This document shows, piece by piece, positions 1-64,000 of a stretch of 64,000 bases of DNA. Numbering within the stretch: position 1 is the first letter of the stretch; every line of letters begins with the position of its first letter. The DNA comes from Thermodesulfobacteriota bacterium (GTDB taxonomy: Bacteria > Desulfobacterota > Desulfobacteria > Desulfobacterales > Desulfosudaceae). The stretch is from assembly GCA_040753795.1 (NCBI GenBank), contig JBFMDX010000022.1, forward strand, positions 1 through 64,000, written 5' to 3'. Made by a program: the position numbers and the translations under genes. The notes below the pieces were generated by a model. The model did no database searches. It worked only from the letters and a program-made list of their open reading frames with translations, and was not told where the DNA came from.

Positions 1-215
1 AGGTTTGGGTCCCCGCTAAAGAAGCCTATTGGATCTTTACGCAGGTATCTTCCGATTTCTGGTTCGTAATACCTAAACCCGTTATAATGCAGCCCCGTCT
101 CGGCATCGTAGTATTGGCCCGGGAACCTGAAATTTTCCTGGGTGATGAAATCCAGGTACTGGCGCCGGGATTCCGCCGGCGCCGGGATTCCGCCGAAATT
201 CGTCACGTCAGACGC
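1..215 (-). pseudogene. RHS repeat-associated core fragment, cut by the window edge
   Basis: Read on the minus strand this stretch encodes the conserved end of an RHS/YD-repeat protein: [20 protein letters not shown] followed by [15 protein letters not shown] and SGDPN, running off the window. RHS core domains close the shell of polymorphic toxins and wall-associated proteins. No start codon with a ribosome site is visible. The reading frame is the same one used by the secreted protein upstream, continuing past its TAA stop at 219-221. It may be the remnant of a displaced RHS gene or the tip of one whose body lies outside. The RHS assignment is firm from the motif; whether the gene is functional cannot be judged here. 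Confidence 0.65.
161..194. repeat. perfect 17-bp tandem duplication
   Basis: GGCGCCGGGATTCCGCC occurs twice head to tail (161-177 and 178-194), between the stop of the secreted protein and the RHS core motif. Seventeen is not a multiple of three, so gain or loss of one unit changes the frame entering the RHS segment. It looks like a slippage duplication. Confidence 0.85.
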
Positions 216-218
216 GTT

Positions 219-1964
219 TTACTGCAAGACGGACCGCAGAAAACACCCGCCGCCACTGTTATGATGACCGTCTCCGTCGCCACCGTCTGTTCCATCCCCG
301 TTGTCTTCATAGAACAAAGCCGGTCCGGAAGGGTCTACAACGACGCCGTTGGCAACACCGTCCGCGTCGCCGATGCCGCCATCCTGGAACGTTAATGTCA
401 CCGACAGGCGATCCTCACTGAAGACGGCCTGGCCGGAATAATCGTACCAGCCGTTGACCGGGTCATGCTTGTACCAGATCGCGCCCTCGGGGATCGGTTG
501 GGAGCAGTATAGGGTCAGTGCGATGGTGTCGCCGGGGGAAGCCGTCAACACCCGGAATGTCACCAGCCCCAGGGGAAAAGCGTCCGGCCGGTTGGTCATG
601 TCGGGCACGCTGGCGTCGTCGATCCATTCCAGGTATTCCAGAGCCGTTTCCTCCGGAAGGATGAAGCCGAAATACAGGCCGGAACCATCGGACACCACGG
701 CGATATTATCCTGGTCGCGATCCGGGGTGCCGTTACCGTCAAGGTCAAGATCTTCCGGCAGATCCTCGTCGGACGTCCAGACAGCGGTAAATTCGGCGGT
801 GACGGCGATATCGGCCATGACATGGGTGTCCTGCCGGGTGGCGGTGGCGACCCCGTCACTCCACTTCACAAAACGGTAGCCCGGGTCCGGCTGGGCCGTG
901 ACCGGTGATCCGTCCGTACCCTGGCCGACGGTCTGGGTGCTGTCACCGATGATGGAACCGTTGTCCCCGGCCGTGTAATTCAGGGCAAAGGTGGTGATAA
1001 CCGTTTCAAAAAAAGCCGTCACGGAAATATTCCCGGTCACATTGCTGTCCAGGCGCGGATTATCTATAGATCCGTCGTCCCATTGCGTGAAAGCAAAACC
1101 GGGATCGGGCACGGCAAAGACTTCCGATCCGCTGCCGCCATGGAGGACCTGCTGGGGGGTGGAGCCGCTGATGGCGCCGTGATCTCCGGCCGTGTATTCA
1201 AGGGTGTAGATGTCTCTGGCAAAAAAGGCTGTGACCGCCAGGTCGGCGGCGACGTTCATATCGGTCCGGATTGCGGTAGCAACACCGTCGCTCCAGCGCG
1301 AGAAATGGTAACCGTAACGGGGCACCGCTCTGACCGCCGAACCGTCCGCCCCGCAATCAACCGTCTGGGGGCTGGCGCCGATAATGGTTCCGCCGGTGCC
1401 GGCGGTGTAGGTCAGGGTAGCCGTACAAACCGATGCCCTGAACCAGATGTCGGAGCCGGCCACGAACCCGGCTCCGGCCGTGGCCATCCCGCCGGCGTAG
1501 CTGTTCGTTACGTCATAGCGGAATTTAATGCCATTGACGCCGCCGAGTTCGTTCGTGAACAGGAAGGTATACTGCTGGCCCGCCGTGATCGCCACGCCGC
1601 CCACCGCGTAGGTGTTCTCCCCGTGAACCAACGCGGGCAAGCCGGTCTGGGTGGAGAGCAGGTCGGGCCCGGCGAGGCTTTGACCATTGTAAATTTTAAG
1701 TGTCATCAGGCCGGCATTCGGCGTATCGGCTTTTACGGTTATGGACTGGAGCGTGCCGTCGCAGGTCGGCGTCCAGGATTGGCCGACGGTCAGCGGAGCG
1801 GTGGTGTTGTTTTCTACCAGAAATTCGTCCGTGCAGCCCGCGAAAGAATGGGCCGGAATGCCGATCAGCAAGGCCAGCAGGACGGCCAGCCCCAGGGCGG
1901 CTTTCATTATATGAAAGCTTTTCTTACAAGATACGAATACATCGTTTAATGACTTTTTAGCCAT
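219..1964 (-). CDS. secreted protein with InlB-type repeats and choice-of-anchor U domain
   Basis: A 581-residue exported protein. The start is ATG at 1964, with GGCGGGG about nine bases upstream; a TTG eight codons earlier is possible. A signal peptide ends near AHSFAG. A beta-rich N-terminal domain follows, then three repeats of about 65 residues sharing YTAGxxGxI, WSDG or WDDG and VTAFF signatures (divergent InlB/Listeria-type B repeats). The next segment, DLPEDLDLDGNGTPDRDQ onward, resembles the choice-of-anchor U domain, and the tail is GGGCFLRSVLQ. A C-terminal Gly-Gly-Gly-Cys-Phe motif after such a domain is typical of surface-anchored proteins of deltaproteobacteria. Adhesive or structural surface role inferred. 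The RHS motif lies directly beyond its stop. Confidence 0.75.
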   Translation of the reverse strand: MAKKSLNDVFVSCKKSFHIMKAALGLAVLLALLIGIPAHSFAGCTDEFLVENNTTAPLTVGQSWTPTCDGTLQSITVKADTPNAGLMTLKIYNGQSLAGPDLLSTQTGLPALVHGENTYAVGGVAITAGQQYTFLFTNELGGVNGIKFRYDVTNSYAGGMATAGAGFVAGSDIWFRASVCTATLTYTAGTGGTIIGASPQTVDCGADGSAVRAVPRYGYHFSRWSDGVATAIRTDMNVAADLAVTAFFARDIYTLEYTAGDHGAISGSTPQQVLHGGSGSEVFAVPDPGFAFTQWDDGSIDNPRLDSNVTGNISVTAFFETVITTFALNYTAGDNGSIIGDSTQTVGQGTDGSPVTAQPDPGYRFVKWSDGVATATRQDTHVMADIAVTAEFTAVWTSDEDLPEDLDLDGNGTPDRDQDNIAVVSDGSGLYFGFILPEETALEYLEWIDDASVPDMTNRPDAFPLGLVTFRVLTASPGDTIALTLYCSQPIPEGAIWYKHDPVNGWYDYSGQAVFSEDRLSVTLTFQDGGIGDADGVANGVVVDPSGPALFYEDNGDGTDGGDGDGHHNSGGGCFLRSVLQ

Positions 1965-2053
1965 TTTGGGTACCCCGCCTTTTTTCAACTTTAAGTAAGG
2001 TTGTCGGTTTTGCTAAAGGATAACGCGGAACGGGTTATCGTCCACGATCTTTT

Positions 2054-2401
2054 TCACGGTGTTGCCGTTGGCGTCGTACCCGATGCCGGCGCCACCGGCG
2101 CCTGGCCGTTTTCGCAAACTCCCGCCAGGCGGGCCGTCAGGGCATCATTTTCATTCATCAGTGAACTGACCGTGTCCTGGACATGCGTCAAGGAAGTTTG
2201 CAGTTCCTGGCGCGTCGCGCGTTCATGAAAAAACAGCCCGGCCAGGCCCAGAGCCATAATCAGCAGCAGCAAAACCGTGCCGCCCAGGACAAACAGATAA
2301 CGCCTGGGGTGATTAATCCGGACGGTCCGTCCGTATTCATTGATGAGCAGCAACTGCCAGTTGCCCCGGGGGCGGGACGGCTTTCCGCGCTTTTCATTCA
2401 T
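2054..2401 (-). CDS. small single-pass membrane protein with coiled coil
   Basis: 115 residues from ATG at 2401, overlapping the ruvB stop by eight bases (ATGAATGA), so probably translationally coupled. The N-terminus is basic ([12 protein letters not shown]), then one strong transmembrane helix (about residues 34-56, [20 protein letters not shown]), a heptad-like stretch ([29 protein letters not shown]) and a Pro/Thr-rich tail. The layout resembles N-terminal parts of cell-envelope M23-peptidase or FtsL-like proteins, but no catalytic domain is present. Function unknown; last gene of the ruv group. Confidence 0.65.
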
Positions 2402-3425
2402 GCCAGGAAAACCCCAGATGCCGATAGGCTTCACGCGTCGCCTTTCTCCCCGAAGAGGTCCGCTGCAGAAAGCCCTCGGCCAGCAGAAAAGGTTCCACCA
2501 CATCCACCAGGGTATCCGTCTCTTCCTGGAGGGTGGCGCTGATGGCCTCTATCCCCACCGGCCCGCCGTCATAATAACTGATGATCGTGGTCAGGTAGGA
2601 GCGATCCAGCGGCGTCAGGCCCCGGCCGTCCACCCCCTCCAGCGCCAGGGCCGCGTCCACCACCTCGGCGTTCAGTTTCCCGTCGCAGCAGACCTGGGCG
2701 TAATCCCTGACCCGCTTCAACAGTCGGTTGACGATGCGCGGCGTTCCCCGGGAACGTCCGGCCAGGGCCAGGGCGCTGGCATCATCAATTTTCATGTTCA
2801 ACAGGCAGGCGGAGCGATGGACAATTTTCACCAGCTCCCCGATGGAGTAGAAATCAAATTTGCGGAAAATGCCGAACCGGTCCCGCAGGGGGGCGGACAG
2901 CAACCCTACCCGGGTAGTGGCGCCGATAAGGACGAACTGATTGAGGCGGAACCGGTGGCTGCGGGCATGCATGCCCTTGTCGAAAACAAAATCAATGGCG
3001 AAGTCTTCCATGGCCGGATACAGCAACTCTTCCACTACCTTCGGGAGACGGTGGATTTCATCCACGAACAGGATATCCCCCCGCTCCAGGCGGGTCAGCA
3101 TACCGACCAGATCCCCCCCCCGCTCCAGGGCGGGACCGGAGGTGACCGTCAGTTCCGCGCCGGTCTCCACCGCGATGATATGCGCCAGGGTGGTCTTCCC
3201 TAAACCGGGGGGGCCGTGAAAAAGGATATGTTCCAGGGGCTCCTCCCGCTGACCGGCGGCTTTGATGGCGATTCGCAGCGTTTCCACCGTTTCGGCCTGG
3301 CCCACATAACCGGAAAAGTCCGGCGGCCTCAGGGAAAGAAGTTCCCGGCCCAGATCCGCTTCCGTGCTCTTCGGCGTCAGCGGCTTATCCTTGTCGGAAG
3401 AGAAGGTTAAAATCCCTTTTGCCAT
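2394..3425 (-). CDS. ruvB: Holliday junction branch migration helicase RuvB
   Basis: The hexameric AAA+ motor that drives branch migration with RuvA. The protein has 343 residues from ATG at 3425; an in-frame TTG at 3473 would add 16 residues. Walker A GPPGLGKT is at residues 71-78 and Walker B with VDEIHRL around 121-127. The sensor region reads [18 protein letters not shown], and the C-terminal winged helix ends near [13 protein letters not shown]. Length fits the family (about 330-350). It follows ruvA by 54 bases and overlaps the small membrane protein downstream. Confidence 0.97.
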
Positions 3426-3479
3426 GGGTCTGATCCATTGATCCTGGTGGCGGCCTACAAAAACCTGCCGCAAAACAGG

Positions 3480-4091
3480 TTACCGCGTTTTAAAAATTTC
3501 TTCCAGCAGCGCTTCCGGGGTCGCGATTGACGCCTGCCGCTGCAGGGCGTCAAAGATCATCTGCCTGGCCTCCAGCGTCCTGTATCCCAGCTGGCCGACC
3601 AGCACGTGCATGGTCTGTTCGATAAAAGCCCGGCTGTCGGTATCGGCCGCGGGGGCGGCCCCGGGGACATCACCGACGAACTGGCCGACCTTGCCATGCA
3701 GGGTGGCGATGATTTTCTGGGCGGTCCGGGAACCGATTCCCTTGAGCCCTCCCAGCAGGGTCGCGTTTCTGGCTTCGATGGCCGCGGCGATGTCGCTGAC
3801 CGGCAGGGTCAACGCCTGGGCCGCCTTCAACGGACCGATGGTCTCCACGGATATCAGCAACCGGAAAAATTCTTTTTCCTCCTCGGAGTTGAATCCGATG
3901 AGTACGGGCGCCGGCTGACGCTCGGTCTGGTGATAGTAGACATAAAAAAAGGCGGGATCTCCCTCGCTCTTGAGCCGGAGGGAATCCATGACGACCGCGG
4001 GCAGCAGCAGTTCATAGCCGACATGACCCGCCAGAAGCAGGATGCGATCGGCCCGTTTTTTTAAGATAACGCCCTCAAGGTATCCGATCAT
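3480..4091 (-). CDS. ruvA: Holliday junction DNA helicase subunit RuvA
   Basis: The tetrameric junction-binding protein that loads RuvB. It has 203 residues starting MIGYLEGVILKK, with ATG at 4091 inside the end of ruvC (17-base overlap), so the two are likely translationally coupled. The N-terminal OB-fold carries GYELLLP. A helix-hairpin-helix motif reads LKGIGSRTAQKIIATLHGKV, and the C-terminal RuvB-contacting domain ends in EALLEEIFKTR. A longer upstream reading of this frame would only be the shadow of ruvC. Order ruvC-ruvA-ruvB is the usual one. Confidence 0.97.
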   Translation of the reverse strand: MIGYLEGVILKKRADRILLLAGHVGYELLLPAVVMDSLRLKSEGDPAFFYVYYHQTERQPAPVLIGFNSEEEKEFFRLLISVETIGPLKAAQALTLPVSDIAAAIEARNATLLGGLKGIGSRTAQKIIATLHGKVGQFVGDVPGAAPAADTDSRAFIEQTMHVLVGQLGYRTLEARQMIFDALQRQASIATPEALLEEIFKTR

Positions 4092-4560
4092 ATCGGAACA
4101 ATCCCATAATGGCCAGCGCCAGCGCGTCCGAAGCATGGTCCGGCCGGATGACCGTTTCGTGGCGGAGAATTCGGCGCACCGATTCGGCCATCTGTTTCTT
4201 GCCGGCGTTACCGTTACCGGTGATGACCTTTTTGGCCTCACGGACCGGTACGCTGACCACATCGGCTTTGGCCCGGTACCCGGCCAGCAGGATAATACCG
4301 GTCACCTGGCCCAGCATAATGCCGGAGGCCGGATACGCTTTCAAGGAAAACACGTCCTCTACAATCATGATGTCCGGTGATTCGGACTGAAGAAGTGACG
4401 TGATGCTGGAAAAAATATGATTGAGCCGGCCAGGCAGCGGCTGCGCCTTGTCGGTCTGGATGCTTCCAAACGAATAATGATGGATCTCGGTCTTTTCCCC
4501 CTCGACGATGCCGACGCCTGTTTCCGCCAGCCCGGGATCTATGCCGAGCACTTTTGTCAT
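4075..4560 (-). CDS. ruvC: crossover junction endodeoxyribonuclease RuvC
   Basis: The Holliday junction resolvase, 161 residues, RNase H-like fold. The acidic catalytic set is visible: D8 in GIDPG, E68 in IVEDVF, and the final HxxD pair H142/D145 in DHASDALALA. A His at that place also occurs in the Thermus enzyme. The gene starts nine bases after cpoB ends, so the ruv genes may be read from the tol transcript. It overlaps ruvA by 17 bases. Confidence 0.97.
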   Translation of the reverse strand: MTKVLGIDPGLAETGVGIVEGEKTEIHHYSFGSIQTDKAQPLPGRLNHIFSSITSLLQSESPDIMIVEDVFSLKAYPASGIMLGQVTGIILLAGYRAKADVVSVPVREAKKVITGNGNAGKKQMAESVRRILRHETVIRPDHASDALALAIMGLFRYDRIP

Positions 4561-4569
4561 GATGTCATA

Positions 4570-5334
4570 TCACAGCTCTTTGAGCCGCTGGGCCGCCAGT
4601 TTCGCCTCTTCTGAATTGGGGAAATCCCGGACCACCTGCTTGAGACGCAACCGGGCGTTGACATCATCCCTGATTTCCTTAAAGGCCAGCCCCTGCTTCA
4701 GCAGCGCGGCCGGAAACTTATTGCCCTTGGGATATTTATCGATAATTTTCTGGTATTCCAGGATGGCTTTCTCGAAATTCTTCTCCCGGTAGTAGGTTTC
4801 GCCTATCCAGAAAAGGGCATTATCACATTGCTCCGATTTCGGATAAAGCTGCACCATTTTCCCGAAAGCCGCGCGCGCCCCGTCATAATCGGCCGCGTTC
4901 AGCCGCTGGCGTCCCGTATCGTATAGCGTTTCCTCGTCAACAGCCGCTTCCGGGGGTGCCCCCGCATCACTTCCAGGGGCCGATCCGGCATCACCCGTCA
5001 CAACAGGCGCTCCGTCGGGACCCGTCGTCGCCGGGGCCGAAGGCGGTTCCTTGGCCTGCCGCCACGACTGGTATTCTTTGATATGACTGTCCAGGCGGAA
5101 AGCGGTCTGCTCCTGTTCACCGCGAAGCGCCTGCACCTCACTTCTCAAACTGTTCAGTCCGGCGTTGACCTCGGCGTACTCGCTTCTGCCCTTGTCTTTC
5201 TCTTTTTTAGATTTGTCGACTTCGTACTGCAGCCTGCGGCATTGTTGCTCCAGATCGTCTACCCTGGACGCACTGACGCAACCCGTCATCAGGCAGGCCG
5301 CCACCATACAGGTGAAGATATGTTGTGTTTTCAC
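4570..5334 (-). CDS. cpoB: Tol-Pal coordinator CpoB/YbgF lipoprotein
   Basis: A periplasmic protein that links the Tol-Pal machine to cell-wall synthesis during division. I take GTG at 5334, giving MKTQHIFTCMVAACLMTGC; a TTG six codons earlier is possible. The N-terminus is a lipoprotein signal with lipobox LMTGC, unusual since E. coli CpoB is soluble. A coiled-coil trimerisation region (VDDLEQQCRRLQYEVDKSKK onward), a Pro/Ala-rich linker and C-terminal TPR repeats (DTGRQRLNAADYDGARAAF, AILEYQKIIDKYPKG, LKQVVRDFPNSEEAKLAAQR) follow. It sits last in the tol operon. Confidence 0.9.
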   Translation of the reverse strand: MKTQHIFTCMVAACLMTGCVSASRVDDLEQQCRRLQYEVDKSKKEKDKGRSEYAEVNAGLNSLRSEVQALRGEQEQTAFRLDSHIKEYQSWRQAKEPPSAPATTGPDGAPVVTGDAGSAPGSDAGAPPEAAVDEETLYDTGRQRLNAADYDGARAAFGKMVQLYPKSEQCDNALFWIGETYYREKNFEKAILEYQKIIDKYPKGNKFPAALLKQGLAFKEIRDDVNARLRLKQVVRDFPNSEEAKLAAQRLKEL

Positions 5335-5410
5335 GGCACCGTTCCCGTGCAAAAAAACAGCCGCCCGACTGTTTCAGCCGGACGGTATTACGTGCTTGAG
5401 TCAGAGGCAG

Positions 5411-5443
5411 CCGTTGCCCGGTCGGGAGAAAACCAGGCAACGG
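5411..5443. other. intergenic hairpin between pal and cpoB
   Basis: Inverted repeat CCGTTGCCCGG (5411-5421) and CCAGGCAACGG (5433-5443): an 11-bp stem with one mismatch and an 11-base loop, in the 220-base gap between pal and cpoB. No T run follows on the minus strand, so it is more likely an mRNA-processing or stability hairpin, or an attenuator, than a full terminator. Confidence 0.45.
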
Positions 5444-5554
5444 TTGTCGACTCTGCGCATTCAGAATGGACGAAAGATGGTGTTCCCGGCGGGAGAAGTC
5501 CCGCCGACACTCCCTGCCCCCCTGCTGGCGGGCCTTCCGTCCACCGTATCAGGA

Positions 5555-6073
5555 CTAATGAATGACAAAATGGGCCCGTCTGTTCTTGGCCCAGGCGTCT
5601 TCATCATGACCCGTATCCACAGGTTTCTCTTCGCCGTAGCTGACCGTGTCCAGGCGGGAAGATTCAATCCCCATGTCCACCAGGAACTCCATAGCGCTCT
5701 TGGCGCGTCTTTCACCCAGGGCGATGTTGTATTCAGCCGTGCCGCGCTCATCGCAATGGCCTTCGACGGTCACCGATTCATCGGCATTGCTGCGCAGCCA
5801 GGCGGCCTTGCGCTCAAGGACGCTGCGGGCATCCGCGGTCAGATCGGACCTGTCAAAATCGAAATAAACGTCTTCGTTCTCAAACGCTTCCCGGGCCCGC
5901 TGCATTTCCATACGGACAGCCGCGTCTTCATCCACATCAGACGACTTTACCGTCGACTTTTCCTGAGTAGCGCCGGTGTCGGGTTTGACCTGCTTCTTGG
6001 AACAGGAGATTGTGAAAACCATCCCGCACACCAGCAGCGCCGCAATCATGATCGTTAAAATTTTCCTTACCAT
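5555..6073 (-). CDS. pal: peptidoglycan-associated lipoprotein Pal
   Basis: An outer-membrane lipoprotein that binds peptidoglycan and TolB. It has 172 residues. Lipoprotein signal [18 protein letters not shown] ends at lipobox TISC. A charged linker precedes the OmpA-C domain: [39 protein letters not shown] (the peptidoglycan-contact segment) and NRRAHFVIH at the end. Preceded by tolB (52-base gap) and by a good ribosome site (GGAGGACAAC before ATG). Length and order are standard. Confidence 0.96.
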
Positions 6074-6124
6074 TGTTGTCCTCCTAAATTACTTGTTGTT
6101 GTTATACGGCTTTGTGACAATTAT

Positions 6125-7456
6125 CTATTGACCCGCTGTCATGCCGAGCGACCAGGCCGGACACGTTTGCTCTCCCGGCAGTGTCAGCAGCCGTCTCTGG
6201 TCGGTCCCGGCAATTGTCATCACATATATTTTCGATTTGCCTCCCTCACGCGTCGAACTGAACGCGATCAGGCTTCCGTCAGGAGACCATGTCGGCGACT
6301 CATTGTCCCCTTGATTGTCAGTCAACCGGACGGACTGTTTCGTGCCGACATCCACCACCCTGATCTGAAACTGGCCGTCCTCCAGGGAGCTGTAGGCGAT
6401 CTTCTCATCCACCGGGCTCCATTTGGGGGTTGTATTATACTTGCCTTCAAAAGTCAACCTCTCTGTATTTCCCGAGGCGATATCCATGACATAAAGCTGA
6501 GGTGTCCCCCCCCTCTTGGACACAAACGCCACCCGGCCGCCGTCCGGGGAAAAGGTCGGAGACACGTCAATATCCCAGCTCTTGGTCAGCTGCTTGGTCA
6601 CTTTCCCTTCCCCGGTCAGCAGATAAATCTCCTGGTCCCCGGAAAAGGAGAGAGAGGCCGCCAGCTCAAAACGGCCCGGCCGCCAGACCGGAGAAAGGTT
6701 CACTCCCGGTTTATCGAACACATAGCCCCGTTTGTCCGAGAGGTTCTGGATATAAAGATCGGGCTTACCCTTGCGGTAAGACGTGAACGCCAGCCATTGA
6801 CCGTCCGACGACCAGGCCGGCGACAGTTCAATGACCTGGTTGTTGGTAATCCGGCGGGGATTGTATCCGTCGAACTCGCTGACAAAAATTTCCTTGTTGC
6901 CCGGTCCGTTGGAAACCAAAGCGATCTCGCTGTCAAAGTACCCTTTCCGGCCGGTCAGCCGCTCCATGACTTCGCTGCAGAAACGCCGGATGATTTTTCT
7001 CTGGTCGCTGATCCGGCCTTTATACCGTTTGCCCACCAGCATCTGCGCCTTGAAAACGTCAATCATTCTCAATTCATAGACGACATTGTCGTCTTCCAGG
7101 GAAACGCTGCCGGTCACCAGGAACTCGGCCCCGATATCCGACCAGTTTTTCAAATTGATCTCACTCAATCCGATGCCGGTCTGCCGGGGATCCTCCAGGA
7201 AGGCGGCCCTGTCGATAATACTGAAATAGCAAGTAAACTCTAATGTCTGGGCAATCAGATCGGCCGATTCCCGGGCCACGGTCTCCTCTTCGGCCGTACC
7301 CGCCAGGGACTTTAATTCAGGCACCGCCAGCGGGATTTTCCTTAAAAACGGATTGCTGATAACGATGGTATCATAACCGGCCAGAGCATGAGCCGGCACG
7401 ATCACGGCGACCAGAAACATCAGAACAGTTGCGCTAACGTATCGATACATCATCAT
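6125..7456 (-). CDS. tolB: Tol-Pal periplasmic beta-propeller protein TolB
   Basis: 443 residues, exported through a Sec signal (cleavage near AHALAG). The N-terminal alpha/beta domain (YDTIVISNPFLRKIPLAVP) is the part that binds TolA and colicins. The rest is a six-bladed propeller of WD40-like PD40 repeats with recurring SPAWSSDGQWLAFTS, SPTFSPDGGRVAFVS and SPTWSPDGSLIAFSS signatures. It bridges Pal to the inner-membrane TolQRA motor. Begins 17 bases after tolA ends. Confidence 0.96.
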   Translation of the reverse strand: MMMYRYVSATVLMFLVAVIVPAHALAGYDTIVISNPFLRKIPLAVPELKSLAGTAEEETVARESADLIAQTLEFTCYFSIIDRAAFLEDPRQTGIGLSEINLKNWSDIGAEFLVTGSVSLEDDNVVYELRMIDVFKAQMLVGKRYKGRISDQRKIIRRFCSEVMERLTGRKGYFDSEIALVSNGPGNKEIFVSEFDGYNPRRITNNQVIELSPAWSSDGQWLAFTSYRKGKPDLYIQNLSDKRGYVFDKPGVNLSPVWRPGRFELAASLSFSGDQEIYLLTGEGKVTKQLTKSWDIDVSPTFSPDGGRVAFVSKRGGTPQLYVMDIASGNTERLTFEGKYNTTPKWSPVDEKIAYSSLEDGQFQIRVVDVGTKQSVRLTDNQGDNESPTWSPDGSLIAFSSTREGGKSKIYVMTIAGTDQRRLLTLPGEQTCPAWSLGMTAGQ

Positions 7457-7473
7457 AAAAACACTCGCCTTTG

Positions 7474-8394
7474 TCAGTACATATCCGATGGCGTGAATTC
7501 CAGCCCCACGGTGTAGGAACGAAATCCATCGGGAAGCCTCGGAAGGGGATTGGATTTTAATACCGCCTTGTAAGCGGAATCGTCATAATACTCGTTACCG
7601 GACTTCCGGTCAAACCAGGTGTCGGTTATGGTACCGTCAGCGTCAATCTTAATGCCGATCACCGTTTTCAACTCCTGGTCGGCTCCGACCAGCTGGCTGG
7701 AAAACACCCAGTTCTTTAAAATATGGTAGCGGATCTCCAGCTTGTAGATATCGATCGCTTCCAGTTCCTTGTTGGATCCGCCCCCGGCGGGACCGCCCAG
7801 ACCCGGGCCGCCCCCGCCTCCCACGCTGCCGGAAACCGTCACCGACTGGTGACTGTTTTCCTCCGCCTGCCTTAAACGGGACAGGGCCTGGTTAATAGAG
7901 TCGGTTGACTCCGGAGCGTCCTCCTTCTTCTGCTCCACCTTCTTTTCCAGCCGGGCGATGGCCTTATCCAGGTTCTGCGCGGGATTGAAGGTTTTTTCCT
8001 TCAGGGCGGTTTTGACCTTGTTGGTCGGCTTGGCCGGCGCCATGGGGATGGCCGCCGGTGCCTGAGGCGTCGGCGGTGCCTGAACCGGTTTCGGCGCCTT
8101 GGGCTCGGGAACATTCTCGGCCTTCTTGGCGGGCGCCGGTGGCTGCGGTTCGGGTTGGCTCATCCGGGGCGCGGCCGGCGGTCCGCCGCCGGGAGGCGCT
8201 CCCGGCAGGCCGGAGACCAGATCCACACTAATCACCCGGGAAGAAAAGGAGTTCCGTTCACAGCCATTGAAACCGGAAAGAAGGATCATGCAAACCGCGA
8301 GGACGAGGTGACATCCCAGGGATATTCCCATGTAAGGCGCCAGGGTTCCGATATCCTGGGTGTCCTGCCGGAACAAAGGTCGTTCAAAAGTCAT
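7474..8394 (-). CDS. tolA: TolA/TonB-like energy-transducing envelope protein
   Basis: 306 residues. One N-terminal transmembrane helix (YMGISLGCHLVLAVCMILLS) anchors it. A long Pro/Ala/Lys-rich periplasm-spanning middle follows (PEPQPPAPAKKAENVPEPKA and more), then a charged helical part and a Gly-rich hinge (SVGGGGGPGLGGPAGGG). The C-terminal TonB/TolA fold has DIYKLEIRYHILKNWVFSSQ and ends in EFTPSDMY. By place between tolR and tolB it is the functional TolA, though the C-terminal domain is closer to TonB-type than to E. coli TolA. Confidence 0.88.
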   Translation of the reverse strand: MTFERPLFRQDTQDIGTLAPYMGISLGCHLVLAVCMILLSGFNGCERNSFSSRVISVDLVSGLPGAPPGGGPPAAPRMSQPEPQPPAPAKKAENVPEPKAPKPVQAPPTPQAPAAIPMAPAKPTNKVKTALKEKTFNPAQNLDKAIARLEKKVEQKKEDAPESTDSINQALSRLRQAEENSHQSVTVSGSVGGGGGPGLGGPAGGGSNKELEAIDIYKLEIRYHILKNWVFSSQLVGADQELKTVIGIKIDADGTITDTWFDRKSGNEYYDDSAYKAVLKSNPLPRLPDGFRSYTVGLEFTPSDMY

Positions 8395-8476
8395 GACAAT
8401 ATCTTGTGGTTTGTCAGGGAAACGACAAAAGCCACGAAGCCCTTACAATATCGGTCACGGCGGCGTTCGGGAATCA

Positions 8477-8956
8477 TCATTTTTTACTCATGCCGGGTGA
8501 TGATGTGCCGGGGATTTTCTTCTCCGCGTCTTCTTTCCCCTTCTTGCCGCTCTCCACCGGCTGGGTCAGCATGCCCAGTTTTTCCACGCCGGCGCCCTTG
8601 ATCTCGGCCATGACGCTGACCACAAATCCATAGGGGACGTCTTTGTCCGCTTTTAAAAAAACCTGCCGGTCTTTACGGTGTTCCATGATCGCGGCCAGTT
8701 TTTCCCCCAGAAAAGACAAATCGACTTCCACGGTATTGATAAAAACACGGCTGTCCCGGTCCACCGATATCACCAGCCGCTCCTCTTCTCCGGTGGGAAT
8801 CGGGGCCGCGGAGGTCTCCGGCAGGGCCACGTCCACGCCGTGGATCATCATCGGCGCCGTCACCATGAAGATGATCAGCAGGACCAGCATGACGTCCACC
8901 AGGGGCGTCACGTTGATCTCCGACATCAGGCTGTCGTTGTTCGCGTCCGACTTCAT
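8477..8956 (-). CDS. tolR: TolR/ExbD-type proton channel subunit
   Basis: 159 residues. The single membrane helix carries the essential Asp in INVTPLVDVMLVLLIIFMVT. The periplasmic domain continues to GVEKLGMLTQPV, and a Lys/Ser-rich tail (EDAEKKIPGTSSPGMSKK) extends beyond the usual length. The start overlaps the tolQ stop by four bases (ATGA), so the pair is coupled. It forms the proton-driven motor with TolQ. Confidence 0.95.
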   Translation of the reverse strand: MKSDANNDSLMSEINVTPLVDVMLVLLIIFMVTAPMMIHGVDVALPETSAAPIPTGEEERLVISVDRDSRVFINTVEVDLSFLGEKLAAIMEHRKDRQVFLKADKDVPYGFVVSVMAEIKGAGVEKLGMLTQPVESGKKGKEDAEKKIPGTSSPGMSKK

Positions 8957-9657
8957 CTGTCCCCCTCGGACATTTTCGGCCGCCGGATCTGCCGCTCGAT
9001 AATATTCAGAAAATCGGCTGAAAAATTTCTCATCTCTCCGTCCACGATCCGGTTTTTCTGGGTAAAATAATTGTAGGCCACGACCGCCGGTATAGCGGCC
9101 GCAAGGCCCGCCGCCGTCGCGACCAGGGCTTCTGAGATTCCGGGCGCCACCACCGCCAGGCTGGCGGAACCGCGCTGGCCGATACCATGAAAGGAGTTCA
9201 TGATACCCCAGACCGTGCCGAACAGACCGATGAACGGCGCCGTATTGCCGGTGGTAGCCAGAAATGGCACCAGCTGATTCAATTTGCCCACCTCGGCACT
9301 GACGCTTCGCTGCAGGGCCCGTTCAATACTGGTGATAGCCGGAATTTCAAAATCCTGCGGCCCGCTTCCGTCCGGGGTGGTCAACCGTTTAAACTCCACG
9401 TAACCGGCCCGGAAGACCCTGGCCACCGGAGAGAACCGCAGCATTTTGGCCCGGTTGAAAGCGTCTGAAAAATCACGTTTTTTCCAGAAATAATCGGTGA
9501 ACTCCAATGATTCAGCCAGAGCCCTCTTGACATAGCGGTACTTGATGAACATGATCGCCCATGATGTTACCGAAAAAGTCAGCAGCACCAGCATCACAAA
9601 CTGAACCATGAAACCGGCGTTAAGAATCATTTTTACAATATCGAGACCTTCAGACAT
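8953..9657 (-). CDS. tolQ: TolQ/ExbB-type proton channel subunit
   Basis: 234 residues from ATG at 9657 (MSEGLDIVKMILNAG), with AAAGGGGG about eleven bases upstream. Three membrane helices are seen: around residues 14-36, and the pair spanning VPFLATTGNTAPFIGLFGTV and SEALVATAAGLAAAIPAVVA, which are the diagnostic MotA/TolQ/ExbB stretches. First gene of the tolQRAB-pal-cpoB operon. I see no convincing promoter in the AT-rich gap 9658-9920. Confidence 0.95.
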   Translation of the reverse strand: MSEGLDIVKMILNAGFMVQFVMLVLLTFSVTSWAIMFIKYRYVKRALAESLEFTDYFWKKRDFSDAFNRAKMLRFSPVARVFRAGYVEFKRLTTPDGSGPQDFEIPAITSIERALQRSVSAEVGKLNQLVPFLATTGNTAPFIGLFGTVWGIMNSFHGIGQRGSASLAVVAPGISEALVATAAGLAAAIPAVVAYNYFTQKNRIVDGEMRNFSADFLNIIERQIRRPKMSEGDR

Positions 9658-9920
9658 TATCGCATCGTCCCCCTTTATTGATGACAACCCATGGATCGGG
9701 CATGACAAACCCTAAAATCATCAGGTTATACCGCCTACACCACACTTTATGCTCCGATTTGGATTTAATTATCACATAATTCCATTTAATCCAACTCAAA
9801 ACGTCGCCACATATCATGACGGTGCCGGGACTGCAATCAGAATCGCATATAATTTTTTGCAGCGCCCAGAAGGTCCGAAGCCCAAGGGTCAAAATGACCG
9901 CTTCAAATTATTTTATCCGT

Positions 9921-11864
9921 TTAATTAGACACGGACACGGCCATCAGTTCCCCGACGATTTTTGACAGTTTCGAAGGGTTGGCCACCCGGCCGCCTTCAC
10001 CAATCAGCGCCAGGTCATAGATCAGGCCGATGTACTCGGCCAGCTTCGGATCGTCCTTGTCTTTTTCAAACAGGTCGTTGACGCGGGCAATGGCCGGATG
10101 ATCCACGTTAATCTCCAGAACGCGTTTGGTCTCCGGCATGGTCTGGCCCGAGGCCTTTAGAATCTTCTCCATATAGGCGCTCATGTCATAGGTGTCGCCG
10201 GAGAGGCAGGCCATGGAATCCTTCAACCGGGTAGAGGGTTTGACCTCCTTGATTTTTTCATCCAGCGTCTTTTTCATATACTCAAAAAGTTTACCGTAGG
10301 CCTTCTGCTTTTTCTTGTCCACTTCACCCAGGTCCAGGTCGCCCTTTTCAGCGCTCTTCAGTTTCCTGCCGTCATACTCGGGCAGGGCCGAGACCACCCA
10401 CTCATCCACCGGATCGGTCATGAGCAGGACCTCAAACCCTTTTTCCTTGAGTTGTTCCAGGTGAGGATGGTTCATGAGGGATTCAAGATTCTCGCCGGTA
10501 ATGTAATAAATCTCCTTCTGCTCCTCCTTCATGCCGGCCACGTAATCCTTAAAGCTGGTCCACTTGCCGTCTGACTGGGTGGTCTTGTATCGCAGCAGAT
10601 CGACGATCTTGTCCCGGCTGGCAAAATCGGTGTGCATGCCTTCCTTGAGGACCTGGCCGAACTCCACGTAAAATTTCTCGTACTCTTCCTTGCCCATGTT
10701 GGCCAGCAGATCCAGCACTTTTTTGACCAGGTTTTTGCGGATGTTGCGCACCACCGCGTCCTGCTGCAGAATCTCGCGGCTGACGTTCAGGTTCAGATCC
10801 GGCGCGTCCACCACGCCCTTGATGAAGCGCAGATAATCAGGGAACAGTTCCTTGCAGTCGTCCATGATAAAAACGCGCTTGGAGTAAAGCGACAGGCCGT
10901 GTTTCCGGCCCGGGTGGAACAGTTCGAAGGGCGCCTTGGAGGGGATATACAGCAGGGCCACGTATTCGGTCACGCCTTCCAGTTTCAGGTGCAGGTGGGT
11001 CAGGGGCGGATTCCAGTCGTGACTCAGGTGCTTGTAAAACTCCTCATGCTCCTCGGCGGTGACCTCGTCCTTGTCCTTGAGCCAGATGGCTTTCATGGAA
11101 TTTAAGGTCTCTTCCTTTGTCACGGCTTTGGTCTGGCCCTCGATCTTCTTCCCGTCCTTGTCCACCAGGGCGTCCTTGTCATCGACCGGCTCGTCCCGGG
11201 TCACGTCCATGACCACGGGGTAGGCCACGAAATCGGAATGTTTCTTTATAATGTGCCGGATGGTGTACTCCTCGGTGAAGTCCTCGGCCTCGTCGTCTCC
11301 TTCCGGCGCCGGCTTGAGGTGGAGAATAATGCGGGTGCCCCGTTCCGGCTTGTCGACGGTTTCCAGGGTGTAGGAACCGTCCCCGGCCGATTCCCAGCGT
11401 ACGGCTTCATTGACCGGTGCCCCGGCCGCGCGGGTGATCAGGGTGATCCGGTCGGCCACGATAAAAGCGCTGTAAAACCCGACGCCGAACTGGCCGATCA
11501 GTTCCGGCGAAACGCCCCCGCTCTCCTGGGCCTCCCGCATGGCCTTCATGAAGGCGGCCGTGCCGCTCTGGGCGATGGTGCCGATATTGGCAATCACTTC
11601 GTCCCGGGTCATGCCGATGCCGTTGTCGGCGATTTCCAGGGTGCGCTTGTCCCGGTCGGGGGTCAGCTTGATCTTGAATTCCGTGTCTTCACCCAGAATA
11701 TGCGGGTCGGTCTGGGCCTTGAACCGCAGCCGGTCGATGGCGTCGGAGGCGTTGGAGATCAGCTCCCGCAGAAACACCTCGCGGTTGGAATAAAGGGAGT
11801 TGATAATCAGATTGAGTATCTGCTGGTCATCGGTCTTGAACTTGAATGTCTCTTTGCCTGTCAT
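9921..11864 (-). CDS. htpG: molecular chaperone HtpG (Hsp90)
   Basis: An ATP-dependent Hsp90 chaperone, 647 residues. The N-terminal GHKL ATPase domain shows NREVFLRELISNASDAIDRL, LEIADNGIGMTRDEVIANIG and GQFGVGFYSAFIVADRI. The middle domain has GVVDAPDLNLNVSREILQQD with the catalytic-loop Arg. A C-terminal dimerisation domain ends in LMAVSVSN. All expected parts are present, and as in other bacterial Hsp90s there is no MEEVD tail. Single-gene unit. Confidence 0.97.
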   Translation of the reverse strand: MTGKETFKFKTDDQQILNLIINSLYSNREVFLRELISNASDAIDRLRFKAQTDPHILGEDTEFKIKLTPDRDKRTLEIADNGIGMTRDEVIANIGTIAQSGTAAFMKAMREAQESGGVSPELIGQFGVGFYSAFIVADRITLITRAAGAPVNEAVRWESAGDGSYTLETVDKPERGTRIILHLKPAPEGDDEAEDFTEEYTIRHIIKKHSDFVAYPVVMDVTRDEPVDDKDALVDKDGKKIEGQTKAVTKEETLNSMKAIWLKDKDEVTAEEHEEFYKHLSHDWNPPLTHLHLKLEGVTEYVALLYIPSKAPFELFHPGRKHGLSLYSKRVFIMDDCKELFPDYLRFIKGVVDAPDLNLNVSREILQQDAVVRNIRKNLVKKVLDLLANMGKEEYEKFYVEFGQVLKEGMHTDFASRDKIVDLLRYKTTQSDGKWTSFKDYVAGMKEEQKEIYYITGENLESLMNHPHLEQLKEKGFEVLLMTDPVDEWVVSALPEYDGRKLKSAEKGDLDLGEVDKKKQKAYGKLFEYMKKTLDEKIKEVKPSTRLKDSMACLSGDTYDMSAYMEKILKASGQTMPETKRVLEINVDHPAIARVNDLFEKDKDDPKLAEYIGLIYDLALIGEGGRVANPSKLSKIVGELMAVSVSN

Positions 11865-12144
11865 GATTTACCTCGTTCAAACGGTTATTATCGTATCAGC
11901 ACCGGAATCATCTCTCATCTGTAATCGAGTATGCGAAAACAGTTTGTTGTAGCGCCATGACCCTTTTGGGGCCGGTTGCCATCATCCGCGGAGTTTCTCG
12001 AAGGGCTCTGTGCCCGCCCAAAATGATCGCGGAGCGAACAAAATATACTTTTACGAAGCCGCCACCGTATAATTTTTTTTAAAAAATGAACATTATAACT
12101 GAAAAGTCAAGGCCGTTTGACCTGCAAACAGTTAATTTTCCGAT
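11865..12144. other. intergenic region without a gene
   Basis: Between the htpG start and the terminator of the acyl-CoA dehydrogenase gene. A TATAAT hexamer is present on the minus strand (12092-12097), but no acceptable -35 lies 16-18 bases upstream, and I did not find a convincing sigma-32 site. Nothing else is recognisable. Confidence 0.5.
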
Positions 12145-12183
12145 AAAAAAGCCCGGATACCGCTGATCGGTATCCGGGCTTTT
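12145..12183 (-). terminator. strong intrinsic terminator, probably bidirectional
   Basis: Perfect 11-bp stem GCCCGGATACC (12151-12161) / GGTATCCGGGC (12169-12179) with a 7-base loop. On the minus strand it is followed by six T (12150-12145), placing it 27 bases after the stop of the acyl-CoA dehydrogenase. On the plus strand TTTTG follows, so it could also work the other way. Confidence 0.9.
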
Positions 12184-12205
12184 GTTTATTTGTAATAAAG
12201 ACGGC

Positions 12206-14020
12206 TTACATGAAAGCGTCTTCGGGCATCTGCATGACCGCGGTGTTCATGGCGGCCACGCCGTCCATCTTGCCCATCACGGCCGGGAAAACGGAGGTGA
12301 TGTAGAATTCGGCCGTCTTGACCTGGCCGATGTAGAAGGCTTCATCCTTTTTGACCTTGACGCCGGCCTTGAGGGTTTCAGAAGCCACGGCCGCCCGCCA
12401 CAGGTGCATCCAGGCCATGACCACGTCGCCGACCACTTCCAGGAAGGGGGTGGCCGAGGCAAAGGCGTCCAGCACCCGGTCGGACATGGCGGTGGCGCCG
12501 ATGGTCATGGCCACATCGCCCAGCCGGGCCAGGGCCTTTTCCACGGTTTCAGCCATGGCCTTCAGTTCATCGAACTGCTTGGCCCGGGCCGCGACCGCGC
12601 CGATTTCTCCCAGGAAATCCTTGAAGGGCTTGCTGTTGTTCATGCCCAGCTTGCGGGCCAGCAGGTCCATGGCCTGGATGCCGTTGGTGCCTTCATAAAT
12701 GCTGGTGATTTTACAGTCCCGGACCAGCTGCTCCTGGGGATACTCCTTGATGTAGCCGTAACCGCCGTACACCTGGCAGCCAATGACGCAGACTTCAAAA
12801 CCCCGGTCCGTACAATAGGCCTTGACAACCGGCGTCAGGAATTCGATCAGGCCCTGGTATTTGTCCTTTTCCGCGGCATCGGCGGTAATTTCCACTCGGT
12901 CAAAACAGTGGGCCACGAAATACAGCAGGCCGCGCAAACCTTCCACGTAGGATTTCATCCACAGGAGCTGGCGCCGGACATCCGGGTGTTTGATGATGTT
13001 GACGCTGGGCGCCGCGGCGTTCATGAAATTGAGCAGATCGCGGCCCTGGATCCGTTCCTTGGCGTAGGCCACGGCATTGGCGTAGGAAGTGGCGCCCAGC
13101 GAATAGCCCTGGACGCCCACGCCGAACCGGGCCTCGTTCATCATCAGGAACATGGCCTTCATGCCCTTGTTTTCCTGGCCCAGCAGAGTGCCGATGCAGT
13201 TGCCCTTGCCGCCCAGGGTCAGGGAGCAGGTGGCGTTGCCGTGGATGCCCATTTTCTCCTCGATGCCGGTGCAGACCACGTCGTTGAACTCACCCAGGCT
13301 GCCGTCGGGATTAACCCGGAACTTGGGCACGATAAACAGGGAGATGCCGCGGGTGCCGGCGGGCGCGCCTTCGATGCGGGCCAGGACCGGGTGAATGATA
13401 TTCTCCGTCAGATCATGCTCGCCGGCGGAGATGAAAATCTTGTTGCCGGAGATGGAATAGGTGCCGTCCGGGTTTTTGACGGCGGTGGTGGTCAGGGCGC
13501 CGACATCGGAACCGGCGTCCGGTTCGGTCAGCAGCATGGTGCCGGCCCACTTGCCGGAATACATGTTTTTGACATACATTTTTTTCTGTTCGGGGGTGCC
13601 CAGGGTCTCGATCATCTTGGCGGCACCGTGGCACAGACCGGGGTACATCATGAAGGCCATGTTGGCGCCGGAAAAGAATTCGGCCGCCGCCAGGTTGACG
13701 ACGTGGGGCATGCCCTGGCCGCCGAACTCGGGGTCTTCGGAAGCACCGATCCATTCGCCTTCGCGATAAAGGTCAAAAATCCTTTTAAAGGATTCCGGAG
13801 CGGTGACCTTGCCGTTTTCAAACTTGCATCCGGCATCCCCTTCCACGTTGGCGGGCAGGATTTCCTTCAAGGCCAGATTGCGGGCCTCGGTAACCACCAT
13901 GTCTATGGTTTTCCTGTTAAAATCAGCGAACTTGTCATGTTTTGACAGCTCTTCCACGTGGAGCATTTCATGCAGGACAAAATCGACGTCCCGACGATTG
14001 GAAAGCGTAGCCTGTGCCAT
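12206..14020 (-). CDS. large acyl-CoA dehydrogenase (FadE/DmdC-type, about 600 residues)
   Basis: A FAD enzyme that oxidises an acyl-CoA to the enoyl-CoA, 604 residues, of the long class with an extra C-terminal helical domain (as in DmdC and some FadE). LLTEPDAGSDVGAL (residues 163-176) is the FAD/substrate motif. The catalytic Glu is E443 in SIYEGTNGIQAMDLLARKL. Substrate chain length cannot be read from sequence. The start has AGGAG eight bases upstream. It is a lone gene with its own consensus promoter, operator and terminator, fitting a regulated fatty-acid or branched-acid degradation step. Confidence 0.9.
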   Translation of the reverse strand: MAQATLSNRRDVDFVLHEMLHVEELSKHDKFADFNRKTIDMVVTEARNLALKEILPANVEGDAGCKFENGKVTAPESFKRIFDLYREGEWIGASEDPEFGGQGMPHVVNLAAAEFFSGANMAFMMYPGLCHGAAKMIETLGTPEQKKMYVKNMYSGKWAGTMLLTEPDAGSDVGALTTTAVKNPDGTYSISGNKIFISAGEHDLTENIIHPVLARIEGAPAGTRGISLFIVPKFRVNPDGSLGEFNDVVCTGIEEKMGIHGNATCSLTLGGKGNCIGTLLGQENKGMKAMFLMMNEARFGVGVQGYSLGATSYANAVAYAKERIQGRDLLNFMNAAAPSVNIIKHPDVRRQLLWMKSYVEGLRGLLYFVAHCFDRVEITADAAEKDKYQGLIEFLTPVVKAYCTDRGFEVCVIGCQVYGGYGYIKEYPQEQLVRDCKITSIYEGTNGIQAMDLLARKLGMNNSKPFKDFLGEIGAVAARAKQFDELKAMAETVEKALARLGDVAMTIGATAMSDRVLDAFASATPFLEVVGDVVMAWMHLWRAAVASETLKAGVKVKKDEAFYIGQVKTAEFYITSVFPAVMGKMDGVAAMNTAVMQMPEDAFM

Positions 14021-14088
14021 AACTTCAATCTCCTTTTTTTTCAGAAAGTTCTAAAGTTCTATGTTTCAATCAATAAATTATGATTGTG

Positions 14089-14108
14089 GTGAATGAATAC
14101 TCATTCAC
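14089..14108. promoter_or_regulatory. FadR(TetR)-like operator
   Basis: GTGAATGAATACTCATTCAC has perfect 8-base arms. The inner 18 bases fit TGAATGANTANTCATTCA, the consensus of the TetR-family fatty-acid regulator FadR (YsiA) of Bacillus subtilis. The site covers the end of the -10 box and the expected start point of the promoter of the acyl-CoA dehydrogenase gene, the right place for acyl-CoA-relieved repression. The only TetR gene in the window is at 27276-27935. Confidence 0.7.
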
Positions 14109-14136
14109 TATAAACCGCCCGGAATTTAGGTGTCAA
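14107..14136 (-). promoter_or_regulatory. sigma-70 type promoter of the acyl-CoA dehydrogenase gene
   Basis: On the minus strand TTGACA (14136-14131) and TATAGT (14112-14107) are 18 bases apart. The -35 is perfect and the -10 has five of six matches. Transcription would begin near 14100, about 80 bases before the ATG at 14020. Confidence 0.7.
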
Positions 14137-14172
14137 GCAACAAATCATTTTTTCAAAAAGGTTCAAAGTACG

Positions 14173-14203
14173 AGGTTTAAGGTTTGAGGTTTAAGGTTTG
14201 AGG
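14173..14203. repeat. short AGGTTTAAGGTTTG tandem tract
   Basis: Alternating AGGTTTA and AGGTTTG units (about four) followed by a run of G. The complement (CTTAAAC) is the same type of tract as at 29307-29370. Non-coding, in the 466-base gap 14021-14486. Confidence 0.7.
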
Positions 14204-14331
14204 TGCAAGGGGGGGGGTATGAAGTTTCTGCGGGCTCTAAAAAAAATATGGGTATCTTATTGAATATAATTGGTTGTGTGTCAGGTTTATGATAAAAGTT
14301 TAGCAATAAATATAATTCAATAAGTTATGGG

Positions 14332-14473
14332 GGCCACCTCTAAAAATAAGAATTTTGGTTCCAGTTCAAGGCGCGCGAAAATTTTAACCGCAGGAATACA
14401 TAGCAGTATTTCGAGGATTAAAATTTGAGCGCAACGACGAAATCGAACCAAAAGGCAATTTTTAGAGATGGCC
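14332..14473. repeat. 142-bp imperfect palindromic element
   Basis: The ends are inverted: GGCCACCTCTAAAAAT (14332-14347) against ATTTTTAGAGATGGCC (14458-14473). The similarity continues inward through TTTTGGTTC/GAACCAAAA, GCGC arms and AAATTTTAA/TTAAAATTT to a centre near GGAATACATAGCAGTATT. The whole element could fold into one long hairpin. It looks like a non-coding MITE- or REP-type dispersed element; I recall similar ones in Desulfobacterales genomes, but this is from memory. It ends 13 bases before nth. Confidence 0.75.
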
Positions 14474-14486
14474 TGGATAGTTAATC

Positions 14487-15134
14487 ATGAATTTGGCCTC
14501 ATTCATTACCGCCCTGGAGAAGCATTATCAAAACAGCCGGGCGCCGGTGGTTACCCTGATCGCCGAACGGGGAGCCACGCCTTTTGAAATTCTGGTCTCG
14601 ACCCTGCTTTCCCTGCGCACCCGGGACGCGGTCACAACCGCGGCCACGAACCGGCTTCTGGAAAAGGCCACAACGCCGGAGCAGCTCCTTTCCCTGACGG
14701 AAAAACAGATCCAGCGGCTGATCTACCCGGTTGGCTTTTATCCCACCAAGGCCAAACGGCTCAAACAAATCTGCGCGCTGCTGGTCAGCCAATTCAAGGG
14801 GCATGTGCCTGACACCATGGAAGGGCTCCTGGCCCTGCCCGGCGTGGGCCGAAAAACCGCCAACCTGGTGCTGTCCGAAGGTTTCGGCCAGGATGCCATT
14901 TGCGTGGACACCCATGTTCACCGCATCAGCAACCGCATCGGACTGGTGGAGACGAAAACACCGGAACAGACGGAAGACGCATTGAGGAAAACCCTTCCCA
15001 GGAAATACTGGAAAAGATACAATAGCCTTCTGGTCTGTTTCGGGCAGACCCTGTGCGCGCCTATTTCACCCTTCTGCGGCCAGTGCCCGGTGGCCCGGCA
15101 ATGTCCGAAAAAAGGAGTGGTTCGATCCCGATAA
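14487..15134 (+). CDS. nth: endonuclease III, DNA glycosylase/AP lyase
   Basis: A base-excision repair enzyme for oxidised pyrimidines, 215 residues. The helix-hairpin-helix LALPGVGRKTANLVL carries the catalytic Lys K123, and the catalytic Asp is D141 in CVDTHVHRISNR. The C-terminal [4Fe-4S] loop has C190, C197, C200 and C206 with the exact spacing C-x6-C-x2-C-x5-C. Followed 15 bases later by a nitroreductase gene on the same strand. Confidence 0.96.
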   Translation: MNLASFITALEKHYQNSRAPVVTLIAERGATPFEILVSTLLSLRTRDAVTTAATNRLLEKATTPEQLLSLTEKQIQRLIYPVGFYPTKAKRLKQICALLVSQFKGHVPDTMEGLLALPGVGRKTANLVLSEGFGQDAICVDTHVHRISNRIGLVETKTPEQTEDALRKTLPRKYWKRYNSLLVCFGQTLCAPISPFCGQCPVARQCPKKGVVRSR

Positions 15135-15149
15135 CCAGAGGAGAATGCC

Positions 15150-15827
15150 ATGAATTTTGAAACCGTTGTCACCCGTCGCCGCAGCATCCGGAAATTCAAA
15201 CCCGATTTAATCGGCCGGCAGACCATCTCCCGCGTGCTGGCCCTGGCCGCCCGGGCGCCGTCGGCCATGAACACCCAGCCCTGGGAGTTTTTCGTCATCG
15301 CCGGTGAACCTCTTGAAAAAATCAAGCAGGACAATATCGCCGCCCTGCGGGCCGGGATCCCGCCCAAGCCCGAGCACGCCCTGTCCGGCTGGCCCCCGGA
15401 TTCGGTCTTCCGCCGCCGTCAGGTGGACCTGGGCAAACAACTGTTTACGCTTATGAAAATCCCCAGAGAAGACATGGCCCAGCGGATATCCTGGCTGGAA
15501 CGGGGCTATCGCTATTTTGACGCGCCCGTGGCCGTTATCATCGCCTATGACGCCGCCTTCACCCCGCCCGGTCCCCTGATGGACATCGGCGCCGTCATGC
15601 AGACCCTGTGCCTGGCCGCCACCAACGCCGGTCTGGATACCTGCATCGAAGATCAGGGCGTGCACTATCCGGACATCATCCGCCGCCACGCGCCGGTTCC
15701 GGTTTCCAAAATCATGGCCACGGCCGTGGCTCTCGGTTTTTCGGACCCGGATTTTCCGGCCAACCAGGTGCAGAGCGAGCGCGAATCCGTGGAGAACACC
15801 ACCACCTGGATCGGGTTCGACCGGTGA
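15150..15827 (+). CDS. nitroreductase-family flavoprotein
   Basis: A 225-residue FMN-dependent oxidoreductase fold. The N-terminal TRRRSIRKFKPD is the FMN phosphate-binding signature of the family, APSAMNTQPWEFFVI is the second typical motif, and DIGAVMQTLCLAATNAGLDT is the core helix. The electron acceptor cannot be predicted. Ribosome site GAGGAG is eight bases before ATG. Its stop overlaps the GTG start of pgeF (GTGA), so the two are coupled. Confidence 0.88.
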   Translation: MNFETVVTRRRSIRKFKPDLIGRQTISRVLALAARAPSAMNTQPWEFFVIAGEPLEKIKQDNIAALRAGIPPKPEHALSGWPPDSVFRRRQVDLGKQLFTLMKIPREDMAQRISWLERGYRYFDAPVAVIIAYDAAFTPPGPLMDIGAVMQTLCLAATNAGLDTCIEDQGVHYPDIIRRHAPVPVSKIMATAVALGFSDPDFPANQVQSERESVENTTTWIGFDR

Positions 15828-16588
15828 TCCGGGCAAGCGAAAACGGCCTGACCCTGTTCCGGTTTGAGAACCTGTCGGCCTGCCCGGGCTTGAACCACGC
15901 GGTTTTCTCCCGCCTGGGCGGCAGCAGCAGCCCGCCATTTACCAGTCTCAATCTGGGTACCGCCGAAGGAGACCATCCGGAAACAGTAGAACAAAACAGG
16001 GGCGCGGTGGCCGCCTGCTTTGGTCACCGACCGATGGCCTTCGTCAAACAGGTACACGGAGACGATGTTCTGGTATTTAAAAAAGGCGGCCAGGCCTTTG
16101 ATCCTTCCCCTAAACCCCGGGCCGACGCCATGATCACCGACATTCCTGGCCTGATGCTGGCCGTCAAGCTGGCCGACTGCCAGGGCGTGCTTCTCCATGA
16201 CCCGGTCAAACAGGTCGCGGCCGCCGTCCACTCGGGCTGGCGCGGCAGCGTGCTGGACATTATCGGCAAAACCATCGCCCGCATGAAAACGGACTTCGGC
16301 TGCGACCCGGGCGATATCATGGCCGGGATCAGCCCCTCCCTGGGCTCCTGCTGCGCTGAATTCGTCAATTACCGGACGGAACTGCCGGAATCGTTTTGGC
16401 CTTACCGGGATTCGCGGGATCGCTTTGATTTCTGGCAAATCAGCCGCGACCAGATGACCGCCGCCGGCCTTCTCGACGCACACATCGAAATCGCCGACAT
16501 CTGCACCCGCTGCCGCACCGACCTTTTTTTTTCCTACCGCGGGGAAGGCCGCACCGGCCGCTTCGCGGCCGTGATCGGCATGGTCTGA
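15824..16588 (+). CDS. pgeF: peptidoglycan editing factor / laccase-domain protein
   Basis: 254 residues from GTG at 15824. The start is chosen because upstream in-frame sequence lies inside the nitroreductase gene. The YfiH/DUF152 family fold is shown by the metal ligand motifs KLADCQGVLLHDP and VHSGWRGSVLDIIG, the SCCAEF segment, and the end SYRGEGRTGRFAAVIGM. In E. coli the homologue edits misincorporated amino acids in peptidoglycan precursors; other members were reported as polyphenol oxidases or purine nucleoside hydrolases. Ends the nth-nitroreductase-pgeF run. Confidence 0.92.
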   Translation: MIRASENGLTLFRFENLSACPGLNHAVFSRLGGSSSPPFTSLNLGTAEGDHPETVEQNRGAVAACFGHRPMAFVKQVHGDDVLVFKKGGQAFDPSPKPRADAMITDIPGLMLAVKLADCQGVLLHDPVKQVAAAVHSGWRGSVLDIIGKTIARMKTDFGCDPGDIMAGISPSLGSCCAEFVNYRTELPESFWPYRDSRDRFDFWQISRDQMTAAGLLDAHIEIADICTRCRTDLFFSYRGEGRTGRFAAVIGMV

Positions 16589-16852
16589 AATTCAGCCGGT
16601 CAGTGAGATAACCGGGCGGCTCACATTATTGTGTCATAAGCCCTCACCGTAAGACAAAGGTTGTACACCCAAGAAAACTCTACGAGTGCTGGAGAAAATG
16701 ATCTTATTTTTTCCGGATATCAATACTTATATTTCTTGATTTTCAGTTTTTTATAAAATATGGTTTTCATGCTCGTCTGATCGATTTCATGTCATATGCA
16801 TTAAGGATGATGCGGCCGGCCTTCCGGGACGGCCCATGGAAAGGAGTCCATT

Positions 16853-18910
16853 ATGATGAAGAGCCTGTTTGCATTTGTCGTTTTTCTTTGTGCGTTTTCG
16901 GCGGCTGTCTGGGGGTGGGCCGACACGTCTTCCGGCGATCCGGTCGGGGTTCAGAATCAATCCTATTCATTTGTTGACGGTGGCATTTCTGGACCCTATG
17001 TCGATGAAACGCTGACCATCGACCTGTTCTGGAACAAAGTTTCCATGATCAAATTTGATGCGGAAAAGGATGCTTCGGCCGTTCTTGTCATTACCCGACT
17101 GACGCCGGGAAAGGCCATTTCCTGGGGATTTGTAGGCATCAACGACAGCCTGTTCCGGCTGGATGATTTCCTGGCCGGGCCGGACACTGTCTTTGTGAGG
17201 GATGTGCGCCTGGGAAAAAACAATCATGTGTTCACGCACCTGTTCGGCGAAAGCGGGGCCAGCCTGAGGATCCAGGTGTTGCCGCCCCTGCCGGCCATCA
17301 TGTCCTTTACGGTGACGCCGGACCGCGTGACCGCGGGGAGGTCGGCAATACTGTCCTGGTCCGCGGTTCAGGCCGACACCGTGGTGATTGAACCGGGCAT
17401 CGGCAGCGTCGGCCCGGAAGGATCCGTGCAGGTGACGCCGGATGCCGCCACCGTGTATACCCTGACCGCCGCCAACGGCTATGGAAGCACCAGTGCCTCT
17501 GTTCAACTGGAAGTCCTTTATCCGCCGGAACTGGTCATAACGGAGCCGGATGGGCAGGGTGATACGACCAGCGGGTCGTTTGTCATTTCCTGGACCGACG
17601 AAGACCCGGACAGCAACGCCGCGATCTCGTTGTTTTATGATACGGACAGCACCGGTGGGGACGGCACCCTGATCACTGCCGGCCTGACGGAAGATCCCGA
17701 CGGGCCGGACGACCAGTTCCTTTGGAACACGGCCTCCCTGGCGCCGGGGGCGTATTATGTGTATGCCGTCATTGACGACTGCCGGAACGATTCAGCGGTT
17801 GCCTATTCTTCCGGTCCGGTCACGGTGGCCGCGGTTGCGGCGCCGACGGTTTCCATAATCGCCGCTCCGGAATCCATTGCCGCCGGCGGCTCCGCTACTC
17901 TGTCCTGGACCTCGACGGACGCGAGTAGCTGCCTCATCGAGCCGGATGTCGGGGCAGTGGCCGTGAACGGGTCCAAATCCGTCACCCCGGCCGCCACCAC
18001 GGTTTATACCATCACCGCCACCGGCCCGGGCGGAATGGCCACGGACAGCGCTACCGTCCAGGTGGACTGCCCGCTGACGGTGGCCATCACCTGCCCGGAA
18101 GATGGCGCAACCGTGTCCGGGCCATGGCTCTCGGTCAGAGGCACGGTCACCCATGCCGGCAACAAGGAAACCGGGGTGACGGTGAATGGCGTTCTTGCCA
18201 TCATCAGCGATGGTCAATTCCGGGCGGATCATGTCCCGTTAAACGATGGTGAGAACAGCATAACCGTATCGGCCACGGATGTGGATGGCGCAACGACAGG
18301 CAGCACCATTACAATCACTGTCGACACCTCAGGTGATTATATTGCCTTAAGCGCTGATCCTGCTTCGGGAATTTTGCCTTATGAAACCACGCTGCGAATT
18401 TATGGATCGTTTGGTTTTACGTCTTCAAGTCTGATTTGCGATGGCCCCGGTTCGGTTGAGGTTTTCCAAATCAGTGCTGAAGAGTACAGGGTTCAAGTCG
18501 ATACTGAAGGCGTCTATACCTTTACGGCAACTGTGACGGATAACCAGGGTAACGCCTTTACGGATAGCATGGTAGCGGAAAGCCTCAGCAAAGAGAAACT
18601 GGACGGATTGCTGAGAGACAAATGGACAGGATTGAAGACCGCTCTGATGACCGGCGATAAAACAGGTGCCCTGAAGTTTCAGCATGGAACAGCGCAGGAA
18701 AGATATGCGGCCATTTATAATGCGCTGGGAAGCGATTTGCCGATGCTGGCAGGACAGATGCGGCCCATTGCCCCGGTAGTGATTGAAGGGTCCCGGGCCA
18801 AATATCGTACCACCCAGGACCATTTAGTCGAAGGCCGGGCGGTTACAATTACTTATTACGTCTACTTCAGCCGTGATCAAGATGGGATATGGAAAATAGA
18901 AATGTATTGA
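16853..18910 (+). CDS. exported multi-domain protein with Ig-like and PKD-like repeats
   Basis: 685 residues, signal peptide (SLFAFVVFLCAFSAAVWGWA), start backed by AAGGAG seven bases upstream. After an N-terminal beta domain there are two copies of an Ig-like domain (AGRSAILSWSAVQADTVVIE and AGGSATLSWTSTDASSCLIE), both followed by VTPxAxTVYTxTA. A bacterial Ig-type domain (GVTVNGVLAI) and a PKD-like stretch come next. The last 105 residues (KLDGLLRDKWTGLKTALMTG to WKIEMY) look like an NTF2-type domain of the kind often found next to RHS/YD proteins. Function unknown; overlaps no gene. Confidence 0.75.
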   Translation: MMKSLFAFVVFLCAFSAAVWGWADTSSGDPVGVQNQSYSFVDGGISGPYVDETLTIDLFWNKVSMIKFDAEKDASAVLVITRLTPGKAISWGFVGINDSLFRLDDFLAGPDTVFVRDVRLGKNNHVFTHLFGESGASLRIQVLPPLPAIMSFTVTPDRVTAGRSAILSWSAVQADTVVIEPGIGSVGPEGSVQVTPDAATVYTLTAANGYGSTSASVQLEVLYPPELVITEPDGQGDTTSGSFVISWTDEDPDSNAAISLFYDTDSTGGDGTLITAGLTEDPDGPDDQFLWNTASLAPGAYYVYAVIDDCRNDSAVAYSSGPVTVAAVAAPTVSIIAAPESIAAGGSATLSWTSTDASSCLIEPDVGAVAVNGSKSVTPAATTVYTITATGPGGMATDSATVQVDCPLTVAITCPEDGATVSGPWLSVRGTVTHAGNKETGVTVNGVLAIISDGQFRADHVPLNDGENSITVSATDVDGATTGSTITITVDTSGDYIALSADPASGILPYETTLRIYGSFGFTSSSLICDGPGSVEVFQISAEEYRVQVDTEGVYTFTATVTDNQGNAFTDSMVAESLSKEKLDGLLRDKWTGLKTALMTGDKTGALKFQHGTAQERYAAIYNALGSDLPMLAGQMRPIAPVVIEGSRAKYRTTQDHLVEGRAVTITYYVYFSRDQDGIWKIEMY

Positions 18911-18930
18911 ACATGAAAGAGAGCAGCCTT

Positions 18931-19533
18931 ATGAAAAAAACAAATTACGCCCGCCGCTTTTCCGGAATGGTGATCGCCACCTTCCTCGTTCTGTCAATCT
19001 CCGGCTGCAGCGGCATACTGGTACCGCTCCCTTACCGGTCTCTGGCCCCGTTCGAAGGCAAGGTGATTGACACGGCGACAAAAGAACCGATCGAGGGCGC
19101 TGTAGTCCTGGGGGTATATTATTTCACGACTTACACCATAGTTGCCGGATCGAATTCTTATGTGGAGGACGGCCAGGAGACGGTAACCGACGAAAACGGT
19201 GAATTTGAACTGCCGCGGACAAGAAGGTGGTTTGTGCGGCGGCGGGGATACCCGGATGGGAAACTGGTTATTTTTAAACCGGGGTATGGCGTGTTTCCGA
19301 GACATGAGAAATCCGTAGCCGTGGGTTTCAATAAGGGCTGGCCACCGCCGGGAAAGTATGTCGTTTATGAGTTGCCGAAATTACACACTACGGATGAGAG
19401 GGAAAAAAATTTACCAAATTCATATAGTGAAATCCCGATCGATTATAAAAAAATATATATTCGGTTAATTAACTTGGAAAGAACAACACTTGGCGCGGAA
19501 ACTCTCTTTAGTGAACCAAATGAGGAGCAATAA
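18931..19533 (+). CDS. lipoprotein with carboxypeptidase-regulatory-like domain
   Basis: 200 residues from ATG at 18931 (GAGAG eight to ten bases upstream); two upstream ATGs (18889, 18913) are possible. The lipoprotein signal ends in LSISGC. FEGKVIDTATKEPIEGAVVL and VTDENGEFELPR are typical of the carboxypeptidase D regulatory-like beta-sandwich used in surface and export proteins. Lies between the Ig-repeat protein and the phospholipase C-like gene, which starts four bases after its stop; probably one operon. Confidence 0.72.
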   Translation: MKKTNYARRFSGMVIATFLVLSISGCSGILVPLPYRSLAPFEGKVIDTATKEPIEGAVVLGVYYFTTYTIVAGSNSYVEDGQETVTDENGEFELPRTRRWFVRRRGYPDGKLVIFKPGYGVFPRHEKSVAVGFNKGWPPPGKYVVYELPKLHTTDEREKNLPNSYSEIPIDYKKIYIRLINLERTTLGAETLFSEPNEEQ

Positions 19534-19536
19534 ATA

Positions 19537-22032
19537 ATGAAAAAACAAATTATTGTTGTACTTTTCATTTATTGTCTTAGTCCAATATTTAGCTGGGCAT
19601 GGGCATATGACGGTGAAGTGCATTCACGACTAAATGATGAAGCAGCTGTATTGTCGCAAACATTGAATGTGCTTTTAGAAAACACATTAGGGTATACCTT
19701 AGGGCTCGGTGAAACACTTAAAAAGGGTAATAAAGAAAATACTATAAAAGAATGGCTTGCCTATGGTGGAGAAGCCGAGGACTTTGGCTGGGGAGGAGAG
19801 GACAGCTATCTGACAACACGGGCCTATAACCATTTTCACGATCCATTAGAGTCCTGGGACGAAGCGGGCTTAGACTGTGCCCTCACCGATATCTATAAAC
19901 TGTATTACTCCCGGGAGCCGGTTTCGCCAATTTTCTGGGGACTTGCCCCGGGCCGGCAGCGCTTCGTGAAAAACAAAACCGGTGACTGGTCTTGGCAGAA
20001 GGCACGCGAGTATTATTATACCTTTCTGTCCGGGAAAGACTTTACCGGGAATGCTGTTGCCGATACTCGCGATAAAAGAGAAGCCGCATTTGCTGACTGT
20101 TTTCGTTCCGTCGGTCAGGTGATGCACCTTTTGCAGGACATGTCGGTTCCGCTTCATACCCGTAATGACGCCCATATCCTGCCCTTGTTCGGGGTCGGTC
20201 AATGGACCTACGAAACTTATACCAAGGAAAATGTCGATACGGGTAGACTGGATTATACGCCCGATAAAGCCGGGGACCGGCCTGATCTCGAATTGATCGC
20301 CACTCCATACCCGGAACCAGCCTATTCGAACTTGCCGCCTGTCACCGGACTGATTGACCGGAATCAATATAATGGTTTGAGAGTTCCTGCTATCGACGAG
20401 AACATCGGGCTGGCCGAATATTCTAATGCCAACTTTTTAACCAATGATACTCTTTTTAAATATCCCCACCCCGCTCTTGACGAAACCAATTATGATGAAT
20501 CCATCTGGCAAAATCCCGAGCAAGTGGATGCAGAAGACGGGCAGACGGATAGCCGGATCTATTTTAAAAAAATTACCGGAGATCCGGTAGAGCATCTAAT
20601 GGCAGCCGGCTATTGGTCCCACGCCATCGCGGAATCCGGATGGGATAGACCTGAGCTCCAGTGGTCCTTTGTTATAGACAAGACCTGTTTTGCCGATTAC
20701 GCCGACAAACTCATGCCCCGGGCTGTCGGCTACTCCGCGGCCCTGCTGGATTATTTCTTCCGGGGGAAGATGGACCTGGTCGTTGACCAGGATGTCTGCC
20801 GGATCGCCAATCAGACCGAAGAACAAATGGAGGGAACATTTGGACTGTATTATGACACGGTCGGGGGTGAACGCCGGCCGGTAACCGACCTGGAGAAATG
20901 GCCCTGGTCCCATACCGGCTGGGTTTCCGCCGGTGACCAGAGCGAGGACCTGGACCTGTTTGCCGTGCCCGGCGACGCGCAGACGCCGGGCGAATACATG
21001 CTGGTGTTCAAGGGCCGGATGGGAAATGAGACCTCCAATGCCGTGGCCGCGTCAAAAATCACCATTCCGGCCATCCGGATCTCATTGCCCGAAGAGGGCT
21101 ATTATGCCTTCACCGACCGGCATCCCTACCACGATCCATCTGACGCCAGATACATGAATACGCCCGCGACAAACGGGTTTAACAAAATCGTCGTCAACGC
21201 GGAGAACCTTTCTCCCCAGGCCGGTGAAATGAGCGGCGGAGCCGTTACGCTTCTGATCAGGTACCGGCAGGGGTTGACCGACCAGTTTGTGTCGCCGCCG
21301 GGGGAGACCAGCGATGAGTTTTATACCCTTTTTGCGGGTCTGCCGGAAAGCGTCTCCATCCCTTCCGGTGCGGCCACGCGGCTGGAGTTTGATCTGACCG
21401 GCAGGGAAATCCCGCTGTGGGCTACGGACGTTCATCTTTTTCTGCTCTACGCCGGGCATGTCGGCGGACAATCCGGTCGGATCTGCCTGGGTTATAAAGA
21501 TATTTCGGAACCGACGCAGTTTGATTTTTTCAATGTCATGGATAAGACCTGTCTGAACGGTGAACTGTATGACGCCGGTTCAGCGGAAGCCATTGCTGTT
21601 GTTGACACCAACAAGGACGGCATCGCTCAGGAATGGGACGTCTATCCCCACGGGGTCAGAAACCTGTCCGTCCGGTTCGTGGCCACCAGCCCGATCGATT
21701 ATCTGATCCCTTTTATCAGCGCCGGTGATTTCTTTCGCATGTTCGCGCTGACCGATTACGACTATTTTGACATGAGCGTGTCATACTATCTGCCACCGCT
21801 GGCTGGCGAAGATCCTTTTTCTCACAGCGATATTTCACGCAGAGTATACTCGCACCGGGGTCTTACTAACCAGATCTCCAGGAAGGCATTTCCCGGGTGT
21901 CCGTATGCCTCCTGCCTGGTAAGATGCATTTCGTTCTTCAACTCCTTCAGGGGTCAGTATGCCTGGTCGGCGATGGTGCTTCTGAATACGTCCTATCCGA
22001 CCGGGGCGCAATGTGATTATGAGGGATTGTAA
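19537..22032 (+). CDS. exported phospholipase C/P1 nuclease-fold zinc enzyme
   Basis: 831 residues with a signal peptide (IIVVLFIYCLSPIFSWAWA). The first half has the spaced His/Asp ligands of the zinc-dependent phospholipase C and P1 nuclease fold: EVHSRLNDEA, YNHFHDPLESWDEAGL, VMHLLQDMSVPLHTRND and YWSHAIAESGW. The second half is beta-rich and unassigned. Start ATG with GAGGAG 11 bases upstream. Whether the substrate is phospholipid or nucleic acid cannot be told. Cys-rich end (CPYASCLVRC) is unusual. Confidence 0.65.
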   Translation: MKKQIIVVLFIYCLSPIFSWAWAYDGEVHSRLNDEAAVLSQTLNVLLENTLGYTLGLGETLKKGNKENTIKEWLAYGGEAEDFGWGGEDSYLTTRAYNHFHDPLESWDEAGLDCALTDIYKLYYSREPVSPIFWGLAPGRQRFVKNKTGDWSWQKAREYYYTFLSGKDFTGNAVADTRDKREAAFADCFRSVGQVMHLLQDMSVPLHTRNDAHILPLFGVGQWTYETYTKENVDTGRLDYTPDKAGDRPDLELIATPYPEPAYSNLPPVTGLIDRNQYNGLRVPAIDENIGLAEYSNANFLTNDTLFKYPHPALDETNYDESIWQNPEQVDAEDGQTDSRIYFKKITGDPVEHLMAAGYWSHAIAESGWDRPELQWSFVIDKTCFADYADKLMPRAVGYSAALLDYFFRGKMDLVVDQDVCRIANQTEEQMEGTFGLYYDTVGGERRPVTDLEKWPWSHTGWVSAGDQSEDLDLFAVPGDAQTPGEYMLVFKGRMGNETSNAVAASKITIPAIRISLPEEGYYAFTDRHPYHDPSDARYMNTPATNGFNKIVVNAENLSPQAGEMSGGAVTLLIRYRQGLTDQFVSPPGETSDEFYTLFAGLPESVSIPSGAATRLEFDLTGREIPLWATDVHLFLLYAGHVGGQSGRICLGYKDISEPTQFDFFNVMDKTCLNGELYDAGSAEAIAVVDTNKDGIAQEWDVYPHGVRNLSVRFVATSPIDYLIPFISAGDFFRMFALTDYDYFDMSVSYYLPPLAGEDPFSHSDISRRVYSHRGLTNQISRKAFPGCPYASCLVRCISFFNSFRGQYAWSAMVLLNTSYPTGAQCDYEGL

Positions 22033-22042
22033 TGCAAGCGGG

Positions 22043-23560
22043 CTATCCGGACAGCCTGCGGCCGATGGCTCCGGCGACCAGCGTGGCCAGGGTCATGATG
22101 GTGATCTGGGGGTTGACGCCCAGGGAAGTGGGCACCATGCCTCCGTCCGAGACATAAAGATTCCTGACGTCATAGGTTTCACCGGCCGGACTGACCGCGC
22201 CCAGGCTCGGATGAGCCGCCATGCGGCATGACCCCAGTGGGTGAAAGGCCAGCATTTCCACCTGGACCGGCTTGATCTTCATGGACAGCAGCCTGGCAAT
22301 GTCGGCCGGAGAATGGATGACCGGCATGGGCGCGATACCGGTGAACACCTTGCGCGCGCCGGCCGCGAAAAAAATTTCAGCGGTCCGGGCTACGCCCGTG
22401 ACCAGCCGGGCCGTGTCCGCGGCCGAAACAAAATAGGTGGAGACCGGCCGGTTGGACCGACCGCTGCCCGGTACATTCAACACCCGGCCGGTGGTTTCGT
22501 CATGGGCCATGACCCCGAAGGCGGCCAGGTGTTTGCAGTCCAGGGCCATCTGCTTGTGTCCCTCTCCGATGCCCGGCAGGGCCGGCAGCAGCAGCGAGGG
22601 GTGGACGAAGACGCCTTCCAGCATGATGCCCTGGCCCTGGAAATCATCCACGTAAGCGCCCTGGGACACGCCCTTCCAGCCTTCTACCACCTCGTCCATC
22701 AGGGCCACCACCCGGGTACCGGGATGGATCTGGAGGTTCCGACCGATGTGCCGGTTCTTCAGGCCGTTTCTCTTCAGAAAAGCCGGAGTCATCATGGCGC
22801 CGGCCGCAACCACCACCACCCGGGCGGTCACTTCCACGGTAAAAGACCGTTTGCCGGTCCCGGGATCAATAACGGATGCGGCCACACCATGAACGATATG
22901 GTTGCGGATGATTAATTTTTCGGCCCGGCAGTTGGCGTAAATCCGGGCGCCATGCTGTTCCGCCAGAGGAATGTAGGTCACGTCCACGCTCTGTTTGGCA
23001 CCCTCCTGGCACCCGAACTGGCAGGGGCCGCACCCTTTGCAGTCTTTGACATTGTGCAGCAGGGGACGACAGTTCAGGCCCAGGCGGTCGCAGCCGCGCT
23101 TGACGATCTGCGCGTTTTTGCCCAGCACCTCCCAGGGCAGCCGGGTGACGTTGAGGATGGACTCCACCCGCTCAAAAACGGGACCCAGGTTTTCCGGCGT
23201 GAGATGATCCAGGCCCAGATCGTTGCGCCAGTGGGTCAGGATTGACTCCGGGGTGCGGAAACAAGTGGCGGAATTGATCGTGCTGGAGCCGCCCACGCAT
23301 TTGCCCATGGTTACCGATATGGCCGTGTTGCCGATGGTGCCGGTGGCGCCGCCGTCCCGGTACATGCGCATCAGTCCCGGCAGGGGCATGCCGTTCCAGT
23401 CAGAACGGGTAAAATGGCCGCCCTCCTCCAGCAGGACGACCGCGTATCCCTTTTCCGCCAGTTCCTTGGCGACCACCGCGCCGCCCGGCCCGCTGCCCAC
23501 GACGCAGACATCGCAGGATTCGTGAATGTCCGTTTGATAATCATCGAAGGTGGTAATCAT
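22043..23560 (-). CDS. GMC-family FAD oxidoreductase
   Basis: 505 residues. The N-terminal Rossmann motif is DVCVVGSGPGGAVVAKELAE with the acidic end LLEEGG. A GGSSTINSATCFR segment follows, then a Cys-rich insertion DCKGCGPCQFGCQEGAKQS, which is known from some GMC alcohol dehydrogenases and cholesterol oxidase-like members. The C-terminal GMC signature is HPLGSCRMA, with VSDGGMVPTSLGVNPQITIM. Oxidises an alcohol or sterol-like substrate; identity unknown. Its start overlaps the partner gene by four bases (ATGA), suggesting a two-subunit enzyme. Confidence 0.88.
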   Translation of the reverse strand: MITTFDDYQTDIHESCDVCVVGSGPGGAVVAKELAEKGYAVVLLEEGGHFTRSDWNGMPLPGLMRMYRDGGATGTIGNTAISVTMGKCVGGSSTINSATCFRTPESILTHWRNDLGLDHLTPENLGPVFERVESILNVTRLPWEVLGKNAQIVKRGCDRLGLNCRPLLHNVKDCKGCGPCQFGCQEGAKQSVDVTYIPLAEQHGARIYANCRAEKLIIRNHIVHGVAASVIDPGTGKRSFTVEVTARVVVVAAGAMMTPAFLKRNGLKNRHIGRNLQIHPGTRVVALMDEVVEGWKGVSQGAYVDDFQGQGIMLEGVFVHPSLLLPALPGIGEGHKQMALDCKHLAAFGVMAHDETTGRVLNVPGSGRSNRPVSTYFVSAADTARLVTGVARTAEIFFAAGARKVFTGIAPMPVIHSPADIARLLSMKIKPVQVEMLAFHPLGSCRMAAHPSLGAVSPAGETYDVRNLYVSDGGMVPTSLGVNPQITIMTLATLVAGAIGRRLSG

Positions 23561-24483
23561 GCGGCCTCCCCTTTTCGATCTTGAAGATGACAGCCATGGA
23601 TATACCCGATGGCCGCGGCCGGTCCTTCATGCTCGTAGAATGCCGTCATGACCAGGAGTTTCAGAAACAGGAGGATGTGCCGGTGATACAGCAGGCGGCC
23701 GCGTTCCATTCTTTCAAGAAACCTTTCGGCCCGGGGACGGGACAGCCCCGTAAACCTTCGGCCGTTCCATAGCAGCGATGTCCATTCCACATACCGGAGC
23801 ATGGCCGGAGTCAGGCGATGAAAAATCGGCGGAAGCGTAGTCAGGTAGTCGTTGGCCCGCGACACCAGGTCAAAATCGGCCGCGCCGGGCGCGAAAACCC
23901 CGCCCCGGGGAATAATCGTATCCGCGACCCTGTTGAAGACCGCCTCGGCCTTCCCCCGAATCACCGGCCGGTGTATCCGCGACAGGCGGGTAATCACAGC
24001 CTGAACCTGCTTCTCCGCTCCCGCATCGAAACGATCTTTTACCGGGCGGCCGGAGCCCTCTCTTTCCACCGAAAAATAAAAGGAATTGAAGGCCACGCCG
24101 AAGAGCCGCAGCACGCCCCGGCCCAGATATTTACCTTCGCCGGTTTTCTTCAGTTCGTCATTTAAAATCCGCAACCAGAAGGGATTGCCCGTCCGGTCGT
24201 AATTGATGCGCAGCACCTGCTGACCGTCACCCAGGATTGACTCGGCCGGTTCGATCATAAATGAACCGATACGGACTTTGCCGAGAAATTCATTAAATCC
24301 GCCGGAACCGGGCTCAGGGTTAGCGACATCCACCGGGAAAAACTTGCGATGACCGAAGAACCGCAGAGGAGACAGAACTCCGGTCAACAGCCGGACCGCG
24401 TAATAGCCGCGTAACTCGTCCGGCTCCGGAAGGGGGCTTTCGGCAAACTGTTTTTCAAATTTACGACATGAAGCGAATAACAT
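23557..24483 (-). CDS. partner protein of the GMC oxidoreductase (gluconate dehydrogenase subunit 3-like)
   Basis: 308 residues, no signal peptide seen. The C-terminal half (FNRVADTIIPRGGVFAPGAA, YVEWTSLLWNGRRFTGLSRP, MTAFYEHEGPAAAIGY) resembles gluconate 2-dehydrogenase subunit 3-type helical proteins. The N-terminal half (RGYYAVRLLTGVLSPLRFFG) is unassigned and looks like a lipid- or sterol-related beta domain. Translationally coupled to the GMC gene, so likely a chaperone or small subunit. Assignment is by resemblance and context only. Confidence 0.55.
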   Translation of the reverse strand: MLFASCRKFEKQFAESPLPEPDELRGYYAVRLLTGVLSPLRFFGHRKFFPVDVANPEPGSGGFNEFLGKVRIGSFMIEPAESILGDGQQVLRINYDRTGNPFWLRILNDELKKTGEGKYLGRGVLRLFGVAFNSFYFSVEREGSGRPVKDRFDAGAEKQVQAVITRLSRIHRPVIRGKAEAVFNRVADTIIPRGGVFAPGAADFDLVSRANDYLTTLPPIFHRLTPAMLRYVEWTSLLWNGRRFTGLSRPRAERFLERMERGRLLYHRHILLFLKLLVMTAFYEHEGPAAAIGYIHGCHLQDRKGEAA

Positions 24484-24596
24484 CTTTCCCCTTTCATTAT
24501 AAATCCACCGCGCCTAAAAAAATTATATCCATAAGAATTCAATTTTTCATATCAAATTAAAAACGTTTACATTTCCAATTGCTGGACAACCCGGCC

Positions 24597-24621
24597 AACT
24601 GGTACTACCATCATACCAGTT
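24597..24621. promoter_or_regulatory. candidate GntR/FadR-type operator
   Basis: AACTGGTA (24597-24604) and TACCAGTT (24614-24621) are perfect inverted 8-mers. Between and across them lies TGGTACTACCA, which fits the TGGT-N3-ACCA pattern of GntR-family (FadR/PdhR-type) sites. It sits in the divergent gap between the GMC pair and the BKACE gene. No GntR gene is in the window. Confidence 0.4.
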
Positions 24622-24683
24622 AAGTTTAAAAAAGAAAGGTTTTTTTAATTCCTGATACGGCAACCGGGAATGGCGAAAAAGTC

Positions 24684-24712
24684 TTGAGACTAAAGCCCGA
24701 ATAACCTATTAC
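24684..24712 (+). promoter_or_regulatory. candidate promoter for the BKACE gene
   Basis: TTGAGA (24684-24689) and TATTAC (24707-24712) are 17 bases apart; four of six matches each. The expected start near 24719 gives a leader of about 55 bases. Confidence 0.35.
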
Positions 24713-24773
24713 TATGCGACTGGTCGAAAAACCGGCCGCGATGACTGTAACCTTAAAAAGGCAGGACAACCCC

Positions 24774-25646
24774 ATGACGGAAAAAATCATCATCACGGCC
24801 GCCCTGGCCGGCGCCGCCACCTTCAAGAACAACAACCCCGCCGTCCCCTACACCCCGGAGGAGTTCGCCCGGGAAGCAGCCGCGGCCTACCGCGCCGGAG
24901 CGGCCATGGTCCATGTCCACGCCCGCACTGACGACGGCTGGGCCACCTACGATATCGACCGGATCCGGCAGACCTACGACGCCATCCGCCAGAAAACTCC
25001 CGAACTGATCGTCAACTTGAGCTCCGCCGTGGGCATGGGCGCCACTGCCGAACAGCGGATCGCCCAGATCGTCGCTATCAAACCGGAGATGGCCTCCCTG
25101 AACACCAACACCATGAACTTCAGTTTTGTCGACCGCGACAGCGGACGGATCGTCGTGGACTACATCTTTGAAAACACCTTTACCATGCTTCAGGACTTCG
25201 GCCGGGCCATGGAGGAGAATGGCGTCAAGCCCGAAATCGAAATTTACGATATCGGCGGATTCGACAACTTTGCCCTCATCTCCCGGCAAGGATTTTTCAG
25301 CGAGCCGTTTAATTTCAACTTTGTCTGGGGAGTGACCGGCGGCCAGAAGTTCCGGCCGGACGCTTTTGTCGCTCTGACCCATGCCGTGCGTGATCTGGGC
25401 CGAAAAGCCAATTTTACCACCTGCGGCGTAGGCCGGGACGAATTTCCCGCCATCATGCAGTCGGCCCTCATGGGCGGACACATGCGCGTCGGGCTGGAGG
25501 ACAATACCCGTCTGGGCAACGGTCAACCGGCCCGCGGAAACGACGAACTGGTGGCACAGGCGGTAAAAATCGCCGACATTCTGGGAAAAGAGCCGGCCAC
25601 GCCGGATGAAGCCAGGACGATTATGGGGCTGCGAGGCGGCCAGTAA
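24774..25646 (+). CDS. BKACE-family beta-keto acid cleavage enzyme (DUF849)
   Basis: 290 residues from ATG at 24774 (GGCAGGA nine bases upstream); an ATG 60 bases earlier is less likely. The family condenses a beta-keto acid with acetyl-CoA, giving acetoacetate and a new acyl-CoA; the founder is 3-keto-5-aminohexanoate cleavage enzyme. TIM-barrel metal ligands H47 and H49 are in MVHVHARTDDG, and the strand 2/3 region has LIVNLSSAVGMG. GVGRDEFPAIMQSALMGGHM and VGLEDNTRLG are the conserved C-terminal motifs with the metal-binding Glu. The substrate group (lysine, carnitine or other) cannot be fixed. Confidence 0.9.
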   Translation: MTEKIIITAALAGAATFKNNNPAVPYTPEEFAREAAAAYRAGAAMVHVHARTDDGWATYDIDRIRQTYDAIRQKTPELIVNLSSAVGMGATAEQRIAQIVAIKPEMASLNTNTMNFSFVDRDSGRIVVDYIFENTFTMLQDFGRAMEENGVKPEIEIYDIGGFDNFALISRQGFFSEPFNFNFVWGVTGGQKFRPDAFVALTHAVRDLGRKANFTTCGVGRDEFPAIMQSALMGGHMRVGLEDNTRLGNGQPARGNDELVAQAVKIADILGKEPATPDEARTIMGLRGGQ

Positions 25647-25669
25647 CCTTTTTTATTTTTATATATTTT

Positions 25670-25698
25670 TTGACAAATCCGATATCTTGCGCTAATCT
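25670..25698 (+). promoter_or_regulatory. candidate promoter for the HD-GYP gene
   Basis: TTGACA (25670-25675) is a perfect -35, with TAATCT (25693-25698) 17 bases on. The leader to the GTG at 25798 is about 90 bases. Confidence 0.4.
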
Positions 25699-25797
25699 TT
25701 TTTATTACGGTACAAGCTGACCGGCTCCCCGGGATTGTTGATTTCAACCATTGACGGGAGCAATAAAACCAACGGCTGACAGTAAAAGAAGTACGAC

Positions 25798-27237
25798 GTG
25801 ACCAAACCAAAGCCCAGCATTCTGGTGATTGACGACAGCGCCGCCATCCGGCACCGCCTGATCAAGCTGCTGGAACCGCTCAACGCCTCCTTTGAGCAGG
25901 CGGAAAACGGCCGGCAGGCGCTGGATATCATCAACAGCAAGCCGTTTGACATCATCCTGACCGACATCGAAATGCCGGAAATGAACGGCATCGAACTGTG
26001 CCGGCGTCTGAAAAAAAAGGATGACACCCGGGATATCCCGGTCGTCGTCGTCAGTTCTCTTGACTCCGAAGAAGATATCGAAAAAGGATTTGAAGTCGGC
26101 GCCACCTATTATATCGCCAAAAACGACGTTTACACCGATCTGTACAATGTGGTGGAAGGAATCCTGTTCCGGAGCAATCGCAACAGCAATCAGATCATCC
26201 TGGTAGTGGATGACTCCGCCACCATCCGCAACATCGTGGAGCGAGGGTTAAAGTCGGCGGGCTTCAAGGTGATGATCGCGGAAAACGGCCGGCGGGCCAT
26301 GGAAATCCTGGCCGATCATATCCCGGATCTGATCTTGAGCGATATCGACATGCCGGAGATGAACGGTTTTGAATTCTGCGAAACCGTCCATGCCGACCAG
26401 CGGTTTTCCGGCATCCCCTTTATCGTCATGAGCGCCAAGAACGACCGCGGCCATATGAACCGCATGCTCCAGCACGGTGCGGCGTCCTATGTCACCAAGC
26501 CCTTCAACATCGATTCCCTGGTCCTGCAGATCGAAGAAGTGCTGTCCAACCAGTTCCGCCTGCTGTTAAAGGAAAGGGAGCGACTGGAAACGGAACGCAA
26601 CCTGATCATTGCCAGCATCTCCAGCCTGATTTCAGCCCTGGAAGCCCGGGACCCCTACACCAAAGGCCATTCCGAGGTCGTCGGCCGGATCGTCTCCGGC
26701 ATGCTGGCCATGACCGGCGCCAGCAAAAAGGAAATCGAAAGCGCCCACATCGGCGGCCGGCTTCACGATATCGGCAAGATCGGTGTCCGGGACAGCGTCC
26801 TGTTGAAGAGCGGACCCCTGACCGACATCGAACTGGCCCACATCATGGAACACCCGCTGAAAGGCGCGGAAATCATCAAGAACATCCCCAGCCTTTCCGG
26901 CACCCTGGACACCGTCATGTATCATCATGAACGCATGGACGGCAACGGCTATCCGGAAGGCTTGAAAGGCAGTGACATCCCCCTGCTGGCCCGGATGACG
27001 GCCGTGGCCGACACCTACCACGCCTTGAGCAGCGACCGGCCTTATCGCGCCGCCACCAGTCATGACCGGGCCCTGCAGATCATTGAAGACGCCCGGGACA
27101 CGCAACTCTGCCCGGATTGCATCAAGCTTTTCATGGAGTGGTGCGACAAAAACGATCCCCAGCGCACCCTTCACCCCAAAATGCCCGACAACGTTGCCTT
27201 CCTCGGCCGGCCCTTCCAGTCCACTATTTCCCACTGA
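25798..27237 (+). CDS. double response regulator with HD-GYP domain
   Basis: 479 residues from GTG at 25798. Receiver domain 1 has phospho-acceptor D56 in LTDIEMPEMNG, and receiver domain 2 has D182 in LSDIDMPEMNG. A short coiled linker precedes the HD-GYP domain with GGRLHDIGKIGV (HD at 323-324) and HHERMDGNGYPEGL (GYP at 384-386). HD-GYP domains hydrolyse cyclic di-GMP, so this protein likely couples two phosphorylation inputs to a change in c-di-GMP. No sensor kinase gene is adjacent. Convergent with the TetR gene. Confidence 0.92.
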   Translation: MTKPKPSILVIDDSAAIRHRLIKLLEPLNASFEQAENGRQALDIINSKPFDIILTDIEMPEMNGIELCRRLKKKDDTRDIPVVVVSSLDSEEDIEKGFEVGATYYIAKNDVYTDLYNVVEGILFRSNRNSNQIILVVDDSATIRNIVERGLKSAGFKVMIAENGRRAMEILADHIPDLILSDIDMPEMNGFEFCETVHADQRFSGIPFIVMSAKNDRGHMNRMLQHGAASYVTKPFNIDSLVLQIEEVLSNQFRLLLKERERLETERNLIIASISSLISALEARDPYTKGHSEVVGRIVSGMLAMTGASKKEIESAHIGGRLHDIGKIGVRDSVLLKSGPLTDIELAHIMEHPLKGAEIIKNIPSLSGTLDTVMYHHERMDGNGYPEGLKGSDIPLLARMTAVADTYHALSSDRPYRAATSHDRALQIIEDARDTQLCPDCIKLFMEWCDKNDPQRTLHPKMPDNVAFLGRPFQSTISH

Positions 27238-27275
27238 CCGGACATTTTATATTATCAGCGGAAAAATTGCGCCGG

Positions 27276-27935
27276 TCATCCTTTTCGGGAAATCATCAGG
27301 TTCTTGATCCCGCCGACGGTGAAGGCCGTAACGTCATCGGCGGCGGCGTTAATATCTCCGGCGCGATCGTGCCAGAGCATGTAGTAACCGGCCACCCGCT
27401 CATAGATACCGAGGATGCTGACCGCCATCAGTTCGGCCGAGAGCGGTGATCGGTAATGGGTTTTCGTTTCAGCGGCCACCCGGGCCAGCGCCCCTTCAAG
27501 GTCCTTGATGACTTTTCCGTAAAGCCGTTTGCGTTCTTCCTCCACGGCCGGTCCCTGCCCCCCGGCCTCCCGGAAAAAAATGGACAGTCGCTCCGGATAT
27601 TTGAGACAGAACTCCTTGAAAAAAGAAAGCCCGGCGCTGACAATACCTTCCAGGGTGCCGTCCTGGCTCAAAAACGCGTCCCCCAGGGTCTTGCGGAGCT
27701 GAAAACCGACCTTCTGGATCAGGGTGATGAGCAGGTCTTCCTTGTTTTTGAAATAAAAATAAACCGTGCCCACCGAAATTTCGGCGGCGTCGGCGATATG
27801 CTCCAGGCTGGTCTGGTGATAGCCGTTTTGAGCGAACAGTTTTTCCGCCACGTCCAGAATGGTGGTATATCGTTTTTCCTTTTCCCGCTGGCGCCGCAGC
27901 GCCGCCCTGGAAACCTGTCCGTTTTTCTCTTTCAT
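27276..27935 (-). CDS. TetR-family transcriptional regulator
   Basis: 219 residues. The N-terminal DNA-binding domain reads TTILDVAEKLFAQNGYHQTS, then IADAAEISVGTVYFYFKNKE, the standard TetR helix-turn-helix with the YFYF helix. The C-terminal domain (FFKEFCLKYPERLSIFFREA and on) would bind a ligand, plausibly an acyl-CoA. It is the last gene of the acyl-CoA cluster (23 bases after the hydratase), so it is the best candidate for the palindromes at 34893-34909 and 14089-14108. That link is inference. Confidence 0.88.
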   Translation of the reverse strand: MKEKNGQVSRAALRRQREKEKRYTTILDVAEKLFAQNGYHQTSLEHIADAAEISVGTVYFYFKNKEDLLITLIQKVGFQLRKTLGDAFLSQDGTLEGIVSAGLSFFKEFCLKYPERLSIFFREAGGQGPAVEEERKRLYGKVIKDLEGALARVAAETKTHYRSPLSAELMAVSILGIYERVAGYYMLWHDRAGDINAAADDVTAFTVGGIKNLMISRKG

Positions 27936-27958
27936 GCCGCCTCGCTTGGCCTGGCCAT

Positions 27959-28729
27959 TTATTTGCCGGTAAAATCCGGCTTGCGCTTCTGGATAAACGC
28001 CGTAATGCCTTCCACGGCGTCCTGGGTGGCCGCCACTTCCGCCAGCTTGCCCGACAGGAACTTGACCGCCTCACCCAGAGGCATGTTTTCAGCGGCGGCA
28101 AAAGCCAGCTTGCCGATCTTCATACCGATGGGACTTTTTTCGGAGAGAGTCGCGACCACCGCGGCCACTTCCGATTCAAACGTGTCCGCCGGACAAACCC
28201 GGGTCACCATGCCCATTTCCAGGGCTTGAGCGGCCGTCAGCCGTTCCCCCAGCAGGATCATCTCCATGGCTTTCTTACGGGGCACGTTGCGGAAAATAAG
28301 GGCGCCGATCATCATGGGAAACAGACCGACATTGACCTCGGGTGTGCCGAACTGGGCCGTGTCCCGGGCGATGACAATATCGCAGGCCAGCATGAAGCCG
28401 GTGCCGCCGGCCAGGCAATGGCCGTTGATCCGGGCCACGGTGGGCTTGGAAAAGGTCGCCAGGCGCGTGATGAGGGCCGCATAACCGGCCAGCACGTCGC
28501 CGCCGGACCCGGCCAGGCTGCCGCCCAGGTCCGCGCCCGAGCAGAAGGCCTTGTCGCCGGCGCCGGTCACCACCACCACCCGCACAGCCTCATCCTGCTC
28601 GGCTCTGTCCAGGGCCTGGGCAAAAAGCGTCATGGCCTCCGGACTGATGGCGTTACGCTTGTCGGGCCGGTTGATGGTCAGCCAGGCGGCCCTGTCCCGG
28701 ACTTCATAAAGCAGATGGGGTTCATTCAT
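27959..28729 (-). CDS. enoyl-CoA hydratase/isomerase family protein (methylglutaconyl-CoA hydratase candidate)
   Basis: 256 residues from ATG at 28729, overlapping the biotin carrier stop by eight bases (ATGAATGA). The crotonase fold is shown by GAGDKAFCSGADLGGS (oxyanion-hole segment) and INGHCLAGGTGFMLACDIVI. The acidic residue pattern of true hydratases is only partly conserved. Next to an MCC-like carboxylase it would hydrate 3-methylglutaconyl-CoA (LiuC) or a longer analogue (AtuE). Substrate inferred from neighbours only. Confidence 0.85.
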   Translation of the reverse strand: MNEPHLLYEVRDRAAWLTINRPDKRNAISPEAMTLFAQALDRAEQDEAVRVVVVTGAGDKAFCSGADLGGSLAGSGGDVLAGYAALITRLATFSKPTVARINGHCLAGGTGFMLACDIVIARDTAQFGTPEVNVGLFPMMIGALIFRNVPRKKAMEMILLGERLTAAQALEMGMVTRVCPADTFESEVAAVVATLSEKSPIGMKIGKLAFAAAENMPLGEAVKFLSGKLAEVAATQDAVEGITAFIQKRKPDFTGK

Positions 28730-29261
28730 TGCTGCCTCCCTGCGGCTCGCCGGCCGCGTCCGTTTTCTGAATATCCACCAGGATGTCCCCCGGCGCCACC
28801 TTGTCGCCCGCGGCCACGTTGACGCTGGTGACCACCCCGTCAAACGGCGCGTAGAGCGTCGTTTCCATCTTCATGGCCGAGACCACCGCCACCGGTTGGC
28901 CTTCCGTGACCCTGTCCCCCGGGCTCACGGCGATCCGCACCACCACGGCCGGCATGGGGGGAGTGACTTCCAGCGGCTTCTTCCGGGCCGACTTGCGGCC
29001 GGTACCCGACAGGGCCAGGGTGTCTTCGTCGATCAGCGGGTACTGGCGGCCATTGATGACAACGGTTTTGCCCTCGCCGTGTTCCACTACTACCGCCGGC
29101 AACTGCCGGCCGTTGACGGTCAGCAGCAGGCCCTTGTCCGACGTCCGGACAAATTCCACCCGGTAGGTCTGCTCAGCCAATATCGCCGAGAAAAATCCCT
29201 CGCCGACCTCATTCACGGTCACGGGCAGCGGCGTGTCTTCCATTTTCAGTTTATATTCCAT
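28722..29261 (-). CDS. biotin carboxyl carrier protein of an acyl-CoA carboxylase
   Basis: 179 residues. The C-terminal biotinyl domain has the target Lys K131 in VVSAMKMETTLYAPFDGVV. The first about 95 residues (MEYKLKMEDTPLPVTVNEVG and so on) correspond to the linker/BT region that in 3-methylcrotonyl-CoA carboxylase alpha joins the carboxylase and carrier parts. Here carrier and biotin carboxylase are separate genes. Ribosome site GGAGACTGTT before ATG. Confidence 0.88.
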   Translation of the reverse strand: MEYKLKMEDTPLPVTVNEVGEGFFSAILAEQTYRVEFVRTSDKGLLLTVNGRQLPAVVVEHGEGKTVVINGRQYPLIDEDTLALSGTGRKSARKKPLEVTPPMPAVVVRIAVSPGDRVTEGQPVAVVSAMKMETTLYAPFDGVVTSVNVAAGDKVAPGDILVDIQKTDAAGEPQGGSNE

Positions 29262-29306
29262 AACAGTCTCCTTAACTGTATTTCAAAAGGTGCCGGAATT
29301 CCTTTT

Positions 29307-29368
29307 TTCCTTAAAACTTAAATCTTAAAACTTAATATTTAAAACTTAATACTTAAAACTTAAAACTT

Positions 29369-29370
<2 letters not shown>
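29307..29370. repeat. TTAAAACTTAA-type tandem tract
   Basis: About seven imperfect copies of CTTAAAA/CTTAATA fill the gap between the biotin carboxylase stop and the carrier start. Same sequence type, reversed, as 14173-14203. Non-coding. Confidence 0.75.
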
Positions 29371-30856
<1,486 letters not shown>

Positions 30857-30883
30857 GATTTATCCTCTCACAAGGTTTGTTCT

Positions 30884-32500
30884 TTACATGCGGAATACGC
30901 CATAGCCGTAAGCATCATCCCGGATGGGCGCGTTGAGCGCCGCCGAAATGGCCATACCCAGCGTGTCCCGGGTTTTGGCGGGATCGAGGACGCCGTCGTC
31001 CCAGAGATGAGCCGTGCTGTAATAGGCGTTGCCGTCGGCCCGGGCCTTGTCGATGATCGGCCGGGTGATGGCCTCCACCTCCTCCGGGGTCAGGGGCGGC
31101 TTGCCCAGGCGGGCGTTCTGATCGTTGGTGATGGTCACCAGCACGCCGGCGGCCTGTTCCCCGCCCATGACGCCGATTTCAGCGTTGGGCCACATCCACA
31201 GGAACCGGGGCGAATAGGCCCGGCCGCACATGGCGTAGTTGCCGGCCCCGAAGGAAGCGCCGGCGATGAGGGTGAACTTGGGCACGCTGGCCGTGGACAC
31301 GGCATTGACCATCTTGTGACCGTCCTTGGTGACCCCGCCGGCCTCGTAATTCTTGCCGACGATGAAGCCGCTGATATTCTGCACGAAGAGCAGGGGGATT
31401 TCCCGGTTGTCGCAGATCTGAATGAACTGGGTGGCCTTCTGGGCGCTCTGGGGGAACAGCACGCCGTTGTTGGCCAGGATGCCCACCGGAAAACCGTGGA
31501 TATGGGCCCAGCCGCAGATCAGGGTGGAGCCATACAGTTCCTTGAACTCGATAAAGTCGCTGCCGTCGATCATGCGGGCCAGGGCTTCGCGGATGTCATA
31601 GGGCGTAGATATGTTGCGGGGGATGATGCCGTAAAGCTCTTTGGGATCATAAGCCGGCGGACGGACGGGTTTGCGGGTGAGGCGGGCTTTCTCGATTTTC
31701 GGCAGATTGCCGATGATTTCCCTCAGCATGGCGATGGCGTGGGCGTCGTCCTCGGCGTAATAATCCGAGACCCCGGACTGGGAGCAGTGCAGGTCCGGTC
31801 CGCCCAGTTCGTCCGGCGTCACTTCCTCGCCGGTGGCGGCCAGCACCAGGGGCGGACCGCCCAGAAAAATGGCGCCGTGGCCCTTGACGTGGACGATCTC
31901 GTCGCACATGGCCACGCCGTAAGCGCCGCCGGCCGTACACAGGCCCATGACGGCGGTAATTTGAGGTATCTTCATCTTGGACATCATGGCCTGGTTATAG
32001 AAGATCCGGCCGCCGTCATTGGCGTCCGGAAAAATCTCGGACTGCAGGGGCAGGAAAGCGCCGGCCGAATCCATCAGGGCCACCGACGGCAGCCGGTTCT
32101 CCATGCAGATGGTCTGCATGCGCAGGGATTTTTTCACGCCCATGGGATAGACCGCCCCGCCCTTGATGGAAGCGTCGCTGACGCTGATGGCCACCTCCCG
32201 GCCCTGGACGATGCCGATGCCGGCCCGGACACCGGCCCCGTGAATCTTGCCGTCATACATGTCCTTGGCGGCCAGGGGCGCGATCTCCAGAAAGGGGGTA
32301 TTCTTGTCCAGCAGCAGGTCCAGTTTCTGGTCCACCGTCAGCTTGCCCGTCTCCTTGAGCCGGTCCAGGGCCTTCTGAGAGCGGTCATGATGCGCCTTTT
32401 CGATCTCCTTGCGCAGATCCGCCACCAGGGTCTCCATTCGTTCACGATTCGCCTTGAACTCGTCCGAATTGACGTCAATCCGGGATTCGATCACAGCCAT
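30884..32500 (-). CDS. acyl-CoA carboxyltransferase subunit, methylcrotonyl-CoA carboxylase beta-like
   Basis: 538 residues, crotonase-fold carboxyltransferase with both N- and C-terminal lobes. DSAGAFLPLQSEIFPDANDG, VMGLCTAGGAYGVAMCDEIV and FLGGPPLVLAATGEEVT are motifs shared with 3-methylcrotonyl-CoA (LiuB) and geranyl-CoA carboxylase beta subunits rather than with propionyl-CoA carboxylase. The C-terminal lobe shows NNGVLFPQSAQKATQFIQIC and LIAGASFGAGNYAMCGRAY. Ribosome site AGGAGG is nine bases before ATG. With the two genes downstream it makes a complete three-protein carboxylase. Confidence 0.92.
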   Translation of the reverse strand: MAVIESRIDVNSDEFKANRERMETLVADLRKEIEKAHHDRSQKALDRLKETGKLTVDQKLDLLLDKNTPFLEIAPLAAKDMYDGKIHGAGVRAGIGIVQGREVAISVSDASIKGGAVYPMGVKKSLRMQTICMENRLPSVALMDSAGAFLPLQSEIFPDANDGGRIFYNQAMMSKMKIPQITAVMGLCTAGGAYGVAMCDEIVHVKGHGAIFLGGPPLVLAATGEEVTPDELGGPDLHCSQSGVSDYYAEDDAHAIAMLREIIGNLPKIEKARLTRKPVRPPAYDPKELYGIIPRNISTPYDIREALARMIDGSDFIEFKELYGSTLICGWAHIHGFPVGILANNGVLFPQSAQKATQFIQICDNREIPLLFVQNISGFIVGKNYEAGGVTKDGHKMVNAVSTASVPKFTLIAGASFGAGNYAMCGRAYSPRFLWMWPNAEIGVMGGEQAAGVLVTITNDQNARLGKPPLTPEEVEAITRPIIDKARADGNAYYSTAHLWDDGVLDPAKTRDTLGMAISAALNAPIRDDAYGYGVFRM

Positions 32501-32527
32501 TTATTTTTCCTCCTGTTAGGGGTTTCT

Positions 32528-33652
32528 CTATTTTAATGCCTCACCGCCGATGTTCATGCGGGCGATCTCGGTGGACGTGCCCGCGATCTGCGCGAGTTTG
32601 GCGAAACGTCCGGCCACGGCGGCCGGATTGGCCGGGGCCAGCCCGCCGGCGGCCAGGATGCGCAGGGCGGCGCCGGCCACCTCCTCGGCCGCTTCGGCGC
32701 AGAAAACCTTGGCGCAGTCGGTCATGACGGCGGCTTCCCGGTCTCCGACGGCGGACAGCCAGGCGGCCTTGTAGGCCATCAGCTGGGCCGTCTGGGTCTG
32801 GGTCAGCATCTCGGCCAGCTTGAAACCCACCTCCTGATAGGCGATGACCGGCCGGCCGCCGGAACGGTGCGCCTTGGCATGGGCCGTGGCGGCAAGCAGA
32901 GCGGCGTTCATCTGGCCGACGGCAACCGCGATCAGCACCTGGTTTTCCCAGAGGCGGATATCATTGATCAGTTGTTTGCCGTCGACCGGCCCCACAACGC
33001 GGTCCGCGGGGACAACGCAATTGTCCAGGGAGACGGCCCCGATGTGCAGGGGCGCGTATTCCGCCATGACATCAGCCGGCGTAACGGTGACGCCCGGCGC
33101 CCGGCGGTCCACCAGAAACAGGCCCAGGCCGTCATCCAGCGCGCCCACCACCAGCAGCATGTCGGCCGCGCCGGCATTGATGACAAACCCCTTCTGGCCG
33201 GAAACAACTACCCCGTCTTTTCCCCGGACACCGTTGACCGTCAGGGGGTCATTGACCACGTTCAGGGCCGCTTCACTCAAAGCCACGGCGCCGGTCAGCG
33301 CTCCTTTTTGCAGGGCCGGGAGAATGGTCCGCCGCAGTTCCGGCGTTCCGTGATGCCGCACCAGCCGGCCGAATACCCGGGTGCTCATCTCAAACGGAAT
33401 AAACACCTGGGGAGCCGCGGCGGCGAAAGTTTCCATGGCGGCCATGGCAGCCACCCCCAGCGGTGCCTCATCGTCAAGACCGGCAGCCATGTAACCCGTA
33501 GCCGCCAATTCACCGGCCAGGGTTTTAATCAATTCCCCGGCCTGCTTCGGATCCGACAGATCCCTGCCGGCCGCGCCGGCCATGGCCGTGCCGACAACCC
33601 GGCCGGCCTCATCTATCAATTTCTGTTCCTGCTCTAAAAATTCATATCGCAT
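32528..33652 (-). CDS. divergent acyl-CoA dehydrogenase subunit
   Basis: 374 residues from ATG at 33652 (AGGTG six bases upstream); a GTG three codons earlier is possible. The acyl-CoA dehydrogenase fold is clear (VALSEAALNVVNDPL in place of the usual TEPxAGSD, then VSGQKGFVINAGAADMLLVV). In a hand alignment, the helix-G position used as catalytic base in isovaleryl-CoA dehydrogenase holds E236 (LWENQVL), while the usual later Glu is Ala (IAGTSTEIA). Paired with the next, more canonical gene eight to seventeen bases away; a hetero-oligomer is plausible. Confidence 0.82.
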   Translation of the reverse strand: MRYEFLEQEQKLIDEAGRVVGTAMAGAAGRDLSDPKQAGELIKTLAGELAATGYMAAGLDDEAPLGVAAMAAMETFAAAAPQVFIPFEMSTRVFGRLVRHHGTPELRRTILPALQKGALTGAVALSEAALNVVNDPLTVNGVRGKDGVVVSGQKGFVINAGAADMLLVVGALDDGLGLFLVDRRAPGVTVTPADVMAEYAPLHIGAVSLDNCVVPADRVVGPVDGKQLINDIRLWENQVLIAVAVGQMNAALLAATAHAKAHRSGGRPVIAYQEVGFKLAEMLTQTQTAQLMAYKAAWLSAVGDREAAVMTDCAKVFCAEAAEEVAGAALRILAAGGLAPANPAAVAGRFAKLAQIAGTSTEIARMNIGGEALK

Positions 33653-33669
33653 GGTGTTCACCTGTCTTT

Positions 33670-34812
33670 CTACATCATTCTGGATATGATCATCTTCTGA
33701 ATGTCCGACGTCCCGCCGCCCAGAGGCGCCAGGCGATTATCCCGGAAAACCCCTTCCATTATATATTCATGGCAGTACCCGTAACCGCCGTGAATCAGGA
33801 TGGCGTCGTTGACCGGGCCCAGGCTCCAGTCACCGACAAACAGTTTGGCCACGGCCGCGGCCAGATGGTTTAAGGGCTTGCCCTGGCTCTTGAACCAGGC
33901 AATGCGGTAAACCAGCAGCCGGGCCGCTTCGTAAAAAATCCGGATGTTGGCCAGCTTATGCCGGGTCGCCTGGAACTCGCCGATGGTTTTGCCGAACTGC
34001 ACCCGCTTGTTGGCGTAATCAGCGGACTTTTCCAGGACGTATTTGGCCACACCGACCATGGGCGCCAGCAGGGCGCTGCGGTCCCATTCCACGGTCTGCA
34101 TGGCCATGAGAAAGCCATGCCCCTCTTTGCCGACCATATTTTCGGCGGGGATTTCACAATCCTGGAAAAACAGCTCGGAAGTGGCGGATGTCCGGCAGCC
34201 CATCTTTTTCAGGGGATTACCCGTGGAAAACCCCCGGGTCCCCTTCTCCACGATAAAGGCCGAAATACCCTCGTGCCGCTTGGCCGGGTCGGTCTTGGCG
34301 TAAACCAGGGCCACGTCGGCCAGGGGGCCGTTGGTGATAAACATCTTGCTGCCGTTTAAAACGTAGCGGTCGCCCTTTTTCTCGGCGGTGGTCTTCAGGG
34401 AGGCCACGTCCGAGCCCGCGTCCGGCTCGGTCAGCCCCATGCAGCCGACGATTTCCCCCCGGGCCAGCCGGGGAACGTATTTCTTCTTCTGGGCCTCGGT
34501 GCCGTGGCAAAAGATGGTGTCGGCGCACAGAAACGTATGGGCCCCGTAAGAAAGGGTCAGGCCGCCGTCGACCCCGGCTTCACCCAGGGCCTCGCCGGCC
34601 AGCACGGTGGTGACCACGTCCGCGCCCTGGCCGCCGTACTCCTCCGGAAAGTGCATGCCGAGCAGGCCGAACTCACCCATCTTCCGGAAGGATTCCATGT
34701 CAAACGTGCCCGACAGCTCGTGCTCCTCCACCCGCGGAACGATCTCTTTTTTCGCGAACTTGATGACCTCTTTTTTAAACATCATCTGCTCGCGGGTAAA
34801 ACCAAATTCCAT
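33670..34812 (-). CDS. acyl-CoA dehydrogenase (short/branched-chain type) with unusual catalytic position
   Basis: 380 residues, first gene of the cluster, with GAGGAGG six bases before ATG. MGLTEPDAGSDVASL and the FAD-contact segment RVQFGKTIGEFQ are canonical. The usual catalytic Glu is absent: the YEGT position is G366 (LGGGTSDIQ). The helix-G position, Glu in isovaleryl-CoA dehydrogenase, is D244 (VEWDRSALL) by ungapped hand alignment. Either Asp serves as base, as reported in some cyclic or aromatic acyl-CoA dehydrogenases, or activity depends on the neighbouring subunit. Substrate likely isovaleryl-CoA or a branched analogue, from context. Confidence 0.88.
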   Translation of the reverse strand: MEFGFTREQMMFKKEVIKFAKKEIVPRVEEHELSGTFDMESFRKMGEFGLLGMHFPEEYGGQGADVVTTVLAGEALGEAGVDGGLTLSYGAHTFLCADTIFCHGTEAQKKKYVPRLARGEIVGCMGLTEPDAGSDVASLKTTAEKKGDRYVLNGSKMFITNGPLADVALVYAKTDPAKRHEGISAFIVEKGTRGFSTGNPLKKMGCRTSATSELFFQDCEIPAENMVGKEGHGFLMAMQTVEWDRSALLAPMVGVAKYVLEKSADYANKRVQFGKTIGEFQATRHKLANIRIFYEAARLLVYRIAWFKSQGKPLNHLAAAVAKLFVGDWSLGPVNDAILIHGGYGYCHEYIMEGVFRDNRLAPLGGGTSDIQKMIISRMM

Positions 34813-34879
34813 GGGACCTCCTCAATCCAAGTTTATTTTAGAACCGTCCAAAACGGACAGAACCCATATGCCGATTAAA

Positions 34880-34908
34880 ATAATATTCATTTATTGAATC
34901 AGATTCAA
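34880..34908 (-). promoter_or_regulatory. promoter of the acyl-CoA cluster
   Basis: On the minus strand TTGAAT (34908-34903), 17-base spacer, TATTAT (34885-34880); four and five of six matches. The predicted start near 34873 gives a leader of about 60 bases. The -35 box lies inside the palindrome 34893-34909. Confidence 0.65.
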
Positions 34909-34909
34909 T
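34893..34909. promoter_or_regulatory. candidate operator, 17-bp palindrome
   Basis: ATTGAATCAGATTCAAT is a perfect 8-1-8 palindrome covering the -35 box and part of the spacer. Its half-site TTGAATC resembles the TGAATGA half-site of the operator at 14089-14108, and both sit 70-100 bases before an acyl-CoA dehydrogenase start. Probable target of the cluster's TetR protein (inference). Confidence 0.55.
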
Positions 34910-35072
34910 TTTAAAATCTGCTTATAGCCATGTCAAGCGCTTTCTAAATACGACCGGATCAAGCTCCTGGCCGGTTATCCGCGACAATTTACTTTTCTTC
35001 GAGGAATTCATATGATAGGATTCATAAAAATCGGATGTACGCCTATAACTATACGGGCGGGAGTCTGCCATC

Positions 35073-35699
35073 ATGATCATCGCCGGTCTGACCGGAGGAA
35101 TCGCCACGGGCAAATCTATCGTGGCCAGTTGCCTTGCCGAGCACGGCGCCCTCATTATTGATGCCGATCAGATCGCCCATGAAGTGGTTGCCAGAGGGAA
35201 ACCGGCCTGGGAAGAAATCGTTAAGACGTTTGGAGAGACCTATCTTCTCCCCGACGGCGAAATTGATCGCAAGGCGCTGGGCAAAACCGTCTTTGACGAT
35301 ACCGCCAAAAGAAACCTGTTAAATCACATTGTCCATCCCCGGGTATTTGAAGAGATCAGCCGCGCCATCACCGCGACCATCGAGGCGCATGAAGCCCATG
35401 ATCCGGTTATCATCCTGGATGTACCGCTTCTTTTTGAAACCAAAATGGACGTGGAACTGCCGGAAGTCATCGTGGTATTCGCTCCGGCCGAGACACAGCT
35501 TGATCGGCTGATGGCCAGGGACAATCTGAGCAGGGAAGACGCCCTGGCCCGCATCAATTCACAGATTCCCATCACGGAAAAAAAAGACAAGGCCGATTAT
35601 GTCATCGACAACAGCGGATCCATCGACGTCACCAGGGAACAGACGACCGCGCTGTTTACCGTCCTGAAGGCCAAGGCCGAAACAAAAGCAGAAGAATAA
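35073..35699 (+). CDS. coaE: dephospho-CoA kinase
   Basis: The last step of coenzyme A synthesis, 208 residues. P-loop GLTGGIATGKSIVASCL (GGIATGKS) is at the N-terminus, then LIIDADQIAHEVV with the conserved DAD motif, VIILDVPLLFETKM and the lid region LSREDALARINSQIP. A C-terminal tail is Lys/Glu-rich. Lies alone on the plus strand next to CoA-ester genes. Confidence 0.95.
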   Translation: MIIAGLTGGIATGKSIVASCLAEHGALIIDADQIAHEVVARGKPAWEEIVKTFGETYLLPDGEIDRKALGKTVFDDTAKRNLLNHIVHPRVFEEISRAITATIEAHEAHDPVIILDVPLLFETKMDVELPEVIVVFAPAETQLDRLMARDNLSREDALARINSQIPITEKKDKADYVIDNSGSIDVTREQTTALFTVLKAKAETKAEE

Positions 35700-35719
35700 T
35701 AGCAATTTGAAATTGCTAT
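35699..35719. other. AT-rich 21-bp palindrome between convergent genes
   Basis: ATAGCAATTT-G-AAATTGCTAT, perfect 10-1-10, starting on the last base of the coaE stop and 16 bases before the stop of the oppositely oriented Fe-S gene. It could form a weak hairpin and serve as a shared terminator, but the stem is AT-rich and no T run follows. Confidence 0.4.
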
Positions 35720-35734
35720 AACACCGGGCAGTCG

Positions 35735-36892
35735 TTATGCAACTCGTTCCACGACCAGCTCCGAGACCTCCCTGACCTGAAGCCTGTTCTCCAGTCCTTC
35801 GGTTTTAACGGCATCTCCCAGCATGACGGCGCAGGCCGGACAGGCCACGGCCAGAACCGTCGCGCCGGCGGCCGCGGCCTCGCGGCACCGGGCCCGGGCC
35901 GGGGAGTCATCACCGCCGGAGATCATGTCGGTGAACAGGTTGCCCCCTCCCCCGCCGCAGCACAGGGCGTTTTTGCGGTTGCGGTCCATCTCCACCAGTT
36001 CGATGCCGGGCGTAAAAGCGAGCATTGTCCGCGGTGACTGGTAGTCGGCGTTGTGTCGACCGAGAAAACAGGGATCATGAAAGGTGACCCGCGTTTTTTC
36101 AACCGGGGTTTTAAACGAGAGGCGGCCCAGCAGGAAGGCCAGCATCTGGGTGTAGTGAAACACCTGAAATTGCCCGCCCAGGGCCGGGTATAAATTTTTA
36201 AAAGCGTGAAACGAATGGGGAGAGAGGGTAATGATTTTTTTGACACCCCGTTCAATAAAGACTTTTATGTTTTTTCCGGCCAGTTCCTCGAATAGCGCCT
36301 TTTCTCCGGCCATGGCCACGTCATTGCCGTCGGAGCATTCTCCGTCGGTCAGCACCCCGAAATCGACCCCGGCTTTGGCAAGCAGGGCTGCCGCGGTCCG
36401 GGCGATTTCCTGGCCCCGGGAATCATAGGCGCCCACGTCTCCGGCGAAAAAAAGATACTCCTGCCCGGAATAATCCGCCGCGTCGGTTCCGGTTCGCCAG
36501 TCGGCCCGCTTTTTGCCGGATTGGCCGTAAGGGTTACCCGCGTTCTGGACCCGGGTCAGGTAATCCCGGACCGGACCGGGCACGGTGCCGGATTCCAGAA
36601 TGGCATCCCGCCCGGCGGTAAAGGCCAGCAGGATCTGGTCCTTGAAACCGGGCATGGCGCAGTGTTCGACGCAGTTTCCGCAGCCGGTGCAGGAGAACAT
36701 GATCCGGCCCAGCCGCTGGCTGACGCCGATCCGGTTGTTCAGCCAGGCGGACAGCAGCCACATGCGGCCGCCGGGCGAAAAGGTTTCAAACCGGTGGGCC
36801 AGGTAAGCCGGGCAGTTGATGTCCGTGTAGTTGGATGGGAATTTGCAGTAGCCGCAGCGAAAGCAGCGATGGAGGATTTCCTGGTGTTCCAT
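35735..36892 (-). CDS. Fe-S oxidoreductase subunit with two CCG domains
   Basis: 385 residues. N-terminal [4Fe-4S] motifs: FRCGYCKFPSNYTDINCP (irregular) and SCTGCGNCVEHC. Two CCG (heterodisulfide reductase D/GlcF-type) domains follow: HDPCFLGRH with NALCCGGGGGNLF, then VACPACAVMLGDAV. Third gene of a three-gene operon (Fe-S protein, FAD oxidase, Fe-S protein), one base after the FAD gene. Such complexes oxidise 2-hydroxy acids such as D-lactate or glycolate and pass electrons to quinone or soluble carriers. Confidence 0.87.
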   Translation of the reverse strand: MEHQEILHRCFRCGYCKFPSNYTDINCPAYLAHRFETFSPGGRMWLLSAWLNNRIGVSQRLGRIMFSCTGCGNCVEHCAMPGFKDQILLAFTAGRDAILESGTVPGPVRDYLTRVQNAGNPYGQSGKKRADWRTGTDAADYSGQEYLFFAGDVGAYDSRGQEIARTAAALLAKAGVDFGVLTDGECSDGNDVAMAGEKALFEELAGKNIKVFIERGVKKIITLSPHSFHAFKNLYPALGGQFQVFHYTQMLAFLLGRLSFKTPVEKTRVTFHDPCFLGRHNADYQSPRTMLAFTPGIELVEMDRNRKNALCCGGGGGNLFTDMISGGDDSPARARCREAAAAGATVLAVACPACAVMLGDAVKTEGLENRLQVREVSELVVERVA

Positions 36893-36893
36893 T

Positions 36894-38270
36894 TCAGACC
36901 TCCCAGTTGCCGGGATTCATGATCCGGTTGGGATCCAGGGTGTCGCGCAGCCGGTTCATGAACGAGACGGTATTCGGATCCATGCGTTTTAAAATCTCCT
37001 TCTGGGCCGGGGCTTCGGCCTTCCAGGGAATGCCGCCCATCTCCAGGCAGGCCCGGTTGGTCTCTTCCAGGGCCTCGGCCGCCCGGCCCACGTCTTCGGC
37101 ATCGGCCCGGTTGAAGGCATAGGCGAAAAAAAACATCATGGCATGGCCGGCCCCGATGATCCGGGCGCCCAGGGAATAAGTGGTATGGTGTTTCTCGGCG
37201 ATTTCAGTCCCCCGGCGGTAGGCTTCGGCAAACCGCTCGACGGCCATGATGGCGCCCACGTATTCAAACCCGCCCCCCTTGCGGGCGTCGGCGAACCGGG
37301 CCAGGTCAGGCGAGGGGATCTCCATGAACCGGCTCTTCTGCACCGGCGGGATGGGCAGAAACCCGGCCGCCCCGGTGTCGGTAATGGACCGCACCGACTC
37401 CTGGAGCAGGTTGCGTTTAAAGATCAGCTCTTTTTTCGAGTGGGCGCCGAAAGCGACATTAATATGGAAGAACCCCCTGGCCCAGTCCGGCTTGGGAGTC
37501 ATCCAGGGGGTCATGTCCTCGGCCACCTGGACGCCGGTAAACCGGGAAATGATCTCGGGCATGAGGTCGGCGGTTTCGGACACATAAATCAGCACGTCGT
37601 TATACCGGTAGTTGGGGAAAAGCCGGATGCCCAGCTTCGTGATGATGCCGGTGGTGCCGGACCAGCCCAGGAACAGGCCGGACAGGTCGGGCAGCGGCGC
37701 CCTGGAAAACCACTGGGGCGACACGCTGCACGAACCGGTGCGCACGATCTCGCCCGTGGGCAGCACCGCCTCCAGACCGGTCAGCATGTCCGAATGAAAG
37801 CCGCCCAGCACCGACAGGTGGCCGGAGCCGTGAATGCAGACATTGCCGGCGATGGTGGCCGCCGGCGGGGCGTCGGGCATGGAGTGCTTCAGGCCGGGGT
37901 GGTGTTTGGACAGGTAGGCCTTGAGCACGCCCTGGGTCACCCCGGCCTCCACCACGGCGTAGCGGCTGACCGGGTTGACCTCGATGATCCGGTCCATCCG
38001 CTTCATGTCCACGATGACCCCGCCCTTCAAGGCCCGGGTCAGGCCGGATAGCACCAGTCCCCCGCCCATGGGCACCAGCGGCACCTTGTGCGCGTTGGCC
38101 AGCCGCACGATTTGCGCCACCTGGTCGGCGGTTTCCGGCATGGCCACGGCATCGGGCGCGGCCGGCGGCATGGTGCCCTGGTCCATGGAGTAGAGATAGC
38201 GCTCCTCGGGTTCGGCCGAAACAAACGCCTCGCCCACGATGGCCTGCAGTTTTTTAATGAAGTCGTTCAT
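36894..38270 (-). CDS. FAD-binding oxidase, lactate/glycolate dehydrogenase type
   Basis: 458 residues of the GlcD/Dld family. The PCMH FAD domain shows VPLVPMGGGLVLSGLTRALK, MKRMDRIIEVNPVSRYAVVE and NVCIHGSGHLSVLGGFHSD. The C-terminal FAD-oxidase domain has YAFNRADAEDVGRAAEAL and ends DPNRIMNPGNWEV, matching the family's LDPxxxLNPGK tail. Electrons would go to the flanking CCG proteins. The start is four bases after the upstream Fe-S gene, so it is tightly coupled. The exact 2-hydroxy acid is not predictable. Confidence 0.88.
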   Translation of the reverse strand: MNDFIKKLQAIVGEAFVSAEPEERYLYSMDQGTMPPAAPDAVAMPETADQVAQIVRLANAHKVPLVPMGGGLVLSGLTRALKGGVIVDMKRMDRIIEVNPVSRYAVVEAGVTQGVLKAYLSKHHPGLKHSMPDAPPAATIAGNVCIHGSGHLSVLGGFHSDMLTGLEAVLPTGEIVRTGSCSVSPQWFSRAPLPDLSGLFLGWSGTTGIITKLGIRLFPNYRYNDVLIYVSETADLMPEIISRFTGVQVAEDMTPWMTPKPDWARGFFHINVAFGAHSKKELIFKRNLLQESVRSITDTGAAGFLPIPPVQKSRFMEIPSPDLARFADARKGGGFEYVGAIMAVERFAEAYRRGTEIAEKHHTTYSLGARIIGAGHAMMFFFAYAFNRADAEDVGRAAEALEETNRACLEMGGIPWKAEAPAQKEILKRMDPNTVSFMNRLRDTLDPNRIMNPGNWEV

Positions 38271-38274
38271 GACA

Positions 38275-39297
38275 TTATTCTCCCAAAGCCGCCTGGACCA
38301 GGTCGCTGACCAGAATCGGCATCAGGCCGCGCCCGGCCACCTCCTGGGCCATGGTGGCCATGCAGAAGGGACAGTTGAACACGCAATAGACGGCCTTGAC
38401 TTTCAGCATGTCGGATATGTTTCTCTCCACCAGGTCGTCGGCCGTCTCGTCCCGCTGATGGGCCCGGGGCACGCCCCCGCAGCACAGGGCGTTGTCCCGG
38501 TCATACTCGCGGGGCGCGCGGATGGCGCCGATCTTCTCAAAAATCCGGTCCAGGACCGCGTCGGTTTCCGGGCAAAGCCGGTTGGAGCAGGGCCGCTGAT
38601 AGGCGATGACCTGGTTCAACGGCTTGATGCGATCGGCCAGTACCGCCAACCGTCGGTCGATATAGTCAAACAGATGGATCGGCCGGAAAGGCACGGTAAT
38701 GCCAAAGGCCCGGGCCAGAGTGGTGTAGGTGCCGTAGCACTCGTCATGGAAACAGACCATGTCCGTGACGCCCGAATCCTTCATGTAAAAGGACATGATA
38801 TTGTCGATCACCCGGGGCACCCGCTCGCGGATGACCGAATTCTTGGCAAAATGCAGCCACATGATATTGCAGAACACGTCATTGCCGGAAATGACCGAGG
38901 CCCCTTCAAAAAGACGGCCGCGGATGGATCCGGCCAGCATGGGAAAAGCGCACATGTTGACCAGGGGCGCGGCAACGGCTGCCCTGGTCAGCCGCCCCTT
39001 GAACGCCATCATCTTCAACTGCTCGGCCACGATGGGCCGGGGCGCGGGCAGCAGGCCCATCTCCTCCTGGCGCTCCACCAGGACAAAGAAGGGGTTGTTG
39101 CCGTTGGGGCAATACTCCTGGCAGGCGTAACAGGTCAGGCATTCACGCAGCACCCGGCTGTCCTGTCCGGCGTTGATCTTCTGCTTTTCCTGCCTGGCCT
39201 CGGCCACGTCGGCAAAAGCGATGTACTGGCACTTCATCAGGCAATCGATGGTTTCGCAGGCCGCGCAGACAGCGGGATTAAAGGCAATGGCGTTCAC
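38275..39297 (-). CDS. Fe-S oxidoreductase subunit with CCG domain
   Basis: 340 residues, first gene of the operon. Cysteine clusters CAACETIDCLMKC and CLTCYACQEYCP at the N-terminus bind two [4Fe-4S] centres, the first being atypical. One CCG domain is clear (NALCCGGVPRAH, then FNCPFCMATMAQEVAG) and a partner half is HDECYGTYTTLARAFG. Both CCG proteins of the operon differ enough to be distinct subunits rather than a recent duplication. Confidence 0.85.
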   Translation of the reverse strand: MNAIAFNPAVCAACETIDCLMKCQYIAFADVAEARQEKQKINAGQDSRVLRECLTCYACQEYCPNGNNPFFVLVERQEEMGLLPAPRPIVAEQLKMMAFKGRLTRAAVAAPLVNMCAFPMLAGSIRGRLFEGASVISGNDVFCNIMWLHFAKNSVIRERVPRVIDNIMSFYMKDSGVTDMVCFHDECYGTYTTLARAFGITVPFRPIHLFDYIDRRLAVLADRIKPLNQVIAYQRPCSNRLCPETDAVLDRIFEKIGAIRAPREYDRDNALCCGGVPRAHQRDETADDLVERNISDMLKVKAVYCVFNCPFCMATMAQEVAGRGLMPILVSDLVQAALGE

Positions 39298-39340
39298 GAT
39301 GGACCCCCATAAAAATCAAACCATTCATAAAATATTCGGG

Positions 39341-40675
39341 TCACCCGGGTAGCTGTTCAAGCATACGGTCGTAAAATTGATTGACGATCCCGGCGGTATA
39401 AACCGGTTGATACGTACCGATAGACAGCGTCAGGCTTCCGGCATACCCGGTCATTCCCATTCCAAAGAGGGGCGGATTCATCGGCGGAACCGTCAGCCAG
39501 GCCCTTGCGGCCGGCTGGTCATACGTCACATCCTCCGCCTTTATCGGCCCCATATTGGTCAGGGCATTGACCAGCCCGATCCGTTTCATTGAAAACAGCA
39601 ACAAACCGCCGAAAATATTCTTTGCCAATCTGGCCGGCATCAGGCTGATGGTCGGCATGACGCCGATATAGTCGCTCAGCCCCAGCCAGTTCTTTTTCCG
39701 CAGGCCGATAATATGGGAAATTCTTTTGACCGAATCCGAAAACGAATGACCCAGGTCGCTGCCGGGAAAAGCAAACTCCAGGGCGCTTAAGTTGCAGATC
39801 CCTTCGCCTCTTCCCGATGGCAGGTAATGCAGGCGCAAATCCGCCGTCATCAGGGCCTGCAACCTGCTTTTATGATCCCAGTCGCCCAGATCCGTCATGG
39901 CGCTGAAAAACGAGGCCATCAGCATATCGTTTAAGGTGGCCTTCATTGTCCGGCCGTAAGCGGCGATCCTGGCCACCCTGTCGGCCGGGATATGGCGCAC
40001 GACGTATTCCGGCCGACCGCCGAAATCCCCCTCCCGGCTGAATCCAAATCCTTTGGACGACGTCAGCAGTTTCCACTGCGTTCGTAAATAGTTTACATAA
40101 ATCCTGGGATAGGCCATTTTGGGGATCAATCGCAACACCTGCCACGAACCGCGTGAACCGTGAAGATTCGGTTCGGGAAGGTAATCCGGGTTCTCCGCCA
40201 GGGCATTGTATATCCCGGCCAGAGCGCCGGACACTTCCTTGCAGCCGCCCGCGTCCGCCGCTTCATGGGAAATCTTGAGGATAAGCCGGTTTTTTCCGGA
40301 GGCGTCATCCTGCCACAGGCACCCGCTCACCTGCGGCCCGCCATGAGCGTCATGGGGTTTTGCGCGGAAGGCTTCATACCCGTCCCCGGAGCTGACAACG
40401 ATAAAATTATCACGTTGACTGCTTTCCAGCCGCTGCCAGTATGTTCGAATATTTCCGACGATGAGTCTGCACCCCAGAACCGGCTCGGCATCCAGCACCA
40501 GGTCAAAGGCGCGGGTCAGTCTTTTGACATCCAGCCGGTGATCGAATTCCATCTCCAGGTGGAGCATCATTTCACCCATGGCGCCGAGGATATACACCAC
40601 CTTGTCCGTTGCCATCGATGGCAGTCGCTTTGGTATGTTGACTGTCATTGTTCTTTTTACGGGCAAAAAGCGCAT
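39341..40675 (-). CDS. condensation-domain/acyltransferase-like protein
   Basis: 444 residues. The segment ISHEAADAGG stands where condensation-domain and WS/DGAT or PapA-type acyltransferases have HHxxxDG. The second His is replaced by Glu but the catalytic-type His and the DxG part remain. LNDMLMASFFSAMTDLG and the C-terminal GMGMTGYAGSLTLSIGTYQP fit the same CoA-dependent acyltransferase superfamily. No carrier-protein or adenylation gene is nearby, so a free-standing lipid or alcohol acyltransferase is more likely than a peptide synthetase. ATG at 40648 is an alternative start. Confidence 0.65.
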   Translation of the reverse strand: MRFLPVKRTMTVNIPKRLPSMATDKVVYILGAMGEMMLHLEMEFDHRLDVKRLTRAFDLVLDAEPVLGCRLIVGNIRTYWQRLESSQRDNFIVVSSGDGYEAFRAKPHDAHGGPQVSGCLWQDDASGKNRLILKISHEAADAGGCKEVSGALAGIYNALAENPDYLPEPNLHGSRGSWQVLRLIPKMAYPRIYVNYLRTQWKLLTSSKGFGFSREGDFGGRPEYVVRHIPADRVARIAAYGRTMKATLNDMLMASFFSAMTDLGDWDHKSRLQALMTADLRLHYLPSGRGEGICNLSALEFAFPGSDLGHSFSDSVKRISHIIGLRKKNWLGLSDYIGVMPTISLMPARLAKNIFGGLLLFSMKRIGLVNALTNMGPIKAEDVTYDQPAARAWLTVPPMNPPLFGMGMTGYAGSLTLSIGTYQPVYTAGIVNQFYDRMLEQLPG

Positions 40676-40747
40676 TCTAAACCTTATGTTGCAATGTTTT
40701 TCAGGCGTATATTGTATGAGGTCAGCATGTTATCCTGGTCCGACCCC

Positions 40748-41338
40748 TCAAATAAGGCCTGCGTCCTTCAAGACATTTTCCATCACTTCTTGATCCCACC
40801 CCGATATCCGATTTTTTCCGACAAAAATCAAAGGGACGCCTCGCCCCCTGAGATCATTAAATTTTTTGAGATTCTCCTCTGACTCGTTGATATTATATTC
40901 AATAAACGCGACGTCGTGCTTAATCAAAAAATCTTTGGCCAGATCGCAATACCGGCACCCCCTGGCGGTGTAAAGAACAACTTCATTTGACGCCGTCTCG
41001 TCTGTTTCATAATTAGCTGCGCCATTGTCAGACATGCTGCCTTGATCATTCGGATCAGCGCCGCTGAAATACCCGTAAAGGCCGGCGGAAATTACAATAG
41101 CCGCGATAATAAACAACAGCCAACCGGTAAGGGCGGTTGAGCTTTCGCGGCTTTTAACCGGTTCTTTTCCCCCGAATGAGGATGGTCTGTCAGAACCACT
41201 GTCCGCCAACACCGTACCGCTTTTATTGTGCTTTTCATATACGATTCCGCACTGCGGACATTGCCATGCCGGCGCGAAATCATCCGGCTTCCGGGTATAT
41301 CCGCATTTGGGGCAGGTAGCCCCGGCATTGTCAGGCAT
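40748..41338 (-). CDS. membrane-anchored glutaredoxin with N-terminal zinc ribbon
   Basis: 196 residues. An N-terminal rubredoxin-like zinc ribbon has two CxxC pairs (TCPKCGYTRKP and WQCPQCGIVYEKH). After a linker there is one transmembrane helix (GWLLFIIAAIVISAGLYGYF), then a GrxC/NrdH-type thioredoxin fold with active site ARGCRYCDLAKDFL and the GSH-site segment RGRGVPLIFVGKNRISGWD. The three-part layout is uncommon. It could reduce or monitor thiols at the membrane; topology suggests the glutaredoxin domain is periplasmic if the ribbon is cytosolic. Confidence 0.8.
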   Translation of the reverse strand: MPDNAGATCPKCGYTRKPDDFAPAWQCPQCGIVYEKHNKSGTVLADSGSDRPSSFGGKEPVKSRESSTALTGWLLFIIAAIVISAGLYGYFSGADPNDQGSMSDNGAANYETDETASNEVVLYTARGCRYCDLAKDFLIKHDVAFIEYNINESEENLKKFNDLRGRGVPLIFVGKNRISGWDQEVMENVLKDAGLI

Positions 41339-41407
41339 TGTCTTCTCCTTTTTGTATTATTAGAGATACTGCCCCAACCGAATTATTCCCCCACCTGCCG
41401 GTAAAAA

Positions 41408-42175
41408 TCAATTGCTTTGCGTTCTTCCGTTCTCCAGGCGGATCGACAGCATATTGCCGGCAACGGCGTATTCGCCCGGCAAACCCAGCCGGTCGAATAT
41501 GGCCTGGTGATCGCTTGCCGTCCTGGCCACCAGCTTGCCGTTTTTCGCCAGGGCGTCCAGATACCGGTCGGCCAGACGGCCGGCTTTGACCAGGGTCGTA
41601 AAATACATCCGGCCGTTTTCCGACAGGATTTTCTCAAGGCCAGCCAGCAGCGGGCCGGTGTCGGCCAGACAATGCAGAAGGTTCTGGCAGAGAACGGCCT
41701 GGAACGCGTTTTCGCGAAACGGCAGCCGCAGGGCGTCGGCCTGGAGAAAAACCAGATTCTCCGGCATGCGGCAGCGCTGCCCGACGATCCTGGCTTTGCC
41801 CATTCTGAGCATTTTCAGGGACTGATCCGCCAGAACGACCGGCCGTCCGGACCAGCGGCTATAGACGTCGGCCGTAAAGGCCAGGGAACCGCAGCCAAGA
41901 TCCAGGACGTTCCCCTCTCCGGAAGACCGCAGGGCCTCATCGGCCATTTCCGGGAACAGGGCAACCGCATATCCCCAGATCAGGCGATTATAGAGCGGAT
42001 GGCACGCCACCCGATCGTAAAAAATCCCGAACCGGGTATCGTATTCGTTGCCGGATCCGCTGTCCGGCAACACGGAATAAATGCCGGGTTCAACCAGCCG
42101 CAGGGGCGTGTTTTCCACCAGCAGGGACGCCAGATGATGCTCCGCCATCGTCACCCTGTGGTCATTTTTCTCCAT
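41408..42175 (-). CDS. SAM-dependent methyltransferase
   Basis: 255 residues, class I methyltransferase fold: NVLDLGCGSLAFTADVYSRW (motif I), VVLADQSLKMLRMGK (acidic end of strand 2), LVFLQADALRLPFRENAFQA and VLCQNLLHCLADTGPLL (motifs II-III). Resembles UbiE/MenG-like or small-molecule methyltransferases. Substrate unknown. Followed upstream on the same strand by the flavin oxidoreductase, 19 bases apart, so perhaps co-transcribed. Confidence 0.82.
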   Translation of the reverse strand: MEKNDHRVTMAEHHLASLLVENTPLRLVEPGIYSVLPDSGSGNEYDTRFGIFYDRVACHPLYNRLIWGYAVALFPEMADEALRSSGEGNVLDLGCGSLAFTADVYSRWSGRPVVLADQSLKMLRMGKARIVGQRCRMPENLVFLQADALRLPFRENAFQAVLCQNLLHCLADTGPLLAGLEKILSENGRMYFTTLVKAGRLADRYLDALAKNGKLVARTASDHQAIFDRLGLPGEYAVAGNMLSIRLENGRTQSN

Positions 42176-42194
42176 GAGCGGTTACTCCATTATA

Positions 42195-43382
42195 CTATTC
42201 ATTCCGCAGGCACCGCACCCGGCCGTCCAGAATGGAGGTGAAACAGTTGCCGCAGGAAACGCAGGCCGATTCGATTGCCTGGCCGGTCCGCAGCCGGTTG
42301 ACAATATCGGGCTGGATGATAAACGGACGCGCCAGGGCGATGTAGTCGGCCGCTTCCTCCCGGATGATCCGCTCCATGTCCGGGAGGCGCCGGATGCCGC
42401 CCACCACGATGACGGGAACTTTCACCTGCTTCCTGATGGCGGCCGCCGCCTCGACATTGTAGTTGTGGAGCGGGCCCGGGGTCTTCATCAGCAGGCCGGC
42501 CACCGGCCTGAGCAGGGTCCTGACCGGGCCGGGCAGGTTCCGGGTCTGACGCGCCCGGTTCAGCAGGCCGGTCGCCGGCGCACGGGTCACCCGGATGGTG
42601 TTGAGCCCGTCTTCCATGACCCCGCACGAAACCTCGATGGCGTCGATGCCCGCCCCGGCCAGTATCCCGGCCACCCTGGCGGCCTCCTCCAGGGTGGTGC
42701 CGTTTTTCATGTGGTCAAAGGCGTTGATCTTGATCAGCACCGGAAAATCGCCCAGGCGTTTTCTGATCAGGCGGATGATTTCCGTCACGATCCGGGTCCG
42801 GTTCTCGGTCGAGCCGCCCCAGCCGTCGGTCCGCCGGTTCATGGCCGGCGTCATAAACTGGGACAGCAGATACCCGTGGGCGCCGTGGAGCTGCACCCCG
42901 TCAAAACCGGCCTCGCGGGCGCGTTGGGCGGCAGCGGCAAAGCTCTCGATAATCTGAAAGATCTCCTTTTCCGTCAGCTCCCCGGGTTTATCCAGCGGAA
43001 AGGTCCGGTCCCGGATGGCGGACGGCGCCTTCGGCCGGCTGCCGGTGGTATAGGCGTCGGTCTGGCGCCCGGCATGGGCAAGCTGGAGAAAGACGGGGAC
43101 CTGGTGTTCATGCACCGCCCCGGTCAGTTGCCGGAAGCCGTCAATGGTCTCGTCCCGGTCAATCATCATCTGGGTGGGAAAGGCCTTGCCGTCCTGCTGC
43201 ACGCAGGCCAGGCCGGTGATGATGGCGCCCGCGCCCCCTTTGGCGATTCTGGCGTAAAAGGCGGCCAGATCCTTCCCCGGCACCCCGTCCGCGCCTGCCA
43301 TGCCTTCAAAAGTCGCCGAACGGATGATCCGGTTGGGCAGCGTCACGCCCGCCAGTTGGGTGGGTTCAAATATCTGTTTCAT
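42195..43382 (-). CDS. NADH:flavin oxidoreductase, old yellow enzyme family
   Basis: 395 residues, FMN TIM barrel. IFEPTQLAGVTLPNRIIRSA at the N-terminus, QLAHAGRQT, GFDGVQLHGAHGYLLSQFMT (active-site His pair) and WGGSTENRTRIVTEIIRLIR are diagnostic. The C-terminus has CVSCGNCFTSILDGRVRC, the cysteine set that in 2,4-dienoyl-CoA reductase (FadH) binds [4Fe-4S]. The large second half of FadH is absent, giving a short Fe-S-containing ene-reductase. Confidence 0.85.
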   Translation of the reverse strand: MKQIFEPTQLAGVTLPNRIIRSATFEGMAGADGVPGKDLAAFYARIAKGGAGAIITGLACVQQDGKAFPTQMMIDRDETIDGFRQLTGAVHEHQVPVFLQLAHAGRQTDAYTTGSRPKAPSAIRDRTFPLDKPGELTEKEIFQIIESFAAAAQRAREAGFDGVQLHGAHGYLLSQFMTPAMNRRTDGWGGSTENRTRIVTEIIRLIRKRLGDFPVLIKINAFDHMKNGTTLEEAARVAGILAGAGIDAIEVSCGVMEDGLNTIRVTRAPATGLLNRARQTRNLPGPVRTLLRPVAGLLMKTPGPLHNYNVEAAAAIRKQVKVPVIVVGGIRRLPDMERIIREEAADYIALARPFIIQPDIVNRLRTGQAIESACVSCGNCFTSILDGRVRCLRNE

Positions 43383-43598
43383 CTATTGCCTTTCTAATTT
43401 GCGTTCCCGCCGAACCGTTTGCGGCGTATATCCCTACACAGTTCTTATGGGTTGGGCCGTCTATGTTTTTATACGTTGGTCATTGGTCTCTCTGAAAAGA
43501 ATAAAAGCATGGACGTCCCCCATCATACCCCGGTGGTTGGTATTTCCATTTGTCACACCCGCTGTCGCAGCATTGTCACAGCTCATTGTCACAGCTTG

Positions 43599-44651
<1,053 letters not shown>

Positions 44652-44659
44652 ATCAACAC

Positions 44660-44782
44660 CTATTTTGTCTCATTCTGATACTTTCCGATCATGGTACCCA
44701 GTGCCGTTTTCAGCGTGACGGGAATCCGGGAGGCCCGGACGATAATATCATACGCCATATCTGAAAAATCATCGGTATCCAT
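44660..44782 (-). CDS. 40-residue small protein upstream of fic
   Basis: Starts [20 protein letters not shown] and ends KYQNETK. A full AGGAGG lies eight bases before the ATG at 44782, and the stop is eight bases before the fic start, so it is likely a real co-transcribed small gene. The sequence is acidic at the start and helical. It does not carry the (S/T)xxxE(G/N) motif of Fic antitoxins. It may be a truncated form of a longer family; I do not recognise it with certainty. Confidence 0.6.
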
Positions 44783-45131
44783 TAGCGATTTCCTCCTGCT
44801 GAATCTGCTTTCCCCGCGGTGCCAGATCCGCGATAAACGGTATATCGAATTTGTTCTCAATCATGCGTCAACAGTGGGCAAAGTTCTCTCATCATAAATA
44901 GACAACCTGGTACCGGAATCCAGGCAAGTTTTCGGAAACAGGTTCTCCGTCCGGGGATATTCCGGAATCCAGCCCGTATAAGGGGTCTCCGGAAATGAAA
45001 CACTTCAATACGCGATATTCTGCCCATACTTTTTTCCTGTTAATTCATCATCCACAACTTGATTTTTAGGAATTGTGTATGATGTCCCCGAAATTTTGGA
45101 AATTTTGTGTTACCACGAGCAGGCGGAGGGG
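44783..45131. other. intergenic region without a gene
   Basis: 349 bases between the small fic leader gene and the SIR2-kinase stop. CCGGAATCCAG occurs twice (44914-44924 and 44962-44972). I see no coding potential, promoter or terminator worth naming. Confidence 0.5.
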
Positions 45132-47522
45132 TTACCCTAGATCCATTGCATTCCTCGCGTCCAGAAGCCGCGCGCATACATCCTCAATTTCCTTTCTTGA
45201 TACTTGGGTCTTCAATGGCCATTGTGCGGTCACGGTCAGGAGGCTTAGCCCTATGGTGCCATCCACATTTTTTAACGTCGCAACGTTCAGTTTCGACAAA
45301 GCCTTAGTCTTTGCTGTCGGGAGGTATTTGGCAACATTGCGATGATCCCATTCTGAGCGAATTTTGGTCAACTCAATGTGAACAACAATTGTATCCCCTT
45401 CATTATGCAATTTTAACTTGATCCGCTTCGAAGGATCGATCCCGTGAACGTGAACTTCCCTCCCAAAGTCGTGGGAGTCAATACTGCCATCTGATTCTAG
45501 GCAAACCGCCATTTCCTCAAGCACGAGAGGATTACTGCTCGATACTTGATCGCTGAAGGTCATTCGATATGCTTCTCGAAACGCTTCTATCGCTGAGGTG
45601 AACGGGAGACGCGACTGTTGTTTATCTCTGGTGCATCCTTCCACCGTTCTGGCCAGATACGATGGAAGACAACGCCAGTTGCAGGAAAACCTCGTGCGAA
45701 TACTGTCTCTCACGTGTTCTTTGAATTTATGGAAGTTTTGCTCGTTGGGGCGTGGGTCATCACCAACGAAAAGAAAATAGGCAAGCATCCCGTATCCAAA
45801 AGTATCGACTGCCGTATGTCGAGTACTTACACCAGCTTTCATGCCAGTAGCGGTCTGCTCTGGGGCCGCATAGCCTTGGGCGCGAGCACCATGAACTACT
45901 GACAAGTCCGACGCTCCTTTGTGCCAGGATAGATCGAAATCAAGCACTACTACATCAATGGGATCGCCCTTATTGTAGCCATCCCGCAATATGACGTTGT
46001 CGGGCTTGAGGTCTCTGTGCAGAACGCGCTCCTCAAGGTCGTGAGCAGTATGAACAACATCTCCGATTTGCACGAGAACATCAAGTGTCTGCTGTAACGA
46101 GTCGAGCAACCCCCAATTCTTGGCCTCCGTCAACGTTGGTCCATCTATGAATTCCATCAAAACGCAGGCAGGGACCTCGAATGCATTTATGAACTTGACC
46201 ATCTTCGGGACATTTTTTTGTGTAAGTATCTTCATTGAGCGTACGCCGCGTCGAAAGCTATTGAGGTATTCGCTATCACTTCGTACCTCTTGGAGTAGCA
46301 CTTTTAGTGCTGCGCGTTCCCCAGTGTCCAACTTTTCTGCTTCGTACACTTGTCCGAAAGCACCTCTGCCCTTTCCTGCCACCATCTTGTACCCGTGAAC
46401 AACATCGCATTCTGAGTTTGGCTGGATCAGCCATGCCATATGGATTGCTCTCAGGTGGTCTGCATAGAACTTCTCGAGCATGTCTATGTCATTTGTCTTG
46501 GGTGTCGTGTTAGGAGGAATTATGCTGGCTACTGCTTTGTTGAGAAGCTCTCTGACATGATGCACTGGCATTGTGAGGAGGTCGGCATCACTTGGGAGCG
46601 AACCGAGGTCAGTCTGGCCACCGGTGAAGACGGAGGCGGGGATATCGTCCTCCGGTAGGAATTTAAGAAAGTCACGTAGCGTTTCCTCTATTTCTGGATG
46701 ACTGTTTGGATCGCTCGGACGATAGGGAATCACTGCAAATCCTTGATTGCCGTATGTGTTAACTATTCCTGAATCGGTGCGTGACAACAAAAGGTAGTGT
46801 CGTGATCCAATTGTACCAGGCTCTGTGACTACTTTCTGGAGCAGATACGAGAAGGCGAAGTCGTCAGGATCGAATCCTACTATCAACAAATGTTTCGTCT
46901 GGCATAGGGATTGGACAAATTTTGTATAGGTACTGCTGGCAAGCAAACCTCCGAGCTCGGCCTGCGTGAAAACCCATGTTGACGGATCAGAGACATGTCC
47001 GTGGGGCTGGAACACAAACTGTTGAGGACCTATGAGGAATCTACTGAATTTTGCCGTCTCTTTCGCCGTTGCTGTGTCCACAGCTGATCGATGTACCTTG
47101 GAATATGAGTCAACGGCGCATGTGTCTATGTTGTACGTCATAATTCCCTTCACATCGAGTTGCCAAAGTAATTCGTAGGTGACAGGGATGCTGCTCTTAT
47201 CTTTGAGCGTGAGGCGTTCCCTGATAGCCTCTTCGTACGCCTCTTTGGAGAGGATTCCTTGCAGTTCAGTAAAACACCTCCATAGATCGGTATTCTCGGC
47301 GATACGGTTCAAGCGTTCCTTGTGCCCTTGACGTTCCAGTTCGGGGATCTCTGAAATTCTGTTGCGAGCGTTGTCGACAAGATGACCACGAAGATTGGTC
47401 CACGTTGGAAGGCCGCACGGTCGAGACATACCTGCGCCTACTATTACAACGAAGTCTTTCGGGTTCTCGCGGATTCGTGACCGCAAGTCAATGTAATCGG
47501 GATGCCGTTTATCTAATGTCAT
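45132..47522 (-). CDS. SIR2-domain and Ser/Thr protein kinase fusion, candidate defence protein
   Basis: 796 residues with GGAGG seven bases before ATG. Residues 20-290 form a SIR2-like NAD-binding domain: VVIVGAGMS (25-33), TYNIDTC (N131, D133) and PHGH (H174, H176). Residues 375-655 form a Hanks-type kinase: GRGAFGQVYEA (G385, G387, G390, V392), Lys K407 in ALKVL, HRDLKPDN (D504, N509), DFD in place of DFG (D528), APEQ (553) and the helix-F Asp D573. A C-terminal beta-rich region (660-796) is unassigned. SIR2 domains of phage-defence proteins deplete NAD; here the kinase could sense infection and control that. Codon use is more AT-rich than in neighbours, hinting at transfer. Confidence 0.9.
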   Translation of the reverse strand: MTLDKRHPDYIDLRSRIRENPKDFVVIVGAGMSRPCGLPTWTNLRGHLVDNARNRISEIPELERQGHKERLNRIAENTDLWRCFTELQGILSKEAYEEAIRERLTLKDKSSIPVTYELLWQLDVKGIMTYNIDTCAVDSYSKVHRSAVDTATAKETAKFSRFLIGPQQFVFQPHGHVSDPSTWVFTQAELGGLLASSTYTKFVQSLCQTKHLLIVGFDPDDFAFSYLLQKVVTEPGTIGSRHYLLLSRTDSGIVNTYGNQGFAVIPYRPSDPNSHPEIEETLRDFLKFLPEDDIPASVFTGGQTDLGSLPSDADLLTMPVHHVRELLNKAVASIIPPNTTPKTNDIDMLEKFYADHLRAIHMAWLIQPNSECDVVHGYKMVAGKGRGAFGQVYEAEKLDTGERAALKVLLQEVRSDSEYLNSFRRGVRSMKILTQKNVPKMVKFINAFEVPACVLMEFIDGPTLTEAKNWGLLDSLQQTLDVLVQIGDVVHTAHDLEERVLHRDLKPDNVILRDGYNKGDPIDVVVLDFDLSWHKGASDLSVVHGARAQGYAAPEQTATGMKAGVSTRHTAVDTFGYGMLAYFLFVGDDPRPNEQNFHKFKEHVRDSIRTRFSCNWRCLPSYLARTVEGCTRDKQQSRLPFTSAIEAFREAYRMTFSDQVSSSNPLVLEEMAVCLESDGSIDSHDFGREVHVHGIDPSKRIKLKLHNEGDTIVVHIELTKIRSEWDHRNVAKYLPTAKTKALSKLNVATLKNVDGTIGLSLLTVTAQWPLKTQVSRKEIEDVCARLLDARNAMDLG

Positions 47523-47801
47523 CGACTAACCTCCAGTGATAGACGCTGGTCGTCTGCCGCGGCTGTCACAACCGCTGTGTGTATAGGATTTCTCTGAGTT
47601 CTTTTTTAAGATCACATTATTTATTATATTGACTGCTTGCTTCTATCCCCCATTTGCAATTCTGCCACTTAAGGATGAAATGTCATGGTGGATTGTTACC
47701 CAGCTTGAATTTTTCCTTGACGGCATAGAGCATGTGAATTCCGTTGGCAGTATAAATATTTTTGATAGCTTAAATGCTGGCATCGGAATTGCGTAGATAT
47801 C
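47523..47801. other. AT-rich intergenic region
   Basis: Between the SIR2-kinase start and the zinc-finger gene stop. Contains the ribosome site of the kinase gene. No gene, clear promoter or terminator recognised. Confidence 0.4.
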
Positions 47802-48080
47802 TTATTGTACAGGAACCAGATCAGTATCCCATGCTTTGAAGATCTCATCCTCTGGCTTGTTGTTGCATGAGTAGCACATGGGCAAAATGTATTCCTTGTT
47901 CCCTCTTCCGGCCTTAATCACGTGCCCACCGAGAGTGGGATTCCCTTTGCACAGCATAACTTCGCATGTCGCCGCCTTCTTTCCCTTCTTCTTCTCCCAG
48001 AAGTCCAACCAACTCTCGTAACCTGCCGGAGGCGTTTTGCTCGATGTGCCTTTCTTGTTTTTCACGTCGATGAAGCTCAT
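47802..48080 (-). CDS. small HNH-like/treble-clef zinc-finger protein
   Basis: 92 residues from ATG at 48080 with AAGGAG seven bases upstream. The layout is WLDFWEKKKGKKAATCEVML, CKGNPTLGGHVIKAG, then YILPMCYSCNN: two CxxxxC-type and CxxC pairs around a GGHV segment. This is the pattern of small uncharacterised treble-clef proteins related to HNH nucleases, but without a clear catalytic HNH set. It lies between hsdM and the SIR2-kinase gene on the same strand. Function unknown. Confidence 0.7.
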   Translation of the reverse strand: MSFIDVKNKKGTSSKTPPAGYESWLDFWEKKKGKKAATCEVMLCKGNPTLGGHVIKAGRGNKEYILPMCYSCNNKPEDEIFKAWDTDLVPVQ

Positions 48081-48223
48081 TTTTTTCTCCTTTTTTATTC
48101 CTTGTAAAACAACAATTATCAGACGCCACGCCACTAAGGGCAAAACGATAATTCTGGATACAGCATACAGTTTTCTGATCGGTATTATATTTTCATAAAG
48201 TATAAATAAGCCTCCCGATTCCG

Positions 48224-49741
48224 TTATTTCCCATTAATCGTTTCCATAATCTCTTTGAAGCTCGACAGACCGGCTTCGATGTTTTCGATGATTTCGCTGG
48301 CAAGGATATCGGGATCGGGAAGGTTGTCCAGGTCGGTCAGGCTTTTGTCCTTGAGCCAGAAGATGTCCAGGTTAGTTTTGTCGCGGGCAATGATTTCCGG
48401 GTAAGTGAATTTCCGCCAGCGGCCTTCGGGATTTGTGTCCGACCAGGTTTCCTGGCGGTCGTGGCGGTTGGCGGGATTATAGCATTTCACAAAGTCGAGC
48501 AGGTCTTCGAGTTGCATGGGCGACTTTTTCAGGGTGTGATGGATATTGGTCCGGTAGTCATAGACCCAGACCGCTTTGGTCCAGGGGTCCCGCGAAGCCG
48601 GCTTGTTGTCGAAAAAGAGCACATTGGCCTTGACTCCCTGGGCGTAGAAAATACCCGTGGGCAAGCGCAGGATGGTGTGCAGATCGGTGGTTTTCATCAG
48701 TTCCCTGCGCACGGTTTCGCCGGCGCCGCCTTCAAACAGCACATTGTCCGGCAGCACCACCGCGGCCTGGCCAGTTACTTTCAGCAGCGTGCGGATATGC
48801 TGCAGGAAGTTGAGCTGTTTGTTGCTGGTGGTGGCCCAGAAGTCCTGGCGGTTGTAGCTTAAATCCTGCTTTTCCTGTTCGCCGGCTTCGTTGGTGATGG
48901 TCATGCTGCTTTTCTTGCCAAAGGGCGGATTGGCCAGCACGTAATCCGCCCGGATGCCTTCGTCGCTGATCAGGGCGTCGTTGGACGAGATAAAGGATTC
49001 GCCGTCGATCTCCCCGATGTTGTGCAGGAACATGTTCATCAGGCAGAGCCGGCGGGTGCCGGCCACGATTTCATTGCCGGAAAAGGTGCTGTTTTTCAAA
49101 AATACCTTCTGATCCCGGTCGAGTTTATAGTTGGCCGTGATATAGTCATAGGCGGCCAGAAAAAAACCGCCCGTGCCGCAGGCCGGGTCATGAATGGTGT
49201 TGCCGGGCCGCGGGGCCACGCACTGCACCATGGCCTTGATCAGAGCCCGCGGGGTAAAATACTGGCCCGCGCCGCTTTTGGTGTCGGCGGCGTTTTTTTC
49301 CAGCAACCCCTCGTAAATGTCGCCTTTGATATCCGCCCCCACCATGGTCCACTGTTCCTGGCCGATCATGTCGATGATCTTGAGCAGCTTGGCCGGGTCC
49401 TGAATCTTGTTCTGGGACTTGGTGAAAATCTGGCCCAGCGTCCCTTTTTCCGATCCCAGGGAACGCAGCATTTGAGTATAATAGGATTCCAGCTCCGCAC
49501 CCCGCTTGCGGCTCAAGGTCGGCCAGTCGCAGGGCTCGCCGTCCGGCAGTTCATGACCTTCGGTATCCTTGATTTTCGGAAAATGAATGTTCTTGTTGTA
49601 TGGCGGGCGGCTCATCTCATCGGCCATTTTCAGAAACAGCAGGTAGGTGATCTGCTCCAGATAATCGCCGTAGCCCACGCCGTCATCGCGCAGCACGTGG
49701 GCAAAATTCCATACTCTGGATATCAGGTTTGATTCGTTCAT
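48224..49741 (-). CDS. hsdM: type I restriction-modification methyltransferase subunit HsdM
   Basis: 505 residues, N6-adenine methyltransferase. The N-terminal HsdM domain (LISRVWNFAHVLRDDGVGYG) is followed by motif I DPACGTGG (185-192), motif IV NPPF (271-274) and the loop VVLPDNVLFEGGAGETVRREL. Its ATG overlaps the stop of the RAYT transposase gene by four bases, so hsdM may be translated by coupling to it. Works with HsdS and HsdR encoded upstream on the same strand. Confidence 0.95.
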   Translation of the reverse strand: MNESNLISRVWNFAHVLRDDGVGYGDYLEQITYLLFLKMADEMSRPPYNKNIHFPKIKDTEGHELPDGEPCDWPTLSRKRGAELESYYTQMLRSLGSEKGTLGQIFTKSQNKIQDPAKLLKIIDMIGQEQWTMVGADIKGDIYEGLLEKNAADTKSGAGQYFTPRALIKAMVQCVAPRPGNTIHDPACGTGGFFLAAYDYITANYKLDRDQKVFLKNSTFSGNEIVAGTRRLCLMNMFLHNIGEIDGESFISSNDALISDEGIRADYVLANPPFGKKSSMTITNEAGEQEKQDLSYNRQDFWATTSNKQLNFLQHIRTLLKVTGQAAVVLPDNVLFEGGAGETVRRELMKTTDLHTILRLPTGIFYAQGVKANVLFFDNKPASRDPWTKAVWVYDYRTNIHHTLKKSPMQLEDLLDFVKCYNPANRHDRQETWSDTNPEGRWRKFTYPEIIARDKTNLDIFWLKDKSLTDLDNLPDPDILASEIIENIEAGLSSFKEIMETINGK

Positions 49742-50331
49742 GCGTTTATTCGTTCCTCGTAAAGCGCATCCGCCTTCCAGTTCATCGGGTTGTTTTGAAT
49801 ATAATTTTGAATTTTATAATAGGAATCGGCGTTACGAATAATATGATCATAAAAACGGGATTGCCATGTGAAATCATACCCCAGGCGATGTGCGTGTTTG
49901 GTTACCGCCGATTTGTATGACCCTATAATGGATGACAGGGTGTTTTTCCCCTGGTTTTGAAACCGGTTCCGGCCAATGGTCTGGGACGGCAATTGTAGAG
50001 ACAAGGCATGCCTTGTCTCTACGGAATTATCGGTATCGTTGCCTTTACCGTTCAGGGTTAAAATACCGTGGATATGGTTCGGCATGACCACAAATGGGCC
50101 CAATTCCACGCCGGGTGCGTGATGTTGTATTTCGTACCAGCATGTTTCGGCTAATGTTCCGAGTGGGGATAAATGCATTTTATCCTGAACAATGGCCCCG
50201 AAATAACATTTGCGATTTTCTGTGCAGATGGTGACAAAATAAGACGCGCTCCACCCATAATCCCAGTTTTGCAGCCGGGTGGATGGGATACGATATTTAT
50301 TTTGATATTTGTCCATCACGTCGTGCATCAT
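49738..50331 (-). CDS. REP-associated tyrosine transposase (RAYT, IS200-like Y1 family)
   Basis: 197 residues. The HUH nuclease motif is VVMPNHIHGILTL (H86, H88) and the catalytic Tyr is Y139 in SSIIGSYKSAVTKHA. The N-terminal YFVTICTENRKCYF is typical of RAYTs, which act on REP hairpins. Residues 103-113 (SVETRHALSLQ) are encoded by an in-frame copy of the local 28-bp palindrome. The gene sits between hsdS and hsdM and overlaps hsdM by four bases. No clear ribosome site; ATG at 50316 is an alternative start. Confidence 0.9.
   Translation of the reverse strand: MMHDVMDKYQNKYRIPSTRLQNWDYGWSASYFVTICTENRKCYFGAIVQDKMHLSPLGTLAETCWYEIQHHAPGVELGPFVVMPNHIHGILTLNGKGNDTDNSVETRHALSLQLPSQTIGRNRFQNQGKNTLSSIIGSYKSAVTKHAHRLGYDFTWQSRFYDHIIRNADSYYKIQNYIQNNPMNWKADALYEERINA
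49995..50022. repeat. 28-bp palindrome, copy 1 (inside the RAYT gene)
   Basis: Perfect palindrome with arms GTAGAGACAAGGCA / TGCCTTGTCTCTAC. Inside the transposase coding sequence, in frame, adding about ten residues between the HUH motif and the catalytic Tyr. Confidence 0.95.
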
Positions 50332-50413
50332 TCAAATTGTCCGGATTATCGCGGTTGTCCGGTTTGGCCCGGGTTTGTTTTTCCCGATTGCCCGGTTGGT
50401 TCGGTTCATTATT

Positions 50414-50438
50414 GTAGAGACAAGGCATGCCTTGTCTC
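50414..50438. repeat. 28-bp palindrome, copy 2 (right end degenerate)
   Basis: GTAGAGACAAGGCATGCC then TTGTCTC, with the last three bases changed to AA plus one. Between the RAYT start and the hsdS stop, 52 bases from copy 3, forming a doublet. Confidence 0.9.
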
Positions 50439-50490
50439 AAATGTGGCATGCCCGGAAATACATACCATACCCATGTGGAGGCATGCCCCT

Positions 50491-50518
50491 GTAGAGACAA
50501 GGCATGCCTTGTCTCTAC
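50491..50518. repeat. 28-bp palindrome, copy 3
   Basis: Perfect copy. Lies 38 bases before the hsdS stop on the RAYT side; with copy 2 it makes a REP doublet as found around RAYT genes. GGCATGCCC-type sequences also occur between the two. Confidence 0.95.
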
Positions 50519-50555
50519 ATTGCCATGCAAATTCCCCGGTGGTATAAATTTCGAC

Positions 50556-51902
50556 CTAGTTTTTCATTTGTTTTTCACCTGTTTTTTTTGCAGACCGGCC
50601 GGATTTTTCTTTTTGAATTCTTTCCAGCAGACTGGCTGCCGGCTCCCAGTCCGGTTCCCGGCGACAGGCCGCAAGCTCGGCCTCGTCGAGCAGTTTTCCG
50701 GCAAAGGCTTTCTTCAGGATACTCTGGCGCAGGGCTTCGGATTGTTCAAGGCTCTGGTCGATGCTCTCGGCCAGTTTGTCGCACACGGAGAGGCGGGATT
50801 CGATGGCGGCAACGATGACGGTTTGTTCTCCAATCGCACACACTTTCATCATCAAGGTTGAAAACTTGCCTTTATTCAAAATCGGCAACGTTGTGGAAGA
50901 AGCTCTTTTCTTTATTTGAGTTTGGAAATCTATTCCGATAGCTTGATAATAGACATATTTTGGGTTGTATTTGTCCGATGGAATTATTGCATTAATCTGC
51001 TGGTTAAAACATCCTCTCAATTTTATGAGCCCTGTCTTTCCAATTGTTGCACCTATGCAAGTCACAAGGATCGAATTTTCTGGGGCTTGGCGACCATTTT
51101 GAAACCCCTTAAGTGAAAGGCCATCGATAGATTTAAAAACATTATGGCCTGCTTCAAGGTCAGTCGGCTTGTAAAAATTGTAATCGTGGGACGAATAGAA
51201 TTCTTCGTTTTTTTTGGATGGGGTATTTCCAGTAACTATTTCTCCAATTTGTGAAATCATCAGCTCCTGCCATCCATTTACATCTCTTTGTTCCCGCCAC
51301 TCCCGTGTCAACTCCCCCTCAAACGCCTTTTTCAGCAAGGCCTGGCGGTAGATGTCCAGTTTGGCTTTGGCGGCTTTGAGGTTGGCGATGCCGTTGTCCA
51401 GATCGCTGAAGAGCTTCTCTATTTTGGCGACGATGGCGCGTTGTTCGGGGAGGGGGGCGAGGGGGATTGGTAATGCAGAGAATGCTTTCGCTGACAATTC
51501 TTTAAAGGTTGTTCCGCTTGCGTGGTTTTCGGCCTTCTGCTTTATGGATTTGAAATAATAATAGATAAATTCACTGTTGAGACAATCGAACGGCACTAAA
51601 CTTTTAAAGCCTTGGTTTGTGCAAATGTTATTTTTCGCTATGGCGACATATCCGATTGGCGCTCTTGAAGAAAACAATACGCTATTTGCTGGCATCAGTT
51701 TAGCCGAAGAATTTTTTAATCCTGTTGCGGTAATTGATTTTCTTCCTTTCGAAATAAACTTTTGAGTATAGCCAGATAAGTCAGCCGGTGTAACCCATGG
51801 TATTTCATCACCCCAGTATTCAGCATTTGATGTTTTCGGGGTTCCTCCTGAAATGACTTTCCCGGCATTGCCTATATCTGTTTCAACCCAATCTTGTCTC
51901 AT
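50556..51902 (-). CDS. hsdS: type I restriction-modification specificity subunit HsdS
   Basis: 448 residues with two target-recognition domains in tandem: first GKVISGGTPKTSNAEYWGDE onward, second IGEIVTGNTPSKKNEEFYSS onward. The first conserved spacer helix region is PLPEQRAIVAKIEKLFSDLD with YRQALLKKAFEGELTREW; the second is IESRLSVCDKLAESIDQSLE with LRQSILKKAFAGKLL. These spacers set the gap between the two DNA half-sites. The Lys-rich tail may be non-essential. Recognition sequence not predictable. Confidence 0.94.
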   Translation of the reverse strand: MRQDWVETDIGNAGKVISGGTPKTSNAEYWGDEIPWVTPADLSGYTQKFISKGRKSITATGLKNSSAKLMPANSVLFSSRAPIGYVAIAKNNICTNQGFKSLVPFDCLNSEFIYYYFKSIKQKAENHASGTTFKELSAKAFSALPIPLAPLPEQRAIVAKIEKLFSDLDNGIANLKAAKAKLDIYRQALLKKAFEGELTREWREQRDVNGWQELMISQIGEIVTGNTPSKKNEEFYSSHDYNFYKPTDLEAGHNVFKSIDGLSLKGFQNGRQAPENSILVTCIGATIGKTGLIKLRGCFNQQINAIIPSDKYNPKYVYYQAIGIDFQTQIKKRASSTTLPILNKGKFSTLMMKVCAIGEQTVIVAAIESRLSVCDKLAESIDQSLEQSEALRQSILKKAFAGKLLDEAELAACRREPDWEPAASLLERIQKEKSGRSAKKTGEKQMKN

Positions 51903-51952
51903 GGCCCTATGAAATTTTTCATTAAAATTTTATTGTTTGTTGGCGTGCTGTT

Positions 51953-51980
51953 GTAGAGACAAGGCATGCCTTGTCTCTAC
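51953..51980. repeat. 28-bp palindrome, copy 4
   Basis: Perfect copy in the gap between the hsdS start and the hsdR stop; the following GGGGCATGGCATG repeats part of the theme. Confidence 0.95.
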
Positions 51981-52080
51981 CGGGGCATGGCATGTTTTTA
52001 CAAGGCGTGCCAATTAATGCCTCATTCGCGCATGCCTTATCTGCAAAAAAATTGTTCCCGTAAAATATGTCCGGCATCCA

Positions 52081-54873
52081 TCATGCCGCCAGGGCCTCGT
52101 TCAATTCTTCCAGCAGAGCATCCGTCTGGTCGCCAAAGAGCTGCCACATCCTTCCCCGGCCGCCCTTGGCGTCAAAGGGGGTGTAGTCCAAGTCGTCTAC
52201 GCCCACATGAAAGCTGGCGGCTACATGGTCCTTGATCAGGCGCAGCCAGGCCATCTGCTCTTCGGTGAACTTTTGCCCGGCGCCGCCGTGCTTTTTAAAA
52301 ATCCAGTCCTTGAAATTTCTGTCCACGATGTGATTGTACGGGGTCAACTGACTGTCAATGCCGGTCACTCTCCGGATGAGGGAAACCAGGGCCGCCAGTT
52401 CACTTTTGGGGCTGTTGCCTTTTATCTCTTCCAACTGGGCATAGGCGTCCCACACATAATGGGGGGCCAGCAGGGGCTTTTCCCGTTTTAAAGTTTCCAG
52501 CACCTCCTTGATCATGGCATAGGTCAGTTCCCGGCGGCGATACGGCTGGTCGTAAAAAATGCTTAAGGCGATGATCTCGTTTTTATTTTTTTCAATATAG
52601 GCGGTAAAATCCTCGATCATTTGCTGGGCTTTTTCCGTGGAATAGCTGTCCCACTCGGCTTTGCGGAGTCTGTCCGGGTTGACCGTGTCGATGATCTGCT
52701 CATGGACTTTGCGCACATTTTCGATGTATTCGTTCAGCTCGCCGGTAAATACGGACGCGGCTTGACGCCGCAGGGCATCGAGTTCTTTTTCAATGTCCTG
52801 TTTGATTTCAGCCGGCGGAAACCCCGGTTTGGCCTGCTCGATTTTTGATTGCACCTTTTCGACGGTGTCCGGGTTGTAGGCATTAAGCAGGTCGCCGGCC
52901 GCCTGGTTGATGGTTTTGCCGCCTGAGAGTTTTTCAAACCAGGCCTTTTCGTCGTCAGTGAGCTGCCGGTGCAGGCGGATGAGGCGGTTGGCCAGAGAGG
53001 TAAACAGGTCTTCGTCCTGAACGCCCATGGCCACGGCCCCCAGCAGGTCCTTTAAGGGAATGCCGGGTTTGCGCTCCAGGGGTCGGGAGTCGGTTTTTTT
53101 GGATTTGGTGGCGCCCACGGCATCCACAATCACAAAATGGGTTTTGGTGTGGCGGGCCGTGCGGGAGACCTTTCTTAAATCGTCAAAGTTGAGGGTGCGG
53201 GTGCCCCGGCCCTTCATCTGCTCAAAATAGTTGCTGCTTTTCACATCCCGCATGAACAGCAGCACCTCCAGGGGCCTGACATCCGTGCCGGTGGCGATCA
53301 TGTCCACGGTCACGGCAATCCGCGGCGCCCAGGAGTTGCGGAAGCGGGTCAGGACCGACCGGGGATCTTCATCCGCCTTGTAGGTGATTTTTTTGCAGAA
53401 ATCATTGCCCTCGCCGAGCTCCTCGCGGATGATCTGGATAATATCGTCGGCGTGGCTGTCGGTCTTGGCAAAGACCAGGGTTTTGGGCACTTCAATTTTA
53501 CCGTTTTCATCCACGCGGTCCGGAAAAATGGTCGGCAGGGCCTCTTTATAGGCCCGGATAATCCGGCGGATCTGGCTGGGATTGACCACCTCCCTGTCCA
53601 GGTTGCCGGCGGTGTAGGCGAAATCATCGTCCAGTTGTTCCCAGCGTTTTTTGCGGCTCATCCGTTCCCGCTTGTCCACATATTCTTTGGCCTTGATGCT
53701 GGCGCCGGCTTTGGTGATTTCCGTTTCAATGGTGAAGACGTCATAGGGCACGTTCACCCCGTCCACCACCGAATCTTCATAGCTGTATTCGCTGACCACG
53801 TTTGCGTTGAAGAAGCCGAAGGTGCGCTTGTCGGGCGTGGCGGTCAGGCCCACCAGAAAGGCGTCAAAATATTCCAGCACCTGCTTCCACAGGTTGTAGA
53901 TGGAGCGGTGACACTCGTCAATGACGATAAAGTCAAACTGCTCCACCGGGTATCGGGGCGTGAAGGCCACGGGGACGGGTTCTTTTTTCTGCCATTGCCA
54001 GGCGGATTCGTTGGGATTTTCCAGCTCCGCGGCTTCATCCATTTCTTCGCCCTTTAAAATGGAATAAAGTCGCTGAATGGTGGAGATGCAGACCTGGCTG
54101 TCGGAGGCGATATAGCCCGAGTTCAGGCGCTGCACATTATAAAGCTCGGTGAATTTGCGGTTGTCGTCGGTGGGCTGGTATTTTAAAAATTCCTGCTCGG
54201 CCTGTTCGCCCAGGTTGCGGGTGTCTACCAGAAACAGGACGCGCCGGGCATGGGCGTGCTTTAACAGGCGATAAATAAAGGTGCAGGCGGTAAATGTTTT
54301 TCCGGCGCCGGTGGCCATCTGAATCAGGGCCCGAGGATGGTTGGTTTTTAATGACGCCTCCAGGTTCCGGATGGCCCTGATCTGGGCCGGACGCAAGCCT
54401 GCTTCATTGAGCGCGGGCATGTTTTCAAGCCGGGCCCGCAGGGTTTGCTTTTGTGTCTGCCATTCGGCCAGGGTTTCCGGCTGATAAAAATGAAACACCG
54501 GCCGGGAGCGGGGCCTGGGGTCCCGGTAATCGGTAAACCGGGTCAATACCCCGGTGCTTTCATACACAAACGGCAGGGGTTCCTGGTTGAGATTGTACTT
54601 TAACTTCGCCTGGGCATATGACGCGGACTGTTCTTCGTGAGTGGTAAGCCGTTCGCCTTCTTCTTCCCGCTTGGCCTCAATGACGCCGACGGGTTTTCCG
54701 TTTACAAACAGAACATAGTCGGCCGGGCCGATATCCGTCTGGTATTCCCAGACCGCCACGCCTTTGCCGGCCGACAGGTTCACCTTGTTTTTGGACTGCA
54801 CCACCCATCCGGCCGCGACCAGCATCCGGTCGATCTCGTCCCGCGCTTTTTGTTCCGGCGTCTGGTTTGTCAT
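52081..54873 (-). CDS. hsdR: type I restriction enzyme motor/nuclease subunit HsdR
   Basis: 930 residues of the EcoEI-like group. The N-terminal PD-(D/E)xK nuclease is GPADYVLFVNGKPVGVIEAK (D52, E66, K68). The SF2 translocase follows with Walker A MATGAGKT (186-193), DECH (319-322), VGLTATPDKRT and the motif VI region YFEQMKGRGTRTLNF. The C-terminal helical domain ends DALLEELNEALAA. With HsdS and HsdM it forms the restriction complex. Reads first in the R-S-(RAYT)-M order. Confidence 0.95.
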   Translation of the reverse strand: MTNQTPEQKARDEIDRMLVAAGWVVQSKNKVNLSAGKGVAVWEYQTDIGPADYVLFVNGKPVGVIEAKREEEGERLTTHEEQSASYAQAKLKYNLNQEPLPFVYESTGVLTRFTDYRDPRPRSRPVFHFYQPETLAEWQTQKQTLRARLENMPALNEAGLRPAQIRAIRNLEASLKTNHPRALIQMATGAGKTFTACTFIYRLLKHAHARRVLFLVDTRNLGEQAEQEFLKYQPTDDNRKFTELYNVQRLNSGYIASDSQVCISTIQRLYSILKGEEMDEAAELENPNESAWQWQKKEPVPVAFTPRYPVEQFDFIVIDECHRSIYNLWKQVLEYFDAFLVGLTATPDKRTFGFFNANVVSEYSYEDSVVDGVNVPYDVFTIETEITKAGASIKAKEYVDKRERMSRKKRWEQLDDDFAYTAGNLDREVVNPSQIRRIIRAYKEALPTIFPDRVDENGKIEVPKTLVFAKTDSHADDIIQIIREELGEGNDFCKKITYKADEDPRSVLTRFRNSWAPRIAVTVDMIATGTDVRPLEVLLFMRDVKSSNYFEQMKGRGTRTLNFDDLRKVSRTARHTKTHFVIVDAVGATKSKKTDSRPLERKPGIPLKDLLGAVAMGVQDEDLFTSLANRLIRLHRQLTDDEKAWFEKLSGGKTINQAAGDLLNAYNPDTVEKVQSKIEQAKPGFPPAEIKQDIEKELDALRRQAASVFTGELNEYIENVRKVHEQIIDTVNPDRLRKAEWDSYSTEKAQQMIEDFTAYIEKNKNEIIALSIFYDQPYRRRELTYAMIKEVLETLKREKPLLAPHYVWDAYAQLEEIKGNSPKSELAALVSLIRRVTGIDSQLTPYNHIVDRNFKDWIFKKHGGAGQKFTEEQMAWLRLIKDHVAASFHVGVDDLDYTPFDAKGGRGRMWQLFGDQTDALLEELNEALAA

Positions 54874-54899
54874 TTAGTGTACCGTTTAAGGTTTACTGC

Positions 54900-55142
54900 T
54901 TAAAACGGGATGTCTTTACTATCAAAATCACCGTCAACGTCATCGTAATCGTCAAAGTCATCATCAGAATCGTAAGGCATCATTTCCGCCATCAGATTGA
55001 AAAATACGCCCTGTGACTGGCATAAGTTCCTGATGATCCGGCTGTACGCCTCTTTTTCATTAAGATTTTTTGCTTTGGCCATGGCCTTTAAGGCAGCGGC
55101 CAGCTCTTTATCCAAACCCTCCATGATTTTATCCGCGTCCAT
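54900..55142 (-). CDS. small highly acidic protein upstream of hsdR
   Basis: 80 residues from ATG at 55142, with AGGAG eight bases upstream. The N-terminal half is helical (KIMEGLDKELAAALKAMAKA) and the C-terminal third is almost all Asp with aromatic and polar spacers (YDSDDDFDDYDDVDGD). It ends 26 bases before hsdR and is likely in its transcript. A DNA-mimic or regulatory role in the restriction system can be imagined from the charge, but nothing proves it. Confidence 0.65.
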   Translation of the reverse strand: MDADKIMEGLDKELAAALKAMAKAKNLNEKEAYSRIIRNLCQSQGVFFNLMAEMMPYDSDDDFDDYDDVDGDFDSKDIPF

Positions 55143-55280
55143 TTTTCTCTCCTTTTGTTTTTTTGGTGCCACTATTGTTATTAGACAGACAGAATGTCCC
55201 CATCCCATGTTTGTCTTTTTATCTATAATTTTGATTAATTACAAATGATTTGTGAGAAAAACGGGCTGGCTCTATGCCAT

Positions 55281-55952
55281 TTAATAATTCATTAATTTTT
55301 GCGCCAGGCGGTGAAGGTCCGGGTTCGCCAGGGCGGAAACTTTTTTCTTTACCGAACGGGAATAATATTCCCTTTCGGTTTTGGTTAACAGTTCGCCTTG
55401 CAGCTTCTTTTTAAACAGCTCCTTTTGCTTTGGCGAGAACAATTGGGACAGGGCATACTCAAGAGACAAATTCTCATATTGTTCCTTGATCTGTTTGGTC
55501 TTTTCAGCATCCTGCGCAAAATAATTTTTAAACGTTTCTTTTAAGCGTGAAGGATCAAACTGTTTGTTACCGAAGGAGACCGATTGATTATGGGCCAAAG
55601 CATTTTTCAGCTCCCGCAGACGATCAAGGTCTTGCCGCAAAAGACTTTTTTTAAATTGCTGCGCCCATACAAAAGAAAAATGATGGTGTTGATACAAGGC
55701 TAACGATAATAACGACAGGAATCGCAGGCTTTTTTGTTCCCCGCTTTTTGTCGTATTTTTCATGACCTGGTCGTAATTAAAAGCGGGTTCTTTAACGGCA
55801 TTGGCCAGCAAAACAGGGAAGCCTTCCCACAATCGGGTATCGTTGCTTTTAACAACCTCGGCAAGCGTTTGATTAACATCAAAATCTTCCGTTGTTTCCA
55901 TAACTGAAAAACCAAGGCGGTTTAAATCTTTTAGCAAGGTTTTTTTAACCAT
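55281..55952 (-). CDS. uncharacterised protein paired with a nucleotidyltransferase remnant
   Basis: 223 residues, overlapping the remnant upstream by eight bases (ATGGTTAA). All-helical, Lys- and Leu-rich; RELKNALAHNQSV recalls the HEPN-type R/K-N-x3-H motif but with Lys in place of Arg. The C-terminal block LLTKTEREYYSRSVKKKVSA followed by LANPDLHRLAQKL is one I recall from many unrelated bacterial proteins. It may be the toxin-like or partner half of a nucleotidyltransferase pair. Function not assigned. Confidence 0.6.
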   Translation of the reverse strand: MVKKTLLKDLNRLGFSVMETTEDFDVNQTLAEVVKSNDTRLWEGFPVLLANAVKEPAFNYDQVMKNTTKSGEQKSLRFLSLLSLALYQHHHFSFVWAQQFKKSLLRQDLDRLRELKNALAHNQSVSFGNKQFDPSRLKETFKNYFAQDAEKTKQIKEQYENLSLEYALSQLFSPKQKELFKKKLQGELLTKTEREYYSRSVKKKVSALANPDLHRLAQKLMNY

Positions 55953-56344
55953 AAAGCTTCTCGTCTTTAAGGATGCTTATAAAACGCTCCAGATGCCTGG
56001 TGATGCGACCTTCAGAAATGTCATAACCGGCCGTTTCCCTGAAGTGGCGTTCAAGGCGTTTGATATCCATTTTCCCCTTACGTGCTTTCACCAGCATCAA
56101 ACAGTCTTCAAAATCAACCCCTGTCCCGCGAAAGAGCTTGCTGACCACCAGGTCATACTCATTCAAAATGCCGATGCTCCTTCTCGTTTGGTACTAAAAA
56201 ATCGACATCTTTGGTCGAGGCTTTAATATCCAGCAAGGTTAATGCTGTCCCTCCGCAGGCAATCAGGTGCACCTTGCGTTTAAGGAACCCGTTCCACTGC
56301 CCCAATACACTAAGCAGGGTTTGCTTGTTAAGCCTGTAATCCAT
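55945..56344 (-). pseudogene. nucleotidyltransferase (DUF6036/AbiEii-like) gene broken by internal deletion
   Basis: The first part (ATG at 56344) encodes MDYRLNKQTLLSVLGQWNGF, ACGGTALTLLDIKASTKDVD and FLVPNEKEHRHFE, the GG-S-DxD active-site region of a minimal nucleotidyltransferase. It stops at 56159. In another frame the sequence goes straight on with LNEYDLVVSKLFRGTGVDFE and DCLMLVKARKG, the C-terminal part of the same family. From memory of family members about 60-70 middle residues are missing, and the join is out of frame, so the gene is inactivated. Confidence 0.7.
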
Positions 56345-56357
56345 GTGTTGTACCAAT

Positions 56358-56377
56358 AAATACAAAAAATTGTATTT
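56358..56377. promoter_or_regulatory. inverted repeat AAATACAA-N4-TTGTATTT
   Basis: Perfect 8-base arms just upstream of the nucleotidyltransferase start. A second inverted repeat, ATTGTAT-N6-ATACAAT (56391-56410), overlaps the -10 box. The half-sites match those in front of the mobile mystery A gene (59004-59027). Confidence 0.5.
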
Positions 56378-56400
56378 TTATACTAAATAAATTGTATTTT

Positions 56401-56429
56401 TTTATACAATATATGGTTGGCTTTGTCAA
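56401..56429 (-). promoter_or_regulatory. strong promoter of the nucleotidyltransferase remnant
   Basis: On the minus strand TTGACA (56429-56424), exactly 17 bases, TATAAA (56406-56401): perfect -35 and five of six in the -10. Expected start near 56395. Confidence 0.65.
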
Positions 56430-56499
56430 GCATTTTAACGCTGGGGGGTATTTGTACGGAACCAGGTTGTATTGTGTTTTTGGCGTAACCCTGCACCCG

Positions 56500-56527
56500 G
56501 TAGAGACAAGGCATGCTTTGTCTCTAC
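56500..56527. repeat. 28-bp palindrome, copy 5 (one mismatch)
   Basis: As the other copies but with T for C in GCATGCTTTG. It carries the stop codon (TAG) that ends the gene fragment next to it. Confidence 0.92.
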
Positions 56528-56632
56528 TCCACCATGTCGATGCGGCGGAACAGGTTGGCGATCAGCGGGTTGCGGCGTTTGGAAACATTGCCCTGGCGCA
56601 GATCGTCCAGGCGCGGGCCGATATGAATGCGC
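56528..56632 (-). pseudogene. gene fragment, C-terminal piece of a RecG-like/AlbA_2-type regulator
   Basis: About 35 codons open on the minus strand, reading RIHIGPRLDDLRQGNV and SKRRNPLIANLFRRIDMVE. The S-RRNPLIAxLxxRIxxVE pattern is characteristic of the C-terminal domain of COG2865-type proteins (AlbA_2 plus ATPase-like domain), where a GRGI sequence normally follows. Here a stop formed by the 28-bp palindrome follows, and the peptidase gene cuts the other end. A leftover of a larger gene. Confidence 0.55.
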
Positions 56633-56633
56633 G

Positions 56634-57821
56634 TCAGACGATGATGATCTCTTCCGGTGCGGTCGTCAGCGACACCAGGCCGGCTTTCGTGACCAGGTGA
56701 GTGTTTTCGATGCCGACCACGCCCTTGCCCGGGAAAATCAGCTTGGGTTCCAGGGCGATGATCATGTTTTCGGCCAGGGCCAGGGTCTGGCCTTTGGCCA
56801 GAAAGGGGAATTCGTCCATCTCGGTGCCGACCCCGTGGCCCACGAAGCGGATCCGTTTCTTGCCCACGCCCATGAAATTTTTCTCATACCCCAGTTCGGT
56901 GGCCCGGCCCAGGGCCAGGTCATAGAGCTTTCCGGCGGGCGTTCCGGGTACGGCCGCCGCCATGACCGTTTTCTGCACGTCCAGCATGGCCTGGTGGGCC
57001 CGGAGAAGCTCGTCGGGCAGGCCGCCCAGGGCGAAAATCCGGGTATGATCGGCCAGGTAACCCATATAGGCAAAAGCGATATCCACCAGCACCGGTTCTC
57101 CCGGCCGGATCGGCTTGAGGCTTCCGCCCTGGGGAAAAGCCGGGCTCATGCCGGGGCCGCCGGTGGGCGAAGACAGGCTGCTGACCACGCCGGCCGAATC
57201 CCCGGCCATGATATGACCGTAAAACATGTCCGCCCCCCACAGCCGCATGCGGATCAGGCCCTGGTGGCCCAGGCGCCGGGCTTCGGCCTCCACCCGGCCG
57301 GAAAACTCCAGTTCGCTGATTCCGGGCTTCAGGGCCTCCGGCACAAAGGCATCCAGTTGATCGGCCAGGGCTGCGGCCTGCCGGATCTTTTCCACTTCAT
57401 AAGCCGACTTGACCGCCCGCTGCAGCCTGACCAGGCCGGAAACATCAACGCATTTTATCCCCGGGAACAACTCCACGAGCTTCAGATACATCTCGGCTGA
57501 AATTACATCCAGCTCCAGCCCCAGCACACCGGGCACGGTCCGGATGATTCCCGGGATCTCCTGGAGCCGGTCGATCTCCACGATCCGGGCCAGGGGCGAC
57601 TCGGCCCTGGCCCGATCCGCGTCCTTGCGGACCATCAGCACCGGCTCGCCTTCGGCCGGCACATGAAGATAAGCCTGCTGGACGGTACCGGAATAGTAAA
57701 ACAGGTCGGCGCTCTGCATCAGCAGCGCGGCATCCATACCGGCCGCGGCCAGAGCCTGCTGCAGCCGCCGGATGCGGTCATTGATCTCGGAAAGAGGGGT
57801 ATAAGTCGCTTTGATATCCAT
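56634..57821 (-). CDS. M24-family Xaa-Pro peptidase
   Basis: 395 residues with the creatinase-type N-terminal domain and a pita-bread catalytic domain. Metal ligands are visible in order: D in VLVDIAFAYMGYLADHTRIF (both Asp), H in FVGHGVGTEMDEFPFL, E in MIIALEPKLIFPGKGVVGIE (both Glu). Likely a cytosolic Xaa-Pro dipeptidase or aminopeptidase (PepQ/PepP-like). No partner gene. Confidence 0.9.
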   Translation of the reverse strand: MDIKATYTPLSEINDRIRRLQQALAAAGMDAALLMQSADLFYYSGTVQQAYLHVPAEGEPVLMVRKDADRARAESPLARIVEIDRLQEIPGIIRTVPGVLGLELDVISAEMYLKLVELFPGIKCVDVSGLVRLQRAVKSAYEVEKIRQAAALADQLDAFVPEALKPGISELEFSGRVEAEARRLGHQGLIRMRLWGADMFYGHIMAGDSAGVVSSLSSPTGGPGMSPAFPQGGSLKPIRPGEPVLVDIAFAYMGYLADHTRIFALGGLPDELLRAHQAMLDVQKTVMAAAVPGTPAGKLYDLALGRATELGYEKNFMGVGKKRIRFVGHGVGTEMDEFPFLAKGQTLALAENMIIALEPKLIFPGKGVVGIENTHLVTKAGLVSLTTAPEEIIIV

Positions 57822-57894
57822 AAAAACGATCCGGATTTGAGAGTATCTGTTATATGGTCATATGCTTTTTCGGTTAAGTGAGTTTCATTTTCAC

Positions 57895-58482
57895 TTACGA
57901 CTTGGCAAACGCCAAAAGGGAAGTGTACCTGCCGTTGTCCGCCTCCTGAAGGGCTTTGATATATCTGCCCCTGGTTTCACCCGGACTCGATAAATCCCGT
58001 CCGCCCCAGGTGAAGGCCGGCCCGTGAAGAACATTTTCTAAAAAAAGATCCGTCATGATGCGCGCGTGGCGTCCGTTGCCATTGGAAAAGGGGTGAATCC
58101 ACACCAGTCGATGATGAAAACGCACCGCCATTTCTTCAGGCCCTTCACTTTTTGACTGGATCCACACGGGCACATCGGCAAACATGTTGTCAAGACACCT
58201 GGGGACCTCCTGCCATGATACGCCGATGTTTTTATCAGACCTGCGAAATCGCCCCGCCCATTTCCAGACATTGCCGAACATTTTTTTGTGCAGTTTTTTG
58301 ACGAACTGCTCATTTAGAATATCGACCGGTTTTATTCTGGCAACCCAGTCCAACGCCTCAATAATGTTATCCTGTTCCCAGCGATTCAATTCGCCTTGAG
58401 TCGTTATGTGGGTAAGCAGCAAGCCGTCCGCCTCATCCGGATCAATGGGGGTGGCATCTTCCGGATATGTGAAATCAATCAT
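57895..58482 (-). CDS. mobile mystery protein B, Fic-family
   Basis: 195 residues from ATG at 58482, overlapping the A gene by eight bases (ATGATTGA). The Fic motif is H130-PFSNGNGRHAR, with Asn where most Fic enzymes have Asp. WKWAGRFRRSDKNIGVSWQE is the other conserved segment of this family, which is always found beside mobile mystery protein A. The pair behaves like a toxin-antitoxin-type mobile cassette; the biochemical target is unknown. Confidence 0.9.
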   Translation of the reverse strand: MIDFTYPEDATPIDPDEADGLLLTHITTQGELNRWEQDNIIEALDWVARIKPVDILNEQFVKKLHKKMFGNVWKWAGRFRRSDKNIGVSWQEVPRCLDNMFADVPVWIQSKSEGPEEMAVRFHHRLVWIHPFSNGNGRHARIMTDLFLENVLHGPAFTWGGRDLSSPGETRGRYIKALQEADNGRYTSLLAFAKS

Positions 58483-58942
58483 TATGGTCGTCCCAGAGCG
58501 TTGCGGGAAGCGTCCGTATGAGTTCATCCGCCAGGGCCGACAGGACCCGGGCGTTCTCCTTCCTGCTGAGCGCCTGTTTCTCCAGTCGCATCGTTTGGGA
58601 AGCCTTGGAAAGGCGCTTGATGGCGACCCGTTGTGCCTGACGGGCGACCGTCTCCTCCAGGCTTGTCCGCGGCACAAACCCGTAAACAAAAACGCAATCA
58701 AGACTATCGGCGATGCGGCGCATGGTTTTGATGGTGACCGAACCCGACAGTTCTTCTTTCTCGATACGCGCTACCGCCTGCTGAGCGACGCCGAGCCGTT
58801 CGGCCAATTGCCTGGCGGTCATCCCCAGGGCGCCGCGGATAGCGCGGATCCAGCCTTTCGGCGGCGCCACAGCGTTACGCAGAGGGCTGAAACGTTCTAA
58901 AGAGACATCAAGCTGCTCTCTTATCAATTTCTTTTTATCCAT
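58475..58942 (-). CDS. mobile mystery protein A, HTH regulator
   Basis: 155 residues. The helix-turn-helix is MTARQLAERLGVAQQAVARI followed by EKEELSGSVTIKTMRRIADS, an XRE-type domain. The remainder is helical and specific to the family. Its start lies about 30 bases from the first of two AT-rich palindromes, fitting autoregulation. Encoded first, with the Fic partner coupled behind it. Confidence 0.9.
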   Translation of the reverse strand: MDKKKLIREQLDVSLERFSPLRNAVAPPKGWIRAIRGALGMTARQLAERLGVAQQAVARIEKEELSGSVTIKTMRRIADSLDCVFVYGFVPRTSLEETVARQAQRVAIKRLSKASQTMRLEKQALSRKENARVLSALADELIRTLPATLWDDHND

Positions 58943-58970
58943 GGTCGTTATCCTTGTTATTCAGCAAAAT

Positions 58971-59027
58971 AAATACAACATATATGTTGTGCATTTGTCA
59001 AGGAAATACAACATTTATATTGTATTT
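58971..59027. promoter_or_regulatory. double operator/promoter of the mobile mystery pair
   Basis: Two related palindromes lie 33 bases apart: AAATACAACATATATGTTGT (58971-58990, inner 16 bases perfect) and AAATACAA-N8-TTGTATTT (59004-59027). On the minus strand TTGACA (59001-58996) lies between them with a weak TTGTAT 17 bases on. Spacing of about three helical turns suits cooperative binding by the HTH protein. Confidence 0.6.
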
Positions 59028-59173
59028 TTAAGGGTAACGGGATAAAGGGGACACGCCACCTTAACAGAGATCTTGCTCATATCCCAGGCTGCCGCTTTCA
59101 GCCGCTTCTGGTAAACCCGAGTGCCCGGAGTGATGACATCCTGATTTTTTTTCCAATAGACATTACCAAACAA

Positions 59174-60346
59174 CTACCTTCTGACCACCAAGGCCACGGC
59201 TTCGCCGCCGCCCAGGCACAGGGTGGCCAGGCCGGTCTTTTTGTCCTGGCGCTGCATTTCGTATAGCAGGGTCACCAGCACCCGGCAGCCGCTGGCGCCG
59301 ATGGGATGACCCAGGGCGACGCTGCCGCCGTTGACGTTGACCCTGGCCGGGTCCAGACCCAGTTCCCGCATGACCGCCACCGTTGATCCGGAAAAGGCCT
59401 CGTTGACTTCAAACAGGTCTACCCGGTCAATGGCGATGCCCTCTTTCTTGAGGCACTTGGGAATGGCGCCGATGGGCGCCACCAGCACGTACTTCATATC
59501 CAGGCCGAAGGAGGCCTGGGCCCCGACCGTGGCCATGATGGTGCATCCCAGGGCCTCGGCTTTTTCCCGGGACATGACCACGACCGCGGCGGCGCCGTCG
59601 CTGATGATGGAGGCGTTGCCGGCGGTGGCCGTACCGTTCTTCTGGAAAGCCGGCTTCATGGCCGCCAGGGCCTCGTAGCTGGTTTCCCGGGGGCACTCGT
59701 CTTGCACGAAAAGCGTCGTCCCCTTTTTGCCGGGCACCTCGACCGGCATGATCTCCGCTTCAAACCGGCCGGCGGCCATGGCCGCCAGGGTCCGGCGGTA
59801 GGACTCGGCCGCGTAGCGGTCCTGGTCCTCCCGGCTGACGTTATACTTTTCGGCGCAAAGATCGTTGGAAATGCCCATGTGAAAATCATTGACGATATCC
59901 CAGAGGCCGTCATTGAGCATGTGATCCTTGAGTTCGCCGCCGCCCATGCGATAGCCGAAGCGCGCTTTTTCAAGATAAAAAGGGGCCCGGCTCATGTTCT
60001 CCATGCCGCCGGCCACCACCACCTCGGCGTCGCCGGTCTGAATGGCCTGGGCCGCCAGCATGACGGTTTTCAGGGCCGAGCCGCAAACCTTGTTGACGGT
60101 AATGCACTGCACTTCCCAGGGCATGCCGGCGGCCACGGCGGCCTGCCGGGCCGGGTTCTGGCCGTAGCCGCAGGGCAGCACCATGCCCATCATCACCTCA
60201 TCCACCGCCGCTTTCTCGATGCCGGCCCGGCGCACGGCCTCGGCAATGACCAGACCGCCCAGCCGCGTGGCCCCGATGCCGGCCAGCGTCCCGTTAAATG
60301 ACCCCAGCGGGGTCCGTACCGCGCTGACAATGACCGCTTCTTTCAT
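59174..60346 (-). CDS. acetyl-CoA acetyltransferase (thiolase)
   Basis: 390 residues. The acyl-enzyme Cys is C88 in CITVNKVCGSALKTVM. NGGSVALGHPIGASGCRVLV supplies the catalytic His, and the second Cys is in ATLCLGGGEAVALVV. Degradative or biosynthetic thiolases cannot be told apart by sequence alone. It lies far from the acyl-CoA cluster; no adjacent beta-oxidation gene. Confidence 0.93.
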   Translation of the reverse strand: MKEAVIVSAVRTPLGSFNGTLAGIGATRLGGLVIAEAVRRAGIEKAAVDEVMMGMVLPCGYGQNPARQAAVAAGMPWEVQCITVNKVCGSALKTVMLAAQAIQTGDAEVVVAGGMENMSRAPFYLEKARFGYRMGGGELKDHMLNDGLWDIVNDFHMGISNDLCAEKYNVSREDQDRYAAESYRRTLAAMAAGRFEAEIMPVEVPGKKGTTLFVQDECPRETSYEALAAMKPAFQKNGTATAGNASIISDGAAAVVVMSREKAEALGCTIMATVGAQASFGLDMKYVLVAPIGAIPKCLKKEGIAIDRVDLFEVNEAFSGSTVAVMRELGLDPARVNVNGGSVALGHPIGASGCRVLVTLLYEMQRQDKKTGLATLCLGGGEAVALVVRR

Positions 60347-60396
60347 GTTTTCACCTTATCCGATTAAATTTTAACGCTAAAAAATGTCCAATATCA

Positions 60397-60434
60397 CACC
60401 CTCGAACCCTCGGCCCCTTGAATCCTTGGACCCT
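60397..60434. repeat. CTCGAACCCT-type imperfect tandem tract
   Basis: CCCTCGAACCCTCGGCCCC then TTGAATCCTTGGACCCTC: loosely repeated 8-10 base units just after the adaptor gene stop. Same style of low-complexity intergenic tract as at 14173 and 29307, with different sequence. Confidence 0.5.
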
Positions 60435-61175
60435 CTATTTGAAAAAACGGGCCTGGCAGTTGATACCGGCCGGCAGCTTGTGCCCGGGATTGGGCAGTTG
60501 GACGCGGACGCCGAAGGTACCGCTGGCCGCGTCGACCACTTCATCCACAATCACCACCTGGCCCTGATGAGAACCGCCGATAGGGTTCTCCGGCCTGACT
60601 TCCGCCTTCATGCCTTTGACAATAGTACCATACAGCGAAGACGGCACAATCACCTCCACGTTCAGGGGATCAACGCGGGCGATTTTCATGATGGACCCTT
60701 CGCCGATATACTCTCCCGGCCCCAGATGACGTTCCACCACGACGCCGTCGACCGGGCTTAAAATAGTCCGGAGGTTCAGCCGCTCCTGGGCGTCCCGGAG
60801 CTGGATTGCCATGACATGGACCTCCGTCTCCATCTCGTCCTTCTCATGAATGGAAATCAGTTGTTTCTGGTAAAGTTCTTCGTTGCGGAGGACTTTTCTT
60901 CTTCCGAACTCCAGGCGGGCATTGGCCAGTTCAACCTGGGCCTTTTCCACGTCCGCCTTCAGCGTCGCCAGCACCTGGCCCTGCTGGATGCGGTCCCCGC
61001 GCTCCACGGCCACGTTTTCGATGATGCCCGGCACCTGGCTGCTGACCTCAATGACTTCACTGGCCTCGATCAGCCCCCGGTGAAACGTGGCATCCGCCTG
61101 CTCCGCGCGGGAATCCGTCACCGTCCCGGCCCATACGCACAGAAAGCAACCGACGACAGCCGCAAAATTTCTCAT
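60435..61175 (-). CDS. HlyD-type periplasmic adaptor (membrane fusion) protein
   Basis: 246 residues from ATG at 61175 with AGGAGG six bases upstream. A signal peptide (FAAVVGCFLCVWAGTVTDSR) precedes a lipoyl/HlyD barrel-sandwich domain: GIIENVAVERGDRIQQGQVL, a coiled hairpin (VEKAQVELANARLEFGRRKV) and LSPVDGVVVERHLGPGEYIG. The beta-barrel part has KGMKAEVRPENPIGGSHQGQ. Ten bases after the SecA-like gene, so in its operon. It likely bridges inner and outer membrane for export; no RND or ABC pump gene is seen here. Confidence 0.85.
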   Translation of the reverse strand: MRNFAAVVGCFLCVWAGTVTDSRAEQADATFHRGLIEASEVIEVSSQVPGIIENVAVERGDRIQQGQVLATLKADVEKAQVELANARLEFGRRKVLRNEELYQKQLISIHEKDEMETEVHVMAIQLRDAQERLNLRTILSPVDGVVVERHLGPGEYIGEGSIMKIARVDPLNVEVIVPSSLYGTIVKGMKAEVRPENPIGGSHQGQVVIVDEVVDAASGTFGVRVQLPNPGHKLPAGINCQARFFK

Positions 61176-61185
61176 GAACGACCTC

Positions 61186-63192
61186 CTATTCACTTTTGCC
61201 GGAGAAGGACAAGGTGTCGCTCCGGCTTTCATCATACCGGACCAGCCGCTTGCGCACCCCGGTATGGACCTGTTCGAGTTTCCGCTGCGCTCTTGTTATA
61301 GCCTTTTTCCCGACCGGTTTCCAGAGTTCCAGGCCCCTTTTTTCCAGCCAGCGGGCCGCCCACCCGTATGCCCCCGGCGCGCCGTCCGTAATCAGCGGGT
61401 CCTCCAGGGAAACATATCCCTCGCATCGGCCGGGGTCCCCCTGCCGGCCGCACCGGCCCGCCAGTTGCCGGTCTACGCGGCCGGCTTCGTGGCGTTCGGT
61501 CATGAGCACGTGCAGCCCTCCCCGTTCGGTCACGCCCGGCGCCAGCTTGATATCGGTACCCCGGCCGGCCATGTTGGTGGCGATGGTGACCCGGCCCGGT
61601 TCGCCGGCCCGGGCGACGATCAATGCTTCTTCCTCGTTCTGCTTGGCGTTGAGAATCTGGTGGGGGACCCCGCGCTCCGTCAGTATCCGGCTGAGATATT
61701 CGGAAACAGCCACGGTACGGGTCCCGATCAGGACCGGAACCTCCTGCACGTGCAGTTCCTCCACCCGCCGGATCACCGCCGCGAACTTTTCCCCCAGGGT
61801 GGGATAAATGGCGTCGGGGGTGATGATTCTCTGCGACGGCCGGTTGGTCGGTATTCGCGCCACCGACAGCCCGTAAATCGACCACAGTTCCCGCCGGATC
61901 TCCCGGGCGGTCCCGGTCATGCCGCCCAGCCTGAGATAGCGGCGGAAAAACCGCTGATAGCTGATGCGGGCGACCGTCTCCCGCTGTCCCGTGACGGCGC
62001 AGCCCTCCTTGGTCTCGATCAGTTGATGCAGGCCCCCTTCCCAGGCCCGGTCGGGCATGACCCGGCCCGTGAATTCATCGATAATCTGGATTTTATCGTC
62101 CTGGACCAGATAGTGCTCATCCCGCCGGTAAAGGTAGATAGCGGCCAGGGCCTTGCGCACCAGTTCCTCCCGCCGGATGGGGCTCTGCCAGACGGGACCC
62201 AGGGACGCCACCGCCCGCTCGATTTCTTCCCGGCCCCGCTCGGTCACAATAATGGTTTTGACGCCCTCGTCCGGCTCGTAGTCAAAGCGGTAATGGACAT
62301 TGTTTTCCAGGCTGCCGGCCAGATCCAGGGCCTGCCGGGCCGCCACCTCCTCCCCCTCGGAGGCTTCGCTGCGGGAGATAATCAGCGGGGTGCGGGCCTC
62401 ATCCACCAGCACGCTGTCCACCTCGTCGACGATACCGTAATGCAGTCCGCGCAGCAGCAGCCGGCCGCTGCGGCCGTGGCGGTCGTAAATGTGCTCGGCG
62501 TAAAGGTGCAGGCGGCTGGGGCTTTCCCCCAGGGCGATGCGGTCCCGGAGATAATCGAAAACCACTTCCTTGTTGGTGACGTAGGTGACGTCGCAGCCGT
62601 AGGCGACCCGACGCTGGGCCGGGTTCTTGTCATGAATGACGCAGTCCACGGTAATGTCGAAAAAACGGTAGAGGTCGCTCATGAGCTGGGCGTCGCGGTA
62701 AGTCAGGTAATCGTTGACGGTGATGACGTGAACGGGTATCCCGGCCAGGGCCGCGGTAATGGCCGGCAGGGTGGCCACCAGGGTCTTGCCCTCGCCGGTA
62801 TCCATTTCCGCCAGCAGCCCCGTGAGGATGGCGTATCCGCCCGCCAGCTGGCAGTTGAAATGGCGCATGCCCAGGATCCGCCCGGCGGCTTCCCGGATGA
62901 CGGCAAAGGACTCGGCCACCAGGGGCAGGGTAAACCCTTCGGCCCGAAGCCGCCGCCGCAGCAGACGGCCCTTTTCCCGCAGGTCCCCGTCGGAACGGCC
63001 GCTGATTTCCGCCGCCGCCCGTTCCACCGGGTCAATGATTTTCTCCAGGCGCGATAACCGGGCGTTCAAGGGCCGCGCCACCCACCCGACCGCTTCCCAG
63101 GCCAGGCGGTCCAGGACGGTCTGCCTTCTTTCCCGGGCTTCCGGACGGGTGAAATGATCGGCCCGGGGCCAGTTGGTTACGGTTGCGCGCAT
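61186..63192 (-). CDS. SecA-like ATPase, short accessory form
   Basis: 668 residues, against 830-900 for housekeeping SecA. The DEAD motor is intact: GMRHFNCQLAGGYAILTG, Walker A MDTGEGKT (130-137), VTYVTNKEVVFDYLRD, IVDEVDSVLVDEARTPLIIS, GMTGTAREIRREL, TIATNMAGRGTDIKL and RQLAGRCGRQGDPG. The preprotein cross-linking part is present. The helical scaffold/wing region is very short and the C-terminal zinc tail for SecB is missing. It sits between two HlyD-like genes, so a specialised translocase for a co-encoded export route is likely. Confidence 0.88.
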   Translation of the reverse strand: MRATVTNWPRADHFTRPEARERRQTVLDRLAWEAVGWVARPLNARLSRLEKIIDPVERAAAEISGRSDGDLREKGRLLRRRLRAEGFTLPLVAESFAVIREAAGRILGMRHFNCQLAGGYAILTGLLAEMDTGEGKTLVATLPAITAALAGIPVHVITVNDYLTYRDAQLMSDLYRFFDITVDCVIHDKNPAQRRVAYGCDVTYVTNKEVVFDYLRDRIALGESPSRLHLYAEHIYDRHGRSGRLLLRGLHYGIVDEVDSVLVDEARTPLIISRSEASEGEEVAARQALDLAGSLENNVHYRFDYEPDEGVKTIIVTERGREEIERAVASLGPVWQSPIRREELVRKALAAIYLYRRDEHYLVQDDKIQIIDEFTGRVMPDRAWEGGLHQLIETKEGCAVTGQRETVARISYQRFFRRYLRLGGMTGTAREIRRELWSIYGLSVARIPTNRPSQRIITPDAIYPTLGEKFAAVIRRVEELHVQEVPVLIGTRTVAVSEYLSRILTERGVPHQILNAKQNEEEALIVARAGEPGRVTIATNMAGRGTDIKLAPGVTERGGLHVLMTERHEAGRVDRQLAGRCGRQGDPGRCEGYVSLEDPLITDGAPGAYGWAARWLEKRGLELWKPVGKKAITRAQRKLEQVHTGVRKRLVRYDESRSDTLSFSGKSE

Positions 63193-63235
63193 GAAATATT
63201 CGTGAATAGACCGGCACCGCCCTTTAAGGACGCGT

Positions 63236-64000
63236 TTACAGGTTGAAAATCCCCATGAAAACCCGCCTCAGGGTCCGGTACCACTGGACGGCCAGGGGTT
63301 CCGCTTCGTGTTCGAACCGCAGGAAAACCCGGGAGCCCAGGCGGTCTTTCATGGGTTCGTCCAGGGCCACCTCGAAATAAAACAGCGACTCAAAGGATTT
63401 CTTTTCCCGCTGCGCCCGGGGATCCAGGGCAAAGGGGCCGCCGCCTTCCAGAGAAAACGCCGCCGTGGGCAGATCAGCCGAAGCGGCCGGCACCTCCCGC
63501 ATGAGCCGGGCCGGAATCCGGTGGAAAACCCGGGCCACGGGGCGGGCCGTGACCTTGCGTACGTTGTGCCTGATCTTTCCCACATCCATCTGAGGAATGG
63601 CGGCCAGAACGGTCAGCTTCCCGTAATCGGCCACGTATCCCAGAGGCTCTCCCCGCCGGACATAACGGCCGGGATAATCCACCGCGTCCGGCAGGATGAA
63701 AAAACCGTCTCCCGGGCTCCTGACCACCAGGTCCTCCCGACGCTCCCGGGCGAAGCGAAGCTCATTCTCGACCACGGCGATCTCCTCGCGCATGATGCGT
63801 TCCTGGGTCCGGTCGGTGACCATGGCCAGAAGATGACGGGCCTGGTATTCCCGGAGCTTGGCCTCCAGGGCTTTCTCCTCTTCGTCGATGTCGGGGTTGA
63901 CGCACCGGATGAGCGGATCACCGGCCTTTACGGTCGTCCCGGGCGGAACGATGACGGCATCCACGGTCCCGTCGGTGCCGGAACGGATCTGGGACTGCTC
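63236..64000 (-). CDS. HlyD-like membrane fusion protein, 5' end outside the window
   Basis: At least 254 residues; the frame stays open to the window edge. DGTVDAVIVPPGTTVKAGDP is a lipoyl half-motif, followed by a long helical hairpin (KALEAKLREYQARHLLAMVT) and SPGDGFFILPDAVDYPGRYV, the second half. VRRGEPLGYVADYGKLTVLA begins the beta-barrel. The C-terminus (AVQWYRTLRRVFMGIFNL) recalls proteins in which an M50 site-2 protease is fused to a HlyD domain; the protease part would lie outside. 43 bases before the SecA-like gene, same operon. Confidence 0.75.
   Translation of the reverse strand, partial: EQSQIRSGTDGTVDAVIVPPGTTVKAGDPLIRCVNPDIDEEEKALEAKLREYQARHLLAMVTDRTQERIMREEIAVVENELRFARERREDLVVRSPGDGFFILPDAVDYPGRYVRRGEPLGYVADYGKLTVLAAIPQMDVGKIRHNVRKVTARPVARVFHRIPARLMREVPAASADLPTAAFSLEGGGPFALDPRAQREKKSFESLFYFEVALDEPMKDRLGSRVFLRFEHEAEPLAVQWYRTLRRVFMGIFNL

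Follow-up and report, generated by a model that had tools for sequence, protein, structure and literature searches.

A rare single-chain fusion of SIR2-like, Hanks-type kinase and predicted chaperone-fold domains in bacteria

Can a SIR2-type NADase be gated by a protein kinase carried on the same polypeptide chain? The question is raised by a gene (45132..47522, minus strand) in a stretch of 64,000 nucleotides from a Thermodesulfobacteriota bacterium, which is referred to here as the window. Known switches of the SIR2 NADases that act in phage defence are cyclic nucleotides, Argonaute, HerA, STAND NTPases and the direct binding of phage proteins. If the answer were yes, control by a kinase on the same chain would constitute a further gate on NAD+ loss, linking phosphorylation to bacterial suicide.

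The open reading frame starts with an ATG at position 47522, and a Shine–Dalgarno-like GGAGG (47530..47534, minus strand) is located 7 nt 5' of it. The initial annotation had read its 796-residue product as a SIR2-like domain joined to a Hanks-type kinase. Both domains were recovered by Pfam (SIR2_2 and Pkinase) and in colinear relatives, and every residue that had been named is exactly placed: GAGMS at 29–33, N131/D133, H174/H176, K407, D504, D528 and APE at 553–555. The low-GC codon use noted at the same time is reflected in a GC3 of 0.51, compared with about 0.64–0.86 for most window genes, and the gene was therefore likely acquired recently.

To delimit the domains, we combined alignment with an AlphaFold2 model of the whole protein, computed from eight sequences (mean pLDDT 77.8). 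The SIR2-like, NADase-type domain occupies residues about 8–290 (46653..47501, minus strand), as judged from Pfam, the model and conservation. It is followed by a helical linker, residues about 291–372 (46407..46652, minus strand), placed from the alignment and the secondary structure of the model, in which R324, L327 and N328 are invariant. The Hanks-type kinase domain comprises residues about 373–654 (45561..46406, minus strand). Finally, a C-terminal domain with a predicted type III-secretion-chaperone/YbjN (TY-chaperone) fold, residues 655–796 (45135..45560, minus strand), closes the chain.

The kinase domain is identified by Pfam (Pkinase at residues 385–645, E = 1.7e-24), by alignment and by conservation, and its predicted fold is complete, with a VIA match to PknB of Z 24.6. 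K407 (in AALKV), D504 of the HRD motif, N509 and D528 are conserved wherever these positions are covered, and most relatives have HRDLRPxN or a similar sequence in place of HRDLKPxN in the catalytic loop. The DFD in place of DFG, pointed out at the outset, is found at residues 528–530, with D530 standing for the Gly, and is common to all members covering the site (14/14). Alignment to S. aureus PknB/Stk1 placed the position of the αC Glu at Gly426, within an FRRGV motif, in all 12 of the 12 members covering it. Ser541 of the activation segment, invariant in the eight aligned members, is a candidate phosphosite.

Without the αC Glu, phosphotransfer may be weak or absent, and the domain might then be a pseudokinase that binds ATP, or a nucleotide pool altered by the phage, and serves as a scaffold or gate from the C-terminal sensor to the SIR2 domain without phosphorylating anything. 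We consider this possibility doubtful, although it is the likeliest of the rival readings. It draws on the replacement of both the αC Glu and the DFG glycine in all members covering these sites, and on the vWA/MoxR conflict systems, in which most S/T/Y kinase domains are catalytically disrupted (PMC7159879). However, the retention of Lys407 (in β3), Asp504, Asn509 and Asp528 would be odd for a dead enzyme. The human Mnk kinases also carry a DFD motif and are active. Furthermore, in the relative L022 a PP2C-like phosphatase gene (12349–13014, plus strand; E = 1.6e-4, below the Pfam cut-off) overlaps the 3' end of the SIR2–kinase gene by 4 nt, which suggests reversible phosphorylation, in that member at least, and argues against a pseudokinase. 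A conserved PP2C partner was rejected as a general feature of the family, since only L022 has one.

In the PADLOC library, the nearest kinases were MAD6 (1.5e-30), PD-T4-6 (3.7e-28) and MkoA in 8/8 members scanned. These models, from MADS Mad6, PD-T4-6 and Mokosh MkoA, are matched over the kinase domain only, and the NCBIfam MAD6 model scored 71.9 bits against a cut-off of 460, short of what a full-length Mad6 requires.

At the other end of the chain, Pfam SIR2_2 matched residues 127–250 (E = 2.7e-14). The predicted fold of residues 6–290 superposes on DSR2 (VIA Z 24.2, 2.7 Å over 256 residues), ThsA (Z 23.9) and KomC (Z 23.8). N131 (codon 47132–47130, minus strand) and H174 (codon 47003–47001, minus strand) align with the catalytic pair of ThsA and are kept in 10/11 and 11/11 full-length members, respectively. 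Of the two histidines proposed initially, H174 is conserved and is the catalytic equivalent, while H176 varies among relatives. The zinc-binding CxxC of deacetylase sirtuins is absent from residues 1–300 of every full-length member. The modelled fold and the conserved Asn and His thus favour the proposal that the domain is of the phage-defence NADase type. It would accordingly be expected to cleave NAD+, for which the equivalent pair of DSR2, N133/H171, is needed (PMC11087589).

Each of these NADases resembles the fusion in this domain and differs from it elsewhere. DSR2 shares the N-terminal position of the SIR2 domain but continues into a long C-terminal part that binds the phage tail tube, where the fusion has a kinase and a chaperone-fold domain. 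ThsA of Thoeris (SIR2–SLOG) has the same fold and catalytic pair, whereas its cyclic ADP-ribose signal acts through the SLOG domain; Pfam found no SLOG in the fusion, and no ThsB/TIR gene was recognised among the neighbours scanned. Kongming KomC, close in fold, has no kinase, and neither has FAM118B, whose SIR2 domain matches weakly by sequence. The Lamassu LmuA model of PADLOC (PDLC03856) matches the SIR2 part of the window protein (residues 23–285, E = 2.2e-16), with no LmuB recognised among the window neighbours scanned.

One member departs from this pattern. In the Spirilliplanes relative L021 (10001–12349, plus strand), GSQF replaces GAGxS and N131 is changed to Ser, while the kinase and C-terminus are kept; given this eroded site, some members may get by without SIR2 activity. 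The SIR2 domain could also make a signal or ADP-ribosylate a protein rather than deplete NAD+, as in the suggestion that SIR2 domains of conflict systems might work as ADP-ribosyltransferases (PMC9503650). We regard this as unlikely, because the best-matching solved structures, ThsA, DSR2 and KomC, are NADases with the same catalytic pair.

The C-terminus, described at first as beta-rich and unassigned, gave no convincing family match by sequence but can now be given a predicted fold. Modelled alone with AlphaFold2 from ten sequences (pLDDT 84, pTM 0.79), it displayed an α–ββββ–α–ββ–α topology like that of Spa15 and YbjN. The VIA matches were led by Spa15 (Z 9.3, 3.5 Å over 123 residues), SycN–YscB (8.6) and SycT (8.5), followed by YbjN (8.4), DR_1245 (8.2) and AmyR (8.2), and nearly all of the best 12 were class I type III secretion chaperones and YbjN proteins. 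In a Foldseek search, the first match was YbjN (E = 3e-4). As the sequence identity to the structural matches is 9–10% and Z 9.3 is moderate, we take the model to predict the TY-chaperone fold as a fold class only. These folds have been grouped by Iyer et al. as peptide-binding ‘TY-chaperones’ that are present in NAD+/ADP-ribose conflict systems (PMC9503650), and a peptide-sensing role of the C-terminus is therefore plausible; by this analogy, it is reasonable to suppose that the domain senses a peptide. Compared with the type III-secretion chaperones, YbjN and TY-Chap1–3, which share the predicted fold of residues 655–796, the fusion adds a kinase and a SIR2 domain.

Scanning viral and genome contigs with peptide patterns derived from a single sequence returned no relatives, because such patterns are not conserved, and the family was recovered only through a DNA pattern that encodes the unusual motif VLDFDLSWH. 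In viral contigs, this pattern led to two loci, both encoding full-length SIR2–kinase proteins. Aligned with the window protein, they yielded eight loci in genome contigs: six in Frankiaceae, Corallococcus, Spirilliplanes, a proteobacterial MAG, Limnoglobus and Dechloromonas, and two partial ones in Chloroflexi and Planctomycetaceae. The Limnoglobus locus is identical with one of the two viral-contig loci. Searches of whole genomes with an eight-member alignment (A2) gave carriage of 1/200, 2/145, 4/198 and 2/200 across the sampled groups, counts that include the seed genomes themselves. When the whole protein or its SIR2 part alone was searched for in sets of about 390 genomes from the same class or phylum as the window organism, no other fusion turned up; plasmid and phage records held none covering 80% of the query, and no DNA-level match to the copy in a P2-type phage setting (L028) was found in E. 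coli.

Including the window gene, the family amounts to 11 distinct full-length, 2 partial and 2 broken copies. The relatives of the window gene number at least 14 and come from five phyla (Actinomycetota, Myxococcota, Planctomycetota, Pseudomonadota and Chloroflexota). One of the broken copies carries an in-frame stop, and the other is split into two open reading frames. The relatives are 27–31% identical to the window protein over its whole length, colinear and without large gaps. Since colinear full-length relatives occur in several phyla, the fusion is not an accident of chance, annotation or assembly. It is therefore old and maintained. The sequences show directly that the SIR2 and kinase domains are conserved in one chain with the C-terminus, that the SIR2 catalytic residues are intact and that the gene has spread on mobile elements. 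In a tree of 14 members, most forks were poorly resolved and the window member sat on a long branch; naming its closest relative was given up for these reasons.

The initial annotation had proposed a survey of the neighbourhoods of homologues. In support of its reading, several relatives reside on mobile elements: L028 adjoins GPA, Ogr and GPD, all genes of P2-type phages, L022 has a serine resolvase on one side and a tyrosine integrase on the other, L023 adjoins a TrwC relaxase with RecT nearby, and L040, on a short contig, is close to an integrase and to a gene weakly matching Rep. At least five others (L019, L020 of Corallococcus, L024 of Dechloromonas, L039 and L042), on the other hand, are solitary copies between housekeeping genes, outside defence islands; their neighbours include a phosphoglucomutase-family gene, an arginase-family gene, moaA, dnaE/rtcB, and an argininosuccinate-lyase-type gene together with an HflX-type GTPase. 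The flanking genes differ from genome to genome. Patchy occurrence, varied flanks and broken copies together mark the fusion as a single gene that is mobile and can be dispensed with.

The solitary copies beside housekeeping genes, and the relatively frequent matches in the kinase-rich Myxococcota and Planctomycetota, would also suit a kinase of stress or developmental signalling with an NAD-related SIR2 module and no role in defence. We hold this to be improbable, since an accessory gene better accounts for the patchiness (1 of 389 genomes in the class of the window organism carries the fusion) as well as for the varied flanks, the phage and conjugative neighbours and the broken copies.

The reading that we favour, with a probability of roughly 0.55, is that of a mobile NADase suicide receptor contained in a single protein, in which sensing by the C-terminus would set a kinase switch and thereby NAD+ hydrolysis by the SIR2 domain. 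The ligand of the C-terminal domain would be an extended or unstructured stretch, either of a phage protein or of a host protein that infection has perturbed. Its binding would shift the kinase domain in the middle of the chain into another state, either through ATP-dependent trans-autophosphorylation (for example at the invariant Ser541) or through a nucleotide-bound conformational switch. The change in the kinase would free the N-terminal SIR2 domain, which would hydrolyse NAD+ through N131/H174, so that growth would stop before phage release. The protein would thus presumably act in abortive infection, as initially suggested.

We favour this suicide receptor because the SIR2 domain matches DSR2, ThsA and KomC, all of them defence NADases, in its predicted fold and, in the full-length members, lacks the zinc cysteines; because the kinase is nearest to defence kinases in every member scanned; because the C-terminal fold class occurs in NAD+/ADP-ribose conflict systems (PMC9503650); and because several copies have phage or other mobile-element genes beside them, two copies are broken, the distribution across phyla is patchy and the window gene has a low GC3. 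Against it count the solitary copies, of which there are at least five, the eroded SIR2 site of L021, the missing αC Glu and the moderate C-terminal fold match (Z 9.3, 9% identity). The layout of effector (SIR2), switch (kinase) and candidate sensor (chaperone fold) parallels that of STAND receptors, Avs5 for example, except that a kinase replaces the NTPase. Tentatively, and with the odds against it, the family might even represent an undescribed class of single-chain prokaryotic immune receptor, in which the role of the STAND NTPase would fall to a divergent kinase, set between an NADase effector and a chaperone-fold sensor for segments of phage proteins. As the family is compact, with one gene of about 790 codons, it is directly testable.

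The statement that no characterised system has this layout agrees with our searches of PADLOC, of the PDB and of the literature. All 8 of the 8 members scanned with PADLOC matched only single-domain parts of its models, NCBIfam gave no equivalog above cut-off for the window protein, and none of the PDB sequence matches listed spans both domains. No description of a SIR2–kinase fusion was found in the searchable papers, a set mostly outside subscription papers and preprints; a 2023 review on defence domains treats SIR2 systems, with kinases absent from its text (PMC10952713). The SIR2–kinase–chaperone-fold family is real, rare and mobile, and it appears to be undescribed; it probably belongs with the SIR2 NADase suicide proteins as a new variant.

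Within the window, a set of hsdR, hsdS and hsdM that looks complete precedes the gene on the same strand, so that the gene is downstream of it: HsdR (52081..54873, minus strand), HsdS (50556..51902, minus strand) and HsdM (48224..49741, minus strand), the restriction, specificity and methyltransferase subunits of a type I RM system. The fusion gene is located upstream of a SoFic-like Fic gene (43599..44651, minus strand; PADLOC SoFic, E = 3e-63). These neighbours, together with a RAYT-like gene and a second Fic gene, are present as first described. As a hint of function they did not hold up: among the subset of flanking open reading frames scanned, no hsd genes were recognised next to the relatives examined, nor did the RM/RAYT/Fic set recur there, so that a conserved link to type I RM was rejected and this neighbourhood is local, with no functional link. 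A role as a PrrC-like guard of the adjoining RM genes, set off by a phage that inactivates restriction, is highly improbable for the fusion protein despite the shared strand and downstream position, given a gap of about 700 nt from hsdM that holds a small open reading frame, a ribosome-binding site of its own and the lack of recognised RM genes by the relatives in the part of the flanks scanned.

The small open reading frame in this gap (47802–48080, minus strand; 92 aa) has Cys/His residues reminiscent of an HNH or zinc-ribbon protein; Pfam and PADLOC gave no match to it. Between hsdS and hsdM, the RM genes are interrupted by the REP-associated tyrosine transposase (RAYT)-like gene (49738–50331, minus strand; NCBIfam NF047646, E = 2e-15, below its cut-off), whose GC3 is 0.51, compared with 0.72–0.75 in hsdM and hsdR. 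Upstream of hsdR, a 223-aa open reading frame without a Pfam match (55281–55952, minus strand) has the lowest GC among the window genes checked (0.41) and is perhaps further cargo of the island. The island is bracketed by the two Fic genes, the second of which encodes a ‘mobile mystery protein B’ (57895–58701, minus strand; TIGR02613, E = 1e-73).

Stand-alone SIR2 relatives without a kinase were also found on plasmids. One of them, L011 (6980–7819, plus strand), is carried by a Hymenobacter plasmid, immediately after genes for DUF4007, a DndC-like PAPS reductase and DUF262; the locus may be a defence system of the phosphorothioation type whose effector is the SIR2 protein. Another, L012, adjoins ligD.

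Follow-up and report, generated by a model that had tools for sequence, protein, structure and literature searches.

A mutual dependence is assumed between RAYT genes and REPs, and the substrate of RAYTs, as a family, is single-stranded DNA. REPs inserted in RAYT genes themselves are already on record. According to the sections of Quentin et al. 2018 (PMC6006769) available to us, tnpAREP genes of subclass 2.4, which takes in the group 4 RAYTs of Bertels et al. 2017, hold in-frame insertions of double-foot REPs, generally between HuH and Y; beta3 and alphaC bound the variable region where they insert, and changes there are considered to be of little impact. Intragenic REPs of the GTAG/CGTC type have also been described in varied genes, many of them involved in DNA repair (Di Nocera et al. 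2013, PMC3733652), and the accessible text of that paper names the Rickettsia RPEs as well. A sequence-only reading of the DNA analyzed here had implied that a REP lying within its own RAYT gene was something unique; it is instead a published and frequent feature of subclass 2.4, of which the RAYT described below is one more member.

The gene lies at 49738..50331 on the minus strand of the window, by which we mean the whole 64,000-nt stretch of Thermodesulfobacteriota DNA that was analyzed, and it encodes a protein of 197 aa. We class it as a RAYT (TnpAREP) by profile, alignment to 4ER8 and fold match: it has the HUH-Y1 fold, with both the HUH motif and the catalytic tyrosine placed, and 4ER8, the structure of E. 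coli TnpAREP, is the top fold match of its AlphaFold2 model (E 2.7e-07), with family-model scores that remain under the curated cut-offs (56.9 bits, 2.1e-15, for NCBIfam REP_Tyr_transpos, where the cut-off is 80; E 0.035 for Pfam Y1_Tnp). Alignment bears out the earlier assignment of the HUH motif to H86-I87-H88 (codons at 50068..50076, minus strand). The catalytic tyrosine, by contrast, had been misplaced at Y139. A gapless alignment of residues 145-184 with residues 83-122 of the 4ER8 chain sets Y115 of the E. coli enzyme, whose Y115F change gives a catalytic mutant (PMC8266576, in the portion available), against Y177 (codon at 49801..49803, minus strand), within YIQNNP and, in the AlphaFold2 model, within helix 168-180. 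Across nine aligned sequences, including the window RAYT, Y177 is invariant and position 139 varies, and together with the 4ER8 alignment this rules out Y139.

The features of subclass 2.4 that were compared are all present. NHIH at residues 85-88 conforms to the HuH motif NH[IFV]H, the invariant W156 and Q157 to the W motif WQ, and YIQNNP, beginning at Y177, to the Y motif YIxNNP; a loop at residues 97-115, variable among relatives, corresponds to the variable insertion between beta3 and alphaC; and double-foot REPs lie both inside and beside the gene with the reading frame intact. Judged by these features of the sequence, the window RAYT belongs to tnpAREP subclass 2.4.

The internal REP, GTAGAGACAAGGCATGCCTTGTCTCTAC at 49995-50022, is a perfect 28-bp double-foot palindrome made of two 14-nt arms that are 100% complementary, with no loop between them. 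It is read in frame through the codons GTA GAG ACA AGG CAT GCC TTG TCT CTA C(AA), giving VETRHALSL (V104-L112), with its last base opening the Q113 codon, and the ORF remains open throughout, confirming the earlier observation of a REP palindrome in frame within the RAYT gene. Allowing up to three mismatches, the window holds five copies, with 0.00 expected from shuffles. The other four lie upstream of the RAYT gene (50414..50441, two mismatches, right foot lost), between hsdS and the RAYT gene (50491..50518, perfect), between hsdR and hsdS (51953..51980, perfect) and upstream of hsdR, which begins at 54873 on the minus strand (56500..56527, one mismatch). Two further copies sit on other contigs, outside genes or at a gene end, one of them 12 nt past the stop of a long ORF and the other overlapping an ORF stop; both (L201:1501-1528 and L202:1501-1528) are close to the 3' end of an ORF, and the ORFs concerned have similar repetitive sequence, YadA-like by eye. 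A looser foot pattern returned 10 matches in the genome, against 2 for the reversed control pattern. With its GTAG foot, a strand that folds into a strong hairpin (z -3.39), repetition in the genome and a RAYT nearby, the element is a REP of the GTAG type; high copy number, which is typical of such REPs and not defining, is lacking, with seven places at up to three mismatches in the whole 4.75-Mb genome. From family membership, the window RAYT is presumed to be the mover of the window REP.

The RAYT gene stands inside a type I restriction-modification operon (48224-54873, minus strand), formed by hsdM (48224-49741, minus strand), which overlaps the RAYT gene by 4 nt, hsdS (50556-51902, minus strand) and hsdR (52081-54873, minus strand). 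Among the literature matches listed, only PMC7606416 carries the terms RAYT, REPIN and restriction-modification together.

AlphaFold2 predicts a disordered loop after the HUH strand, in keeping with the suggestion that the REP-coded residues form a loop. In the model (pTM 0.70, mean pLDDT 69.4, from an input alignment of only four sequences), residues 97-115 (codons at 49987..50043, minus strand), which follow the HUH strand (86-93) and precede helix 132-149, have pLDDT below 50, and the REP-coded residues 104-113 are thus predicted to lie in disordered sequence. The further proposal of the sequence-only reading, that the enzyme bears its substrate in the form of this peptide loop, is not supported: the presumed substrate of the RAYT is DNA, as for the family, and not the encoded peptide, which varies with the frame and with the type of REP.

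The stretch had also been taken for an insertion, a view to be abandoned if all close homologues proved to have the same residues. They do not. The nearest relatives (L006, L034, L008, L018, L043, L005, L007 and L079) all have a REP or half REP in the linker, and the residues differ: the window palindrome recurs in L034 in the same frame (VETRHALSLQ) and in L008 in another (RRDKACLVST), and the linkers of L018, L005, L007, L079 and L043 are occupied by other palindromes. We also searched for a homologue free of the insertion and found one, L203, which is 51% identical and surrounded by three REP copies of the window family (24 to 28 of 28 nt), with none in its linker. Nor does that linker hold any trace of a decayed REP, the best ungapped match being 13/28, a score equalled by 834 of 1,000 shuffles. 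The differing frames among relatives and the insert-free L203 led us to reject ancestral residues as a full account. The linker of L203 is 67 codons long, compared with 66 in the window, which leaves replacement, rather than simple insertion, possible; no insertion event was found between near-identical sisters.

Several of these relatives have peculiarities of their own. In L006 (minus strand; 78% identical over residues 5-109), the linker consists of a 21-bp half REP repeated in tandem, in at least 10 copies, up to the contig edge. Besides the linker, a further insertion occurs in the N-terminal half of L079 (an exact REP) and L005 (a REP-like stretch, by eye). L203 and L204 are RAYT genes on contigs from a viral collection (IMG/VR), a scan of which gave no match with the single window protein and these two loci with an alignment as the query.

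To see how often related RAYTs carry such elements, we turned to 140 loci of RAYT matches, all from one phylum except L034 and L035. They were gathered through their similarity to the protein of the window RAYT, and the REP peptide contained in that protein biases the sample. A motif filter passed 107 ORFs, or 106 after removal of the duplicate L143_1; 34 of the 140 loci yielded no ORF by this filter, including L006, L011 and L017, whose linkers do hold REP or half-REP sequence. Requiring arms of 10 nt or more, no more than one mismatch and a loop of up to 6 nt, and taking the linker as running from HUH to W, we found a linker palindrome in 57 of the 106 intact ORFs. It is perfect in 40 of these 57, and GTAG and CTAC both stand at its ends in 33, so some linker palindromes may be decayed or not REPs. 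Palindromes reach 2.93 per kb in the linker, compared with 0.37 for the flanks, 0.22 for the C part, 0.11 for the N part and 0.115 for 57 control stretches, hand-picked on the same contigs and not random; in the tails of the RAYTs the density is 1.93 (8 in 4,149 nt). The foot pair GTAGRG...CYCTAC gave a similar picture, being present in 74 of 106 linkers (one foot in 21, none in 11) versus 1 of 212 N and C segments (Fisher p 2e-45) and 17 of 11,400 overlapping control windows of like length. Among the 49 ORFs without a linker palindrome, 29 keep the foot pair; in total, the post-HUH loop of 86 of 106 ORFs contains, in frame, either a palindrome or a pair of REP feet that face outward, and 9 linkers, including those of L010, L016, L027 and L089, have neither palindrome nor foot. 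Repeats in MAGs are open to misassembly, and this is the only point in favor of the notion that the window palindrome arose by chance or as an assembly artefact; the zero expectation from shuffles and the recurrence in 57 of 106 intact ORFs refute it, and we give it practically no weight.

Some features of this collection were noted by reading alone. Many palindrome-free linkers with the foot pair look REPIN-like, with two facing hairpin REPs that are often unlike; those of L022, L044, L057, L065, L076 and others hold REPIN-like inverted pairs of single-foot REPs, the halves often differing in type. The C-terminal tails past the core in L014, L018, L021, L029 and L031 finish with WMV, which in some of them is preceded by REP-coded stretches. 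Matches resembling hsd genes occur near the RAYT at 16 of the 140 loci (in the fetched stretches, window included) and in none of the 57 controls (p 0.007), and L014:58-2139, a 694-aa ORF in which HsdM_N and N6_Mtase domains precede a RAYT domain, looks like a fusion of HsdM and RAYT.

What recurs in these linkers is DNA rather than peptide. In the counts of frame, flank match and tree changes, L043 is labelled as lacking a palindrome, leaving 56 palindrome ORFs rather than 57. A GTAG foot is present in 44 of the 56 (12 are without it), and it falls in codon phase 0 in 27 cases, in phase 1 in 17 and in phase 2, where GTAG would be read as a TAG stop, in none. The 56 ORFs contain 33 distinct palindrome cores, and the peptides are mostly unrelated. 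In 30 of the 56, the linker palindrome is matched at 85% or better in the locus's own flanks, versus 1.7% of draws from the flanks of other loci; the other 26 have no such match in the flanking DNA compared. It is very improbable that a function of the peptide loop preserves the sequence. The peptide RGGSRTAP does repeat in five ORFs, in some clades, but two frames and 33 palindromes yield mostly unrelated peptides, and the loop that would have to perform this function is predicted to be disordered. The linker feature is a matter of DNA, not of the encoded peptide, which we infer to have no conserved job.

On a tree built without the linker, palindrome presence is clustered, requiring 18 changes versus 35.7 when shuffled, and REP type requires 34 changes for 33 types, where the minimum is 32 (types were compared without a shuffle). 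The centers of the palindromes are identical in 21 of 48 pairs with core identity of 0.6-0.8, in 20 of 382 at 0.5-0.6 and in 2 of 1,164 below 0.5; the rank correlation over all pairs is weak (Spearman 0.103, matched by 5 of 1,000 permutations), with similarity appearing only above about 0.5 core identity. By these comparisons of sequence, REP type follows the RAYT tree. Such clustering, with REP type nearly maximally coherent, is what one ancestral insertion would leave if it had been inherited vertically, its REP drifting along with the specificity of the enzyme. Yet the same palindrome is found in two frames (L004 and L034 versus L008; L061 versus L025, L073 and L105), unrelated palindromes abruptly replace one another at one site, and there are linkers with REPIN-like pairs of unlike REPs, all of which make a single ancestral insertion unlikely.

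We favor, as the best reading and a probable one, recurrent placement of the RAYT's own REP in a tolerant loop, followed by renewal there. REPs of a RAYT would land within or next to its gene; insertions that shift the frame, put the TAG of GTAG in frame or strike folded parts of the protein would be purged, and the disordered loop would tolerate those that remain. The linker copy, renewed from the REP family or acting as a source for it, would then change along with the specificity of the enzyme. With its own REP in the loop, the RAYT gene carries a physical copy of the presumed substrate wherever it travels, and the fixing of such a copy within the frame that encodes the enzyme would be a simple link holding the two together.

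Several findings count against reading the linker copies as placement plus tolerance, among them the 26 linker palindromes without a flank match, those that are imperfect or lack a foot, the 9 linkers with neither palindrome nor foot, the similar length of the L203 linker and the density at the site. If tolerance alone were at work, the unconstrained flanks should hold no fewer REPs than the linker, yet the segment 10-20 aa after HUH, a bin chosen after seeing the data, holds 13.5 palindromes per kb (43 in 3,180 nt), above every flanking bin and 3.9 times the densest, despite the reading-frame constraint; the nearest flanking bins, for which RAYT starts were guessed, have 3.4 per kb (0-50 nt downstream) and 1.9 per kb (0-50 nt upstream). 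Taken whole, the linker (2.93) is similar in density to the nearest flanks and falls under the nearest downstream bin. Of the 94 loci that have 600 nt of sequence to either side, 19 have a palindrome in the linker and none within those 600 nt, 32 have both, 12 have one in the flank only and 31 have neither. Across 52 genomes, double-foot REP patterns (two were used) occur 0 to 125 times per genome (reversed controls 0 to 7), and in six (G014, G054, G021, G015, G501 and G281) the count is one and the linker copy fits the pattern, so that no other exact double-foot REP turned up there. Such counts of one come from strict patterns applied to assemblies that are mostly drafts, from which repeats easily drop out.

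These observations raise the possibility, which we hold more tentatively, that selection maintains the internal REP as a cis-acting part of the gene: a seed that unites enzyme and substrate on transfer, an autoregulatory hairpin through which the RAYT or the ribosome would act on the RAYT gene or its mRNA, or both. The strong hairpin formed by the REP strand is consistent with such a role, as is a comparison of pairs. Among 45 pairs chosen for a shared palindrome center, 43 have core identity below 0.75, and in these the 28-mers are on average 95% alike while fourfold sites agree at 517 of 1,434, a comparison that is partly circular, the pairs having been picked by their central 12 nt. A REP is nevertheless dispensable in at least some intact ORFs, namely L203 and the 9 of 106 with neither palindrome nor foot; coding constraint against indels could passively protect a linker copy; and the single-copy counts are subject to the strict patterns and draft genomes just described. 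The site density, the linker-only loci and the sole exact copies go beyond mere tolerance, but since frame protection and draft assemblies could explain part of them, we put placement and renewal first and a cis role second. The linker might, on the latter account, be a dedicated home of the RAYT's own REP, whose DNA would be kept or renewed there as a seed linked in cis, and perhaps also as a feedback site, an idea to which we assign a minority share of our confidence. If it is true, a transferred RAYT gene would always bring its own substrate and could start a REP family afresh in a new genome. The preferred site, the two frames and the sole exact copies make the distinction between a tolerated hitchhiker and a maintained seed a testable one.

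Set beside the described systems, the window RAYT has no defining difference from subclass 2.4 as the accessible parts of PMC6006769 present it: it shares NH[IFV]H, WQ and YIxNNP, a length near 194, the variable beta3-alphaC insertion, and double-foot REPs that flank the gene and lie within it with the frame kept. We found no counts by frame, position or control for subclass 2.4 in those parts, and, as far as they extend, what is added here consists of the controls, the frame use, the site density, the tree and the insert-free relative. With E. coli TnpAREP (4ER8), the window RAYT has in common the HUH-Y1 fold, the equivalence of Y115 and Y177, and the GTAG foot; the E. coli enzyme differs in belonging to subclass 2.2, in having REPs with a stem mismatch and in having no inserted REP in Table 1 of PMC6006769, as available to us. 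Like the intragenic REPs of PMC3733652 and the Rickettsia RPEs, in the portions of that source at hand, the window REP is a palindromic repeat translated in frame and thought to be tolerated in a loop. Unlike those elements, whose hosts are there described as varied genes, it lies in the REP family's own transposase, at a site that recurs.
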